Source: Methanomassiliicoccales archaeon
Lineage (GTDB): Archaea; Thermoplasmatota; Thermoplasmata; Methanomassiliicoccales; UBA472
Length of the DNA stretch: 48,094 bases
Direction of reading: 5' to 3'
Assembly (NCBI GenBank): GCA_026394375.1
Contig: JAPKYJ010000016.1
Span: forward strand, 1 to 48,094
Shown here: one piece after another, positions 1 to 48,094 of the stretch
Layout: each line of letters begins with the position of its first letter
How positions within the stretch are numbered: position 1 is the stretch's first letter
Notes under the pieces: model-generated
What the model saw: only the letters and a program-made list of their open reading frames with translations
What the model was told of the DNA's origin: nothing
Databases searched by the model: none
Translations under genes and position numbers: made by a program

Positions 1-76
1 GAAATCGGTGAAGAACCCAATCAAAGATGAACCAGCATTCGGACATCGCGCCAGGATGACACCGGGGCAGGGAGAG

Positions 77-148
77 TGCGGCTGCCGGGATTCGAACCCG
101 AGTTAGAAGCTTGGGAAGCTCCGGTCATAACCACTAGACCACAGCCGC
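77..148 (-). tRNA. tRNA-Gly (anticodon CCC)
   Basis: The minus strand folds into a complete cloverleaf. A 7-bp acceptor stem pairs GCGGCTG with CAGCCGC, and the T arm carries the usual TTCGAAT loop. The anticodon loop is TTCCCAA, with anticodon CCC at 113-115, so it reads GGG glycine codons. The discriminator base is A and no CCA is encoded. No intron is present, unlike the tRNA-Lys gene at 28 kb. Confidence 0.95.
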
Positions 149-179
149 TTGAGCGCCTTGAGCTAATCCCCCGCGCGTT

Positions 180-187
180 GATAAACT
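180..187 (-). promoter_or_regulatory. TATA-box candidate for tRNA-Gly
   Basis: AGTTTATC on the minus strand lies about 35-38 bases upstream of the tRNA 5' end, a plausible distance for an archaeal TATA box. The rest of the 149-251 gap shows nothing recognisable. Confidence 0.45.
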
Positions 188-251
188 TTTCTTGCTGGCG
201 TGGTTGGAAAGGGGAGGGCTGAAAGGCAGGCCATGATGCCCGCCAAGAGGA

Positions 252-506
252 TCACTTTATGGTTTCCAGCTGACTGATGATGTTCCAGATCAACGTCCGT
301 CCGTGCAAGGGAATGTTAGGGTCGTTGGCCAGGTCATCGAGGATGAATATCGCGCTGGCGGCCCTGACGTCCATGGCCTCTTTCGTCTGCAGCAAGCGCT
401 CCTTCGCTGAGGTGGCGCCACGTCTGATGTTCCTGGGCACCGAGGTATCTTCGGCCAGCTGGTCCAGCACCTCGATGATCTGCCTCAACCTCGAATCCGA
501 ATCCAT
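252..506 (-). CDS. UPF0147 family protein
   Basis: This 84-residue, mostly helical protein matches the archaeal UPF0147 family in length and pattern: an N-terminal LRQIIEVLDQL-type helix, a central VPRNIRRGA segment, and a DDLANDPNIP motif before the last helix. The family is widespread in archaea and its biochemical function is unknown; structures show a small helical bundle. The ATG is preceded by a good Shine-Dalgarno sequence (GGTGA, spacing about 5). It follows the Lrp-like gene on the same strand with a gap of about 30 bases, so the two may be co-transcribed. Confidence 0.88.
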   Translation of the reverse strand: MDSDSRLRQIIEVLDQLAEDTSVPRNIRRGATSAKERLLQTKEAMDVRAASAIFILDDLANDPNIPLHGRTLIWNIISQLETIK

Positions 507-535
507 GATCTCACCTGATCGGTCATATGACCGTG

Positions 536-888
536 TTACTTCCCGTTCTCCTTGGAGCCTTCCGGCTCGAACTTCAGGTCGCCCCTCTCCTTGAAGGTGG
601 AGACGACCATCAGCGTCTTGCTGTCCTTCACGCCGGGGATGCTGGAGAGATCATCGACACCAAGAATCTCTTCAATTGATTGTAGTTTTGAACCTTGACC
701 TTCGCCACGATGTCCGTGTCGCCGGTCACCAAGAACACATCCTCGACCATTAGATAGCCTGATATCCTCTCCGCGATGCGTTCTGCGTCCTTGGTGTCCA
801 CCTTGAGGTTGACGAGCGCCGTTACCTGATCATCGCCGTAGTAGGTGGAGATGACCTCCTCATATTCCAGTTTCTCGTTGTCTTGCAC
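536..888 (-). pseudogene. Lrp/AsnC-type ligand-binding (RAM) domain protein, frameshifted
   Basis: From a GTG at 888 with a strong Shine-Dalgarno (GGAGGG), the frame encodes a βαββ-type RAM domain (ALVNLKVDTKDAERIAERI, then VTGDTDIVAKVKV). This is the effector-binding half of Lrp/AsnC regulators, with no helix-turn-helix. After residue about 77 the frame runs into a stop at about 628. The conserved end of the domain (DDLSSIPGVKDSKTLMVVST) continues in another frame to a TAA at 536-538. The total of 353 nt is one base short of 118 codons, so a single-base deletion near 655-665 explains it. It could be a true recent mutation or a sequencing or assembly error. Stand-alone RAM proteins usually sense amino acids or modulate partner regulators. 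Confidence 0.75.
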
Positions 889-995
889 TCGAATCCCTCC
901 ATTTCATCGCGATGAGGTCCCGTGGTTCCCGGAGCCTCATGCCTAGACCGATTGGGCCAGGCGACGCAACCTTCGCTACGATGTTCGCCGACCGA

Positions 996-1163
996 TCACA
1001 CGGCGGTCTCGAATTCCTCTTGCAGATCGATGATGACTTGTTCCAGCACCTCTTCGAAGCTGGAACTGCGGTATTCCCGGAGACCGCCCAGGTCGCTCTG
1101 GACGCGGGCGATGTATGTGTTATTGTTCTTCAGGAATTCAACGTTGCATAGGGTCTCTTCCAT
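996..1163 (-). CDS. Small hypothetical protein (55 aa)
   Basis: ATG at 1163 with AAAGGTGAT upstream opens a 55-codon frame. The protein looks like a β-strand pair followed by one acidic amphipathic helix (residues 36-52) ending ETAV. The pattern (NNTYIARVQSDLGGLREYRSS) resembles small β-β-α proteins such as HicB-like folds, but no catalytic or DNA-binding residues are visible and no family is recognised. It sits on the same strand as the Lrp-like gene downstream. Reality rests on the good ribosome site and natural-looking composition. Confidence 0.55.
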   Translation of the reverse strand: MEETLCNVEFLKNNNTYIARVQSDLGGLREYRSSSFEEVLEQVIIDLQEEFETAV

Positions 1164-1321
1164 CCATCATCACCTTTAGCCATGTCCCCGCGAAGGTTGT
1201 AGACAACCGGCGAATACACGGTTCAGTATTTAATGATTCGTCAAGACGCGGAGGTGCCCCAGAAACCTAGCCAGATATGAGAAAAACCAGGCGCTAGGAC
1301 GGGTTCCCTACTCATCCTCGA

Positions 1322-1768
1322 TTACGAAGGCACCAGGCGCTTCTCGAGGTAGAAGGCATCCTTTCCTTGGCCATAGTAGTCCGGAACGTTCCCCTCGATC
1401 TTGAAGCCGAAGTTCAGGTAGAGGTTGATGGCCGGGACGTTGACCATCCCCACCTCCAGGGTCATCTTCTTGGCTTGTTTCTTCCTTGAAAGAAGTTCCA
1501 TGCGTTGAAGCAAGGCCTTGGCGACGCCTTTTCCTCGTTGCTCCGGCATCACCGCGATGGAGATGATGCGCGTGCTCCAGTTCTTCTCCTCCTCGAAGAG
1601 CATGGAGTAGGCGACAATCTCCTCCATATTCTCAACCACGATCGTGCTCACGTCCTCCTCCAGCAGCAGGACCTCCACCAATCGACGGCTGAACCCCTGC
1701 TTGCCGAAGCACTCCTGCTCTATTCGCATGAGGTCCTGCAGGTCCTTGACGTCGCCTTCGCGGAACAT
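1322..1768 (-). CDS. rimI: GNAT N-acetyltransferase, RimI-like
   Basis: A 148-residue single GNAT domain. Motif A, which binds acetyl-CoA pyrophosphate, is visible as EQRGKGVAKALL (about residues 76-87), preceded by the β4 strand IISIAVMP. Motif B contains the VPAINLYLNFGF segment, where the Asn-x-x-Ala/Tyr pattern is typical of RimI/ArdA-type enzymes, and the C-terminus has DYYGQGKDAFYLEKRL. Such archaeal enzymes acetylate protein N-termini, including ribosomal proteins. ATG 1768 is preferred to the GTG three bases upstream because GGGAG then has normal spacing. It is transcribed divergently from asnS. Confidence 0.88.
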   Translation of the reverse strand: MFREGDVKDLQDLMRIEQECFGKQGFSRRLVEVLLLEEDVSTIVVENMEEIVAYSMLFEEEKNWSTRIISIAVMPEQRGKGVAKALLQRMELLSRKKQAKKMTLEVGMVNVPAINLYLNFGFKIEGNVPDYYGQGKDAFYLEKRLVPS

Positions 1769-1883
1769 CACGGCTCCCAGAACCGACCTGCGTTTTCATT
1801 AAGCTATGTGCTGGTGAGCCAGCAACTCCGCCGGAGCAACACCACCGAAAGGAAAAGATAGCCGGAAGTAGTTGGTGCGAGGG

Positions 1884-3182
1884 ATGACGCTGCCAATGAC
1901 CATCGGCCAGGTGCTCTCCTCTTCCATCCCGGGGGACGAGGTCGTCATCCGCGGTTGGATCTATCGTACTCGGAGCTCGGGCGCCATCGTCTTCGCGGTG
2001 GTGCGCGATTCCACAGGCATCATACAGGTGACGGCCAAGAAAGGTATCCTTCCGGACGCAGAGCTGGAAGGGGCCAAGGCCGCCCTCATCGAATCCTCTG
2101 TCATCGTCACGGGCAAAGTGGCCGAGGACAAGCGCGCCCCCGGCGGAAAGGAGGTCCGGGCTTCCTCCTTCATCATCGTCGGCACGGCGAAACCGTTCCC
2201 CATCACCGAGTACCAGAGCGAGGAGCTGCTGCTAGACAACCGGCATTTGTGGATCCGCTCGCGGGAGCAGAACGCGGTCATGAAGGTGAAGGCCTCGATC
2301 ATCGATGGTGCCCGGGAGTGGCTGAAGCAGAACGGCTTCACCGAGGTCACTCCTCCGATCCTCACCCAGAACGCCTGCGAGGGCGGGGTGACGCTCTTCA
2401 AACTGAAGTACTTCGATCGCGAAGCATATCTGAGCCAGAGCGCGCAGATGTATCTGGAAGCGCTCATCTTCTCCCTGGACAGGGTGTATTCCCTGACCCC
2501 TTCCTTCCGGGCGGAGAAGTCCCGCACCACCAGGCACCTGACGGAGTACTGGCATCTGGAGCTGGAGGAGGCCTGGGTGGACAACGCCGGCAACATGGAG
2601 ATCCAAGAGCAGCTCGTATGCGCCATGGTGGAGAAGGCTCTCAGCGAGCGCAGAGAGGAGCTGAAGCTGCTTGGTCGGGACCCAGACACGCTGAAAGAGG
2701 TCCGTCCCCCGTTCAAGCGCCTGCGCTATTCTCAGGTCATCGACTTGCTCAGGGGGCAAGGCTTCGACCTCTCCTTCGGATGCGATCTGGGAGCGGTGGA
2801 GGAACGCGCCGTGACAACGGAAGAGAAGTTGCCGGTGTTCGTGACCAACTTCCCCAAGGAGTGCAAGGCCTTCTACATGAAGGAGGACCCGGACGATCCA
2901 GCCACGGTCAAATGCGCGGACATGCTCGCTCCCGAGGGCTACGGTGAGATCATCGGAGGCAGCGAGCGCGAGACCGAACTTGCCAACCTGATCTCCCGCC
3001 TGGAATGCCAGAGCGTTCCCCTGAGCACTTACGAATGGTATCTGGACCTGAGGCGCTTCGGCTCCGTGCCGCATTCTGGTTTCGGGCTGGGAATCGAAAG
3101 GGTGGTGCGCTGGGTGTGCAAGCTTGAGCACATCCGCGATGCGATACCGTTCCCGCGCACCGTGGCCAGGGTGTACCCCTAG
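1884..3182 (+). CDS. asnS: Asparaginyl-tRNA synthetase
   Basis: Class IIb aminoacyl-tRNA synthetase of 432 residues. An N-terminal OB-fold anticodon-binding domain (about 1-105) contains RGWIYRTRSSG. The class II core follows: motif 2 at F208-R-A-E with the TRHLTEYWHLELE stretch, and motif 3 at G399-F-G-L-G-I-E-R. The EKSRTTRHLTEYW version of motif 2 fits AsnRS; AspRS usually has EEHxTxRHL. It charges tRNA-Asn directly, so the organism need not rely only on GatCAB for Asn-tRNA. Start is uncertain: ATG 1884 has GAGGG overlapping closely, and ATG 1896 is also possible. It ends in TAG and overlaps the convergent M20 gene by 4 bases. Confidence 0.93.
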   Translation: MTLPMTIGQVLSSSIPGDEVVIRGWIYRTRSSGAIVFAVVRDSTGIIQVTAKKGILPDAELEGAKAALIESSVIVTGKVAEDKRAPGGKEVRASSFIIVGTAKPFPITEYQSEELLLDNRHLWIRSREQNAVMKVKASIIDGAREWLKQNGFTEVTPPILTQNACEGGVTLFKLKYFDREAYLSQSAQMYLEALIFSLDRVYSLTPSFRAEKSRTTRHLTEYWHLELEEAWVDNAGNMEIQEQLVCAMVEKALSERREELKLLGRDPDTLKEVRPPFKRLRYSQVIDLLRGQGFDLSFGCDLGAVEERAVTTEEKLPVFVTNFPKECKAFYMKEDPDDPATVKCADMLAPEGYGEIIGGSERETELANLISRLECQSVPLSTYEWYLDLRRFGSVPHSGFGLGIERVVRWVCKLEHIRDAIPFPRTVARVYP

Positions 3183-4243
3183 GCCAGATGCCTGGCGAGC
3201 TCCACGTAGACCTCGGTGGCCCGCTCCAGCTTGAAACGCTCCACGTACTCATCGTCCGCGTGGGCCATGTTCATTCCCCCCGGGCCGCAGACGATGATGT
3301 TGGGGTTCTGCGCTGCGTAGACTGGGGCTTCAGTGGCATATGGCACAACGATCAGGTCCGCTCCGGTCAGCTCCTTCATGGTCAGGGCGATCTCGCATTC
3401 CGGGTCCGCCTCGTACGCCTCCAGCTCATAGAGCATCTGGATGTCGTAGTTCTCGCCCATGAGCTGGTCCATGATGATGGTCCTTACCTTGCGATAGGTC
3501 AGAGGAGTGGGGAATCGGGCATCGATCTCCACGTCGCAGTGGTCAGGAACGACATTGCTCTTCGTCCCGCCTTTGATTATGGAGACGCACAAGGTGAGAT
3601 CCTCCGCCTGGATCTCCGGGATATGAGGCAGCTGGGAAAGCTTCTCCAGCACCCGACTCATCTTGGTGATGGCATTGTCGCCTAGCCAGGGTTGGCTGGC
3701 ATGCGCGGCAGTGCCATGAGTGATGAGCCGAAAACGGGAGATGCCCTTCTCTTTGTACGCGGGCAGCAGATCGGTCGGCTCGCCAATGATCATGCCTTTC
3801 GATTCCCAGAGGAGGTCCAGCTCGGAAAGAGCTCGAGCACCGGTCATCTTGTCCTCCTCGTCGGTGGTGAGGAAGATCGAGAATGGGACGTCATCGCGCA
3901 CCAGTGCCTCGGAAGCGTGCAGCATCGCCGCCACCGCTCCCTTCATATCCGCCGATCCGCGGCCATAGATGCGGCCGCCTTCGACCTCGCCCTGTTCCCG
4001 CGTCCACTTGTTGCCGATGGGCACGGTGTCCAGATGGCCGGAGAAGATCGCTCCCCCTTCGCCGTTCGTAGCGCAGATGGCCGGTAGGCTCCTCTCGCCA
4101 TGCAGACCCACGTCGAGGCCCAAATCCTCGAGCCAATTGATGGCGAACCCCGCGATCTCGGCCCGGTCGTGATGCGAGTGGCTGGGCAGCTCCAGGAGCG
4201 CGCGCAGCGTGTCCACCACTGAACCGGATGGCCTCTTTTCCAT
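3179..4243 (-). CDS. M20 family metallo-peptidase/deacylase (ArgE/DapE type)
   Basis: A 354-residue two-zinc hydrolase. Metal and catalytic residues are in place: H70-L-D72 (SGHLDTVP), D99 (RGSADMKG), the E129-E130 pair (TTDEEDK), the IGEPTD segment, and the C-terminal His in NMAHADDEY. A lid/dimerisation domain interrupts the peptidase fold at about 165-275. The family includes ArgE, DapE and acetyl-lysine/acetyl-ornithine deacetylases; the exact substrate cannot be read from sequence. Start ATG 4243 has GAGGAAC upstream. It follows gcvT by 18 bases and is probably co-transcribed. Confidence 0.88.
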   Translation of the reverse strand: MEKRPSGSVVDTLRALLELPSHSHHDRAEIAGFAINWLEDLGLDVGLHGERSLPAICATNGEGGAIFSGHLDTVPIGNKWTREQGEVEGGRIYGRGSADMKGAVAAMLHASEALVRDDVPFSIFLTTDEEDKMTGARALSELDLLWESKGMIIGEPTDLLPAYKEKGISRFRLITHGTAAHASQPWLGDNAITKMSRVLEKLSQLPHIPEIQAEDLTLCVSIIKGGTKSNVVPDHCDVEIDARFPTPLTYRKVRTIIMDQLMGENYDIQMLYELEAYEADPECEIALTMKELTGADLIVVPYATEAPVYAAQNPNIIVCGPGGMNMAHADDEYVERFKLERATEVYVELARHLA

Positions 4244-4261
4244 GTTCCTCAGCTCGAACCG

Positions 4262-5449
4262 TCATTTCTTGATGAAGGGCGCGGACGTGACCCTGGCCAC
4301 ATGCCGATCGTCCCGGATGACCACTTCCACCTCCGTGCCCAGCTGGTGGTAGGGCGGCCTCACATACCCCATGGCGATGCCCTTCTTCAAACATGGCGAG
4401 AGCGTGCCACTGGTGATATGGCCGACCGTATCATCCTCGTGCATAAGCTCATAGCCGTGACGGGGGATGCCCCGGTCCAGCATCTCCAGGCACACCAGGC
4501 GAGGGTAGTCGTCCGCCTCCTTCTGCTCTAGCAGTTGCGCTTTGCCAATGAACTCGTGCCCGAACTTGATCACCCAAAGGGGGCCGGTCTGCATCGAGGT
4601 CTGGCCGCCGTAGAAATCGGTGCCGGAAAGAAGGTAGCCCATCTCCAATCTGAGGGTGTCCCTCGCTCCCAAGCCCGCAGGCTTCAGGCCGTGCTGCTCT
4701 CCTACCCGGAGCAATATATTCCATAGGGGCACGGCGGATGAGCTTTCGACCAGGACCTCGAAGCCGTCCTCCCCCGTGTAGCCGGTGCGGGAGATGTAGC
4801 ACAGCTCGCTGTAGTCGCCCACCGTTCCCTTGGTCCCTGGTCGACATTGCCTGACGATGGTGTCGCACAAGAAACCGGATTGCTGGAAGCCTTCTACCAA
4901 TCCTCTGGCATCCGCCCCTTCGGCGAAGACATCCACAAAGGCGCCGGTGAAATGCTTCATCTTGCTCAGGTCGTGGAAGGTGAGGTTCTCCAGAACATCG
5001 ATGGCCTTCGGTCCCTGAACAGCGATGCAGGCCAGCCTGTCGGAGACGTCGATTATCTCCTGTCCGTCCGCTTTGGACCTTACCCAGGCGAGCACCTTCT
5101 GGGTGGTGGCCGCATTGGGCACCATGAGATACTCATCCTGGATCCAGTGACAGACGATGAGGTCGTCGATGATGATGCCGTCCTCGTCCAGCAGGTGGCC
5201 GTACATGGCCTTGCCCACTGGCATATCGTCGATATCGTTGGTGAGCAGCCTGCGGATGAGCTCCTTCGCCCCCTTTCCCCGGATGATCAGGTCGCCCATG
5301 TGCGAGACGTCGAACATGCCGGCCGCTTTGCGGACAGCCACGTGCTCGTCGATGATGGAGGTGTACTGCAACGGCATGTCCCAGCCTCCGAAGGGAACGA
5401 TCCTTGCTCCTAGGCCGACATGCGCATCATAGAGGGGGGTCCGCTTCAT
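4262..5449 (-). CDS. gcvT: Aminomethyltransferase (glycine cleavage T protein)
   Basis: A 395-residue folate-dependent GcvT. Conserved blocks are PLYDAHVGLGARIVPFGGWDMP at the N-terminus, FDVSHMGD (47-53), the DEDGIIIDDLIV segment with the catalytic-type Asp (about 95-96), SRTGYTGEDGFEV (220-232), and LGARDTLRLEMGY. It transfers the methylene group from aminomethyl-GcvH to tetrahydrofolate. Residues about 175-217 form an insertion, including GADARG and CRPGTKG, not present in typical GcvT of about 365 residues. No gcvH, gcvP or lpd is nearby, so a GcvT-like folate-dependent tRNA or iron-sulfur role (YgfZ relatives) cannot be excluded, though the match is closer to true GcvT. ATG 5449 is preferred over an upstream GTG. 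Confidence 0.88.
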   Translation of the reverse strand: MKRTPLYDAHVGLGARIVPFGGWDMPLQYTSIIDEHVAVRKAAGMFDVSHMGDLIIRGKGAKELIRRLLTNDIDDMPVGKAMYGHLLDEDGIIIDDLIVCHWIQDEYLMVPNAATTQKVLAWVRSKADGQEIIDVSDRLACIAVQGPKAIDVLENLTFHDLSKMKHFTGAFVDVFAEGADARGLVEGFQQSGFLCDTIVRQCRPGTKGTVGDYSELCYISRTGYTGEDGFEVLVESSSAVPLWNILLRVGEQHGLKPAGLGARDTLRLEMGYLLSGTDFYGGQTSMQTGPLWVIKFGHEFIGKAQLLEQKEADDYPRLVCLEMLDRGIPRHGYELMHEDDTVGHITSGTLSPCLKKGIAMGYVRPPYHQLGTEVEVVIRDDRHVARVTSAPFIKK

Positions 5450-5516
5450 GATTCCGACCACCCCAAGGATTGCTGGCCCCGGTTATATCCTTTGGGCATT
5501 TGTAACCGGGTCGGTT

Positions 5517-6695
5517 TCACGCGCCCAGCAGCTGTTCCAGCTTCTCCCGCAGAACCTTGGAGGGGATGTCGGGCAGCGAGATGTAAGTGGTCCTCCCGCC
5601 GCCGCTCGCGTCCCCCACCACTCTTGTCGAGATCAGCCCCGCGTTGGCGATGTCCTGTATGTAAGCCCAGAACTGCGTGTGCGCGCGCGCCTTCTCGCCG
5701 TACTCCTCGGCAGCCACCTTGTACACCCTCTCCACGTCCCCGGTGGTCACGTATGCCTGGTCCTTGATGGCCCTGGTGATGGACAGGAGCACGATCTTGC
5801 GCTGCTTGTCCAACTCCTCGATCTTGCTTTCGGTGACGACGGAGTAAGTGAGCGCTTTCGCCGCCCGTACGTGCTCCGCGTTCACCTTGCTGACGCTCTC
5901 CTCCTCCGCCAGCATGGAGGCCTTCTCCAGCAGCTCGATGGCGAACCTCGCGTCTCCGAACTCAGAGGCGATGTCGCCGATGAGCTCGATCGGCCCCTTG
6001 TCGATGGCATCAGGGAAGAGGGCCAGAGCGGCACGGTCGCTGACGATGTCCGCCAGCTCCTTGGCATCATATCTGTCGAAGGTGATGGCGTTCGCCCGCT
6101 TGAAGGTCGACGAGGAGGCGGGGTCGAGCAAGTCCAGCACGTACTTCTGCGACACGAGGATGAGGGAGAGCGATGCCCGGCCACCTACCTTCTCCTCGTC
6201 GAAGCGCGAGAGATGGTAGATGAGATCTCCGGCCCCTTTCCGCAGCAGCACGTCCGCCTCGTCCAGCACCACGATCAGATGCAGCTTGCGCTTCTCGATG
6301 TGCTTGCGCAGGGAGCGCAGCATCTCCGCCGAGGAGAAGCCACGGTCCGGGAAGTGATCATCGAAATGCGTGACCAGCCTGAGCAGAACGCTGCTCTCCG
6401 AGTTCCGCTGCCGGCAGTTGACGATGACGAAATCCACCGCCCGCTCTTTGTCATGGGCCTCCTTGATGAAGTCCAGGCAGAAACGCTTGGAGGTGGCCGT
6501 CTTGCCCGTTCCCACGGAACCGATGAGGAAAGCGGTCTGGGACGTGCCTTGCTCCAGCACCGGGCGGAAGAGCATCCACAGCCCGGAGAGCTGCTGCTCC
6601 CGATGCACCAGCTTATCTGGCACGAAGTCGAACGACAGCTTGGCCGGGTCCTTGAGCACCCGGACGCTCCTTTCCTGGTACTGACCTCTGCTCAT
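5517..6695 (-). CDS. cdc6: Orc1/Cdc6 replication initiator
   Basis: A 392-residue AAA+ initiator. Walker A is G59-S-V-G-T-G-K-T66 and Walker B is VVLD145-E146-AD; sensor 1 (SLILVSQK) and the arginine-finger/sensor 2 region (GDARFAIELLEKA) follow. The C-terminal winged helix (about 300-392) includes TTGDVERVYK and GGGRTTYISL. It binds origin DNA and loads MCM. The ATG overlaps the stop of the upstream NIF3-like gene (ATGA), so translation is coupled. No recognisable origin repeats lie immediately upstream because of that gene; the nearest non-coding DNA is 7646-7927. Confidence 0.93.
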   Translation of the reverse strand: MSRGQYQERSVRVLKDPAKLSFDFVPDKLVHREQQLSGLWMLFRPVLEQGTSQTAFLIGSVGTGKTATSKRFCLDFIKEAHDKERAVDFVIVNCRQRNSESSVLLRLVTHFDDHFPDRGFSSAEMLRSLRKHIEKRKLHLIVVLDEADVLLRKGAGDLIYHLSRFDEEKVGGRASLSLILVSQKYVLDLLDPASSSTFKRANAITFDRYDAKELADIVSDRAALALFPDAIDKGPIELIGDIASEFGDARFAIELLEKASMLAEEESVSKVNAEHVRAAKALTYSVVTESKIEELDKQRKIVLLSITRAIKDQAYVTTGDVERVYKVAAEEYGEKARAHTQFWAYIQDIANAGLISTRVVGDASGGGRTTYISLPDIPSKVLREKLEQLLGA

Positions 6696-7645
6696 TTCCT
6701 CTCGTACCTCAGCAAGCCCGAGAAAGGCGTGATGTTCACTCCCTTCTCCTCCATACTGTCCGCCATGAGATTGATGCCCACGGAATCGGAAGCCATATGT
6801 CCAGCGACTATCACATTGATATGCGCCTTCCTCGCCTCCTCCAGGTGATTCTCGGGCATGTGCATGCAGACGAAGGTTCCTACCCCCGCCTTGGAAAGCG
6901 AGTCGTACATCTCCTTCGGTCCCGCGGTCCCGCCGGCGAACTTCACCATGATCTTGCCCGCTTTTCGGCCTCTATCCCCCACGACCACCTCAGGATGGTT
7001 GTTCAGCTTCATGGCCATATCGTACTCCGGTATCTCCGATAGTAGATCGATGACATCGCATACCCGCTCCGGCCTTTTCTTTTCCGTGAGCTTCTGCACG
7101 AACCTCTGTCCCAGCATGTCGCAGGGGGAGTGAAGGCACATGAACGGAACGTCCAGAAGGCGGCAGGCGTCCACCGCCTGGTTGAAGTTGGCCGGGTGCA
7201 CGCCTCTCTGCACCTCCTTGATGCGGGGCGCGATGACGTCCTCAGCCACGTTGATCGGGACGCCGAAATCCTCCATCATGTGCTCCATGGCATGCATGAC
7301 CTCAGGGAAGGTGGACCTTGCCAAGCCAGTAGGGTGGTGGCCCATGACCGCATCCACGTTGCGGCCGCGCTCGCGCAGGCGGTCCGCCAGCACGATCTCC
7401 GCCGAGGTCACATCGATGCCCCATAACATCTCCTTGACCTCCGTTCCCGGATCCCCGTACAGAAGACGCGAATCGGCGTAGGGGTTCCAGAGACGGTCGG
7501 CGTCGAAGCGCTTCTTGCCTTTGGCATCCAGTTTCTCGTGCTTCTCCCTCTCCCTTTTCAGTTCCGTTTCGATCTCCTTGGCGCTGCGGACGTCCGCCTC
7601 CCGGCCAAGCTTGATGGCGGTCCTGTAGACATCGATGAGCTTCAT
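6692..7645 (-). CDS. NIF3-like metal-binding protein
   Basis: A 317-residue protein. Its metal-site motifs fit the NIF3/YqfO (DUF34) family: GHHPTG at 102-107 and, near the C-terminus, VIVAGHMASDSVGINLMAD. Family members bind two metals and form rings. Cellular function is unsettled, with GTP cyclohydrolase-like and metal-homeostasis roles proposed. An N-terminal charged extension (residues 14-50, KREREKHEKLDAKGKKRFD) is unusual. It is translationally coupled (ATGA) to the Orc1/Cdc6 gene, suggesting shared expression. A TTAAATAA box lies about 30 bases upstream of the ATG. Confidence 0.65.
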   Translation of the reverse strand: MKLIDVYRTAIKLGREADVRSAKEIETELKREREKHEKLDAKGKKRFDADRLWNPYADSRLLYGDPGTEVKEMLWGIDVTSAEIVLADRLRERGRNVDAVMGHHPTGLARSTFPEVMHAMEHMMEDFGVPINVAEDVIAPRIKEVQRGVHPANFNQAVDACRLLDVPFMCLHSPCDMLGQRFVQKLTEKKRPERVCDVIDLLSEIPEYDMAMKLNNHPEVVVGDRGRKAGKIMVKFAGGTAGPKEMYDSLSKAGVGTFVCMHMPENHLEEARKAHINVIVAGHMASDSVGINLMADSMEEKGVNITPFSGLLRYERK

Positions 7646-7674
7646 CCGTGATCTAGCGAAAGAAAAGGATGTGA

Positions 7675-7684
7675 TTATTTAACT
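7675..7684 (-). promoter_or_regulatory. TATA box for the NIF3-like/orc1 operon
   Basis: TTAAATAATC on the minus strand lies about 30 bases before the ATG at 7645, predicting a very short leader. Confidence 0.55.
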
Positions 7685-7746
7685 GTAACGTCAGCGCTGG
7701 CCCGGGTGGTCGAGATGAGAAGTGGGGGACATGCGTAGAAGGAGTG

Positions 7747-7789
7747 CCACGTGGTTCAGGAGGGGTCATTCTTCGTGCGCATCGCGCAC
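7747..7789. other. Palindrome-rich non-coding segment (CCACGTGG with G-string, and a GC hairpin)
   Basis: CCACGTGG at 7747-7754 is followed by a short spacer and GGGG at 7762-7765. GTGCGC-ATC-GCGCAC at 7775-7789 is a perfect 6-bp hairpin followed by CCCCGTTTTT. A partly similar TGGTTC...GGGGGG element lies in inverted orientation at 7826-7840. Dyad plus G-string is the general style of archaeal origin-recognition boxes, but no clear consensus repeat is present. The region sits between the orc1 operon and a divergent gene. Confidence 0.35.
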
Positions 7790-7849
7790 CCCGTTTTTCT
7801 GCGAGAATGCCTTAGCTATACGAAATTGCCCCCCGAACCATCAGCCTGC

Positions 7850-7873
7850 ATGAGGGTATCTCTAGACCCTCAT
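7850..7873. repeat. 8-bp perfect inverted repeat upstream of the 110-aa ORF
   Basis: ATGAGGGT (7850-7857) and ACCCTCAT (7866-7873) are separated by 8 bases. It ends just before an A/T-rich TATA-like stretch at 7880-7892 that would drive the gene at 7928. The position fits an activator or repressor site, or a replication-related dyad. Confidence 0.5.
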
Positions 7874-7927
7874 CATGTGAAAATAGTTATAGCCGCCCGC
7901 GCATGATTCGCCTGCGAGGGATAGCGC

Positions 7928-8260
7928 TTGGTCATGGACAACATGCTGAAGAGCACCATCGGCGTGTCGAACACCGAGGACTTGGTCATCGAAGCTCTGC
8001 GCGATCTGGTCAAGGATGAGATAAAGAAGTACGTGCGGCAGAAGATCGACGAGAACCCGGAGATCAAGCGGGAGATGAAGGAGGCGGTCTCCGATTTCCT
8101 GGACGCGAAGATGCGCGAGACCTACGCCGTCATCAAGCTGGGCAAGTGCGTCGCCGAGCTGGGCATCCAGATCGTGCCGGCGGAGATGAGGGAGAAGCTG
8201 GGCAAGGACGTCGCGACCCTTATTGAGAAGGAGATGTCCCAGGTATTCGAGAAGATGTGA
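7928..8260 (+). CDS. Hypothetical charged helical protein (110 aa)
   Basis: No family is recognised. The protein is almost entirely helical and rich in Lys/Glu, with a heptad-like pattern through residues 20-75 (VKDEIKKYVRQKIDENPEIKREM), suggesting a coiled coil or helical bundle, and one Cys (GKCVAELG). No signal peptide or membrane segment is visible. The TTG at 7928 has GAGGG seven bases upstream; the ATG at 7934 is the alternative and would have long spacing. A TATA-like sequence lies at 7880-7892. It stands alone between the orc1 operon and the flavoprotein gene. Confidence 0.6.
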   Translation: MVMDNMLKSTIGVSNTEDLVIEALRDLVKDEIKKYVRQKIDENPEIKREMKEAVSDFLDAKMRETYAVIKLGKCVAELGIQIVPAEMREKLGKDVATLIEKEMSQVFEKM

Positions 8261-8336
8261 TGTTTGGAATACTGGCCAGTCTCTAGTCCCTGCGTCCATC
8301 GGATTGAAAGGGTAGTTTTCTTCGCCCACCACGTCG

Positions 8337-8346
8337 TAAATATAAC
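8337..8346 (+). promoter_or_regulatory. TATA box for flavoprotein gene
   Basis: TAAATATAAC lies about 50-60 bases upstream of the flavoprotein start, predicting transcription from about 8367 and a leader of roughly 30 bases that carries the Shine-Dalgarno sequence. Confidence 0.55.
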
Positions 8347-8397
8347 TCATTTCTATTTCTCTTCGAGGCGGGCAAGGTCCCGCGAAGGTGAGAGGCG

Positions 8398-9093
8398 ACG
8401 AAGGTAGTGGCGGTCCAGGGCAGCCCGAGAATGGACAAGGGAATGACGGCGCTCATCCTGAACCCGCTCCTGGAAGGCATGAAGGGGGCGGGGGCGGAGG
8501 TCACCTTATTGTATGCCAGGAAGTTGAAGATCAGACCGTGCACTGGAGATTTCGCTTGCTGGGGAAGAACGCCGGGAGAGTGTCATTTCAAAGATGACAT
8601 GCAGGAGCTCTATCCCAAGTTCCGGGAGGCGGAGGTCTGGGTGTTCGGCATACCCTACTACGCGGTCATGCCAGGAGAGATGCAGAACCTTCTGAACAGA
8701 CTAGTGCCTTTTTTGGAGCTGGTGATTAGGTCCGAGGGCGGCATCATGCTGCCTAGTAGGAGGAAGGAGCTGCAGCTCAAGCACATCGTCCTCGTCTCCA
8801 GCTGCTATTTCTGGGAGATGGAGCAGTTCGAAGAGCTGCTAGGTGTCATGAGGAAGTTCTCCAGGGCCATGGGGGCAGATCTCACTGCCGTGCTGCGCCC
8901 TCACGCCATTGTGCTGAGAAGGAAGATTGACAAGGGGGAGGACGTGAGCTCAGTACTGGACGCCGCGAAGGCAGCGGGAGTCGAAATGGTGCGGCAAGGT
9001 TCGATCTCGGACAAGACCCTCCGTTCGATCGGCGAACCTCTGATCTCGCGAGAGGATTACATCAAGATGCACGATGAAGCAGGCAAAAGTTGA
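8398..9093 (+). CDS. NADPH-dependent FMN reductase / iron-sulfur flavoprotein family
   Basis: A flavodoxin-fold protein of about 231 residues. The FMN phosphate loop is GSPR followed by KGMT (about 8-16), and the Cys cluster C48-TGD-FAC54-...-PGEC62 is typical of archaeal FMN reductase/ISF relatives. A second FMN-contact segment (FGIPYYAVMPGEMQNLLNR) follows. Family members move electrons between NAD(P)H or ferredoxin and small acceptors. The expected N-terminus, KVVAVQGSPR, begins after an ACG at 8398 placed about 7 bases behind GGTG. The first ordinary start, GTG 8407, cuts into β1 and has a weak site. An in-frame stop at 8389 limits any further extension, so ACG initiation, or a T-to-C error, is suspected. 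Confidence 0.8.
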   Translation, partial: TKVVAVQGSPRMDKGMTALILNPLLEGMKGAGAEVTLLYARKLKIRPCTGDFACWGRTPGECHFKDDMQELYPKFREAEVWVFGIPYYAVMPGEMQNLLNRLVPFLELVIRSEGGIMLPSRRKELQLKHIVLVSSCYFWEMEQFEELLGVMRKFSRAMGADLTAVLRPHAIVLRRKIDKGEDVSSVLDAAKAAGVEMVRQGSISDKTLRSIGEPLISREDYIKMHDEAGKS

Positions 9094-9204
9094 GATCGGG
9101 GGCATAGGCCCCAAGGGGTTTGAGGTGACCCGCGGCCTTGGCCGTAGGATGCCAGCCAAGCCGGTGGATCGGGTCGGAAAAGGCGAGGCGAAATGCCTTC
9201 CAGT

Positions 9205-9516
9205 TCAACCGAACAGAGCGCCGAGACCGGCTGCGGCCTCTTCCTCGCTGACATGTTCCTTCTTCTCCTCTTCCTTCTTCGCTTCCTTCTTCTCTCCAGC
9301 GGCTGGAGCAGCGGCGGGCGCGGCGGCCGGGGCAGCCATGACGGCGGCGCTTGCGATGGCCTCGTCGATGTCTATGCCCTCCAATGAAGCGGTCAGGGCC
9401 TTGATCCTGGTGGCATCCGGCGCTACGCCGGCGCTCTGCAGGACAGCGGCGACCGACTCCTCGTTGATTTGCTTTCCAGCGGCATGAAGAACCAGGGCGC
9501 TGTATACGTATTCCAT
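9205..9516 (-). CDS. rpl12: Ribosomal protein L12 (P1, archaeal stalk)
   Basis: A 103-residue stalk protein. It has an N-terminal helical dimerisation domain ([15 protein letters not shown]...), an Ala/Pro hinge ([14 protein letters not shown]), a Lys/Glu-rich charged linker, and the terminal [13 protein letters not shown] tail that binds translation GTPases. The ATG at 9516 has a strong GGAGG site. It is the last gene of the rpl1-rpl10-rpl12 unit and lies 20 bases after rpl10. Confidence 0.95.
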
Positions 9517-9535
9517 GTTTCTTACCTCCTTAGTC

Positions 9536-10537
9536 TCATCCGAATAGTTGACCAAGGCCAGCTGCGGCATCCTCCTCGCTGACCTTTTCCTCTTTCTTCT
9601 CCTCCTTGGCCTCCGCCTGCTTCTTCGGCGCGGCGGGGGATGGGGAAGAGGGCGTCGATGACAACCTCTGTTTCACACGCTCGTCCCCGATTTCCGGTGT
9701 TTGGGACGCGATGGCGAGCATGTTCGCCTCCGCCTTTGCCAAGAGGATCTTGATAGTGTCTTTCGTCGGCACCGCGGCCTTCACGCCGAGCGCGACCGCT
9801 TGCCGATAGGCTTTGGCCATCAGCGGTCCCACGGTCTCGGGCGCCAGGTAGACGATCTCCATCGCCAGGCCCATGGCGTTGCGCGATGCGGTCGCCAACA
9901 GGGACGTGTAGTAGTCCCGCGGGATGTCCAGCACGTCCTTCTTGTAGATTAGGCCGTCCTCGAAGGCGGCCCTCAGGTCCATGCCCACCGTCATGGGAAG
10001 GATCTCCAGCTTGGGGAGGATGGCCGCCAGCTCAGCTGAGATGGGGTCGCCCCTCTTCACCAGCACCTTGTCCTTCTTGATGACGATCTTTCCGCCCTCT
10101 ATGCCTGCGGGAATGCCGGCCTTCTGAAGCTGTCCCACGATGGGGCCAGGCTTGAACGGGGTGTCTCCCGCCTTTACTTCGATGTCCTCGGGGGCCAGTT
10201 CGCCGGCCTTCGCCGCGGCCTTGGACTTGGTCGCCTCCATCTCCTGGAACAGCCGGAATGGGTTGGCGTCCGTGGCCACGATGGCCACCTGTCCGCCCAG
10301 CTGGTCCTTGAGCTTCTCCAGCCCGGGCCTCTCCTTGGCCGCCTCGTCGATGGCGATGTTCATCAACGTGTTGCGGGACATGATGATGGCCGCCTTGGGG
10401 CGCATGCCCTGTCGCATCATTTGTAGCTGAGCGGAAGGGATGCCGTGCAAGTTCACGATCGCCACGACCTTGTGGGCCTTCATCGCATCGGCGAGCTCCT
10501 TCACCACGTCTTTCTTCCAAGCTGCAACGTGCGCCAT
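9536..10537 (-). CDS. rpl10: Ribosomal protein L10 (P0)
   Basis: A 333-residue archaeal P0. The N-terminal rRNA-binding domain starts [14 protein letters not shown], followed by the archaeal/eukaryal insertion domain, the helical L12-docking region, and a charged tail ending [13 protein letters not shown] that mirrors the L12 C-terminus. It anchors L12 dimers on the GTPase centre of the large subunit. ATG 10537 has GGAGG eight bases upstream. It lies 11 bases downstream of rpl1. Confidence 0.95.
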
Positions 10538-10548
10538 TTGCTCGCCTC

Positions 10549-11187
10549 CTACATCACTCTTTCCGAGGGGCCCATGGTCGTCTTCACGTAGACGGAACCG
10601 ATGTTCATCTGGCCCCTTTCCAGCTTGGTCGTAAGCCTCTTCAAAATGGAATCGATGTTCTCCGCGATCTGCTCCGGCGTCATGTCCGCCGTGCCGACGG
10701 GCGCGTGGAACGTCTTGTGGTCCTTGGAACGCACGGATACGGTCTTGCGCAGGGTCTCGATGATCGGTCTGGGGTCCGCGCCGGGCTGAATGGGCTTGGG
10801 CATCTTGCCCCGGGGCGCTAGGACGATACCCAAGCGCTTACCGATCGTGGGCATGAGCGTGGCCTCGGCGATGAAGTAGTCGAACTCCGCCGCCATCTTC
10901 TTCGCCAGCTTCTTGTCGTCGGCGATCTTGCCCAATTCGTCCGCGGTCAGGACCCGGTCGGCCACGGTCTTCGCCTTGGCCACCATTTCGTTCCCGCCGA
11001 TGACGCAGACCTTGATCTGTCTTCCTCTCCCGTGGGGGAGGACGACGTCGTCCTGGATTCTGTTCTTGGGGACAGAAAGATCGATGTCCTTCAGATTTAT
11101 GGATATGTCGACCGTTTCCACGAAGTTGCGCTTCTTCGATTTCTCGAGCGCCTTCTTGACGGCCGTTAGGGTCGCTTTTTCTACCAA
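10549..11187 (-). CDS. rpl1: Ribosomal protein L1
   Basis: A 212-residue L1. The signatures include KNRIQDDVVLPHGRGRQIKVCV, the GKRLGIVLAPRGKMPKPI segment in domain II, and the C-terminal GQMNIGSVYVKTTMGPSERVM. It forms the mobile L1 stalk at the E-site. The start is a TTG at 11187 preceded by GGGAGGGAT. In methanogens L1 represses its own L1-L10-L12 mRNA by binding near the start; whether that holds here is inference, and the leader of about 50 bases would be the place to look. Confidence 0.95.
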   Translation of the reverse strand: MVEKATLTAVKKALEKSKKRNFVETVDISINLKDIDLSVPKNRIQDDVVLPHGRGRQIKVCVIGGNEMVAKAKTVADRVLTADELGKIADDKKLAKKMAAEFDYFIAEATLMPTIGKRLGIVLAPRGKMPKPIQPGADPRPIIETLRKTVSVRSKDHKTFHAPVGTADMTPEQIAENIDSILKRLTTKLERGQMNIGSVYVKTTMGPSERVM

Positions 11188-11258
11188 ATGTTATCCCTCC
11201 CGTAGTGCAATCGAGCGCGTGGCTCTCCTACAGTGGTGGAGTCCCCCTATACACCTGT

Positions 11259-11268
11259 TATTAATAAG
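11259..11268 (-). promoter_or_regulatory. TATA box candidate for rpl1-rpl10-rpl12
   Basis: CTTATTAATA on the minus strand lies in the 105-base gap between rpl11 and rpl1, predicting a start near 11235. It suggests the L1 operon can be transcribed separately from secE-spt5-rpl11. Confidence 0.5.
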
Positions 11269-11292
11269 GCTTTCTGTGGAGCGGGAGGGCGT

Positions 11293-11772
11293 TCAGGCCG
11301 CGAACTTCGCGTCCCACTTGCCCGCCTTGATCTCCTTCTGCATGACCTTCGGGTCCTTGCCTTCCACGGTGATGCCGGAGGAGACGCAGACGCCGATGAC
11401 CTCCATCACCTGATGCTTCAGGTCCTTGCCCATGAGGGAGTCCATCTTCATCTTGGCGACCTTTATCGCCTGCTCGATGGTGATATTCCCCGCCTTGGAG
11501 GTGTTCGGCGTGCCTGAGCCCTTCTCCGTCCCGATCTCCTTGAACAGGAGGGCGGAGGTGGGCGGGGTGCCGACCTTGATTTCGAACGTCTTCGTCTTGG
11601 GGTCGATGATGACCTTGACCGGGACCTTCATGCCCACGAACCCCTTCGTCTTCTCATTGATCTTCGCGACCACCTGGACCACGTTCACTCCCATGGGGCC
11701 CAGAGCGGGACCGAGCGGCGGGCCTGGCGAGGCCTTTCCTCCTTCAACTAGCACTTCGATTGTATCGACCAT
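11293..11772 (-). CDS. rpl11: Ribosomal protein L11
   Basis: A 159-residue L11. It has the N-terminal [20 protein letters not shown] loop and VPVKVIID strand, followed by the C-terminal 23S rRNA-binding domain with [14 protein letters not shown]. It forms the base of the stalk with L10. It starts 4 bases after spt5, the classic archaeal secE-spt5-rpl11 order. Confidence 0.96.
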
Positions 11773-11776
11773 TGAA

Positions 11777-12697
11777 TCACTTCTCCTTCCCTAGCACGCG
11801 CACATGATCCCCACGGATCGTCACGGGGATGGGCACCATCGCCTCGAAGAGCTCGACGGTGATCTCCTCCTTGGCCTCGTCGATCTGCTTGACACGCGCC
11901 TTCTCGCCCTTGAATGGGCCAGCAATGAGCTCGACGACATCTCCTTCCATGATACCGGAGACCAATGGCTTCGGCGTCAGGAAGTGGTCGATCTCGGCGA
12001 AGCTCGTCTCTCCTTCCACGAGGCCTCGTGCGCGCCTGATCCCGCGCACCGTCTCCTTGAGTTCGTCGGTGTTCATGCCCTCGATGAGCACATAGCCCCG
12101 AAGTGTGGTCGGAGACAGGATAGCGTAGATGCCGCTCTTGGCGGCCGCGGCCTTGGCCTTGGATGCCACGTCGTCAGCGACCTGCCGCTCGTGGCCGATG
12201 GAGGCCTTGAGCGCGACCATTGACTGCCTGGCCGTGGCCGAGAACTCCATGTGGTCGCAAATCGTCGGGGCGCCGAGGAAGCACGCTTCCACTTCGGCCT
12301 TGGCACCTTCGCCGTAACGAACGCCCTTGGGGGCCTGGAGCTCGAACACCAGGTCCTTGGCCTTGGTGCCTTCCAGATTGAGCTCGACCTCAGGAGAGGT
12401 TCCGCTCTCCCAGATCATCTTGACCGTGTCGTTGATCCGGGCCTGCCATTCGGCCGCGCCTTCCACGCCGGTGATGGTCAGGTTGACCTTGATCTTGACC
12501 TTGCGCTTGACGGACTCAGCACTCTTCAGCTGGATGTTCCAGGCGGCCACGCCTGCTGCAGCCACCATGCGCGCGTCCTTCTCTCCGGTTAATGTAAGTC
12601 CTCCGGCGGGCGCTGCTGGCGTGGCCGGTGCTTGGGCTGGCTCTACGGGAGCAGCCGGTGGGTTGACCTCTTCGTTCATAGTGTTTGCACGCCCCAT
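11777..12697 (-). CDS. spt5: Transcription elongation factor Spt5 with large N-terminal extension
   Basis: The C-terminal half is a normal archaeal Spt5: an NGN domain (about 160-245, [17 protein letters not shown] to the DHFLTPKP linker) and one KOW domain (about 250-283, [19 protein letters not shown]). Spt5 binds Spt4 and clamps RNA polymerase for processivity. Upstream lies a 155-residue addition. It has an Ala/Pro-rich linker (12-33) and a β-rich globular domain (about 50-142) that resembles NEW3-type β-sandwiches: a Trp-containing strand, NLTITGV, then [18 protein letters not shown] and GEGAKAEV. Archaeal Spt5 is usually about 150 residues. The start could be ATG 12697 or ATG 12679; both keep the extension, which is in frame and continuous. 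It follows secE by 10 bases. Confidence 0.92.
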
Positions 12698-12707
12698 CAG
12701 AGCGGAC

Positions 12708-12932
12708 CTAGCGGAAGAACCCTGGGACGGTGGTCCAGATCAGGTAAATGAGGAAGCCTAGGCCGCCGATGAGCAACACCCCTAGACCTGTGACGGTCAT
12801 GGTTTTGATGTACTCGTCGTTGGTGGGCTTGCGGGCCATCTTGATGACACGGCCGTACTTGCCCTTGCCGACGTGCTTGACGCGTTCCTCGATGTCCTTT
12901 TGGACTTCCCACGATTTCTCGACTACGTCCAT
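12708..12932 (-). CDS. secE: Preprotein translocase subunit SecE (Sec61 gamma)
   Basis: A 74-residue single-span protein. An amphipathic cytosolic helix ([16 protein letters not shown]) is followed by the [21 protein letters not shown] hinge and a C-terminal membrane helix ([18 protein letters not shown]). It stabilises SecY in the membrane translocon. It heads the secE-spt5-rpl11 unit and ends in TAG. Confidence 0.93.
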
Positions 12933-12966
12933 CGCGATGCACTCTTCAACTGTTCCCGAATCGCTT

Positions 12967-12976
12967 CTATATTAAA
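12967..12976 (-). promoter_or_regulatory. TATA box for secE-spt5-rpl11
   Basis: TTTAATATAG on the minus strand is about 40 bases upstream of the secE ATG and predicts a leader of 10-15 bases. Confidence 0.55.
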
Positions 12977-12987
12977 TTCCTTTTGGT

Positions 12988-14097
12988 TCACCTGATGAAA
13001 TCGACTTCCATGTTGTCCCTGTTCGCCGATTCCTTCGGACCCAGGATGTGCTTTGATTTGACCCCGGTGATGACGACCATGACCCGGACCCGGTCTTGGA
13101 GGGTGTGATCTATCGCCGCACCCCAGATGATGCGCGCGTTCGGGCTTATCCTGCCCTGGATGATCTCCGCCACCTTCTCCGCCTCGGAGACGGTCATGTT
13201 CTCTCCGCCCGTCACGTTGACGAGCGCTCCCATCGCCCCGGAGATGTCCACATCGATGAGCGGCGAGTTGATGGCTTCGTTCACAGCCTGATCGATGCGG
13301 TCGTCGTCCTCGCCCTCTCCCAGGCCGATCATGGCCACGCCCGCACCTTTCATGATGGTGCGTAGGTCGTTGAAGTCCAGGTTCACCAGGCCTGGCTTGG
13401 TGATCAGTTCAGTTATCCCTTTGATGGCCCGGACCAAGACCTCATCGGCCACTTTGAACGCCGCGTTCAGCGAGAGCCGGGGGACCAGCTCGATGAGCTT
13501 GTCGTTGGGTATGACTATTACCGTGTCAGCGATGTTGCGCAAGCGCTCCAGGCCCCACTCCGCGTTCTCCATGCGGATGACGCCTTCCGCCTTGAAGGGC
13601 GAGGTGCATACGCAGACGGTGAGCGCCCCCATCTCCTTGGCTAGTTGGGCTACGAACGGCGCCGCACCTGTTCCAGTTCCACCGCCCAGACCGGCGGTGA
13701 TGAAAACGATGTCCGCTCCTTGCAGACCTTTCTTCAGTTCCTCTTCCGCCTCGCGGGCCGCTTCTTCGCCCACTTGAGGCAACGCTCCCGCTCCCAGACC
13801 GCGGGTGGTCCTGCGGCCGAGCAGGATCTTGTGCGGCGCGCGAACGGCTAGAAGGTGCTGCGCGTCGGTGTTGGCGGCGTAGAGCTCCGCCCCCAGGATC
13901 CCCGACTCGGTCATGCGGTCGATGGTGTTCGATCCACCGCCGCCGCAGCCAATGATCTTAATGTTGGTCTTAAGGCTGGCCAATATCCGTTCCAGCTCTT
14001 CGTCCTCCGCGGCGAAGTTCTGCTGGTATGATGGGGCCATTTCGGTCGGGGCCGCCGGTCCTGCGCGAGCGAGCGCGTCACTGATGAACGACTTCAT
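12988..14097 (-). CDS. ftsZ: Cell division protein FtsZ (FtsZ1-type, copy A)
   Basis: A 369-residue tubulin-fold GTPase with all catalytic parts. The G-box is G138-GGTGTG144, the first glycine loop is IIGCGGGGSNTI, and the T7 loop is N239-L-D241-F-N-D244. It polymerises into the division ring at mid-cell. The N-terminal tail of about 45 residues is low complexity and the C-terminus ends VDFIR. ATG 14097 has GGGAGG seven bases upstream. The position next to secE-spt5-rpl11 is the classic euryarchaeal ftsZ1 neighbourhood. Copy B lies immediately upstream and is highly similar through the core. Confidence 0.95.
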   Translation of the reverse strand: MKSFISDALARAGPAAPTEMAPSYQQNFAAEDEELERILASLKTNIKIIGCGGGGSNTIDRMTESGILGAELYAANTDAQHLLAVRAPHKILLGRRTTRGLGAGALPQVGEEAAREAEEELKKGLQGADIVFITAGLGGGTGTGAAPFVAQLAKEMGALTVCVCTSPFKAEGVIRMENAEWGLERLRNIADTVIVIPNDKLIELVPRLSLNAAFKVADEVLVRAIKGITELITKPGLVNLDFNDLRTIMKGAGVAMIGLGEGEDDDRIDQAVNEAINSPLIDVDISGAMGALVNVTGGENMTVSEAEKVAEIIQGRISPNARIIWGAAIDHTLQDRVRVMVVITGVKSKHILGPKESANRDNMEVDFIR

Positions 14098-14168
14098 TGA
14101 CAATCCTCCCAAGGCAAGTGCCAGTGGTCATTGCATTGAGTCTCGTGCGCTCTGCATTACCGTACATG

Positions 14169-14180
14169 CTAATATACTTT
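14169..14180 (-). promoter_or_regulatory. TATA box for ftsZ copy A
   Basis: The minus strand reads AAAGTATATT at this point, about 75-80 bases before the ATG. The two tandem ftsZ genes therefore appear to have separate promoters. Confidence 0.5.
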
Positions 14181-14263
14181 AAGTGCGACCACCACCGCCA
14201 GGAAACCGGGTGGAAAGGAGGACGAAAGGCATCAGGCGAACGCTCCGAGGGCTCAGAGCGAGC

Positions 14264-15394
14264 TCATTTTATGAAGTCGACGTCCGCCTCCTTCAGTCGG
14301 GTCATATCTCCCGACCGGCCGAGGATCTGCTTCGACTGCACTCCTGCGGCTATGACCATGACCCGGATGCGGTGCGCGAGCGTAGGGTCTATGGCCGCGC
14401 CCCAGATGATGCGAGCGGTCGGGGACACGCGCTTCTGTACTTCCTCCGCCACGCGCTGCGCATCGCTGATGGTCATGTCCAGTCCACCGATAACGTTCAC
14501 GAGCACGCCGTTCGCTCCAGAGATATCCACTTCCAGCAGCGGCGAGCTGAGCGCTTGCTCCACGGCCTCCAGCGCCCGGTCGTCGGCGTCCGCATCGCTC
14601 TCGCCCAGGCCGATCATGGCCACGCCCGCACCTTTCATGATGGTCTTGACGTCGTTGAAGTCCAGGTTCACCAATCCGGGCTTGGTGATGAGCTCGGTGA
14701 TGCCCTTGATAGCGCGCATGAGGACCTCATCGGCCACTTTGAAGGCCGCGTTCAGCGATAGCCTGGGCACGAGCTCCAGCAGCTTGTCGTTAGGCACCAC
14801 TATGACCGTATCGGCGTAGTTTCGCAGCCGCTCCAGGCCCCACTCCGCGTTCTCCATGCGGTCCCGACCCTCGCCTTTGAATGGCACGGTGACCACGGCC
14901 ACCGCCAAAGCGCCCGCGTCCTTGGCCAATTGCGCGATCACTTGAGCGGAACCGGTACCGGTGCCGCCCCCCATGCCCGCGGTGACGAATACGATGTGCG
15001 CGTCCGCCAGGGCCTTCTTCAGCTCATCTTCCGCCTCTCTGGCAGCGCCCTCGCCAACTTGTGGCAAGGCTCCAGCTCCCAATCCCCGGGTGCTCCTCCG
15101 TCCCAGGAGGATCTTGTGCGGTGCCCTGATGGTCAAGAGGTGCTGGGCATCGGTGTTGGCGGCGTAGAGCTCCGCCCCAATGATCCCTTCCTCGCAGATG
15201 CGGGCTATGGTGTTGCACCCGCCCCCTCCGACGCCGATGATCTTGACGTTCGTCTTGAGCCGCTGCAGCAGTTCCACCAGCTCGGCGTCCGAGGCCTCGC
15301 CTTGCGACGCCGTGGGCTGCTGCATACCGAAAACCGAAGGCCCAACTGCCATGCCACTATCCTTAGCCAGCGCTTCCTCGACCAATGATTTCAT
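14264..15394 (-). CDS. ftsZ: Cell division protein FtsZ (FtsZ1-type, copy B)
   Basis: A 376-residue FtsZ paralog of the downstream gene. Intact motifs are IIGVGGGGCNTI, G142-GGTGTG148, and the T7 loop N243-L-D245-F-N-D248. Long stretches are identical to copy A (ELYAANTDAQHLL, RAPHKILLGRR, GLGAGALPQVGE, PGLVNLDFND), while the N-terminal 45 residues and the extreme C-terminus differ (VDFIK versus VDFIR endings are similar). ATG 15394 sits behind GGATGGGATC; an in-frame ATG at 15406 is the alternative. This looks like a lineage duplication of ftsZ1 with both copies kept functional. Confidence 0.95.
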   Translation of the reverse strand: MKSLVEEALAKDSGMAVGPSVFGMQQPTASQGEASDAELVELLQRLKTNVKIIGVGGGGCNTIARICEEGIIGAELYAANTDAQHLLTIRAPHKILLGRRSTRGLGAGALPQVGEGAAREAEDELKKALADAHIVFVTAGMGGGTGTGSAQVIAQLAKDAGALAVAVVTVPFKGEGRDRMENAEWGLERLRNYADTVIVVPNDKLLELVPRLSLNAAFKVADEVLMRAIKGITELITKPGLVNLDFNDVKTIMKGAGVAMIGLGESDADADDRALEAVEQALSSPLLEVDISGANGVLVNVIGGLDMTISDAQRVAEEVQKRVSPTARIIWGAAIDPTLAHRIRVMVIAAGVQSKQILGRSGDMTRLKEADVDFIK

Positions 15395-15470
15395 GATCCC
15401 ATCCATCCCGAGCCCTACGGCTCGAACCAGAATGCATCCCATCTGGTCGTGGATAGATTGCCTATGGCAG

Positions 15471-15478
15471 TATTTAAG
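15471..15478 (-). promoter_or_regulatory. TATA box for ftsZ copy B
   Basis: CTTAAATA on the minus strand is about 80 bases upstream of the ATG, in the divergent gap shared with the acylphosphatase gene. Confidence 0.5.
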
Positions 15479-15573
15479 GATTTTCGGCTCGGGGTGAGGT
15501 CAATCCAGACACTTCTCCTTAGGCGACCGCCGAAGGAAAGGATTATCACTCCACAGAACATCCGTTATATGGC

Positions 15574-15849
15574 ATGAGGGCGAGGGCGGAGGTCCGGTTC
15601 ACTGGCATAGTGCAGGGCGTGCACTTCCGGGACTATACCAGGCGCTTCGCCAATCAGCAGAAGGTGTGCGGCTGGGTCCGCAATCTGTCCGATGGTTCTG
15701 TGCAGGCCGTCTTCGAAGGTGACAAGCACAGCATCGAAGAGGTGGTCCGCCGTCTGAGGGAGGAGCATCCCCGGGCCCGCATCGAAAGGGTGGAAGTGCA
15801 ATGGGGCGAGTGCCGGAACGAATATGCCAAGTTCTTCATCCGCTCCTGA
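15574..15849 (+). CDS. acyP: Acylphosphatase
   Basis: A 91-residue α/β sandwich. The phosphate-binding loop GIVQGVHFRDYTR carries the catalytic Arg, and the second conserved block VCGWVRNLSDGSVQAVFEG carries the catalytic Asn. It hydrolyses acyl-phosphates such as acetyl phosphate in the cytosol. Its stop codon directly abuts that of the convergent TatD-like gene. Confidence 0.95.
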   Translation: MRARAEVRFTGIVQGVHFRDYTRRFANQQKVCGWVRNLSDGSVQAVFEGDKHSIEEVVRRLREEHPRARIERVEVQWGECRNEYAKFFIRS

Positions 15850-16692
15850 TCACTCGCGCACGTCGATGCCGTAGACCAGCTTGGGATTCTCCTTGTGCAC
15901 CTTGTAGGCGATCTCGCTGGTCATCTCGCCCGATTGCAGCAACGCTCTGGTTCTCTTGGGCACTGTGATGATGGCCATGACCGCGCCCGGCCGCTGCATA
16001 TCGTCCAGGTAGTCGGTCTCCAGCAGGAACCTCGACCCTTTGGACAACGCCTCCCTGGTGGCGGTGCGAGAGGCCAGTATCGAAGGGAAGAGGCCGTGGT
16101 TCTCTTCTTCGAGCACTAGGGGAGGGCAGTAGTGCTTCACCACTCGCTCCCTCCTCAATCCAGCCTTGTCAGCGAATGAAGCCAGTTCCTTCATGCTCTC
16201 AGGGGTGGCGCTCTCGGTGTGCAGGACGATCGGGCAATCGGCCTCCCTGGCCAGGCCCATTCCGTACACCAGTATGTCGTTCGAAGCCGTGAGGATCTCC
16301 GGCGGCACCGGGAAATGCGGTCGGCCGACCTCGCCGATGCCTATCGCCTTGCCTTCGAGAACGAACCGCTGTGCGATCTCCATTCCGCCCTTCATGACCT
16401 CGATCGCCCTCTGCAGCCCTAGCTTCCTTTCCAGGTCGAGCAGGAGCACCGGATAGGGGCCAAGGGTGACCTCCACTCCCACCTCGGTCTCAGCCCGACA
16501 TCTCTCAGCGAGCTGCAATGTGATCTGGTAGGAAGCTTCGAAATCCTTCTCCGATGAAATGGCAACATCCTCGTAAGGAAGGTGAGAAAGGACGAGATGC
16601 GTGCCCCCGGCCCGCTGGAATTCTTTGACCGCCTCGACGTGGCGGCCCCTCGGATGGAGGTGCACGTGGTTGTCTAAGATGGGAATGCGCAT
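15850..16692 (-). CDS. TatD-related metal-dependent hydrolase
   Basis: A 280-residue TIM-barrel amidohydrolase-like protein. It has the N-terminal DNHVHLHPRG (HxH metal ligands), GIGEVGRPHF (Glu ligand), VLHTES (His ligand), VVKHYCPP, and a C-terminal LLETDYLDD (Asp ligand). These match the archaeal COG1099 group, distant from bacterial TatD DNases; the substrate is unknown. Its ATG overlaps the TBP stop (TAATG), so it is translated from the TBP mRNA, and the pairing may reflect a nucleic-acid or housekeeping role. Confidence 0.8.
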   Translation of the reverse strand: MRIPILDNHVHLHPRGRHVEAVKEFQRAGGTHLVLSHLPYEDVAISSEKDFEASYQITLQLAERCRAETEVGVEVTLGPYPVLLLDLERKLGLQRAIEVMKGGMEIAQRFVLEGKAIGIGEVGRPHFPVPPEILTASNDILVYGMGLAREADCPIVLHTESATPESMKELASFADKAGLRRERVVKHYCPPLVLEEENHGLFPSILASRTATREALSKGSRFLLETDYLDDMQRPGAVMAIITVPKRTRALLQSGEMTSEIAYKVHKENPKLVYGIDVRE

Positions 16693-17240
16693 TAGCGCAG
16701 CAGCCCGGCTGCCTTGAGCTCCTCGGTGATCTTATTCACCGCCGCCTCCACGTCCTGAGGCTTGCGAGCGCCGGTGCAGACCAGCTTGCCTGAGCCGAAC
16801 AGCAGAACTACCACCTTCGGGACATCGAGGCGGTATACTAGGCCAGGGAATTGCTCCGGCTCGTACTCCACCCGCTCCAGGCCGAGGGAGATGGCGATCG
16901 CGTTAAGATTGATCCCCTGCTCAAGGTCGCTGGAGGCGACGATGTTCTGCACCTCGATCTTCGGCTCCAACTTCACCTTGATGCCCGCCTTCTCGATCTG
17001 CTTGGCGACCTTGTTGATGGCGATCTTCACTTGCTCCAGGCTTTTAGCGCCCGTGCACACGACCTTACCGCTGCGGAAAAGCAGGGTGGCGGTCTTCGGT
17101 TCCTTTAGCCTGTAGATCAGGCCGGGGAACTGCTCCGGCTCGTACTCGGCACCGTCGAGGGCGAGCGCGATCGCTTGGAGATCAAGCTCCTCACCCAAAG
17201 AAGTGGAAGCCACAACGTTCTCGATCTTGATCTTGGCCAT
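16692..17240 (-). CDS. tbp: TATA-binding protein (TBP)
   Basis: A 182-residue saddle made of two direct repeats (about 1-90 and 95-182). Each holds the EYEPEQFPGLIYRL / EYEPEQFPGLVYRL block and the LLFRSGKVVCTGA / LLFGSGKLVCTGA block that insert into the TATA minor groove. The start has AAGGTG upstream. No acidic C-terminal tail is present; the protein ends AAGLLR. It recruits TFB and RNA polymerase. A TATA box upstream of its own gene means it takes part in its own expression. Confidence 0.97.
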   Translation of the reverse strand: MAKIKIENVVASTSLGEELDLQAIALALDGAEYEPEQFPGLIYRLKEPKTATLLFRSGKVVCTGAKSLEQVKIAINKVAKQIEKAGIKVKLEPKIEVQNIVASSDLEQGINLNAIAISLGLERVEYEPEQFPGLVYRLDVPKVVVLLFGSGKLVCTGARKPQDVEAAVNKITEELKAAGLLR

Positions 17241-17272
17241 GGGGACACCTTCCCGTGGTATTTAAATAGGGG

Positions 17273-17281
17273 TTTATAAAG
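17273..17281 (-). promoter_or_regulatory. TATA box for tbp
   Basis: CTTTATAAA on the minus strand would start transcription around 17250 and leave room for the AAGGTG ribosome site. A second A/T element (TATTTAAATA, about 17260-17269) lies closer to the gene. Confidence 0.6.
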
Positions 17282-17383
17282 ACTTTGCACGGTAGAGCGT
17301 CCCTCCACACGAGGCAAGCGTCCTTTCGGAAAGGGTGGACAGAAATCATAATCCGCGTAACATTTGCATTCAGCCTTCGTCCC

Positions 17384-18643
17384 ATGACCAAGAAGGACCC
17401 GAACCTCCTGACCGCCTACATCGTCAACCAGTCGCTTCACTGGTTCATCGTGGGCATCGGGTTCCCCATCATGGTGCTCTTCGTTCTCGCCAAGGGCCTG
17501 AGCCTTTTCGAGTCCGGAGCCGTCATCGCAGCGTACTCGACCGCAGCGATCCTGCTCGAACTTCCGACTGGGGGTCTGTCGGACACCATCGGCAGGAAGA
17601 AGGTCTATCTGCTCTCCGTGGCCGTCATGATCCTGAGCGACCTCGCTCTGCTCCTATCCTGGGATTTCGCCTCGGTGGCGCTTGCCGCCTTCGTCATGGG
17701 GAGCGCCCGTGCTCTGTCCTCTGGATCGATCGACGCCTGGTTCGTGGACGAGTTCAAGCGCACCCAGCCCGGCGGCAACCTGCAACGCGCCCTGGCCAAG
17801 GCGGGCGCGTTCATGCCTATCAGCATCGGAGTGGGATCGTTCGTCGGAGGTCTGCTGCCCCTTGCCTTCGCAGGTCCCATGAAGAGCGCGGGCCTGAGCA
17901 TTTACTCCATCAACTACCTGGTCGCCATCGGGCTGTGGGCGTTCCAGTTCCTGCTCACCATGGTCATCATCCACGAGCACCTGGACCCATCGCGGAAAGC
18001 CGGGATGATGGACGGCATCAGGAAGACGCCGGAGCAGATCGCCATCTCGGTCAGGTTCGGACTGAGGAATTCGGTCATCTTCGCCCTCGTCCTGGCCGCG
18101 GTCGGTCTGGGTTTCAGCCTGGCCAGCGTCGAGCTGCTGTGGCAGCCGCGGGTGCAGGAGATCATGGACGTGAGCCAGCAGACCTGGGTGCTGGGCGTTC
18201 TGGCCGCAGGCTATTTCTTCGCCGCTTCCATAGGCAATCTGGCCTCCATGCCCATCTGTCACCTGCTTAGGCAACGCTACGCTGTAGTCCTGAGCCTAGC
18301 TAGGTTCGGTCTGGGCGTGGTGCTGTTCGCTTTGGCCTTGCAGTCCTCGATCTTCTTGTTCGCCGGCCTCTACATCCTGCTCTACTTCCTACTAGGCACG
18401 GAGGAGTCGCCCGGCGCCACGCTCTTCAATCATCAAGTTCCATCACAGCATCGTTCAACCCTCATGTCCTTCAATTCGCTCATGCTCCAGGTAGGGGTGC
18501 TAGGAGGGTCCATCGTCATGGGCTATCTCGCCAACTCTATCTCCATTTCCTTCGCTTGGCAAGTGGCGTCGGTGGCGTTGCTGGTCTCCGCCTTGCCTTA
18601 TTTCTTCCTGGTGCGGAGGACGAAGGCGGTCGATGCGAAGTGA
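17384..18643 (+). CDS. Major facilitator superfamily transporter
   Basis: A 419-residue integral membrane protein with about 12 hydrophobic helices. The MFS loop 2-3 signature is GGLSDTIGRKK (about residue 64). The central cytosolic loop near IHEHLDPSRKAGMMDGIRKTPEQ divides two six-helix halves. It is likely a proton-coupled exporter; the substrate cannot be told from sequence. The ATG has no ribosome site and an A/T element lies about 30-40 bases upstream, so the mRNA may be leaderless. It is divergent from tbp. Confidence 0.85.
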   Translation: MTKKDPNLLTAYIVNQSLHWFIVGIGFPIMVLFVLAKGLSLFESGAVIAAYSTAAILLELPTGGLSDTIGRKKVYLLSVAVMILSDLALLLSWDFASVALAAFVMGSARALSSGSIDAWFVDEFKRTQPGGNLQRALAKAGAFMPISIGVGSFVGGLLPLAFAGPMKSAGLSIYSINYLVAIGLWAFQFLLTMVIIHEHLDPSRKAGMMDGIRKTPEQIAISVRFGLRNSVIFALVLAAVGLGFSLASVELLWQPRVQEIMDVSQQTWVLGVLAAGYFFAASIGNLASMPICHLLRQRYAVVLSLARFGLGVVLFALALQSSIFLFAGLYILLYFLLGTEESPGATLFNHQVPSQHRSTLMSFNSLMLQVGVLGGSIVMGYLANSISISFAWQVASVALLVSALPYFFLVRRTKAVDAK

Positions 18644-18703
18644 ATGGTCCAGACGTCCACACGGATCATGCTCGGGCGGAGCGCGACCTCGATTCCGCCA
18701 ATC

Positions 18704-18712
18704 TTTATATAT
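18704..18712 (+). promoter_or_regulatory. TATA box for the RHH-ftsZ2 operon
   Basis: TTTATATAT is a near-ideal archaeal TATA box. It predicts a transcription start at about 18735, next to the inverted repeat at 18738. Confidence 0.65.
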
Positions 18713-18737
18713 GCCGAAGGGGAATACTGACAAATCG

Positions 18738-18753
18738 TCCGACAACGGTCGGA
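18738..18753. promoter_or_regulatory. Inverted repeat at the predicted start site (candidate operator)
   Basis: TCCGAC-AACG-GTCGGA is a perfect 6-bp inverted repeat 25-30 bases downstream of the TATA box and 27 bases before the RHH ATG. Protein binding there would block initiation. RHH proteins often bind short palindromes at their own promoter. As RNA it could also form a small 5' hairpin. Confidence 0.5.
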
Positions 18754-18779
18754 CAATAGCGCGCGCGAAGAGTTGTGTC

Positions 18780-19091
18780 ATGACCGATACCGAACGCATC
18801 ACGGTGAGGATTCCTGCGGAGAAGCTGAAGGCGCTGCAGGAGCTGGTCGACCTAGGCAAGTTCCCGACCATCTCCGACGCCATCCGCGCCGCCCTGGACG
18901 CCTTCGTTGAGGCGCACTTCACCCCCGACTACATCCAGAGGATAACGGTCGAGCTGCCCAAGGGCAACATGATAGAGCTGGAGGCTCTGGTGCAAGACGG
19001 AGATTCGGTCTCGATCGATGACGCCATCAGGAATGCGGTACGGGAGTACGTGAGGAAGAGACTAAACCGCGCCATGGAAGAGATGAAGTAA
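18780..19091 (+). CDS. Tandem ribbon-helix-helix regulator (CdrS-like)
   Basis: A 103-residue protein with two ribbon-helix-helix units in one chain. The first is ERITVRIPAEKLKALQELV with FPTISDAIRAALDAFV (about 5-44). The second is QRITVELPKGNMIELEALV with SIDDAIRNAVREYV (about 52-97). RHH proteins normally dimerise to build a DNA-binding β-ribbon, so two units in tandem can act as a ready-made dimer. It lies 31 bases upstream of an ftsZ2-like gene on one transcript, the same neighbourhood as haloarchaeal CdrS, a known regulator of ftsZ2 and division. Function as division regulator is inference from family and context. Confidence 0.82.
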   Translation: MTDTERITVRIPAEKLKALQELVDLGKFPTISDAIRAALDAFVEAHFTPDYIQRITVELPKGNMIELEALVQDGDSVSIDDAIRNAVREYVRKRLNRAMEEMK

Positions 19092-19122
19092 AAAGGCACC
19101 TTGGACAAGGACGGGTGTTCGA

Positions 19123-20148
19123 GTGGGATGGGAGTACGTTGAGTACGAGGAAGGTTCGGTCGACTCCCCCCAGCCCAAGATAGTGGTCGTGGGCTGCGGG
19201 GGCGGAGGCTGCAACAGCGTGCATCGACTCAACGAGATTGGCATTCACTGCGCTGAGACGATAGCCATTAACACGGACCGGCCGCATCTTTCTAGGATCA
19301 GGGCGCATCGTCGGCTGCTCATCGGCCAGGGGGTGACGAACGGCTGCGGCGCCGGGGCCGATCCATTGGTAGGCAGGCTGTGCGCTGAGAACGCCGTGCC
19401 GGAGATAAGCAAGCTGCTGCAGGGAGCGGAGCTGACCTTCATCACCGTGGGCCTGGGAGGAGGCACCGGCACTGGTCTGGCGCCCGTGGTAGCGGACATC
19501 GCCAAGCGCCAGGGCTCGGTGGTCGTCACCATCGCCACCACGCCTTTCGAGGTCGAAGGGTTCCGCAACAAGATTGCCCTCAAGGGCGTGAGGGACCTGC
19601 GTGGTCTCTCGGATACGACGCTCCTACTGGACAACAACCGGCTCCTCGAGCTGGTGGCCAATCTGCCGGTGCAGCAGGCCTTCGCGGTCATGGACCAGCT
19701 CATCTCTGAGATCATCAAGGGCATGGTGGAGGCTATCACCGAGCCATCGCTGATCAATTTGGATTTCGCTGATCTGCGCACGGTCATCAAGAAAGGAGGC
19801 ATCTCCACCGTTCTCTACGGCGAGAACTCCGACCCGGACTCGGTGGTGAAGGATGCTCTGAGCAACCCGCTACTGGATATGGACATCTCCGGGGCGACCG
19901 GGGCGTTGGTGCACATCACCGGAGGAACGAACCTCACCCTGAAGAAGGTGAACAAGGTCATGCAGCGCATCCAGTCGTTCATGGATCCGCACGCAAACGT
20001 GATCTTCGGCGCTCGGGTGGACGAGAAGTTCGAAGGCTCGATCCGCTTGATGGCTGTGGTCACGGGCATAGCGGAGCTGAGCGACGAGGGTCCGGGCATC
20101 GAGCTGGCCGATGAGATAGATGGTCTAGCCATCAAATACACCACCTGA
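19123..20148 (+). CDS. ftsZ: Cell division protein FtsZ (FtsZ2-like)
   Basis: A 341-residue FtsZ, more divergent than the tandem pair. GTP-binding motifs are VVGCGGGGCNSV, G112-GGTGTG118 and the T7 loop N212-L-D214-F-A-D217. The usual GLGAGALP loop is changed to NGCGAGADP at about 73-81, and the long N-terminal tail of the FtsZ1 copies is absent. The start is a GTG behind GGGTG with 5-base spacing. Its place behind an RHH regulator suggests it is the FtsZ2 that drives constriction in FtsZ1/FtsZ2 archaea. Confidence 0.92.
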   Translation: MGWEYVEYEEGSVDSPQPKIVVVGCGGGGCNSVHRLNEIGIHCAETIAINTDRPHLSRIRAHRRLLIGQGVTNGCGAGADPLVGRLCAENAVPEISKLLQGAELTFITVGLGGGTGTGLAPVVADIAKRQGSVVVTIATTPFEVEGFRNKIALKGVRDLRGLSDTTLLLDNNRLLELVANLPVQQAFAVMDQLISEIIKGMVEAITEPSLINLDFADLRTVIKKGGISTVLYGENSDPDSVVKDALSNPLLDMDISGATGALVHITGGTNLTLKKVNKVMQRIQSFMDPHANVIFGARVDEKFEGSIRLMAVVTGIAELSDEGPGIELADEIDGLAIKYTT

Positions 20149-20155
20149 TCTCGAT

Positions 20156-20866
20156 CTACTTCTTCTCCAAGCGCTTGATCTTCTTGGCCGCGTCCCCCAG
20201 CACGCCCATGATGGTGTGGAACTCCCACTTGGTCGGCACGGCCCGCCCCATCATCCGGCGGAACATGACCTTGGTCTTCTCTTTCCGGAACTCGGGGTAA
20301 TCGACAGCATCCAGGAGGTCGTCGAAGAACTGGAACAATCTTTCTCGCTCAACGTTCGAGGCCTGCCTTGGTCCGCCCAGCGGCACGGCTGCCGCGTGCA
20401 ACTCGTACAGCACGATGGTGAGGGCGTGTGAAAGGTTCAGCACCGGGTATTCGTCCGAGGCAGGGATGTGCACCAGGATGTCGCACTTCATCAAATCCTC
20501 CTGAGCCAATCCCGTGTCCTCCGGTCCGAAGAGGATCGCTACCCCCTCCTCATAGTCCTTCAATCGCTCCGCCAGCTGTTTCGGCGTGATCGGTATCCTC
20601 ACAAAGTGCCTCTCGCCATAGGTGATGATGCCGCTCGTGCCCACCACCAGGGAGCAACCGCGCACTGCCTCCTCCACGTTCTCCAGCACCTTGGCCTGGC
20701 GGATGATGTCGCCGGCGTGCTTGGCCCGCTTGAAACCTTCGTCCCCGATCTCGCACGGCCGTACCATGGTCAGATCGTGGAAGCCGAAGTTGCCCATGGA
20801 CCTCGCCACCGCTCCCACGTTGCCTTCATTGCGCGGGGAGACCAGTACCACTTTGACGTCAGGCAT
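20156..20866 (-). CDS. trmJ: tRNA 2'-O-methyltransferase, TrmJ/SpoU family
   Basis: A 236-residue SPOUT enzyme. Motif 1 is SPRNEGNVGAVARSMGNFGF (catalytic Arg and Asn), motif 2 is ILFGPEDTGLAQEDL, and motif 3 is PVLNLSHALTIVLYEL, which builds the SAM-binding trefoil knot. A C-terminal helical extension (about 165-236) fits TrmJ, which methylates ribose at tRNA position 32. It converges with ftsZ2, with a 7-base gap. Confidence 0.88.
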   Translation of the reverse strand: MPDVKVVLVSPRNEGNVGAVARSMGNFGFHDLTMVRPCEIGDEGFKRAKHAGDIIRQAKVLENVEEAVRGCSLVVGTSGIITYGERHFVRIPITPKQLAERLKDYEEGVAILFGPEDTGLAQEDLMKCDILVHIPASDEYPVLNLSHALTIVLYELHAAAVPLGGPRQASNVERERLFQFFDDLLDAVDYPEFRKEKTKVMFRRMMGRAVPTKWEFHTIMGVLGDAAKKIKRLEKK

Positions 20867-20913
20867 GCTCCAGCGGAAGTATGAATAGTCGCGGCCTACT
20901 TAATCATGCGGTC

Positions 20914-21741
20914 ATGGCCTGGAGGGCAGCGGTCCGCATCGCCTACGACGGGCGGGACTTCATGGGCTCGCAGCGTCAGCCCGATGAGCCGACGGTGGAG
21001 GGGGAGGTCATCCGCTGCCTGGAAGAGATCGAGGCCATCTCCTCGCCGGACGGGTCGAGGTTCCGGGCCGCTTCCCGAACGGACCGAGGGGTGAGCGCGC
21101 TCTGCAATGTGATCGCCTTCGACACCTCGTTCCAGAGGGGGAAGTTGCTGCATGCATTGAACTCGCAATCTGGCACGGTCTTCTTCACCGGGCTAGCTGA
21201 GGTCGCCAGCAACTTCAGCCCCAGACGCGCTTCCGGTCGCTGGTACCGGTACTTCCTGCCCGCAAGAGGCCTGGGCATGGATGCCGTTGCCCAGGCTGCC
21301 AAGGAGTTCGAAGGGGAGCATGATTTTCGTCGCTTCTGCAAGGCTGAAGGCCGGACGACGGTCAAGAGGATGGAGAGCGTGCACGTCCTTCCAGTAGGGG
21401 ATTTCATCGTCATCGACCTCCGAGCCAGGGAGTTCCTGCGCAACATGGTACGGAGGCTGGTGGCCGTCATGGATTCAGTGGGGCGAGGGAAGGTCGAGAT
21501 CGGAGACGTGCGGAAAGCTCTCTCCGGCAAGGAGAGATCCTTCGGCCTCGCTCCGGCGGAGAACCTTGTGCTGATGGAGATCCGCTATCCTTTCCAGTTC
21601 GAGGCGGAATGCCCGGTGACGCTTGGACCACGAATCCAAGTTGCAAGGGAGGATGCCTTCGTTCAACTGGCTTTCGTGGACGCGCTGAGCGAGAGCTGTT
21701 CGCCATCGAGTCCAGAACGCGAAAGTGGGCGTAGGCCCTAG
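20914..21741 (+). CDS. truA: tRNA pseudouridine synthase A
   Basis: A 275-residue TruA. It contains RIAYDGRDFMGSQRQP at the N-terminus, the catalytic Asp57 in ASRTDRGVSAL, and the C-terminal REFLRNMVRRLVAVM block. It makes pseudouridine at positions 38-40 of the anticodon arm. No ribosome site precedes ATG 20914, consistent with a leaderless or near-leaderless mRNA; an in-frame ATG at 20881 seems less likely. The tail after residue 215 is rather long. It ends in TAG. Confidence 0.92.
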   Translation: MAWRAAVRIAYDGRDFMGSQRQPDEPTVEGEVIRCLEEIEAISSPDGSRFRAASRTDRGVSALCNVIAFDTSFQRGKLLHALNSQSGTVFFTGLAEVASNFSPRRASGRWYRYFLPARGLGMDAVAQAAKEFEGEHDFRRFCKAEGRTTVKRMESVHVLPVGDFIVIDLRAREFLRNMVRRLVAVMDSVGRGKVEIGDVRKALSGKERSFGLAPAENLVLMEIRYPFQFEAECPVTLGPRIQVAREDAFVQLAFVDALSESCSPSSPERESGRRP

Positions 21742-21802
21742 CCCTTCCTGCTCGAAGTCGACCTACGAAAGGATTATCGCCGCCTGGATTCTTCCTGCAA
21801 CC

Positions 21803-22330
21803 GTGATATTGGCGATCAGCGGGACGCCCGGGACCGGGAAAAGCGCGCTGGGAGGGGTGTTGCGATCCAAAGGCTGGAACGTTCTGGAGCTGAACCTCTT
21901 CGCCCAGGAGCACGGACTCCTCGGGGCGATGGATCGGAAGAGGAGGACGAGGGCGGTAGACCCCAAGGCATTGGACAAGGCGGTCCTGGAGGGCAAGCTT
22001 TCTGGCGACGTCGCTCTCATAGGGCATTTGGCGCATCTCCTCACGGTCGACAAGATCATCGTCCTCCGCTGTCGTCCTTCGGTGCTCGAGATCAGGCTGA
22101 AAGATAGAGGCTATGCGCAAAGCAAGGTGCGCGAGAATCTGGAAGCGGAGGGTTGCGACGTTATCCTGGTGGAAGCGCTCGATCGATCGCACGAGGTGTA
22201 CGAGATCGACACCAGCGAGAGGACGCCCGAGCAGGCGGCGGAGGCGGTGGCGGAGATACTGGCCGGGGAAAAGGAGAAGTACGCACCTGGTCATATCGAC
22301 TGGAGCGAAGAGGTGTTGAGCTGGTACTAG
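21803..22330 (+). CDS. Adenylate kinase-like protein AK6/Fap7
   Basis: A P-loop NMP kinase of about 175 residues. The Walker A motif is GTPGTGKS (7-14). The NMP-binding region contains LNLFAQEHGLLG, the lid helix has RGYAQSKVRENLEAE, and the end has YEIDTSERTPEQAA and WSEEVLSWY. The VREN segment and overall layout match AK6/Fap7, which in archaea and eukaryotes helps small-subunit ribosome maturation through uS11 (Rps14). The start is unclear: GTG 21803 begins the β1 strand, but an upstream in-frame GTG at 21725 overlaps truA; neither has a good ribosome site. It overlaps the next gene. Confidence 0.82.
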   Translation: MILAISGTPGTGKSALGGVLRSKGWNVLELNLFAQEHGLLGAMDRKRRTRAVDPKALDKAVLEGKLSGDVALIGHLAHLLTVDKIIVLRCRPSVLEIRLKDRGYAQSKVRENLEAEGCDVILVEALDRSHEVYEIDTSERTPEQAAEAVAEILAGEKEKYAPGHIDWSEEVLSWY

Positions 22331-22953
22331 ACTCCCAGAGGACGAGGGCGGACTTCATCCTGGAACCGAGCGCCCGCCTCTTCCGGGGCTGGAGCCCGAA
22401 CGCCATCAGCGGCTTCTCCCTTCTGATCGCGGCCTTCGCTGCCCTGGCGATCTTCTTCGCGGACCGGGACTGGCAGCTACTCCTTCCCCTGGCCTCAGTG
22501 CTGGTGCTGCTGAGCGGTTACCTCGATGCCCTCGATGGCAAAGTGGCCAGGCTTACCGGCAAGAGCTCGCGTAAAGGGGATTTCATCGACCACGTGCTGG
22601 ACCGTTATTCGGACGTGCTTCTGATAGGCGCGGTGGCGGTGAGCTCATGGTGCTCTCCTTATCTTGGATTGGTGGCGATGGTGGGCGTGCTGCTCACCAG
22701 CTACATGGGCACCCAGGCGCAGGCCGTGGGAGCTGGGAGGCATTACGCCGGGTTGCTGGGCCGCGCCGATCGGATGGTCTTGCTGATCGCTGCGCCCATG
22801 GTGCAATGGCTGATGATGCTGGGGGGCGTGAGCAGCATTGGCATTCTGTCGTATCATCTGAGCATCTTCGACCTGGTGATGATCTGGTTCGCGGTCGTGG
22901 GCAATACGACCGCGGTGCAGCGCGCCTACTCCACTTACAGATTATTGCGATGA
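22321..22953 (+). CDS. CDP-alcohol phosphatidyltransferase (archaetidylinositol-phosphate synthase-like)
   Basis: A membrane enzyme of about 210 residues. The CDP-alcohol signature is exact: D69-x2-D72-G73-x2-A76-R77-x8-G86-x3-D90-x3-D94. About six hydrophobic helices surround it. The short N-terminus (VLDSQRTRADFILEPSA) is like archaeal archaetidylinositol-phosphate synthases, so it probably makes an ether-lipid head group. There is no ATG, GTG or TTG at the expected start. A CTG at 22321 sits five bases behind GAGGTG, and the first ordinary start downstream would remove the first membrane helix. It overlaps the AK6 gene by 10 bases and the convergent priL by 12. Confidence 0.82.
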   Translation: MVLDSQRTRADFILEPSARLFRGWSPNAISGFSLLIAAFAALAIFFADRDWQLLLPLASVLVLLSGYLDALDGKVARLTGKSSRKGDFIDHVLDRYSDVLLIGAVAVSSWCSPYLGLVAMVGVLLTSYMGTQAQAVGAGRHYAGLLGRADRMVLLIAAPMVQWLMMLGGVSSIGILSYHLSIFDLVMIWFAVVGNTTAVQRAYSTYRLLR

Positions 22954-24045
22954 GCTCTCTTTGGCCGCCTGGTCCGTTGCCTTGCCTGAGGCTTCTCCCT
23001 TGATCGCCTCAGATGCTGCTTCTTTGCCTCTCCTCTTCCTCCTACACTGCGTACGATAGTAGATCAGCGGGTGCTTGAGCCATTCCGCCTGGCAGAGATT
23101 GTCGGGGTTGTGGCAGATGGAGAGCGAGCGCATCGTATGGCAGGAGGGGGGCGTGTACTTGGTATCGGAGATCTCGCCAGTGATGTGGTCTATCTGGTAC
23201 TTCGTCTTGGACTGGTCGAAGTCCGGCGAGGTTCCGAAGATGGCCAGTATCTCTTCCCTTGGCACGCCCACATTGAAGAGGAAGGAGGTAATGGCGAAGC
23301 GACCGGGATGCGAGAGGTTCGCCCCGGACTGGATCATGACTATCATCCTCCTCATGCAGGGAGGAAAGCACTCCACGTCCACATCTCCGAAGCTATCGGT
23401 CTGGTAGCGGTCCTTCATCTGTTCGGCCGATTTCGCCAGCTCTGCGATATCCGGCTTGAGGTCATCCAGCATCTTCTGGGACACGGGCAGCGGAAGCTCC
23501 TCCTCGATGCGGTCGTACAGCGCCTGTTCGAGCACCCGGGCGAACTTGACCTTGGGCAATGACACCCGTCCATGCTTCACCTCCGTGTTCACCAGCTTCC
23601 AATCCTTGCTGCGTATGCCCGTGGTCAGGCGCAGGAACTCGGCGAAGTGCATGTTCGGGACGTCACCATCCAGGGAAGCATCGACCCCTAGCTCCCCGGC
23701 GATATCCATCATGAGCTCGACGTTCTCGGTCTGCAGTCGCTCGCACATGGCCTTGGCCTCGGCCAGAGCGTAGCGCCTGGTAAGGAAGCCATCGGCCACG
23801 CACGAAACCAGGATGCGGGCCATGGCGTAGCTGAGGACCTCTTGCAGCCTTTCCTCATCGGTGTTGAGGGAGATCTCCTCGATGCTGGCCGAAGCCACGG
23901 CATCGGTGATTCGCTTCTTCCCCCTCGCCCTCGCTTGCGCGAAAGCAGGATGAGAAAGGAGGTCTTCTAGACCGACCCCCTGCTCCTTCACGTATTCGGA
24001 GGCGGCCTTGACGAAGGGATAGCGGGCCAAGTCGCGCGGTTCCAT
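22942..24045 (-). CDS. priL: DNA primase large subunit PriL
   Basis: A 367-residue PriL. The C-terminal iron-sulfur domain has candidate cluster ligands C230 (CFPPC), C302 (PPSCHTMRS), C311 and C318 (SICHNPDNLCQAEW), with the conserved SHPGRFAITSFLF helix at about 245-257. It regulates the catalytic subunit PriS, which is not in the window. The last 30 residues form a Lys/Glu/Ala-rich disordered tail. The N-terminus MEPRDLARYPFVKAA is typical. Confidence 0.93.
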   Translation of the reverse strand: MEPRDLARYPFVKAASEYVKEQGVGLEDLLSHPAFAQARARGKKRITDAVASASIEEISLNTDEERLQEVLSYAMARILVSCVADGFLTRRYALAEAKAMCERLQTENVELMMDIAGELGVDASLDGDVPNMHFAEFLRLTTGIRSKDWKLVNTEVKHGRVSLPKVKFARVLEQALYDRIEEELPLPVSQKMLDDLKPDIAELAKSAEQMKDRYQTDSFGDVDVECFPPCMRRMIVMIQSGANLSHPGRFAITSFLFNVGVPREEILAIFGTSPDFDQSKTKYQIDHITGEISDTKYTPPSCHTMRSLSICHNPDNLCQAEWLKHPLIYYRTQCRRKRRGKEAASEAIKGEASGKATDQAAKESSSQ

Positions 24046-24100
24046 CGCTTCTCCATCGTTTCACGTTGCTAAAAACACATTGCATGCATGGCGCCGAGGA

Positions 24101-25714
24101 TCATGGGAAAAAGATGTACTGCTCCAGCTTCGAGGCGAGACCTGGCTCGTCCAGAGCGCTCTGGAGTTCGTCGAGGTTGGCGTAGGGACGGTACCTGAGG
24201 ATGCGCATCGCTCTCTTCCTGCCCACCATTGGCAACGATTCCAAGGCCGCGAGCGGACAGGAGTTGAGGTCCAGAGGATACTGTATGGCGGTCGCGGAAC
24301 GGCGTCCCCAGTCGACCACCTTGGCGTCCACGAACCTTCTCAGCTTGAGGGCATAATTGAAGCCGATAAGCAGCGGATAGGTGCCGATCTGGCGTCCGAA
24401 GGTGCGCTTGCCCTCTCCCAGCTCCATGTAGACGTCCTTCAGCAACGTGCCGACGGGCAGCATCTCCCGGAGCATGGGGTGGTCGATCTCCTCCCTTACC
24501 GTTTCCTTGAAGCGGATGAACTGCGAGTGAGTGGCGCCGCCTTCGAAGCTGCGGCGGATGGGCATGACCTGACGGATGTTGATCCGCCTCAGCCATAGGC
24601 CTTCCGAACGCACCTGGCGCAAGAATTCCAGGTTGAGCTCTAGCGTATTGCGGGTCTCACCGTCCAATCCCACTATGAAGTTCAGGCCGGGCAAGAGCTT
24701 CGGCAATCCAGTTGGCCCCCTCTCCCTTCCCAGGGAGTTTATGATGCGCACCGCGTCCATGACCTGCCCCGCGGTAGCATTCAGGTTGTTCGCATCTACC
24801 ACGACCGGATCGGCGCTCTCCATCCCCAGTGCAAGAACGTTCCCGCTGGTGCAGTGGCGGACCATGCTCTCGATGACGGCCTTGGATTCGTTGGGGTGGT
24901 CGGCGATGACCGCCGGATTGGCGTTGTCCAGGTGTAGCACCTGCGGCTTCAAGGAAGCGATGCCGCGCAAGAGGGTCTCGATGGCCTCCGGGTTCGGCGT
25001 CGGCGAATCGCTGTCCTCCTCGAAGGACTTGTAGGAGACGATGCACGTCTGCGCTCCCAGACGGAAATTGACTACGTCCAGCTCTCGCAACCGACGCACC
25101 TCTTCGACGATCTGCTCCGGCTCGCGATGAAGCGGCTTGCCTTTGAGAGGTTCGACGCAGAACGAGCATCCCCCGCTACGATAGCGAACGCAGCCCCGGT
25201 AGGTCTCGACCTCAGCGATGAGCGGCTGAGGGTAGTCAGGATGATCGAGCACCGAGTCCGCTCCGAGCAGCAACCAGCGGTTCCATTCCTCCAGCGACCG
25301 CCAACGGTCATTGCTCTTTCCTGTCTCCAGCAGGTCGAACAACGATGCGGCCGGGTCTCGGTTGGCGATGAGTTCGAAGAGCCCCGTCCCCCTCATCCTT
25401 TCCTCCAGGGTCGCCGGTCCGCCCAGCACTCTGGTTCCTGATGCGCGTGAGGCCAGTTGCAGCACCTCCCTGTCGGAGGCGGGCATGCCTCGCAGATAGC
25501 GTCCCGGGACCGCGCATCCGCCCAGCAGAACGGTCACGTCCGCCTTGGGCATGGCGCCCGAGGCGCGCAGCTGATCGATGTTGACCAGGGCGACCTCGGC
25601 CCCCGCATCCTTGGCTGCACCGAACGTTGCGCGTACCAGCGGTGAGATGTATGGAGGTACGCCCAGCGATGCCGGCTCATCGATGTAACCGTCTACAATG
25701 AGGACCTTGACCAT
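24101..25714 (-). CDS. Radical SAM protein with C-terminal helix-hairpin-helix (COG1031-like)
   Basis: A 537-residue protein. The N-terminal 130 residues look like a B12-binding-type Rossmann domain (VLIVDGYIDEP, VTVLLGGCAVPG, RVLGGPAT). The radical SAM cluster is C175-x7-C183-x2-C186 instead of the usual CX3CX2C, a spacing seen in the archaeal COG1031 group. SAM-binding elements follow (LGAQTCIV, LALGMESADPVVV, GLNFIVGLDGET). Residues about 480-537 form a helix-hairpin-helix (LESLPMVGRKRAMRILRYRPY), suggesting nucleic-acid binding. A tRNA or rRNA modification role is plausible but unproven. It ends 55 bases upstream of priL on the same strand. Confidence 0.82.
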   Translation of the reverse strand: MVKVLIVDGYIDEPASLGVPPYISPLVRATFGAAKDAGAEVALVNIDQLRASGAMPKADVTVLLGGCAVPGRYLRGMPASDREVLQLASRASGTRVLGGPATLEERMRGTGLFELIANRDPAASLFDLLETGKSNDRWRSLEEWNRWLLLGADSVLDHPDYPQPLIAEVETYRGCVRYRSGGCSFCVEPLKGKPLHREPEQIVEEVRRLRELDVVNFRLGAQTCIVSYKSFEEDSDSPTPNPEAIETLLRGIASLKPQVLHLDNANPAVIADHPNESKAVIESMVRHCTSGNVLALGMESADPVVVDANNLNATAGQVMDAVRIINSLGRERGPTGLPKLLPGLNFIVGLDGETRNTLELNLEFLRQVRSEGLWLRRINIRQVMPIRRSFEGGATHSQFIRFKETVREEIDHPMLREMLPVGTLLKDVYMELGEGKRTFGRQIGTYPLLIGFNYALKLRRFVDAKVVDWGRRSATAIQYPLDLNSCPLAALESLPMVGRKRAMRILRYRPYANLDELQSALDEPGLASKLEQYIFFP

Positions 25715-25742
25715 GTACTTGGTCCATCAGCCCCGTCATGGT

Positions 25743-25750
25743 ATTTAATT
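25743..25750 (-). promoter_or_regulatory. TATA box for the radical SAM gene
   Basis: AATTAAATA on the minus strand lies about 30 bases before the ATG at 25714, which lacks a ribosome site; transcription would begin almost at the start codon. Confidence 0.5.
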
Positions 25751-25835
25751 GAGGCGCGACCTCGCTCGCGCACCAGATCGAGCAGAGCATGCCTCGTGCT
25801 AGAACTGAGCAATCTGGCCACGATGCCTTGTCGTC

Positions 25836-25847
25836 AATATATAAATA
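25836..25847 (+). promoter_or_regulatory. TATA box for malic enzyme
   Basis: AATATATAAATA predicts transcription from about 25868. The mRNA would then have a leader of about 55 bases up to the proposed ACG at 25925, and about 120 bases if ATG 25991 were used. Confidence 0.6.
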
Positions 25848-25924
25848 GGGAGTGACCGCCTAGTTCGTTCGCGAGAAGGACAAGCGTCTACCAATCGATC
25901 ATCTCGCGCAGGAGGTCGTCCCAC

Positions 25925-27271
25925 ACGGACTCCCCGGAGAAGAGCGATGAGGAGCGTCTTCGGAAAGCGAACGAGCCGGCCCGCCTCGCCATGAGGTACC
26001 ATTCTCACTATGGCGGCAAGATCGAGGTCGTGCCGAAGTGCGTCGTACGCAGCATGGATGATTTCGCTATCTGGTATACGCCTGGAGTAGCGGAGCCGTG
26101 CCGAGCGATCGAGAAGGACCCGGAGGCGGCTTATGACCTTACGAACAAGTGGAACACCGTGGCCGTGGTCTCTGATGGAACGAGGGTGCTCGGTTTGGGT
26201 GACATCGGCCCTCTGGCCGGGCTGCCGGTGATGGAAGGGAAGGCCTTGCTCTTCAAGTATCTGGGCGGGGTGGACGCCGTCCCCATATGCCTGGACACCA
26301 AGGACGTGAACAACATCGTGAATGTGGTCAAGTGGTTGACACCCTCCTTCGGCGGCATCAATCTGGAGGACATCTCCCAGCCCAAGTGCTTCACCATATT
26401 GGACCGGCTGCGGAAGGAGATGGAGATCCCGGTCTGGCACGATGATCAGCAGGGCACGGCCACCATCGTCACCGCGGGAGCCATGAACGCCCTCAAGCTG
26501 GTGGGAAAGAAGATCAACGAGGCGCGCGTGGCCATGGTCGGGGCCGGGGCGGCGAACATCGCCATCTCCCGAGCGCTCATCGCCGCTGGCGTGGACGTCA
26601 AGAAGATCATCATGACCGATAGCAAAGGCATCCTCAATACCGGAAGGAGGGACCTTCAGGACCGCTTCCCGGAGAAGTGGAGCATGGCCCTCCGCTCGGA
26701 CTGGGAAGGAAGGGTCGGAGGGGATGCGGAAGCGATCAAAGGGGCGGATCTGCTCATAGCCGCTTCTAGGCCCGGACCAGGCGTGATCACCAAGGAAATG
26801 GTCCGGTCCATGGCCAAAGATGCCATCGTCTTCGCCACGGCGAACCCGATGCCGGAGATATGGCCCTGGGAGGCGAAGGAGGCCGGGGCCAGGATCGTGG
26901 CCACAGGACGATCCGACTTCCCGAACCAAGTGAACAACTCCCTGGTGTTCCCGGCCGTCTTCCGCGGCGCTCTGGACGTTCGGGCGACGAAGATCACGGA
27001 CGAGATGTGCATCGCCGCCGCCATGGAACTGGCCAAGACCGCCGAGGACAAAGGGCTGAGGGAGGACTACATCGTCCCCACCATGGGGGATTGGGACGCG
27101 TTCCCCAGAGAAGCGACCGCCGTGGGAATGAAAGCCATCGAACAGGGAGTGGCAAGAAAGAAGTTCAGTCGGAATGAGCTCTTCGACAGGGCACAAGAGA
27201 TCATCAAACGCAGTCGCAGCCAGACAGAGGCGCTCTTCAAGGCAGGCTACATCCCAGCGCCACCGGTCTAG
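25925..27271 (+). CDS. Malic enzyme (NAD(P)-dependent, decarboxylating)
   Basis: It oxidatively decarboxylates malate to pyruvate. The substrate domain has WYTPGVAEPC, EGKALLFKYLGG and VWHDDQQGTA (metal Asp pair); the Rossmann domain has VGAGAANIAISRAL, and TANPMPEIWP follows. The first ATG (25991) would start at MRYHSHYGGKIEV, clipping the conserved ALxYH helix. The frame stays open upstream to a stop at 25853 with no ATG, GTG or TTG. An ACG at 25925 lies eight bases behind a perfect GGAGGT (25911-25916) and gives a natural N-terminus rich in Glu and Arg (SPEKSDEERLRKAN). From there the protein has 448 residues. The product is certain; the start is proposed. Confidence 0.88.
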   Translation, partial: TDSPEKSDEERLRKANEPARLAMRYHSHYGGKIEVVPKCVVRSMDDFAIWYTPGVAEPCRAIEKDPEAAYDLTNKWNTVAVVSDGTRVLGLGDIGPLAGLPVMEGKALLFKYLGGVDAVPICLDTKDVNNIVNVVKWLTPSFGGINLEDISQPKCFTILDRLRKEMEIPVWHDDQQGTATIVTAGAMNALKLVGKKINEARVAMVGAGAANIAISRALIAAGVDVKKIIMTDSKGILNTGRRDLQDRFPEKWSMALRSDWEGRVGGDAEAIKGADLLIAASRPGPGVITKEMVRSMAKDAIVFATANPMPEIWPWEAKEAGARIVATGRSDFPNQVNNSLVFPAVFRGALDVRATKITDEMCIAAAMELAKTAEDKGLREDYIVPTMGDWDAFPREATAVGMKAIEQGVARKKFSRNELFDRAQEIIKRSRSQTEALFKAGYIPAPPV

Positions 27272-27316
27272 GGCGGAGCGGGGTCAGAAGAGGAATGAGG
27301 ACGAAGGGCGCACGGC

Positions 27317-27583
27317 TCAGATGAGCGTGATGCCGGTGTTCTCGACGCCCTGGATGCCTTCGATGGTACGCAGCTTCTCTTCCAGTGCGTCCGAGAGCCC
27401 ATCGGTGTCCTTCATCGTGCACACGATGTCCAACGCCTTCAGGCCGAAAGCGAAGGGCCTGATCGTCGCCTTGGCCACCGTGACCCCTTCAGGCATGATG
27501 CTGGCGATGCGTGCTTTCAGACCCTCCATGTCGAAGGAGGTCTCCTCGGGCAAGAGCTGATATGTGACCGCCACGGTTCCCAA
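27317..27583 (-). CDS. ef1b: Translation elongation factor aEF1B (EF-1 beta)
   Basis: An 88-residue guanine-exchange domain. It has the N-terminal TVAVTYQLLPEETSFDMEGL strand-helix, IRPFAFGLKAL (which reaches into EF1A) and the C-terminal EKLRTIEGIQGVENTGITLI. It reloads EF1A with GTP. The start is a TTG at 27583 behind GGTGGTG. It is directly downstream of a zinc-ribbon gene, a pairing found in other archaea. Confidence 0.93.
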   Translation of the reverse strand: MGTVAVTYQLLPEETSFDMEGLKARIASIMPEGVTVAKATIRPFAFGLKALDIVCTMKDTDGLSDALEEKLRTIEGIQGVENTGITLI

Positions 27584-27595
27584 TCACGCACCACC

Positions 27596-27763
27596 CTAAG
27601 GTCCAGTGAAGCCGCACTTGCCGCAGACGTAATTCACGCTCTGGTCACGGCAGTTGGAGCAGCGGCCGATCTCCGTCTGACCGCAGTTCGGGCAGGGGAA
27701 AAAGGTGGTCTTCTTCCTTGTCAATCTGACACCGCATGAGCTGCAAACCTTCTCGTTCTCCAT
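27596..27763 (-). CDS. Small zinc-ribbon protein upstream of aEF1B (HVO_2753-like)
   Basis: A 55-residue protein with four CxxC-type pairs: CSSC, CPNC, CSNC and CGKC. It fits two small zinc fingers and ends FTGP. ATG 27763 has GGTGAG three bases upstream and TAG is at 27596-27598. The gene lies 12 bases upstream of ef1b on the same transcript. The family is common in archaea in this place, so a translation-related role is suspected, with no known activity. Confidence 0.85.
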   Translation of the reverse strand: MENEKVCSSCGVRLTRKKTTFFPCPNCGQTEIGRCSNCRDQSVNYVCGKCGFTGP

Positions 27764-27792
27764 GGGCTCACCGAGGCAGGATTATGCTTCAT

Positions 27793-27802
27793 GTATATAT
27801 AC
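27793..27802 (-). promoter_or_regulatory. TATA box for zinc-ribbon/ef1b operon
   Basis: GTATATATAC lies about 30-40 bases before the ATG at 27763, predicting a leader of about 10 bases with the GGTGAG site. Confidence 0.6.
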
Positions 27803-27928
27803 GTGACCGGTAGCCGCGGTTGGGATGAAGGGTTATCCAACGATCTGGCCCAGTATCCGCCCTCCCCCTATGGCAGAATTCGGCAGGTCAAGAGGCAACG
27901 AGAGCGGGGCGCCTCTCCTTTCCCAACC

Positions 27929-27937
27929 TTTAAATAA
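27929..27937 (+). promoter_or_regulatory. TATA box for tRNA-Lys
   Basis: TTTAAATAA is preceded by a C-rich stretch and lies about 50 bases upstream of the tRNA 5' end. The rest of 27803-27928 shows nothing recognisable. Confidence 0.5.
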
Positions 27938-28007
27938 CAGCACTCGTTTCTCCGACACCCGCATCGCCGGAGACTTACTTACCAATGGGCCCGTAGCTTA
28001 GCTAGGT

Positions 28008-28036
28008 AGGAGGTTTGGAGACAGGCCTCCCTAGAA
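28008..28036 (+). other. tRNA-Lys intron 1 (D-loop)
   Basis: The 4-bp central helix CTAG (28002-28005) pairs with CTAG (28031-28034). It is flanked by 3-base bulges GTA (28006-28008) and AAA (28035-28037), with an inner stem GGAGG/CCTCC. Cutting after the second base of each bulge removes 29 bases and restores a normal D loop. Two extra bases (28000-28001) between outer and central helix make it slightly relaxed. Confidence 0.82.
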
Positions 28037-28075
28037 AGAGCACCTGGCTTTTAACCAGATGGTCCGGGGTTCGAA

Positions 28076-28106
28076 AGGCCGTCGGTCCGCGCCGACGGAT
28101 CGAAAA
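28076..28106 (+). other. tRNA-Lys intron 2 (T-loop)
   Basis: The central helix TTCG (28070-28073) pairs with CGAA (28101-28104). Bulges are AAA (28074-28076) and AAT (28105-28107), and the T stem CGGGG/CCCCG is the outer helix. The inner hairpin CCGTCGG/CCGACGG (28079-28085/28092-28098) has 7 perfect pairs. Cutting after the second base of each bulge leaves TTCGAAT. Confidence 0.82.
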
Positions 28107-28178
28107 TCCCCGCGGGCCCGCTTGGAAGGTGAGGAGTGGACATGCAGAACCAAAACACGAACCGGGCCCTTCGATGGT

Positions 28179-28188
28179 ATTTTATAAC
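28179..28188 (+). promoter_or_regulatory. TATA box for the RNA polymerase operon
   Basis: ATTTTATAAC lies about 60 bases upstream of rpoH. It predicts a start around 28210 and a leader carrying the GGGGCGAG ribosome site. Confidence 0.6.
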
Positions 28189-28242
28189 CTCACTGCGTGG
28201 TGTTGTGGATAGCATTATTGAACGTTCTTTGGTAGGGGCGAG

Positions 28243-28515
28243 GTGATTATTCTGAGCGAGGGTGTGCAGTTCAATGTCTTCAATCATGAACTTGTGCCGG
28301 CCCACCATCTCCTGAGCGAGGAGGATGCCAAGTCGGTGCTAGAGGCTCTGAAGATTGACAAGGACCAATTGCCGAAGATCCGCCGCAGCGATCCCTGCAT
28401 CAGGCTGCTGGAGGAGAAGTACGGTCACATCAAGGAAGGCAGGGTCGTCAAGGTCATCAGGCGGTCCGTGACCGCCGAGAGGGCGGACGCCTATCGTCTG
28501 GTAGTCAGAGGGTGA
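28243..28515 (+). CDS. rpoH: RNA polymerase subunit H (Rpb5 C-terminal homolog)
   Basis: A 90-residue subunit with the hallmark [24 protein letters not shown] and [16 protein letters not shown] blocks. It contacts downstream DNA in the jaw. The GTG start sits right behind GGGGCGAG. Its stop overlaps the rpoB GTG (GTGA), so the two are translationally coupled. Confidence 0.94.
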
Positions 28516-31500
28516 GACTCTTGCGTGATCTGGTAGAGCTCTATTTCAAGGAGAGAAGCATCGTCAACCACCACATAGCTAGCATCAACGACTTCCTCTC
28601 CACCATAGACAATCCCAACAGCCGAATGCAGAAGATCGTCGACAACCTCCGCGTCTCGGCGGAGGACATCGACCGCGGCATCATCCGATTGGACCCGGAG
28701 AAGACGGACGGGCGCATCGTTGAGATCCGAGTCGGCCGGAAGAGGGACGACAAGACCGAGGCCATCGACCCCCAGGCGAGGCCGACGGTGCACATCAAGC
28801 TGCCTGAGATGCGAGAGGCCAACGGCTACGTCCATACGCTCACCCCCATGGAAGCGAGGCTGCGCAACCTCAACTACCTGGCCCCGGTACAATTGGACTT
28901 CACCGTCGTGGAGGACGGCATCGAGAAGGAGCCGGAGAAGGTACGCATCGGAGACCTGCCGGTGATGGTCAAGTCCAAGCGTTGCACCCTGCACAAGGAC
29001 AACCTGGAGGGGGAGCGCGAACTCACCGATGACGAGTATCGGCAGAAGCTCATCTCCTCTGGCGAGGACCCGATCGACCCGGGCGGCTACTTCATCATCG
29101 GCGGCACGGAGCGCGTTCTGATCACCCTCGAGGACCTGGCACCGAACCGGGTCATGGTCGAGTTCAACGAGTGCTACGGCACCAAGCTGGAAGTGGCCAA
29201 GGTCTTCTCGCAGAGAGAAGGACACCGGGCCCTGACCCTGGTGGAGAAGAAGCGCGACGGCATGCTCATGGTGACCGTGCCCGCCGCCTCCGGACAGATA
29301 CCCCTCATCGCCCTGATGAAGGCCCTGGGCATGGAGAGCGACGAGGAGATCTACAACGCCATCGTCTCCAAGGACGAAATGGCGAACATCGTTTACGCTA
29401 ACATCGAGGAATGCCAGGACAAGAAGCTCTTCCCCCCCAACGGCATATTCACCACCGACGACGCCGTCCTTTACCTGGAGCGGAAGTTCGCCACCGGCCA
29501 AGCGAAAGAATACCGGGTGAAGAAGGTGGAGAGCATCATCGACCGCTCCCTCCTACCCCACCTGGGCGATACCAGAGAGGACCGGATGAAGAAGGCCATA
29601 TTCCTCGGCCGCATCGCCCGCTCCGTGCTGGAGCTTTATCTGGGCGAAAGAAAAGAGGACGACAAGGACCACTACGCCAACAAGCGTCTGAAGCTCGCTG
29701 GCGACCTGATGGAGGACCTGTTCCGGGTGGCCTTCACCAACCTCATGAAGGACCTCAAGTATCAGCTGGAGCGCTCCTATGCTAGGAAGAAGGACCTGCG
29801 CATCAGTTCGGCCATCAGACCGGACCTGCTGACGCACCGTTTGCTCCACGCTCTGGCGACGGGCAACTGGGTGGGCGGAAGGGCGGGCGTCTCGCAGCTT
29901 CTGGACCGCACCTCGAACATGTCCACGCTCTCGCACCTGCGCTGCATCACTTCCTCGCTCACCCGCTCCCAGCCTCACTTCGAGGCGCGCGACCTGCACC
30001 CGACCCAATGGGGCCGGTTGTGCCCGAGCGAGACCCCGGAAGGGCAGAACTGCGGGCTGGTGAAGAACGCCGCCCTCATCATCGACGTGTCTGAGGGATT
30101 CCGGGAGGAGGACGTGGCCTTCATGCTCAAGGACCTGGGGCTGAAGGAGGTAAAGGGACCGGCCGCCGGGACCCGGGTCTATGTCAACGGCGATCTCAAA
30201 GGGGTCTGCGACAACTCCACGACCCTGGTGAACGAGGTGAGGCAGAGACGGAGGATCGGGCTGCTCTCGCACGAGATCAACGTTCGCTACGACCACGACA
30301 TGGACGAGATCATAATCAATTGCGACGAAGGCCGCCTGCGCCGACCGCTCATCGTTCTGAAGGACGGGAGGACGGTCCTCACGCGCAAGCACATGGAGGA
30401 CATCCGGGAGGGCAAGACCCACTGGACCGACCTCATCCGGGAAGGCGTCATCGAATGGATCGATGCAGAAGAGGAGGAGGACACCCTCATCGCCATCGAA
30501 CCCTACCAGGTGCCGGACCGGTGCCCCAGCTGCGGCGTGGCCCTCTCCCCCACCTACGTGGATTGGATGAACCCTGGTGGAGTGGAGGACAATGCGGTCC
30601 TGCGCTGCCATCACTGCAACGCGCATATGGATGCGCCTTTGCTACTGACGCCCGAGCACACTCACCTGGAGGTGGACCCGATGGTCATCCTCGGCTGCTG
30701 CTCCGGCCTGGTGCCATATCCAGAGCACAACTCTTCGCCAAGGGTCACCATGGGCTCCGGCATGGCCAAGCAGTCCCTCGGTCTGAGCTCCAGCAACTAC
30801 CGCAAGCGCCCAGATACCCGGGGGCATCTGCTGCACTATCCGCAGAAGCCGATGGTGCAGACCGGCATCATGAAGTTCGTATCGTTCAACGAGCGGCCGG
30901 CGGGGCAGAACTTCGTGGTCGCCGTCCTTTCATACCACGGTTACAACATGGAAGACGCCCTCATCCTCAACAAGGCGTCGGTGGACCGTGGACTGGGTCG
31001 AAGCTCCTTCATGCGTACCTACAGGGCGGAGGAGCGCCGCTACCCCGGAGGGCAAGAGGATCATTTCGAGATCCCATCGCCTGATGTCCGAGGAGCGAGA
31101 GCGGACCTCTCCTACGGAAGCCTGGGCGAGGACGGTCTGATATCGCCCGAGACCGCTGTGGGAGGGGGCGACGTGCTCATCGGCAAGACCTCGCCGCCTC
31201 GTTTCCTGGAAGAGGAGACGGACTTCCTGACCCCTCAGAAGAGAAGGGAGACGTCCATCACCTGCCGGCCCGGAGAGACTGGCTGGGTGGACAGCGTCAT
31301 GTTGACCGAGTCGGAGAACGGTTCCCGCCTGGTCAAGGTGAAGGTGCGCGACGAGCGCGTGCCCGAGCTGGGCGACAAGTTCGCCTCCAGGCACGGGCAG
31401 AAGGGCGTGGTCGGGTTGATCGTCCCACAGGAGAACATGCCTTTCACCGCCGACGGAGTGATGCCGGACCTGATCATCAACCCGCACGCCATCCCGTCCC

Positions 31501-32107
31501 GTATGACCGTCGCCCATGTCCTGGAGATGATCGGAGGGAAAGTGGGGGCCATGGAGTCCCGCCTGGTCGACGGCACTCCCTTCTCGGGAGAGAGGGAGGA
31601 GGCCATCCGCGAATCATTGGTGAAGAACGGCTTCATGCACACGGGCAAGGAGGTCATGTACGACGGCCTCACCGGTCAGATAATCGGCGCGGAAATCTTC
31701 GTGGGCGTCATCTACTACCAGAAGCTGCATCACATGGTCTCGGGCAAGATGCACGTCCGCTCCCGCGGACCGGTGCAGATACTCACCCGCCAGCCGACCG
31801 AGGGTCGTTCTAGGCAGGGTGGCCTGAGATTCGGCGAGATGGAGCGCGACTGCCTCATCGCGCACGGCGCGGCCATGGTCATCAAGGACCGACTGCTGGA
31901 CGAATCCGACGGCACGTTCCAATACGTGTGCGGCAACTCCAATTGCGGGCACATAGCCATCCTGGACCGCCGGGGCTCTCTGAAATGCCCGGTGTGCGGC
32001 AACAACACCAACGTGCACCTGGTGCAGACATCCTACGCCTTCAAACTGCTTCTGGATGAACTGCTGTCGCTTGGCGTGGCCATGCGCCTTCAACTGGAGG
32101 ACTTGCG

Positions 32108-32111
<4 letters not shown>
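28512..32111 (+). CDS. rpoB: RNA polymerase subunit B, undivided (Rpb2 homolog)
   Basis: A 1199-residue single B subunit, equal to B''+B' fused; most methanogens have it split. Core signatures include [40 protein letters not shown], and [14 protein letters not shown] near the active site. The C-terminal zinc ribbon has C1140, C1145 and a CPVC pair. An additional CxxC pair set, C671-x2-C674 and C699-x2-C702, lies in an insertion just before the conserved [12 protein letters not shown]; other archaeal B subunits have no cysteines there. The start GTG overlaps rpoH and its end overlaps rpoA1 by 4 bases. Confidence 0.97.
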
Positions 32112-36649
<4,538 letters not shown>

Positions 36650-36653
36650 TATC

Positions 36654-37079
36654 ATGCCAGAAGTCACCCTTACCGAAGACACGCTGCGCTACATCTCGCT
36701 GTTCGAGAACATCACCAAGACGCACGTGCGGGACTGCATGGAGACGGAGGAGAAGCTGGTGTTCGTGGTCGATCCCGGCCAGGCCAACCGCGCCGTGGGC
36801 AAGGCGGGAGAGCACGTCATCCGTATGAAGAACACCACCGGGAAGAACATCCAGGTAGTGGAGTATTCGGACGACCCGGAGAATTTCATCCGGAACGTGT
36901 TCTACAACTACAGCGTGCAATCGGTGGTCCTGGAGAACCGGGGCAACATCGTGCATGCCACGGTGACCGTCGACCCGAAGGTCAAAGGACGAGCGATAGG
37001 CAAGAACGGCCGCAACCTGAAGATCGCCCGGGACCTGGTCTGCAGGCATCACAACGTGCAGAGCATCATCGTGGCCTAG
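36654..37079 (+). CDS. nusA: Archaeal NusA-like KH protein
   Basis: A 141-residue protein with two KH domains: DPGQANRAVGKAGEHVIRM with GKNIQVVEYS, and DPKVKGRAIGKNGRNLKIARDL. The bacterial S1 and N-terminal domains are absent, as in other archaeal NusA. It is thought to act in transcription termination or rRNA folding. It ends in TAG and overlaps the convergent radical SAM gene by 14 bases. The usual rps12-rps7-EF genes do not follow. Confidence 0.94.
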   Translation: MPEVTLTEDTLRYISLFENITKTHVRDCMETEEKLVFVVDPGQANRAVGKAGEHVIRMKNTTGKNIQVVEYSDDPENFIRNVFYNYSVQSVVLENRGNIVHATVTVDPKVKGRAIGKNGRNLKIARDLVCRHHNVQSIIVA

Positions 37080-38166
37080 GCCGGCCCTTTCCCCTTTCCT
37101 CTTTTCCAGGCAGTCTCTCGCGCTCGACCTCCAGCCGGTCCGCGGTCGGATACTCTTCGACCAGATACGAATCGTAGGGCAGCTCCGAGGAGATCTCCTC
37201 CAGCACCCAGGGCGCCACCTCCAACCTCCGCTTCTGCCGGTCATGGAAGATGAGCTTCTTTGGGACGTCGTACCGTTGGCGTAGCAGATTCTCCGCCTCC
37301 GTCATCCGCCGGGTCTCGATGACGCCTTTCAACAGTGTCCCTTCCCCCGTGATCAGATCGCCCGGTCGGGCGATGCTTCTCGCCCTCCTCCGTATGCGCC
37401 GTCGCAGCTGGACCGAGTCCTTGAAGGAGGAGGAGCAGTAGTGCACCGGTATCCTCACATCCAGAGCCAGCATGCGTCCCGCGAGCTCCTCGCTTCCTTT
37501 GGCCGCGCTTGAGACATCGTCCTTTATCTCCATTCTTCGGCGCTTCAAGGCCCGGTAGTTCGTCTCCGAGAACTCCAGTTCGTTCAGGTTGATGAAGTCC
37601 AGGCCGATACGCTCTGCGAATCGCACCAATGCCTCCAGCTCCTCCCCCCTGCCAGGGAGGGAGGGGACCTCGACGCCCACGTTCATGCGCAGCCCTTTGA
37701 CTGCTTCCTCCAGACCCGTTCGTTCCATATGCTGCCAGTGCTTGAGAGGGGGGTGTATCCTCAGCTCGTCCAGCCCGCAGCGCTGCAATCGCAAGTATGC
37801 CTTGCGGTCTATTGTAGAGGTATAGAGATGCACATGATGCTCCGGTCCGAAGCTCTTCTTGACCAGGCGGATGTAGTGGCAGACAAGGGACATCTCCCGC
37901 AGCGGATCGCCGCCGGTGATGCCGGTGCCCTTGGCCTTGATCAACCGCGCCTCCAGGAGCACGTCCTCATCGGAAGAGACCTTCATCTCGTCCGCGTAGA
38001 CGACCTTCTTTCCCTTCTTGCCACGCGACAGCGGGCAATAGAAGCAGCCCGATCCGCAGCGCCCGGTGACGAGGAGCACCAGCTTCGCCCCCTGACGGCA
38101 GAGGGTGCACCCCTTCGGAAGCTTGCCAGTATGGGCAGAGCCAGCCTCGAACTCTCGCAGTCTCAT
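37066..38166 (-). CDS. Archaeal radical SAM protein (COG2108-like)
   Basis: A 366-residue protein. The N-terminal C20-x2-C23 pair lies next to the SAM-cluster motif C37-x3-C41-x2-C44 (CGSGCFYC). SAM-binding GITGGDPL, LYTSTIDRKAYL and INLNELEFS segments follow. A helical/basic region (RRRIRRRARSIARPGD) and a C-terminal domain come next. COG2108 is related to pyruvate-formate-lyase activating enzymes; its substrate is unknown. ATG 38166 has AGGGTG close upstream; GTG and TTG alternatives lie 3 and 15 bases further. Confidence 0.8.
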   Translation of the reverse strand: MRLREFEAGSAHTGKLPKGCTLCRQGAKLVLLVTGRCGSGCFYCPLSRGKKGKKVVYADEMKVSSDEDVLLEARLIKAKGTGITGGDPLREMSLVCHYIRLVKKSFGPEHHVHLYTSTIDRKAYLRLQRCGLDELRIHPPLKHWQHMERTGLEEAVKGLRMNVGVEVPSLPGRGEELEALVRFAERIGLDFINLNELEFSETNYRALKRRRMEIKDDVSSAAKGSEELAGRMLALDVRIPVHYCSSSFKDSVQLRRRIRRRARSIARPGDLITGEGTLLKGVIETRRMTEAENLLRQRYDVPKKLIFHDRQKRRLEVAPWVLEEISSELPYDSYLVEEYPTADRLEVERERLPGKEERGKGRPRPR

Positions 38167-38257
38167 CACCCTGGCTACCAACGGCGAGATAGTTAATCGT
38201 GTCGGCCGAGGCTGCGCAACTCATTTATCGCTGGCGCGCATACATCGCCCGAACAAC

Positions 38258-38908
38258 ATGCGCAAAGGCACCAGGGTCATCCTCGCTCTGGACGTGACCG
38301 AGGAGCGGAAGGCGTTGGCGGTAGCGAAGGCCGTGAGAGATCAAGTTGACGGTATCAAGGTCAACTGGCCATTGGTGCTTGCCACGTCGCCGGATATCAT
38401 CACCCGACTGTCGAAGATGGCGCCCGTAATCTGCGACTTCAAGGTGGCAGATATCCCCAACACCAACCGCCTGATCACGGAGCAAGCGAAGCGCCTGGGT
38501 GCGGACGGCCTCATCGTGCATGGTTTCGTCGGCCGGGACTCGGTGCGAGCGGTGGTGGAATCGGCCAGCGACATGCAGGTGTACGTGGTCACGGAGATGA
38601 GCCACCCGGGAGGAAAGGAGTTCACCGCTCCAGTGGCGGAGAAGCTAGCCGCCCTGGCGAAAGAGGAAGGTGCGACCGGCATAATCGCCCCGGCCACCAG
38701 GCCGGGAAGGGTGAGCGAACTCCGCCGCATCGTCGGGGACCTCCTCATACTCTCTCCCGGCGTAGGGGCGCAGGGAGGCAGCGCGGCCGAGGTCATCCGC
38801 AACGGGGCGGACTACGTCATCGCGGGGCGGAGCATCTACGAGGATCGCGATCCGAGGAAGGCGGCGGAACGCCTTGCGGCCGAGGTCCGGCAAGCCCTTC
38901 TCCGTTGA
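38258..38908 (+). CDS. pyrF: Orotidine 5'-phosphate decarboxylase
   Basis: A 216-residue TIM barrel with ILALDVTEE at β1, the catalytic D60-x-K62-x2-D65 (CDFKVADIPNTN), VTEMSHPG and the phosphate-gripping GVGAQGGSAAEVIRNGADYVIAGRSIY. It makes UMP. No ribosome site precedes the ATG and an ATTTAT element lies about 30 bases upstream (38223-38228), consistent with a leaderless mRNA. Confidence 0.95.
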   Translation: MRKGTRVILALDVTEERKALAVAKAVRDQVDGIKVNWPLVLATSPDIITRLSKMAPVICDFKVADIPNTNRLITEQAKRLGADGLIVHGFVGRDSVRAVVESASDMQVYVVTEMSHPGGKEFTAPVAEKLAALAKEEGATGIIAPATRPGRVSELRRIVGDLLILSPGVGAQGGSAAEVIRNGADYVIAGRSIYEDRDPRKAAERLAAEVRQALLR

Positions 38909-38973
38909 GCTTCCGGGGACGATGCGAGCGAATCATCCAGACGATGGGTTTTTTCCCTTCCACTGAAAGAACG

Positions 38974-38982
38974 TATTTATAG
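38974..38982 (+). promoter_or_regulatory. TATA box for the aglB operon
   Basis: TATTTATAG predicts a start near 39003. The leader holds AGGGAG (39012-39017) before ATG 39025. Confidence 0.55.
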
Positions 38983-39024
38983 TGGGTTTGTAATCAACTG
39001 TGCAACTTCCTAGGGAGAAAGTTG

Positions 39025-42000
39025 ATGGCAGAAAAAGAGGGAGGGGCAGGCGACCTCATGGGAGGGAGGCGCCGTGATTTTCTAAGTGGCGCGGGCGCGA
39101 AGCTGCGCGATTCCTGGTTGGCGCGTCACTGGCAGTCGGCGCTGGTCCTCGCATTGATCATTCTCTTGGCCTTCTTCGTACGGAGCTATTTTTCCTATTC
39201 CATCTCTATCGACAACGGCTACCTGGTATCGGGTGGCTCTGACTCTTACTATCACGAGAGAGCTATCGACTACGTCACTTCGACGGGCGAACATCTGTTC
39301 ATGGACCCCATGCTGAACTATCCCTTCGGCATGAGGAACCCCCGTCTGCCGCTCTACGACTGGTCAGTGGCGGTCAGCGGCATGATATTCTCCGCTTTCA
39401 GCGGAGCTCCCGTCGCGGACGGAACGGGCCTGATGCTGGTCCTCTCCACCGCCTTCTGGGGCTCGCTCACGGTCATCCCGGTCTACCTGATAGGCAAGGC
39501 CGCCTTCGGTCGTCGGGCCGGGTTGGTCTCAGGGTTCCTGTTCGCGCTCATGCCTGGACATATCGAGCGAAGCGTCCTGTCCAATGCGGACCACGACTCC
39601 ATGATGCTGTTCTTCGCCGTCTGGGGCTTCTACTTCCTGCTCGAAGCTCTGATCAAGGTCAAAGGGGACCGGTGGGTACAGAGCTACGGCAGTCTCAAGG
39701 GCATCAAGGATGGGCTGCTAGGCTATGTGAAGCTCAATCAGGTCTCGCTCATCTATGCCATGCTGGCTGGGATATGCCTGACGGCCGTCGCGTTCGCCTG
39801 GGAAGGCTACATGTACCTTCTCATCATCATTCTGGTCTACTTCCTCGTCCAGATATTCGTCAACCGTTTCAAGAACATCGATTCGCTGGGCGTGTTCATG
39901 ACCATGACGGTCATGCTGGGCACCCTCTTCATCCTGGCCGCACCGATGTATAGGCAGCTTCTGCTGTGGAACACCTGGTTCGACATGCCCCTGCTGCTCT
40001 TCGCCGGCATGGTGGTGGTCGGGCTCATCTTCGTTCTCACTAGGGATTATCCATGGACGCTGGTGGTGCCGAGCTTCATCATACTGGTGGTGGCCGCTCT
40101 CGCGATCCTGTCGGTGGTAGCGCCCGCCCTCTTCGATGCCATCATCACCGGGCAAGGATACCTGGTGAAGAGCAAGCTCTACTCCACCATCGGCGAGGCG
40201 CAGGCGCCCTCGTTCTCCGTCCTGGCCTTGTCATTCGGCGCTCTGACCTTTTGGCTGGGGTTCGTGGGACTGGTCTGGGCGGCCATCAGGATCCCCAAGA
40301 ACCTCGCTCCCCACTACATATTCCTGGTCGTTTGGATAGGCACGGCGCTGTTCATGGCCATGTCCGCTGGCCGTTTCCTCTTCAACGCCGCTCCGGCCTT
40401 CGCGATATCCGCGGGTTGGATCGTCGTGCTGTTAATCCAAATGGCCAAGTTCGAGGACCTGCCCAAAGGGCTCTCTGGTTTCCGGCTGCGGAATCCCTTG
40501 CTATCCCTGCGTAAGGGCGTCAAGGTGCGCCACATGCTGGGTGCGATCTTCTTGGCCTTCCTCATCATCCTGCCCAACGTCTGGATGGCGGTGGACGCGG
40601 GCATGCCTACGCAGGTCAAGCGCGAATATGACCTGCAGGTCTACGACCACCTACCGCAGATCATGCGGCCAGCGGACTACGACTCCATCAACGGTTCCTA
40701 CTGGTATTTCGGGGCCTTCTCGTACGGTCTGCCCATGCCCAACGATTATTTCCCAGCGGCGTGGAGCTGGCTATCCGAACAAGATAACGACGTCAATCCG
40801 CCCTACGAACGACCGGCCTTCCTGTCCTGGTGGGATTACGGGTTCGAGGCCATCCAGGCAGGGCAGCATCCGACCGTGGCGGACGACTTCCAGAACGGCT
40901 ACAATTTCGCTGGCTCGTTCATCACCTGCACCGATGAGGCGCAGGGAGTGGCCATGCTCGTGACCCTTGCGGTCCAGAAGGGTCAGGCGCCTTCAATGGT
41001 CGTCCAGGTGGACAGCATCCTGGTGGCGCATGGCGTTGACCTGGCCAAAGTGAAGGATATAATGTACAATCCGTCGAAGTACATCTCCATCGTCATGTCC
41101 AACCCCGAGATCTACGGACCGTTCGACATGGACAACACCGTCCCCTCCAGTCGGAACGCCATGTACGTGGCGCTGCGGGTGGAGCTGGCAAAGCTCGGGC
41201 TTGATGAGCTGGCCTCGGTCTATAGCGAGCTCAGGCAGGTCACCGGCGTGGACGTCGGCTACTTCGCGGTCGATACCAGGCTGTTCCCGTTCTCCGCCAC
41301 CAGCGGCAACGTGTTCTATGCCCCGGCGAAGCTCTCGGACAGGCGCATCGACCCGGCGTCCAACGCTCCCATCGACTTCTACAAGATCATGGCGGTGGAC
41401 TCCAACGGCAACCTGGTGGACATAGCGAACATCACCGCGGACATGACCATCATTGACTACCAGATAATCTACAAGGACATGTTCTACGAGAGCATGCTCT
41501 ACCGGGCCTTCATGGGATTCGGGCCGACGGACCTCGGACTGACAACTCAAGGCCTGCCCGGCCTCTCCGGTTCCCTGGCGAGCTATCAGCCCATGCAGGC
41601 CTGGAACATGAGCCACTTCCGCCTGGTCTACAAGACAGCCTACTTCAACCCGTACCCCCGAGAGATGGTGCAGAACCACTCGGAGGCCTGGAGGGCGGTC
41701 TCCTATGAGGAGGCGAAGTCGCTCGAGCAGCAGATCAACGACAAGCTCATAACCGGCGTGGTGGACTATTCGGCATCCACTCTGACGAAGGGCATCGTCT
41801 TCATCCAGTACTACGATGGAGTGATCATCGAAGGAAAGGCGACCACCTCCAGCGGCAATCCGTACCCGGACGCGTACGTTACGGTGCTGGATGAGTATGA
41901 CACACCGCACATGACCGTCAAGACCGATTCGGACGGGCACTATCGCGTCCTCGCCCCCTTCGGCAAGGTCAACGTGGTCTTCTCCACCGGGGAGTTGGAC

Positions 42001-45000
42001 AAGCTTACGCAGATCGCCACCGAGATCGGCCGCAAGACGTTCGACTTCACCTATGACCAGGCGATGCGCAAGCAGGTCGACTCCGACCAGGACGGCATCT
42101 TCGACTACCTCGTCGATGGCAACATCGTGCTTCCGTCGTCGACCGTCAGTGGCGACCTGTTCTGGGACCTGGATGGCAGCGGCGACCTCAACTCCAACGA
42201 CCAGGCGATCGTTGGAGCCAAAGTTGTGCTGCAGAACACCACCACCGGCTTCCGCTTGGAGACCACCTCCACCACCAGTGGATACAGCTTCGCCGGTGTC
42301 CCGCCCATGAACGGAGAAGTATTCGCGGTCGTGGAAGGGCATCAGGGAACCGCCATCACCGTCACCGTGGAATCGAAGCAGGATGTCACGGTCGACATAG
42401 CCATCAAACCGGCAAGCATCGGCGGCAAAGTGGTGTTCGGCGACAACTCCCCTGCCTCGGACCTCCTGCTCCAGCTGCTCGATTCCCAGAACGGCAACCT
42501 GACCGTTCAGTTCACGGGCGAGAGCGGCAGCTTCAACTTCGAGAAGCTTCTGCCAGGTAATTACACACTGCAAACCGGGCAGGATGAGTTCTCCCTCGGC
42601 CAGCAGGTCTTCGCCCTGGGGAACGGAGAGACCGTAACGCGCACATTCACGCTCTACGAGGCCATGAGCGTGTCCGGTCAGATCCTCACTCCGTCCCTGA
42701 CCCCGGCGGCCAATGCCACCGTGGCCCTTCTCTCTTCGAAGACGAAGATATGGACGCAGACCGACTCCCAGGGTCGTTTCCACATCACCGTTCCGTCCGA
42801 TTCCTACACCCTGTTCAGCTTGGCGGTCATCAATGGCAGGGACTATGCGGCCCTTCTGCAGATCCCGGCGACCGTCGGTCAGACCCAGGCGAATCCTACC
42901 CTGAGCTCCGCATTCTACGTGAGCGGCAAGCTGGTGGGAGACGTGTCCTTGGACGGGGTCAAGGTGCAAGCCCAGTCCCGCACCACTGGAGCGAAGCTCA
43001 CCGCGGTGGCGAACTCCACCGGCGAATTCCGCATGTTGCTGCCCTCGGACCTCTACTTCTTCTATGTCGATAGCCAGGTGACCGCCTACTGGAACGACGC
43101 CTTCATAGCCACGGACGCAACCCTGACGCTAAGCCTCGCTCCCTCGGCCAGGATCACCGGCACGGTCTGGTACGATGCCAATGGTGACGGATTGCGCGCC
43201 TCCAGCGAGGGAAGGACGAACGTCACCTTGACCGTGGCGGACGCGGATGGCCGCTCGATCACCACCCTCACCGATAGCACCGGGTACTATAGCCTCAACC
43301 TGGTCCCCAACCGTTACTATACACTGTTGGTGAACGAGAACGGCTACGCCCCGCAGGAGTTCAGCTATTCTCCGCTCACTGGCAACACGCAACAGGACAT
43401 CCAGCTGCTTGCCTACAACCGCACCGTCTCCGGTGTGGTCAGTTATCTAGGTTCGCGCTTGCCGGGTATAACCGTGACCTTCACCTCGACCGGGTCGGGG
43501 GCTCAGACGGCCACCGCTACTTCAGATGGGCTGGGCCGGTTCACCCTCTCCCTGCATCCTGGCAACTACAACGTCGTGGTGGTCCAGAACGCGACCTTTG
43601 GCTCGAACGCCACTCAGTATCAGTCCTCTCAGAGCTTGAGCGTGGAGATCGGCAAGGACCCCTCCGGTCTGGCGATCGACGTGGTCAGGCGCGTGCTGGT
43701 GACCGGTACCCTCACCCCCGAACGGGCGTTCAGCGCCCGGGTGGTCATCAGCGGGCCGGACTCGATGGAGCTGCGGGCCACTACCGACTTCACCACCTAC
43801 CTGCAAGAAGGCACGTACGAAGTATACGCGAGCCAAGAGCGGTTCGCCAGCCGGTTCGCCAGCCTAGGCAGCTATGTCGTATCGCCCAGCTCGAACACCA
43901 TCACCATCAATACCGAGCAGGCGTACACCGTTTCCGGCAGCATCTACTACGAGGGCTCGCGCCTCATGAACCCGGCCTCGGTGAAGATCACCAAGAGCAC
44001 GGGTGGAAGTTACACTCTGCAAAGCACGCTCGCGGGCACGTTCACGCTGAACTTGCCAGCTGGTACGTACAACATCACTACCGATGCGCGCTCGAAACAG
44101 TATTTGGACACCCAGACCGAACGATACTTCCGCTACCTGGGCTACCTGGACTTCGACCTGACGGCCAACAAGGACGTGACCGTGAATGTCAAGAGGATCC
44201 TCGACAACACCAGCGTCATAGGTCAGGTCATCTTCGGCGATGTGCCAGTGGCCGCCCAGCTGCAATTCGTGGCCACATCGTTAACGGCCGTGAACGCCAC
44301 AGCGGAAGCGAGCTCGTCCGGCTTCAATTTCGACCTGGCCCCGGGCAACTACAGCGTCTACATCAAGCAGCTGTCCGGCGTGGGCGCGTTCCTGGGCAAG
44401 CTGGATGTGAGGCCTTACGTGGTCGAGTACATCAATTTCACGCTGGTGGCGGGCATACCGTTCTCCGGCGTCACCCTGGTCAACGGCATCCCAGCCTCCG
44501 CCCTGGTTGAGATCTCCAGCCTTGACTATCTTTCATTGCGCAGCGATGCCAGCGGAGGGTTCGAGGTCTACCTGCCTTCTGACCTGTACCAGGTGAAGGC
44601 CACCGCCTCGGGTCAGGAGAGAGGGGTCACGGTCAGCTATGTCTCCGAGCTCGCTCTGAACCTCACCTCTCCCCAAAGCCGCACCATCTCCCTGGTCAAG
44701 GTGCCAAAGCGCTTGGTTTCGGTGCAATGGGACTCCTCGGAGAAGAGGACCATCAACGGCGGGGAGAGCGTGGTCTACAACATCCGCATCGTCAACAAGG
44801 GGAACGTACCGGACACCTATCGCCTGGGCACAGTCGGCTCGACATCGGGATGGACCATGACCCTTTCCGAGTCCACGGTCACCGTGGACTTCGGCCAGCA
44901 GAACTCGCAGCTGGTGACCTTGACCATCACCGCCCCCGTGGGCGCCAAGGTCAGCCATCAGTCGTTGTCGGTGAGGGCTACGAGCACGGAGCTGGCGACG

Positions 45001-45561
45001 ATCACGAACAGCGCGACCGTGGAGGTGGGAATTGCCCCCGTCCACGCCGTCTCGATCACGTACACCAAGCCCCTGACCACCAGCGGTTCCTCCTTCAGTT
45101 ACAGCTTGAGCCTGAAGAACACGGGCAACGTCGACGACAGCTTCCTAGTGAGCGCGGTCAACCTGGCAGGCCTGCAGGACCTGGGCTGGAAGGCCGAGGT
45201 ACGCAGCGGCACGGGAGCCTTCGGCAGCAACGTCACCATCCAGGCGACCGCCGGCAACCAGGTGAGCTTCGAGCTGCGCCTGACGCCGGTGCGCGCCAAT
45301 CCCGAGCCATCGATAACGGTCGTCCTCACGGCCACCTCCGTATCCACTCCCACGGCGAGCACGGTGCTGCCGTTCCAGCCGGAACTGCCGAGGTTCACCA
45401 TCCCCTCCGGAGGCCTGGCGGTCACAGGGGACAAGGTGAACAGCATCATACCCGATGTCCCGGCGGGCACCTTGGTGCTCCTGGGCATGGTGCTGGCGAT
45501 GTTCACCGTGTTCGTGCTCGTCGGCATGCAGAAGGGGGTGTTCCGACGAAGAAAGCGCTGA
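39025..45561 (+). CDS. aglB: Giant AglB/STT3 oligosaccharyltransferase fused to a surface repeat array
   Basis: A 2178-residue protein. Residues 1-925 are an STT3/AglB: the first membrane helix (about 35-55), acidic motifs D73-SYYH and D189-H-D191, about 13 helices, and the catalytic W602-W-D-Y-G606. It transfers lipid-linked glycans to Asn. Residues about 930-1890 form roughly ten tandem carboxypeptidase-regulatory-like β-sandwiches, each opening with a xVxGxV-type strand and holding DSxGxFxxxLPxGxY. One has a DLDGSGDLNSND calcium-like loop. Many N-x-S/T sequons occur. Residues about 1893-2135 are two NEW3-like domains (YNIRIVNKGNVPDTY, YSLSLKNTGNVDDSF). A membrane helix (about 2147-2168) and basic RRRKR end follow. 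Normal archaeal AglB has 800-1000 residues. The frame is open throughout. Confidence 0.9.
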   Translation: MAEKEGGAGDLMGGRRRDFLSGAGAKLRDSWLARHWQSALVLALIILLAFFVRSYFSYSISIDNGYLVSGGSDSYYHERAIDYVTSTGEHLFMDPMLNYPFGMRNPRLPLYDWSVAVSGMIFSAFSGAPVADGTGLMLVLSTAFWGSLTVIPVYLIGKAAFGRRAGLVSGFLFALMPGHIERSVLSNADHDSMMLFFAVWGFYFLLEALIKVKGDRWVQSYGSLKGIKDGLLGYVKLNQVSLIYAMLAGICLTAVAFAWEGYMYLLIIILVYFLVQIFVNRFKNIDSLGVFMTMTVMLGTLFILAAPMYRQLLLWNTWFDMPLLLFAGMVVVGLIFVLTRDYPWTLVVPSFIILVVAALAILSVVAPALFDAIITGQGYLVKSKLYSTIGEAQAPSFSVLALSFGALTFWLGFVGLVWAAIRIPKNLAPHYIFLVVWIGTALFMAMSAGRFLFNAAPAFAISAGWIVVLLIQMAKFEDLPKGLSGFRLRNPLLSLRKGVKVRHMLGAIFLAFLIILPNVWMAVDAGMPTQVKREYDLQVYDHLPQIMRPADYDSINGSYWYFGAFSYGLPMPNDYFPAAWSWLSEQDNDVNPPYERPAFLSWWDYGFEAIQAGQHPTVADDFQNGYNFAGSFITCTDEAQGVAMLVTLAVQKGQAPSMVVQVDSILVAHGVDLAKVKDIMYNPSKYISIVMSNPEIYGPFDMDNTVPSSRNAMYVALRVELAKLGLDELASVYSELRQVTGVDVGYFAVDTRLFPFSATSGNVFYAPAKLSDRRIDPASNAPIDFYKIMAVDSNGNLVDIANITADMTIIDYQIIYKDMFYESMLYRAFMGFGPTDLGLTTQGLPGLSGSLASYQPMQAWNMSHFRLVYKTAYFNPYPREMVQNHSEAWRAVSYEEAKSLEQQINDKLITGVVDYSASTLTKGIVFIQYYDGVIIEGKATTSSGNPYPDAYVTVLDEYDTPHMTVKTDSDGHYRVLAPFGKVNVVFSTGELDKLTQIATEIGRKTFDFTYDQAMRKQVDSDQDGIFDYLVDGNIVLPSSTVSGDLFWDLDGSGDLNSNDQAIVGAKVVLQNTTTGFRLETTSTTSGYSFAGVPPMNGEVFAVVEGHQGTAITVTVESKQDVTVDIAIKPASIGGKVVFGDNSPASDLLLQLLDSQNGNLTVQFTGESGSFNFEKLLPGNYTLQTGQDEFSLGQQVFALGNGETVTRTFTLYEAMSVSGQILTPSLTPAANATVALLSSKTKIWTQTDSQGRFHITVPSDSYTLFSLAVINGRDYAALLQIPATVGQTQANPTLSSAFYVSGKLVGDVSLDGVKVQAQSRTTGAKLTAVANSTGEFRMLLPSDLYFFYVDSQVTAYWNDAFIATDATLTLSLAPSARITGTVWYDANGDGLRASSEGRTNVTLTVADADGRSITTLTDSTGYYSLNLVPNRYYTLLVNENGYAPQEFSYSPLTGNTQQDIQLLAYNRTVSGVVSYLGSRLPGITVTFTSTGSGAQTATATSDGLGRFTLSLHPGNYNVVVVQNATFGSNATQYQSSQSLSVEIGKDPSGLAIDVVRRVLVTGTLTPERAFSARVVISGPDSMELRATTDFTTYLQEGTYEVYASQERFASRFASLGSYVVSPSSNTITINTEQAYTVSGSIYYEGSRLMNPASVKITKSTGGSYTLQSTLAGTFTLNLPAGTYNITTDARSKQYLDTQTERYFRYLGYLDFDLTANKDVTVNVKRILDNTSVIGQVIFGDVPVAAQLQFVATSLTAVNATAEASSSGFNFDLAPGNYSVYIKQLSGVGAFLGKLDVRPYVVEYINFTLVAGIPFSGVTLVNGIPASALVEISSLDYLSLRSDASGGFEVYLPSDLYQVKATASGQERGVTVSYVSELALNLTSPQSRTISLVKVPKRLVSVQWDSSEKRTINGGESVVYNIRIVNKGNVPDTYRLGTVGSTSGWTMTLSESTVTVDFGQQNSQLVTLTITAPVGAKVSHQSLSVRATSTELATITNSATVEVGIAPVHAVSITYTKPLTTSGSSFSYSLSLKNTGNVDDSFLVSAVNLAGLQDLGWKAEVRSGTGAFGSNVTIQATAGNQVSFELRLTPVRANPEPSITVVLTATSVSTPTASTVLPFQPELPRFTIPSGGLAVTGDKVNSIIPDVPAGTLVLLGMVLAMFTVFVLVGMQKGVFRRRKR

Positions 45562-46319
45562 CGGTCGTGCTGATGGCCATCGGCCTGCTAGCGGTGGGCC
45601 TGGTCCCGGCGACCGCCGGGGCGGTGGACATTCCCAATCCCCTCTACGTTTCGGTCGACGGCCCGACGCTCGTCGCCATCAGCGAAACGCACTCCTACAG
45701 CGTCCTGGCACTGGGCGGCCACGGCGCCGACCCGAGCGGCAACTACAGCTTCACTGCCAGAGTGCTAGGTCCGAAGGTGTCGGATGCCGTGGTCTCCCCG
45801 GGCAACGGCGTCAGCAAAGTGGGAACGTTCCTCATCAATCTCACCGCCCCCTCTCAGGCACAGGACATCAGGCTGGAAGTGAACATGACCGCCTATAGCG
45901 CCCTGGGAAGCGACAAGCTGACCAAGGAGCTCACTATCAAAGTGGTGCGGCCCATCGTGCTCACCGCCAAAGTGGTCAACAGCGGCAGCGCGGCCCTGAC
46001 CGGCGTGCCGATCGTCTTCTATTTGGACGACGTCAAAATATTCAACACCACTTTCTCCTTGGATGCCAAGGGCTCTCGCACCATCATCTACAACCTTACG
46101 GCCGAATTGGCGAGCGGCCAGCATTTGGTGCGGGTGGAGCTCGATCCCAGCAACCAGTTCGCTCGTTTCGAGGGCGGCGGCTCGGTATTCACCAAGACCA
46201 TCTACGTTAACGGCCCGGACTACGGCAGCACGGACGCCATCCTCATCCTGCTTCTGGCGATGCTGATGTTCGTCACCTACATCATCTACAAGAGGCCGAA
46301 GCGCAAGCGGAAGAAGTAG
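45546..46319 (+). CDS. Secreted, membrane-anchored CARDB-like surface protein
   Basis: A protein of about 257 residues. The N-terminus (KKALTVVLMAIGLLAVGLVPATAGA) is a classic signal peptide. Two β-sandwich regions follow; the second is CARDB-like (VLTAKVVNSGSAALTGVPIVFYLDDVK to GQHLVRVELDPSNQF). A C-terminal membrane helix (AILILLLAMLMFVTYIIY) and a KRPKRKRKK tail anchor it with the bulk outside the cell. No ATG, GTG or TTG gives the Lys-containing signal start; an ACG at 45546 lies five bases behind GGGGGTG. GTG 45567 or ATG 45573 would lose the positive residues. It overlaps aglB by 16 bases, so expression is coupled. It ends in TAG. Confidence 0.8.
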   Translation, partial: TKKALTVVLMAIGLLAVGLVPATAGAVDIPNPLYVSVDGPTLVAISETHSYSVLALGGHGADPSGNYSFTARVLGPKVSDAVVSPGNGVSKVGTFLINLTAPSQAQDIRLEVNMTAYSALGSDKLTKELTIKVVRPIVLTAKVVNSGSAALTGVPIVFYLDDVKIFNTTFSLDAKGSRTIIYNLTAELASGQHLVRVELDPSNQFARFEGGGSVFTKTIYVNGPDYGSTDAILILLLAMLMFVTYIIYKRPKRKRKK

Positions 46320-46411
46320 TTGGTCCGACGAGCTTCTTCATTCTCTGACCTTTCCTTCCTTGGCAGCTTGGGCCAGGTATCCGTTCCGTCTCTTCGCCCT
46401 TTCCCCGTAAG

Positions 46412-46421
46412 TGTTAAAATA
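46412..46421 (+). promoter_or_regulatory. TATA box for thioredoxin
   Basis: GTTAAAATAG lies about 30-39 bases before the ATG at 46451, which has no ribosome site; a leaderless transcript is likely. The rest of 46320-46411 shows nothing recognisable. Confidence 0.5.
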
Positions 46422-46450
46422 GAGCGCGCTCCCTTCCTTCCCCGATAACG

Positions 46451-46780
46451 ATGTCAGGGCGCATCACCGAGCTGAGCAAGGACGACTTCGACGATTTCGT
46501 TTCAAAGAACCCCAAGGTGGTCATCGACTTCTGGGCCGGCTGGTGCGGCCCCTGTCGGGCCATGGCTCCGATGATCGAACGCTTGGCCGAGCGCTATGCT
46601 GGCAAGGTAGCATTCGCCAAGGTCGACTGCGACAAGAACCCGGAGCTGGTGAAGAGGTTCAGGGTCATGGGCATCCCCACCCTGATGTTCCTGCAGGGCG
46701 GCGAGCATGCTGGCGAGATAGTCGGCCTGGTACCGGACTCGGAGATCGAGGGCAAGCTAAGAGAGGTCTTCTCCGGCTGA
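46451..46780 (+). CDS. trxA: Thioredoxin
   Basis: A 109-residue thioredoxin with active site W31-C32-G-P-C35 (FWAGWCGPCRAMAP), the cis-Pro segment MGIPTLMFLQGGE, and FAKVDCDKNPELVKRF. It is a cytosolic disulfide reductant. Its stop codon abuts that of the convergent translin gene. Confidence 0.95.
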   Translation: MSGRITELSKDDFDDFVSKNPKVVIDFWAGWCGPCRAMAPMIERLAERYAGKVAFAKVDCDKNPELVKRFRVMGIPTLMFLQGGEHAGEIVGLVPDSEIEGKLREVFSG

Positions 46781-47398
46781 TCAGAGCTTGTCGTAGAGAC
46801 GGGTGAGCTTCTCCCCCAGCAGCTTCGAGCTCACCCCCACCGCCACCTCGCCCCGAGTCTTCTCCAGCAGGGAGCGGGCGATGTCCTGCTTGCGGCGGAT
46901 GGCCACGAGCGCATCCGGGAAGTCGAAACGCATGATCACCTGGTACATGTCCTCCATCATCTCCAGGTATCGCAGGGCGTCTTCCATCCGTCCTTCCTTG
47001 AGGGCGTCCAATGCGAACCGGCGGAGCTCGCCGATGCTGTCCGCCAGGCCCATGAGATAAGAGGACATGGGAACGCCGAGTTCCTCGGGCGTAGGCAGGT
47101 CGTCTTCGGACGCTATGCTGACCATGATCGCCGCTTCGGCGAGCTCCTGCATGGCATCCTCCACCATGCCCGAGTGCCAGATGTCCTGGTGGTCGGAGAG
47201 GAGGGAGCGCAGGCGGTTGGCCTCGTCCATGACCTCGTCCAACATCGCTTCTACGTTCTCGCGCTTATGCACCCCGTGCACCACGCTGCCGGAGATACGG
47301 ATTATCGCTCGGGTGGACTTGATGGCGATCTCCCGCACCGTGTCCTTCTCGTCCAGTCGCACCAGGATGCGGTTCGCGATCTCCTCCAAATTCTTCAT
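46781..47398 (-). CDS. Translin family protein (COG2178-like)
   Basis: A 205-residue all-helical protein. It carries the archaeal translin signatures IIRISGSVVHGVHKRE near residue 35, ELGVPMSSYLMGLADSIGELRRFALDAL, and MEDMYQVIMRFDFPDALVAIRRKQDIARSLLEKTRGE. Translins form octameric rings that bind single-stranded RNA or DNA; archaeal members can show RNase activity when acidic residues are kept. It lies 23 bases downstream of purD and is probably co-transcribed. Confidence 0.88.
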   Translation of the reverse strand: MKNLEEIANRILVRLDEKDTVREIAIKSTRAIIRISGSVVHGVHKRENVEAMLDEVMDEANRLRSLLSDHQDIWHSGMVEDAMQELAEAAIMVSIASEDDLPTPEELGVPMSSYLMGLADSIGELRRFALDALKEGRMEDALRYLEMMEDMYQVIMRFDFPDALVAIRRKQDIARSLLEKTRGEVAVGVSSKLLGEKLTRLYDKL

Positions 47399-47421
47399 GA
47401 TGACAGCAAGCCTCCCGTCTG

Positions 47422-48094
47422 CTATAATCGTTTCCTGAGCGCCTGCATGCGCTCCACCTTCTTCTCGATGATCTCTCTCCGTCCGATGTCGTGGCGGACG
47501 TAGATCGCTTCCCCCTTGACGAAGCGCAGGGCGCGCTCGCAGGCCCGTTCCGCTTTCTCGATGCTGTCCTCCACGCCCACCACCGCCACCGCTCTCGAGG
47601 TGCCAGTGAGTATGCGTCCGTTCTCTTCGCTGACTGCGGCGTAGAAAAGGTGGGCGTGCTCTTTCTCTATCCGCTCCTCGTCGACCTCGATCGGCAGCCC
47701 CGCCCTGGCCTCGATGCCATAGCCTTCCGGCACGACGTACTTGCAGACCGTGGCCTTGCGGGCGAAGCGCACCTTCGACGGAGAGATCGATGACGAGGTG
47801 ATGCTCGAGCAGACCTCGGCGAAATCGCTTTCCAGGAGCGGAAGCACGTTCATCGCCTCCGGGTCCCCGAAGCGGGCGTTAAATTCGATCACCTTGGGAC
47901 CGGAGGAAGTGAGCATGAACTGGCCGTATAGCACTCCCTGATAGGGGCAACCTTCCTTGGCCAGGGCGAGGACCGTCCTGCGCATGGTCTCGACGGCGCT
48001 CTCCACCTCCCCCCTCTCCACGAACGGCAGAAGATGATCTTCCGCGGAATACGAGCCCATGCCTCCGGTGTTCGGACCGACGTCGCCTTCGAAA
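47422..48094 (-). CDS. purD: Phosphoribosylamine-glycine ligase (PurD), C-terminal part
   Basis: Partial gene running off the window edge; the visible 223 codons start inside the conserved GDVGPNTGGMGSYS block. ATP-grasp elements are present: GVLYGQFMLTSSGPKVIEFNARFGDPEAMNVLPLL carries the Mg2+-binding Glu and Asn. The C-terminal domain follows (VVPEGYGIEARAG, GRILTGTSRAVAVVGV). It catalyses the second step of purine synthesis. The end seems complete. Confidence 0.94.
   Translation of the reverse strand, partial: FEGDVGPNTGGMGSYSAEDHLLPFVERGEVESAVETMRRTVLALAKEGCPYQGVLYGQFMLTSSGPKVIEFNARFGDPEAMNVLPLLESDFAEVCSSITSSSISPSKVRFARKATVCKYVVPEGYGIEARAGLPIEVDEERIEKEHAHLFYAAVSEENGRILTGTSRAVAVVGVEDSIEKAERACERALRFVKGEAIYVRHDIGRREIIEKKVERMQALRKRL

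Follow-up and report, generated by a model that had tools for sequence, protein, structure and literature searches.

A tRNA-Lys(UUU) gene with D-loop and T-loop introns, conserved across most Thermoplasmatota alongside an α'2-type splicing endonuclease

The window, by which we mean the whole 48,094-nucleotide stretch of Methanomassiliicoccales DNA analysed here, carries on its forward strand (27987–28120) a gene from which excision of 28008–28036 (intron 1, 29 nt) and 28076–28106 (intron 2, 31 nt) yields a 74-nt tRNA-Lys(UUU). Exon 1 (27987–28007) comprises the 5′ strands of the acceptor and D stems and the D-loop as far as U20. Exon 2 (28037–28075) runs from A21 through the 3′ strand of the D stem, the anticodon arm with its UUU anticodon (28050–28052), the variable loop and the 5′ strand of the T stem to A59 in the T-loop, and exon 3 (28107–28120) supplies U60, the 3′ strands of the T and acceptor stems and the discriminator G73. 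The introns lie at positions 20/21 of the D-loop and 59/60 of the T-loop, both of which are on the list of known intron sites (PMC4090602); neither is at 37/38, and both are non-canonical, as the initial annotation had stated. ARAGORN identifies the spliced sequence as tRNA-Lys(ttt) and makes no call on the unspliced one, which scores 23.6 bits against the Rfam tRNA model (cut-off 29). A blind enumeration of every possible bulge-helix-bulge (BHB) intron, in which the spliced products were scored, placed the same two introns at the top and agrees with ARAGORN on the coordinates and UUU anticodon first proposed; moving the D-site cut by 1 base gives an equal score and a 76-base product. The mature tRNA had also been described as perfect, and while its 74 nucleotides are indeed restored, a C27/A43 mismatch sits atop the anticodon stem.

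Each of the two sites has 3-nt bulges on either side of a 4-bp central helix, with a predicted cut after the second bulge base, an arrangement noted at the outset and recovered by the enumeration. At the D site, CTAG in exon 1 (28002–28005) pairs with CTAG in the intron (28031–28034), leaving bulges at 28006–28008 and 28035–28037. At the T site, TTCG of the exon (28070–28073, tRNA positions 54–57) pairs with CGAA of the intron (28101–28104), and the bulges are at 28074–28076 and 28105–28107. The T-loop site is a full, canonical BHB whose flush outer helix is the T stem itself. The motif in the D-loop is relaxed, its central helix being separated from the D stem by the unpaired A14-G15; both bulges are present, and the inner helix is strong. 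When the introns were shuffled, the observed helix score was reached in 0.005% of trials for the D site and 0.4% for the T site, and we regard the conservation and covariation among relatives, presented below, as far stronger evidence than this result.

Upstream of the tRNA by 50–58 bases is a TATA-like box (TTTAAATAA, 27929–27937, forward strand), and most of the relatives listed have a comparable box about as far upstream. Downstream on the same strand is a short ORF (28243–28515) that we read by inspection as rpoH, encoding RNA polymerase subunit H; it starts an rpoH-rpoB-rpoA cluster in which rpoB and rpoA1 were assigned by Pfam. The leader CTTACTTACCAA (27974–27985) and the trailer TTGGAAGGTGAG (28122–28133) can pair at 11 of 12 positions, which would lengthen the acceptor stem. 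This pairing is found in near relatives and not phylum-wide, and we dropped it as a general feature.

The source genome (1.73 Mb in 31 contigs, of which the window is one) is 99.8% complete, and the rpoB of the window is 90% identical to that of the Methanomassiliicoccaceae MAG fen_65 and 85–80% identical to those of further Methanomassiliicoccales. The initial annotation had named a second, intact tRNA-Lys(UUU), with the present copy unexpressed, as one observation that would speak against it; a search of this genome for the Lys-UUU anticodon arm, allowing up to 3 mismatches, found no other, and the arm in the window is unique. The tRNA-Lys(CUU) of the same genome is intronless. AAA codons are in use, with 23 AAA against 141 AAG in rpoB, rpoA1 and rpoA2. 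A decayed tRNA pseudogene, or a chance tRNA-like sequence with random insertions, would account for the failure of standard tRNA finders to detect the gene, but it is hard to square with intact exons in the only Lys-UUU gene found, and the relatives weigh against it further.

In a search of 60 relatives, the pre-tRNA was matched over its full length in five of six families in the order Methanomassiliicoccales. The sixth (f2) gave fragments only, and its single fully read Lys(UUU) gene (L194) is intronless. In relatives, among them the named Thermoplasmatota contigs in which the gene was dissected, the orthologous tRNA lies about 500 bases upstream of rpoB, so that the place of the gene beside rpoH-rpoB is conserved, contrary to what a chance sequence would lead one to expect. 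Among 100 distinct orthologues, the D-loop intron is present in 84 and the T-loop intron in 79, and 16 have an additional intron at 37/38; by combination, 62 carry D and T introns, 12 carry all three, 4 combine D with 37/38, D is the sole intron in 6 and T in 5, and 11 are intronless. The initial annotation considered multiple non-canonical introns rare in lineages of this kind, whereas most Thermoplasmatota orthologues of this gene have them. A tree of rpoB with 72 rows requires a minimum of 3 changes in the D intron, 6 in the T intron and 3 in the 37/38 intron, and the introns appear to be inherited vertically within the phylum, with gain and loss rare. All 11 rows on the Thermoplasmatales and Aciduliprofundum side of the tree are intronless. 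As the tree is unrooted, it is compatible both with introns already present in the ancestor of the phylum and with a later origin, once that side had branched off.

The two strands of the D-site helix vary in concert. The exon half of the D-site central helix occurs as CTAG, GTAG, TTCG, CCAG, GTCG, ATAG and other sequences, and the intron half follows it: the outermost pair is C-G in 70 genes, G-C in 4, and U-A, A-U and G-U in one each, while the second and third pairs alternate between U-A or A-U and C-G. This central helix is 98% paired across the orthologues, compared with 89% (maximum 91%) when the 3′ halves are swapped among species and 26–46% when they are slid, and the D inner helix is 94% paired compared with 76% when swapped, where the swap controls ignore the relatedness of the species and the percentages are not to be taken as probabilities. 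Inner-helix pairing is above the swapped control in each of the three introns (D, T and 37/38). The T-site exon half is invariably TTCG, and as only one-sided changes can occur, the swap test is uninformative for the T central helix, which is 99.7% paired as against 47–70% when slid. Since matching insertions recur at these two positions in most of the 100 orthologues, accompanied by compensating changes, the pseudogene and chance readings were rejected, and we consider them extremely improbable. Given the conserved introns, the few changes on the tree and the covariation at the D site, the two-intron tRNA-Lys(UUU) gene is almost certainly old and functional and no rare oddity.

Conservation of both sites over a long time might also be expected if the excised introns, or a precursor that retains them, had a regulatory role, for instance in the supply of lysine tRNA, and were kept for that reason. 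Outside the helices, however, the intron sequences diverge freely, and there are lineages in which one or both introns have been lost, which makes regulation a very improbable reason for their retention.

The genome encodes one ORF that matches the splicing endonuclease family PF01974 (EndA), with two repeats scoring 76 and 94 bits. It aligns over its full length with the fused Methanopyrus kandleri construct 5x89 and with the Archaeoglobus fulgidus EndA, and also matches the ARMAN-2 chain 4fz2. Its C-terminal repeat contains the catalytic Tyr, His and Lys, aligned with those of A. fulgidus EndA. The A. fulgidus row of this alignment derives for the most part from the structure match, and its first and last residues are presumed. 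We found neither separate catalytic and structural subunit genes nor a three-unit ε chain, as (αβ)2 or ε2 enzymes would have, in this genome with its single ORF. A PF01974 match is present in 58 of the 61 genomes of the order and in 18 of 20 further Thermoplasmatota genomes, the latter including carriers of three-intron genes, and each has at most one such ORF; no second PF01974 gene was found in the 61 genomes of the order or in the 18 further genomes with matches. Between the FYG and LSLIE motifs, where the Crenarchaea-specific loop of Aeropyrum pernix inserts about 10 residues, there is no insertion in any of the Thermoplasmatota EndAs aligned. These features assign the enzyme, here and across the phylum, to the α'2 type of fused protein, and not to the (αβ)2 or ε2 types, which provides the endonuclease typing suggested as a check when the gene was first noted. 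The genome also has one RtcB ligase gene.

With genes for EndA and RtcB and two BHB motifs at hand, we propose that the tRNA-Lys(UUU) gene is functional and that its two BHB introns, inherited vertically, are cut out by the α'2 EndA and its exons joined by RtcB, and we hold this reading to be very probably correct. One bulge-helix-bulge motif would form at each site of the pre-tRNA and be cleaved on both strands after the second bulge base by EndA, a homodimer encoded by a single gene; ligation of the exons by RtcB would then yield the 74-nt tRNA that AAA codons require. That the gene is transcribed, where exactly its transcript is cut and that EndA acts on the relaxed D-loop site are what we infer from the sequence.

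The α'2 enzymes have been described as narrow in specificity (PMC6379350; PMC4090602), and reviews state that α4 and α'2 enzymes cut canonical motifs only (PMC4033280; PMC6379350; PMC4090602). The same reviews summarise archaea with α4 or α2 enzymes as having few tRNA introns, one per gene and at the canonical site, and infer that the architecture of the enzyme sets which introns can exist (PMC4090602; PMC4033280; PMC6379350). The Thermoplasmatota contradict this summary, at least in where introns occur. A direct exception to the architecture rule is this tRNA-Lys, which most of a phylum with a loop-less α'2 EndA has retained with two or three introns, drawn from three sites. Nor is the need for an endonuclease type of broad specificity, which the initial annotation had anticipated, borne out: the only EndA found is an α'2 protein that lacks the Crenarchaea-specific loop and belongs to a type described as narrow (PMC6379350), although this particular enzyme may nevertheless be broad.

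The introns could be real and the D-loop intron nonetheless be removed with the help of an unrecognised factor or a divergent β-like subunit, and not by the α'2 EndA alone. The D site is relaxed, tests of α'2 enzymes have to date shown narrow specificity (PMC6379350) and the Crenarchaea-specific loop is absent, all of which would fit such assistance. Set against this are the lack of a second PF01974 gene across the genomes searched, the retention at the D site of both 3-nt bulges and the 4-bp helix, and the precedent of the A. fulgidus α'2 EndA, which can cleave a relaxed 37/38 motif within a full pre-tRNA (PMC6379350). On balance, we consider a helper unlikely and favour cutting by the α'2 EndA itself. 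A broader proposal is that, through most of its history, a whole phylum with a loop-less α'2 EndA has been splicing at a relaxed D-loop BHB, in which case the rule based on subunit type and loop would fail and the motif would be recognised in another way; we find the case for and against it evenly balanced.

Other archaea provide points of comparison, and the intron positions and the mechanism are already known from them. Multiple-intron tRNA genes of the Thermoproteales were reportedly described by Sugahara (2008) and Fujishima (2010). The Thermoproteales, where multiple introns are prominent, and the soil Asgard archaea, also rich in them (PMC11291895), resemble the present case in having short BHB introns at non-canonical sites that include 20/21 and 59/60 (PMC4090602), and up to three of them per tRNA. 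The Thermoproteales, however, have an (αβ)2 EndA with the specific loop and a recent, widespread gain of introns, in contrast to the vertical conservation at one orthologous tRNA and the α'2 EndA seen here. A 2014 review lists a few Euryarchaeota with multiple introns (PMC4033280), and the multi-intron tRNAs of M. kandleri and Methanothermobacter (PMC4033280) are, like ours, cases of non-canonical introns outside the Thermoproteota; the M. kandleri EndA is (αβ)2, whereas here there is a single fused α'2 gene. Korarchaeum cryptofilum likewise combines an α2-type EndA with non-canonical tRNA introns and was described in 2014 as the only α2 archaeon to do so (PMC4033280), but its EndA carries the specific loop that the aligned Thermoplasmatota EndAs lack. 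In the literature searched, we found no description of these tRNA introns for Thermoplasmatota. With 673 non-canonical introns identified by tRNAscan-SE 2.0 across 217 archaeal genomes (PMC8450103), some genes of the present set may already be listed in databases. What is new is the phylum-wide conservation, its pairing with an α'2 enzyme and a likely explanation for a gap in the tRNA set of Methanomassiliicoccus luminyensis.

The M. luminyensis genome paper found no tRNA-Lys, which its authors guessed to be located in the missing 17 kb (PMC4153887). A relative at the family level (genome G043) belongs to f6, the family that includes the contigs with the name Methanomassiliicoccus; its tRNA-Lys(UUU) gene (L145) is interrupted by D and T introns and its tRNA-Lys(CUU) gene (L186) by a T-loop intron of 31 bases. 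Both genes of this relative are thus interrupted in the T-loop, and the same state in M. luminyensis, which would have concealed its two tRNA-Lys genes from the tools used, is a likely explanation. A T-loop intron of 22–31 bases is present in the tRNA-Lys(CUU) of three related genomes (L186, L197 and L198). Genes of this kind in Thermoplasmatota will be overlooked or misread by annotation pipelines.

Further tRNAs of the source genome are also interrupted. Restricting the list to clear cases, as a broad tRNA parser misplaced several introns, we find introns at 20/21 in Thr-GGU and Thr-CGU, and one at 59/60 together with one at the anticodon in Arg-UCU, so that both sites of the lysine gene, 20/21 and 59/60, are occupied again elsewhere in the genome. 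The D-loop of Val-UAC also contains an insertion, with ends that are less certain. A search of the genome for split T-arm patterns returned Lys-UUU and Arg-UCU only. Neither the RNA model nor the T-arm patterns found Leu-UAG, Ser-GGA, Glu-CUC, Ile-CAU and others in this genome, and further introns or assembly gaps may hide these isoacceptors.

Elsewhere in the window, a tRNA-Gly(CCC) on the reverse strand close to the contig start (76–148) has a near copy at one end of contig C19, and a 141-base stretch in the same part of the window (518–658) is shared exactly between these two contig ends. Contigs C1 and C12 likewise share a stretch that contains a piece of a tRNA-Arg, and the shared contig ends probably reflect assembly overlap or strain variation. 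A 2179-aa ORF on the forward strand (39022–45561) begins with an N-terminal oligosaccharyltransferase (STT3) domain, which is followed by a long array of carboxypeptidase-regulatory-like repeats.

Follow-up and report, generated by a model that had tools for sequence, protein, structure and literature searches.

The window, a 48,094-nt stretch of a contig from a Methanomassiliicoccales archaeon, carries a gene for a giant AglB oligosaccharyltransferase (OST) and, directly behind it, a gene for a smaller membrane protein, here called the partner (Table 1). The aglB frame was unbroken from 39022 to 45561 and encodes 2178 or 2179 amino acids depending on the start codon. An ATG at 39025, which lies behind GGGAGAAAG, was preferred, with a TTG at 39022 as the alternative; the WWDYG motif is numbered 602-606 from the ATG and 603-607 from the TTG.

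Table 1. Features of the aglB locus, with positions in the window.
Feature	Position	Strand	Evidence
aglB, giant oligosaccharyltransferase, 2178 aa	39025..45561	+	ORF, Pfam, orthologous frame in relatives
13-TM GT-C/STT3 membrane domain, aa 39-524	39136..40593	+	hydropathy, Pfam STT3, AF2, Foldseek to AfAglB-L
Catalytic Asp, aa 74 (GGSD), corresponding to AfAglB D47	39241..39243	+	HMM alignment, motif table
Metal-binding D-H-D motif, aa 190-192, corresponding to AfAglB D161/H163	39589..39597	+	motif table, HMM alignment
TIxE motif, aa 389-392, corresponding to AfAglB E360	40186..40197	+	motif table, HMM alignment
AglB extracellular mixed alpha/beta C-terminal globular domain, aa 530-924	40609..41793	+	AF2 secondary structure, Foldseek to AfAglB-L
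WWDYG sequon-recognition motif, aa 603-607	40828..40842	+	sequence, motif table, alignment
First beta-sandwich, aa 925-1015, collinear with AfAglB C-terminal beta-domain (771-826)	41794..42066	+	weak in-register HMM alignment; same domain opens short outgroup arrays
About 10 more prealbumin-like/CarboxypepD_reg domains, aa 1016-1895	42067..44706	+	Pfam, AF2
DxDxSGD-type loop DLDGSGDLNSND, aa 1049-1060, probable Ca2+ site in SdrD_B-like domain	42166..42201	+	sequence, SdrD_B match
Two NEW3-like beta-sandwiches, aa 1896-2122	44707..45387	+	profile matches, AF2
C-terminal TM helix and cytosolic KGVFRRRKR, aa 2151-2179	45472..45558	+	hydropathy, order-wide conservation
Partner gene (~250 aa): signal peptide, two beta-sandwiches (second CARDB), single TM, basic cytosolic tail	45567..46319	+	CARDB match, adjacency, genome search

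The N-terminal half of the protein matched Pfam STT3 (aa 43-468, 3.7e-15), at the single PF02516 locus of the genome. An AlphaFold2 model of this half (pLDDT 88.6, pTM 0.84) had AfAglB-L of Archaeoglobus fulgidus as its top PDB match in Foldseek (2.5e-24). The GT-C fold with 13 transmembrane (TM) helices was present, as were the catalytic D, DxD/H, TIxE and WWDYG motifs of GT66 enzymes, and WWDYG did not vary among the 31 active rows of the family alignment. As judged from motifs and predicted fold, this half is a complete STT3/AglB with canonical catalytic motifs; the Pfam match, motif table and structural comparison thus bear out the original prediction, which had named AglB from its acidic motifs and WWDYG. 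AfAglB-L (PDB 3WAJ, 5GMY, 7E9S) shares the 13-TM GT-C fold, the D/DxD/TIxE/WWD motifs and the order of an extracellular globular domain followed by a beta-domain, but is 875 aa long and lacks both the domain array and the C-terminal TM anchor. The archaeosortase A system-associated AglB family (TIGR04154, an 831-position profile without an array) is homologous over aa 41-648, although the score of 205.8 bits falls short of the curated 450-bit cut-off.

Pfam CarboxypepD_reg matched the tail over eight stretches (4.3e-51); SdrD_B also matched, and a FixG_C/choice-of-anchor T-like match fell near aa 1918-2059. The AlphaFold2 model of the tail was all-beta (pLDDT 88.9), and its strand order gave 11 prealbumin-like and 2 NEW3-like domains, close to the ten or so carboxypeptidase-regulatory-like and two NEW3-like domains originally counted. 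Besides the 13 TM segments of the N-half, a single C-terminal segment was found at 2151-2169, where a membrane anchor had been predicted, followed by KGVFRRRKR; the KGVFxRRK end is conserved throughout the order. On sequence and model, the C-terminal half therefore consists of some 11 prealbumin-like and 2 NEW3-like domains in an array that returns to the membrane by a C-terminal helix. MSCRAMM/SdrD B-repeat proteins and other prealbumin-like arrays share the SdrD_B/CarboxypepD_reg beta-sandwiches and probable Ca2+ loops, but these are adhesins anchored to the wall and carry no enzyme.

NOMO, a subunit of the BOS part of the multipass translocon of the ER, is likewise built of prealbumin-like domains in tandem (PMC11186639) and ends in a C-terminal TM anchor. 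We therefore considered whether the array is the archaeal equivalent, perhaps the ancestor, of eukaryotic NOMO, placed at SecYEG-bound ribosomes beside the OST. NOMO2 was the best PDB match of the tail profile (1.9e-35), and one window domain passed the Pfam NOMO_5th cut-off. The match was non-collinear, however, with one profile stretch matching several NOMO domains, as generic repeats would. The 50 best Foldseek matches listed had TM-scores near 0.1 and were β-sandwich arrays of a generic kind; NOMO was not among them, nor was any whole-array structural match to it. On these two grounds NOMO orthology was rejected. NOMO is, moreover, not fused to an OST, and Thermoplasmatota are not the archaea closest to eukaryotes; we regard a NOMO-like translocon module as improbable.

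An orthologous aglB frame was present in 59 of 61 relatives, and the giant frame is near-universal in the class Thermoplasmata. The same uninterrupted junction between enzyme and tail recurred in dozens of independent genomes, including single-contig assemblies, which confirms the predicted fusion. Misassembly or a chance open frame, which has nothing in its favour except the unusual length, is refuted by this recurrence and can be given practically no weight. In no relative read was the tail a separate gene. The rarity implied by the original prediction did not survive: the giant form is the rule in the class, and AglB versions of 1,000-3,300 aa occur in other classes of the phylum. A literature search covering papers outside subscription found no description of the giant form or of the partner. 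Among outgroup AglBs, 2-domain and approximately 5-domain arrays were found, and since shorter relatives span 2 to 6 domains, stepwise growth is suggested. The first tail domain aligned in register, though weakly (-0.5 bits), with the terminal beta-domain of AfAglB, and the array probably grew by repetition of that domain of an ordinary AglB.

The partner lay directly downstream of aglB in nearly all of the class genomes tested, at 88 of the 92 loci that allowed the test, and the two genes overlapped (-4 nt) at 46 of these 88. From overlap and synteny we infer that they are co-transcribed. A partner profile built from 14 members of the order recovered all 74 of the others (E<1e-3), and in whole-genome searches with the partner the best match adjoined aglB. 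The same kind of search returned no full-length matches in the short-AglB outgroups tested. In two outgroup lineages a partner-like CARDB and TM end occurs within AglB itself (L153, 3e-9; L146, 8.6e-5); as CARDB is a common module, these matches may reflect convergent domain use.

Archaeal OST has been described as a single-subunit enzyme (PMC7226087). The partner displays the conserved genetic linkage with the catalytic subunit that would be expected of an OST accessory subunit, and we consider it a candidate OST subunit. Like multi-subunit eukaryotic OST, the pair would combine a catalytic STT3 with an accessory membrane protein bearing an extracytosolic beta-domain, but comparison of the partner with the eukaryotic OST subunits detected no match. 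A nearby thioredoxin gene (46451-46780) was rejected as an OST3/6-like component: it encodes a generic thioredoxin whose listed sequence has no signal peptide. This gene is missing at the corresponding place in many relatives.

The tail had been described as dense in sequons. Across the family this held, with an observed/expected ratio for NXS/T of 2.20 in the class and 1.57 in the order, whereas the window's own tail was only weakly enriched (16 sequons against 12.4 expected from composition). Tail sequons were NXT:NXS 1259:564, and the partner had a ratio of 2.65 with NXT:NXS of 312:84. The sequences behind the sequon counts here and below are related to one another, so that the counts are not independent. 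Such enrichment and NXT bias in active lineages would fit a tail that is no more than a glycosylated self-substrate, working as an acceptor or autoregulatory domain but not as a scaffold. We consider this very unlikely, as selection retains the tail in lineages in which N-glycosylation appears to have been lost.

Those lineages belong to the Methanomethylophilaceae, in which AglB has lost all catalytic motifs, a basal genus excepted. Apart from 25 distinct Methanomethylophilaceae sequences and L044, every member of the class kept the motifs, the window protein among them. The dead orthologues were identified as such by loss of active-site residues, orthology by synteny, and purifying selection, and they retain the gene, tail, partner and gene order. 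Omega of the catalytic half was 0.10-0.39 (NG86, values affected by saturation), and by the same measure the tail evolves faster than the 13-TM body. Neither PF02516 nor an AglB profile found a second STT3 in this clade. Sequons of the tail and partner have lost most of their enrichment and NXT bias, the ratio falling to 1.24 and NXT:NXS to 163:167 (Fisher p 1e-11). These lineages thus appear, from their genomes, to have lost N-glycosylation. Loss of PF00953, the lipid-carrier initiation enzyme, was uninformative as a marker, this family being absent from 40 of 43 Thermoplasmata genomes, active ones included. Methanomethylophilus alvi belongs to the family that contains the dead clade.

As the Methanomethylophilaceae keep both AglB body and array under selection without catalytic residues, the two are likely to have a second, non-catalytic role, and the scaffold appears to serve a function in its own right. 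One form that this could take is an envelope stalk, in which the main task of the array is to make the disordered protein layer on the surface of cells that lack an S-layer; the OST body would be the anchor of the array, and catalysis incidental to the tail. The tail is long, anchored at both ends and persists without catalysis, and Thermoplasmatales have no S-layer and an exterior protein layer of ~20 nm whose protein is unidentified (PMC12448462). A mere anchor, however, would not need a 13-TM body that evolves more slowly than the tail, and a surface layer would need a high copy number. In M. alvi, furthermore, neither a wall nor an S-layer is seen, and the cells lyse in water as well as in 0.01% SDS (PMC10673518). 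We therefore judge the stalk unlikely, although it deserves more weight than the NOMO-like module.

The reading we favour, with a probability of roughly 0.6, is that AglB is the only OST of the cell and bears a glycosylated scaffold that is exposed at the surface and has a second role apart from catalysis. Secreted proteins would receive lipid-linked glycan from AglB at their NXT/S sequons, and AglB's own array and the partner would be among the acceptors. AglB and partner may contact each other, and array and partner would make up a glycosylated scaffold that is tethered to the membrane on its outer side. Such a scaffold would keep the enzyme either near its clients at the translocon, the nascent secreted proteins, or attached to the envelope; the second role would fall to the 13-TM body and the array. 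The substrate and scaffold ideas of the original prediction, itself partly supported overall, hold up in this form, the substrate part indirectly, through sequon enrichment and an NXT bias that are largely lost together with catalysis. A bolder version is that the Thermoplasmata OST has two subunits, a giant AglB with a NOMO-like array and a CARDB/TM partner acting as a translocon-side scaffold, and that it survives in gut Methanomethylophilaceae as a pseudo-oligosaccharyltransferase working without glycosylating. We hold this version tentatively, and think it more doubtful than not.

The partner gene and the dead orthologues, neither of which the original prediction had noticed, say most about the function of the giant AglB. 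With a class-wide pair of giant AglB and conserved membrane partner, an archaeal OST accessory subunit becomes directly testable, and the giant AglB bears on the surface organization of archaea that lack an S-layer. Gut methanogens have few glycosyltransferases (PMC9723798), and the dead AglBs bear on glycosylation loss in these organisms. A family of OST orthologues that are dead but under selection offers a natural experiment in which catalysis and scaffold function come apart; the pseudo-oligosaccharyltransferase, if true, would show that STT3-type proteins have a function other than catalysis.

In the window, aglB is one frame free of interruption, as the original prediction had described it, and it opens with a TTG-ATG pair. 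Starting at the ATG at 39025, the product is 2178 aa long and joins an STT3 catalytic half to a tail of extracellular β-sandwich domains. Pfam matched CarboxypepD_reg eight times in AglB (4.3e-51), and the tail also matched SdrD_B, NOMO_5th and further prealbumin-like models. Hydropathy indicated a polytopic N-terminal half and a single helix near the C-terminus, where a membrane anchor had been expected.

Feature positions in the window (nucleotides) and in its AglB product (aa)
Feature	Position	Description
aglB	39022-45561	single frame
STT3 domain	aa 43-468	Pfam match
choice-of-anchor T	aa 1941-2059	NCBIfam match
C-terminal helix	aa 2151-2169	followed by KGVFRRRKR
partner gene	45567-46319 (+)	directly downstream of aglB; signal peptide, two β-sandwiches (second = CARDB), one TM, basic tail
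conserved block	34882-48060	Methanomassiliicoccales: rpoA2, nusA-like, radical-SAM (minus), pyrF, aglB, partner, thioredoxin (variable), translin-family and purD-like (both minus)

AlphaFold2 models, computed from the window and locus sequences only, were confident for both the N-terminal half (aa 28-1010; pLDDT 88.6, pTM 0.84) and the tail (aa 925-2124; pLDDT 88.9), the latter being all-β. About ten β-sandwiches and two NEW3-like domains had been proposed; the strand order of the model gave a close count of 11 prealbumin-like and two NEW3-like domains. The top Foldseek match of the N-terminal half was Archaeoglobus fulgidus AglB (2.5e-24), and among the Foldseek matches listed for the tail there was no whole-array relative.

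AglB orthologues were present in 59 of 61 relatives, in 29/29 genomes chosen from across the class, and in 377/400 and 243/245 genomes in surveys of the class and phylum, respectively. Among frames uncut by contig ends, most of those from the class measured 1,830-2,410 aa, and those from the rest of the phylum spanned 1,033 to ~3,320 aa; the sample for these comparisons consisted mostly of metagenome-assembled genomes. Loci with names place the order as Methanomassiliicoccales, and the C-terminal KGVFxRRK was kept throughout it. With orthologues this widespread, the STT3/tail junction is ancestral; a tail carried as a separate gene, which would have counted against the fusion, was not seen. 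The 3,175 aa AglBs of another class of the phylum (L148, G534) were length outliers and had only one recognisable CarboxypepD_reg domain. The last β-sandwich of the N-half profile aligned in register with A. fulgidus AglB 771-826, weakly (-0.5 bits), and outgroup AglBs have short arrays with the same domain first (~2 domains in the 1023 aa protein of L150, 5-6 in the 1397 aa protein of L149). The economical reading, in which the direction is inferred, is that the array would have been extended by domains added behind the terminal β-domain of an ordinary AglB.

The partner gene was found at 88 of 92 testable loci, and at 46 of these 88 its start lies 4 nt ahead of the end of the aglB stop. Three of the four exceptions were outgroups of other classes; the fourth, L035 (G007), has only a truncated frame of 179 aa in which the TM is missing, probably through a frameshift or assembly error; its relatives have the full gene. 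A profile built from 14 order members recovered 74/74 other partners (E<1e-3), including 25/25 from Methanomethylophilaceae whose AglB lacks the catalytic motifs (the dead clade). Parts of the gene block are kept in other families of the class. When whole genomes were searched, the full-length best match adjoined aglB in class genomes and also in three outgroups with AglBs of 2,370-2,480 aa; no full-length partner was found in the short-AglB outgroups tested. In two outgroup lineages without a separate partner gene downstream, the AglB C-terminus itself matched the CARDB and TM part of the profile (L153, 2743 aa, 3e-9; L146, 2441 aa, 8.6e-5). Partner-like fusion in one lineage and gene linkage in another suggest that AglB and partner form one machine. 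Because the open-access literature describes the archaeal oligosaccharyltransferase (OST) as single-subunit (PMC7226087), the partner is a candidate for its first accessory subunit.

The window's AglB keeps D74, D190/D192, E392, R451 and WWDYG. Motif tables of more than 100 loci, with states taken from automatic alignment, showed the catalytic set intact through the class with two exceptions. Some intact families have a variant DxD region; in L134-L139 (family f22) DGRxHTPE (e.g. DGRMHTPE) stands in its place with the remaining motifs kept, either because the metal site may differ or because the alignment may be locally wrong. The first exception comprised the sampled Methanomethylophilaceae, in which 25 distinct sequences lack every catalytic motif (e.g. 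WIDYS for WWDYG, SAQYH for SDSYYH) and one basal genus keeps them. One dead AglB there (L125, G238) is a length outlier at 2544 aa. The second was a single genome (L044, G026, family f6) with most motifs gone: WNGYG replaces WWDYG and TIxE is lost, with GGxD and the partner retained. A tree of 91 AglB sequences requires two losses of the motifs and places that of L044 independently of, and outside, Methanomethylophilaceae.

Dead-clade copies occupy the same gene neighbourhood as in active lineages, and no second STT3 was found when these genomes were searched. Their catalytic half gave ω of 0.10-0.39 (NG86), in or just above the span seen for active pairs, and in nearly every pair ω was lower there than in the tail. 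These copies are under selection and are not decaying.

Sequons (NXS/T) in the tail were counted relative to shuffled tails. Active tails were enriched 2.20-fold in the class (NXT:NXS 955:444) and 1.57-fold in the order (304:120), whereas dead-clade tails reached 1.24-fold (163:167, despite T being commoner than S there). The NXT:NXS difference between dead and active tails gave a Fisher p of 1.4e-11, which overstates independence as the rows are related. Partners followed suit, at 2.65 (312:84) in active lineages versus 1.34 (38:32) in the dead clade. In the window itself, where a sequon-dense tail had been described, the enrichment is mild (16 versus 12.4 expected). The pattern across lineages is consistent with tail and partner being glycosylated wherever AglB is active, and with the dead clade having lost N-glycosylation. 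Consistent with that loss, though as correlations, no wall or S-layer was seen in Methanomethylophilus alvi, which lyses in water and dilute SDS (PMC10673518), an additional outer layer is described in Methanomassiliicoccus luminyensis (PMC4243693), Thermoplasmatales have no S-layer but a protein layer of ~20 nm (PMC12448462), and glycosyltransferases tend to be few in those Methanomassiliicoccales that live with hosts (PMC9723798). PF00953 (GlcNAc-1-P transferase type) was missing from 40/43 Thermoplasmata genomes tested, including G000 and genomes with active AglB, and the lipid-linked glycan must therefore start another way.

Around the established architecture, motif state, partner linkage and selection pattern, we propose that AglB would transfer glycan to secreted proteins, its own tail and the partner, and that array and partner would form a scaffold on the outer face, anchored at both ends. 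NOMO was the best PDB sequence match of the tail; because this match is generic and non-collinear, identity with NOMO is unsupported; the array may function in a NOMO-like way. The membrane body and scaffold would have a second role that outlasts catalysis. Were the tail purely an envelope stalk, the body would serve as its anchor; in the dead clade, however, the body evolves more slowly than the tail, which speaks for the membrane part doing more than anchoring. This favours, without being decisive, over a pure stalk, a second role for AglB in the biogenesis of secreted proteins, in which the OST would sit beside the translocon.
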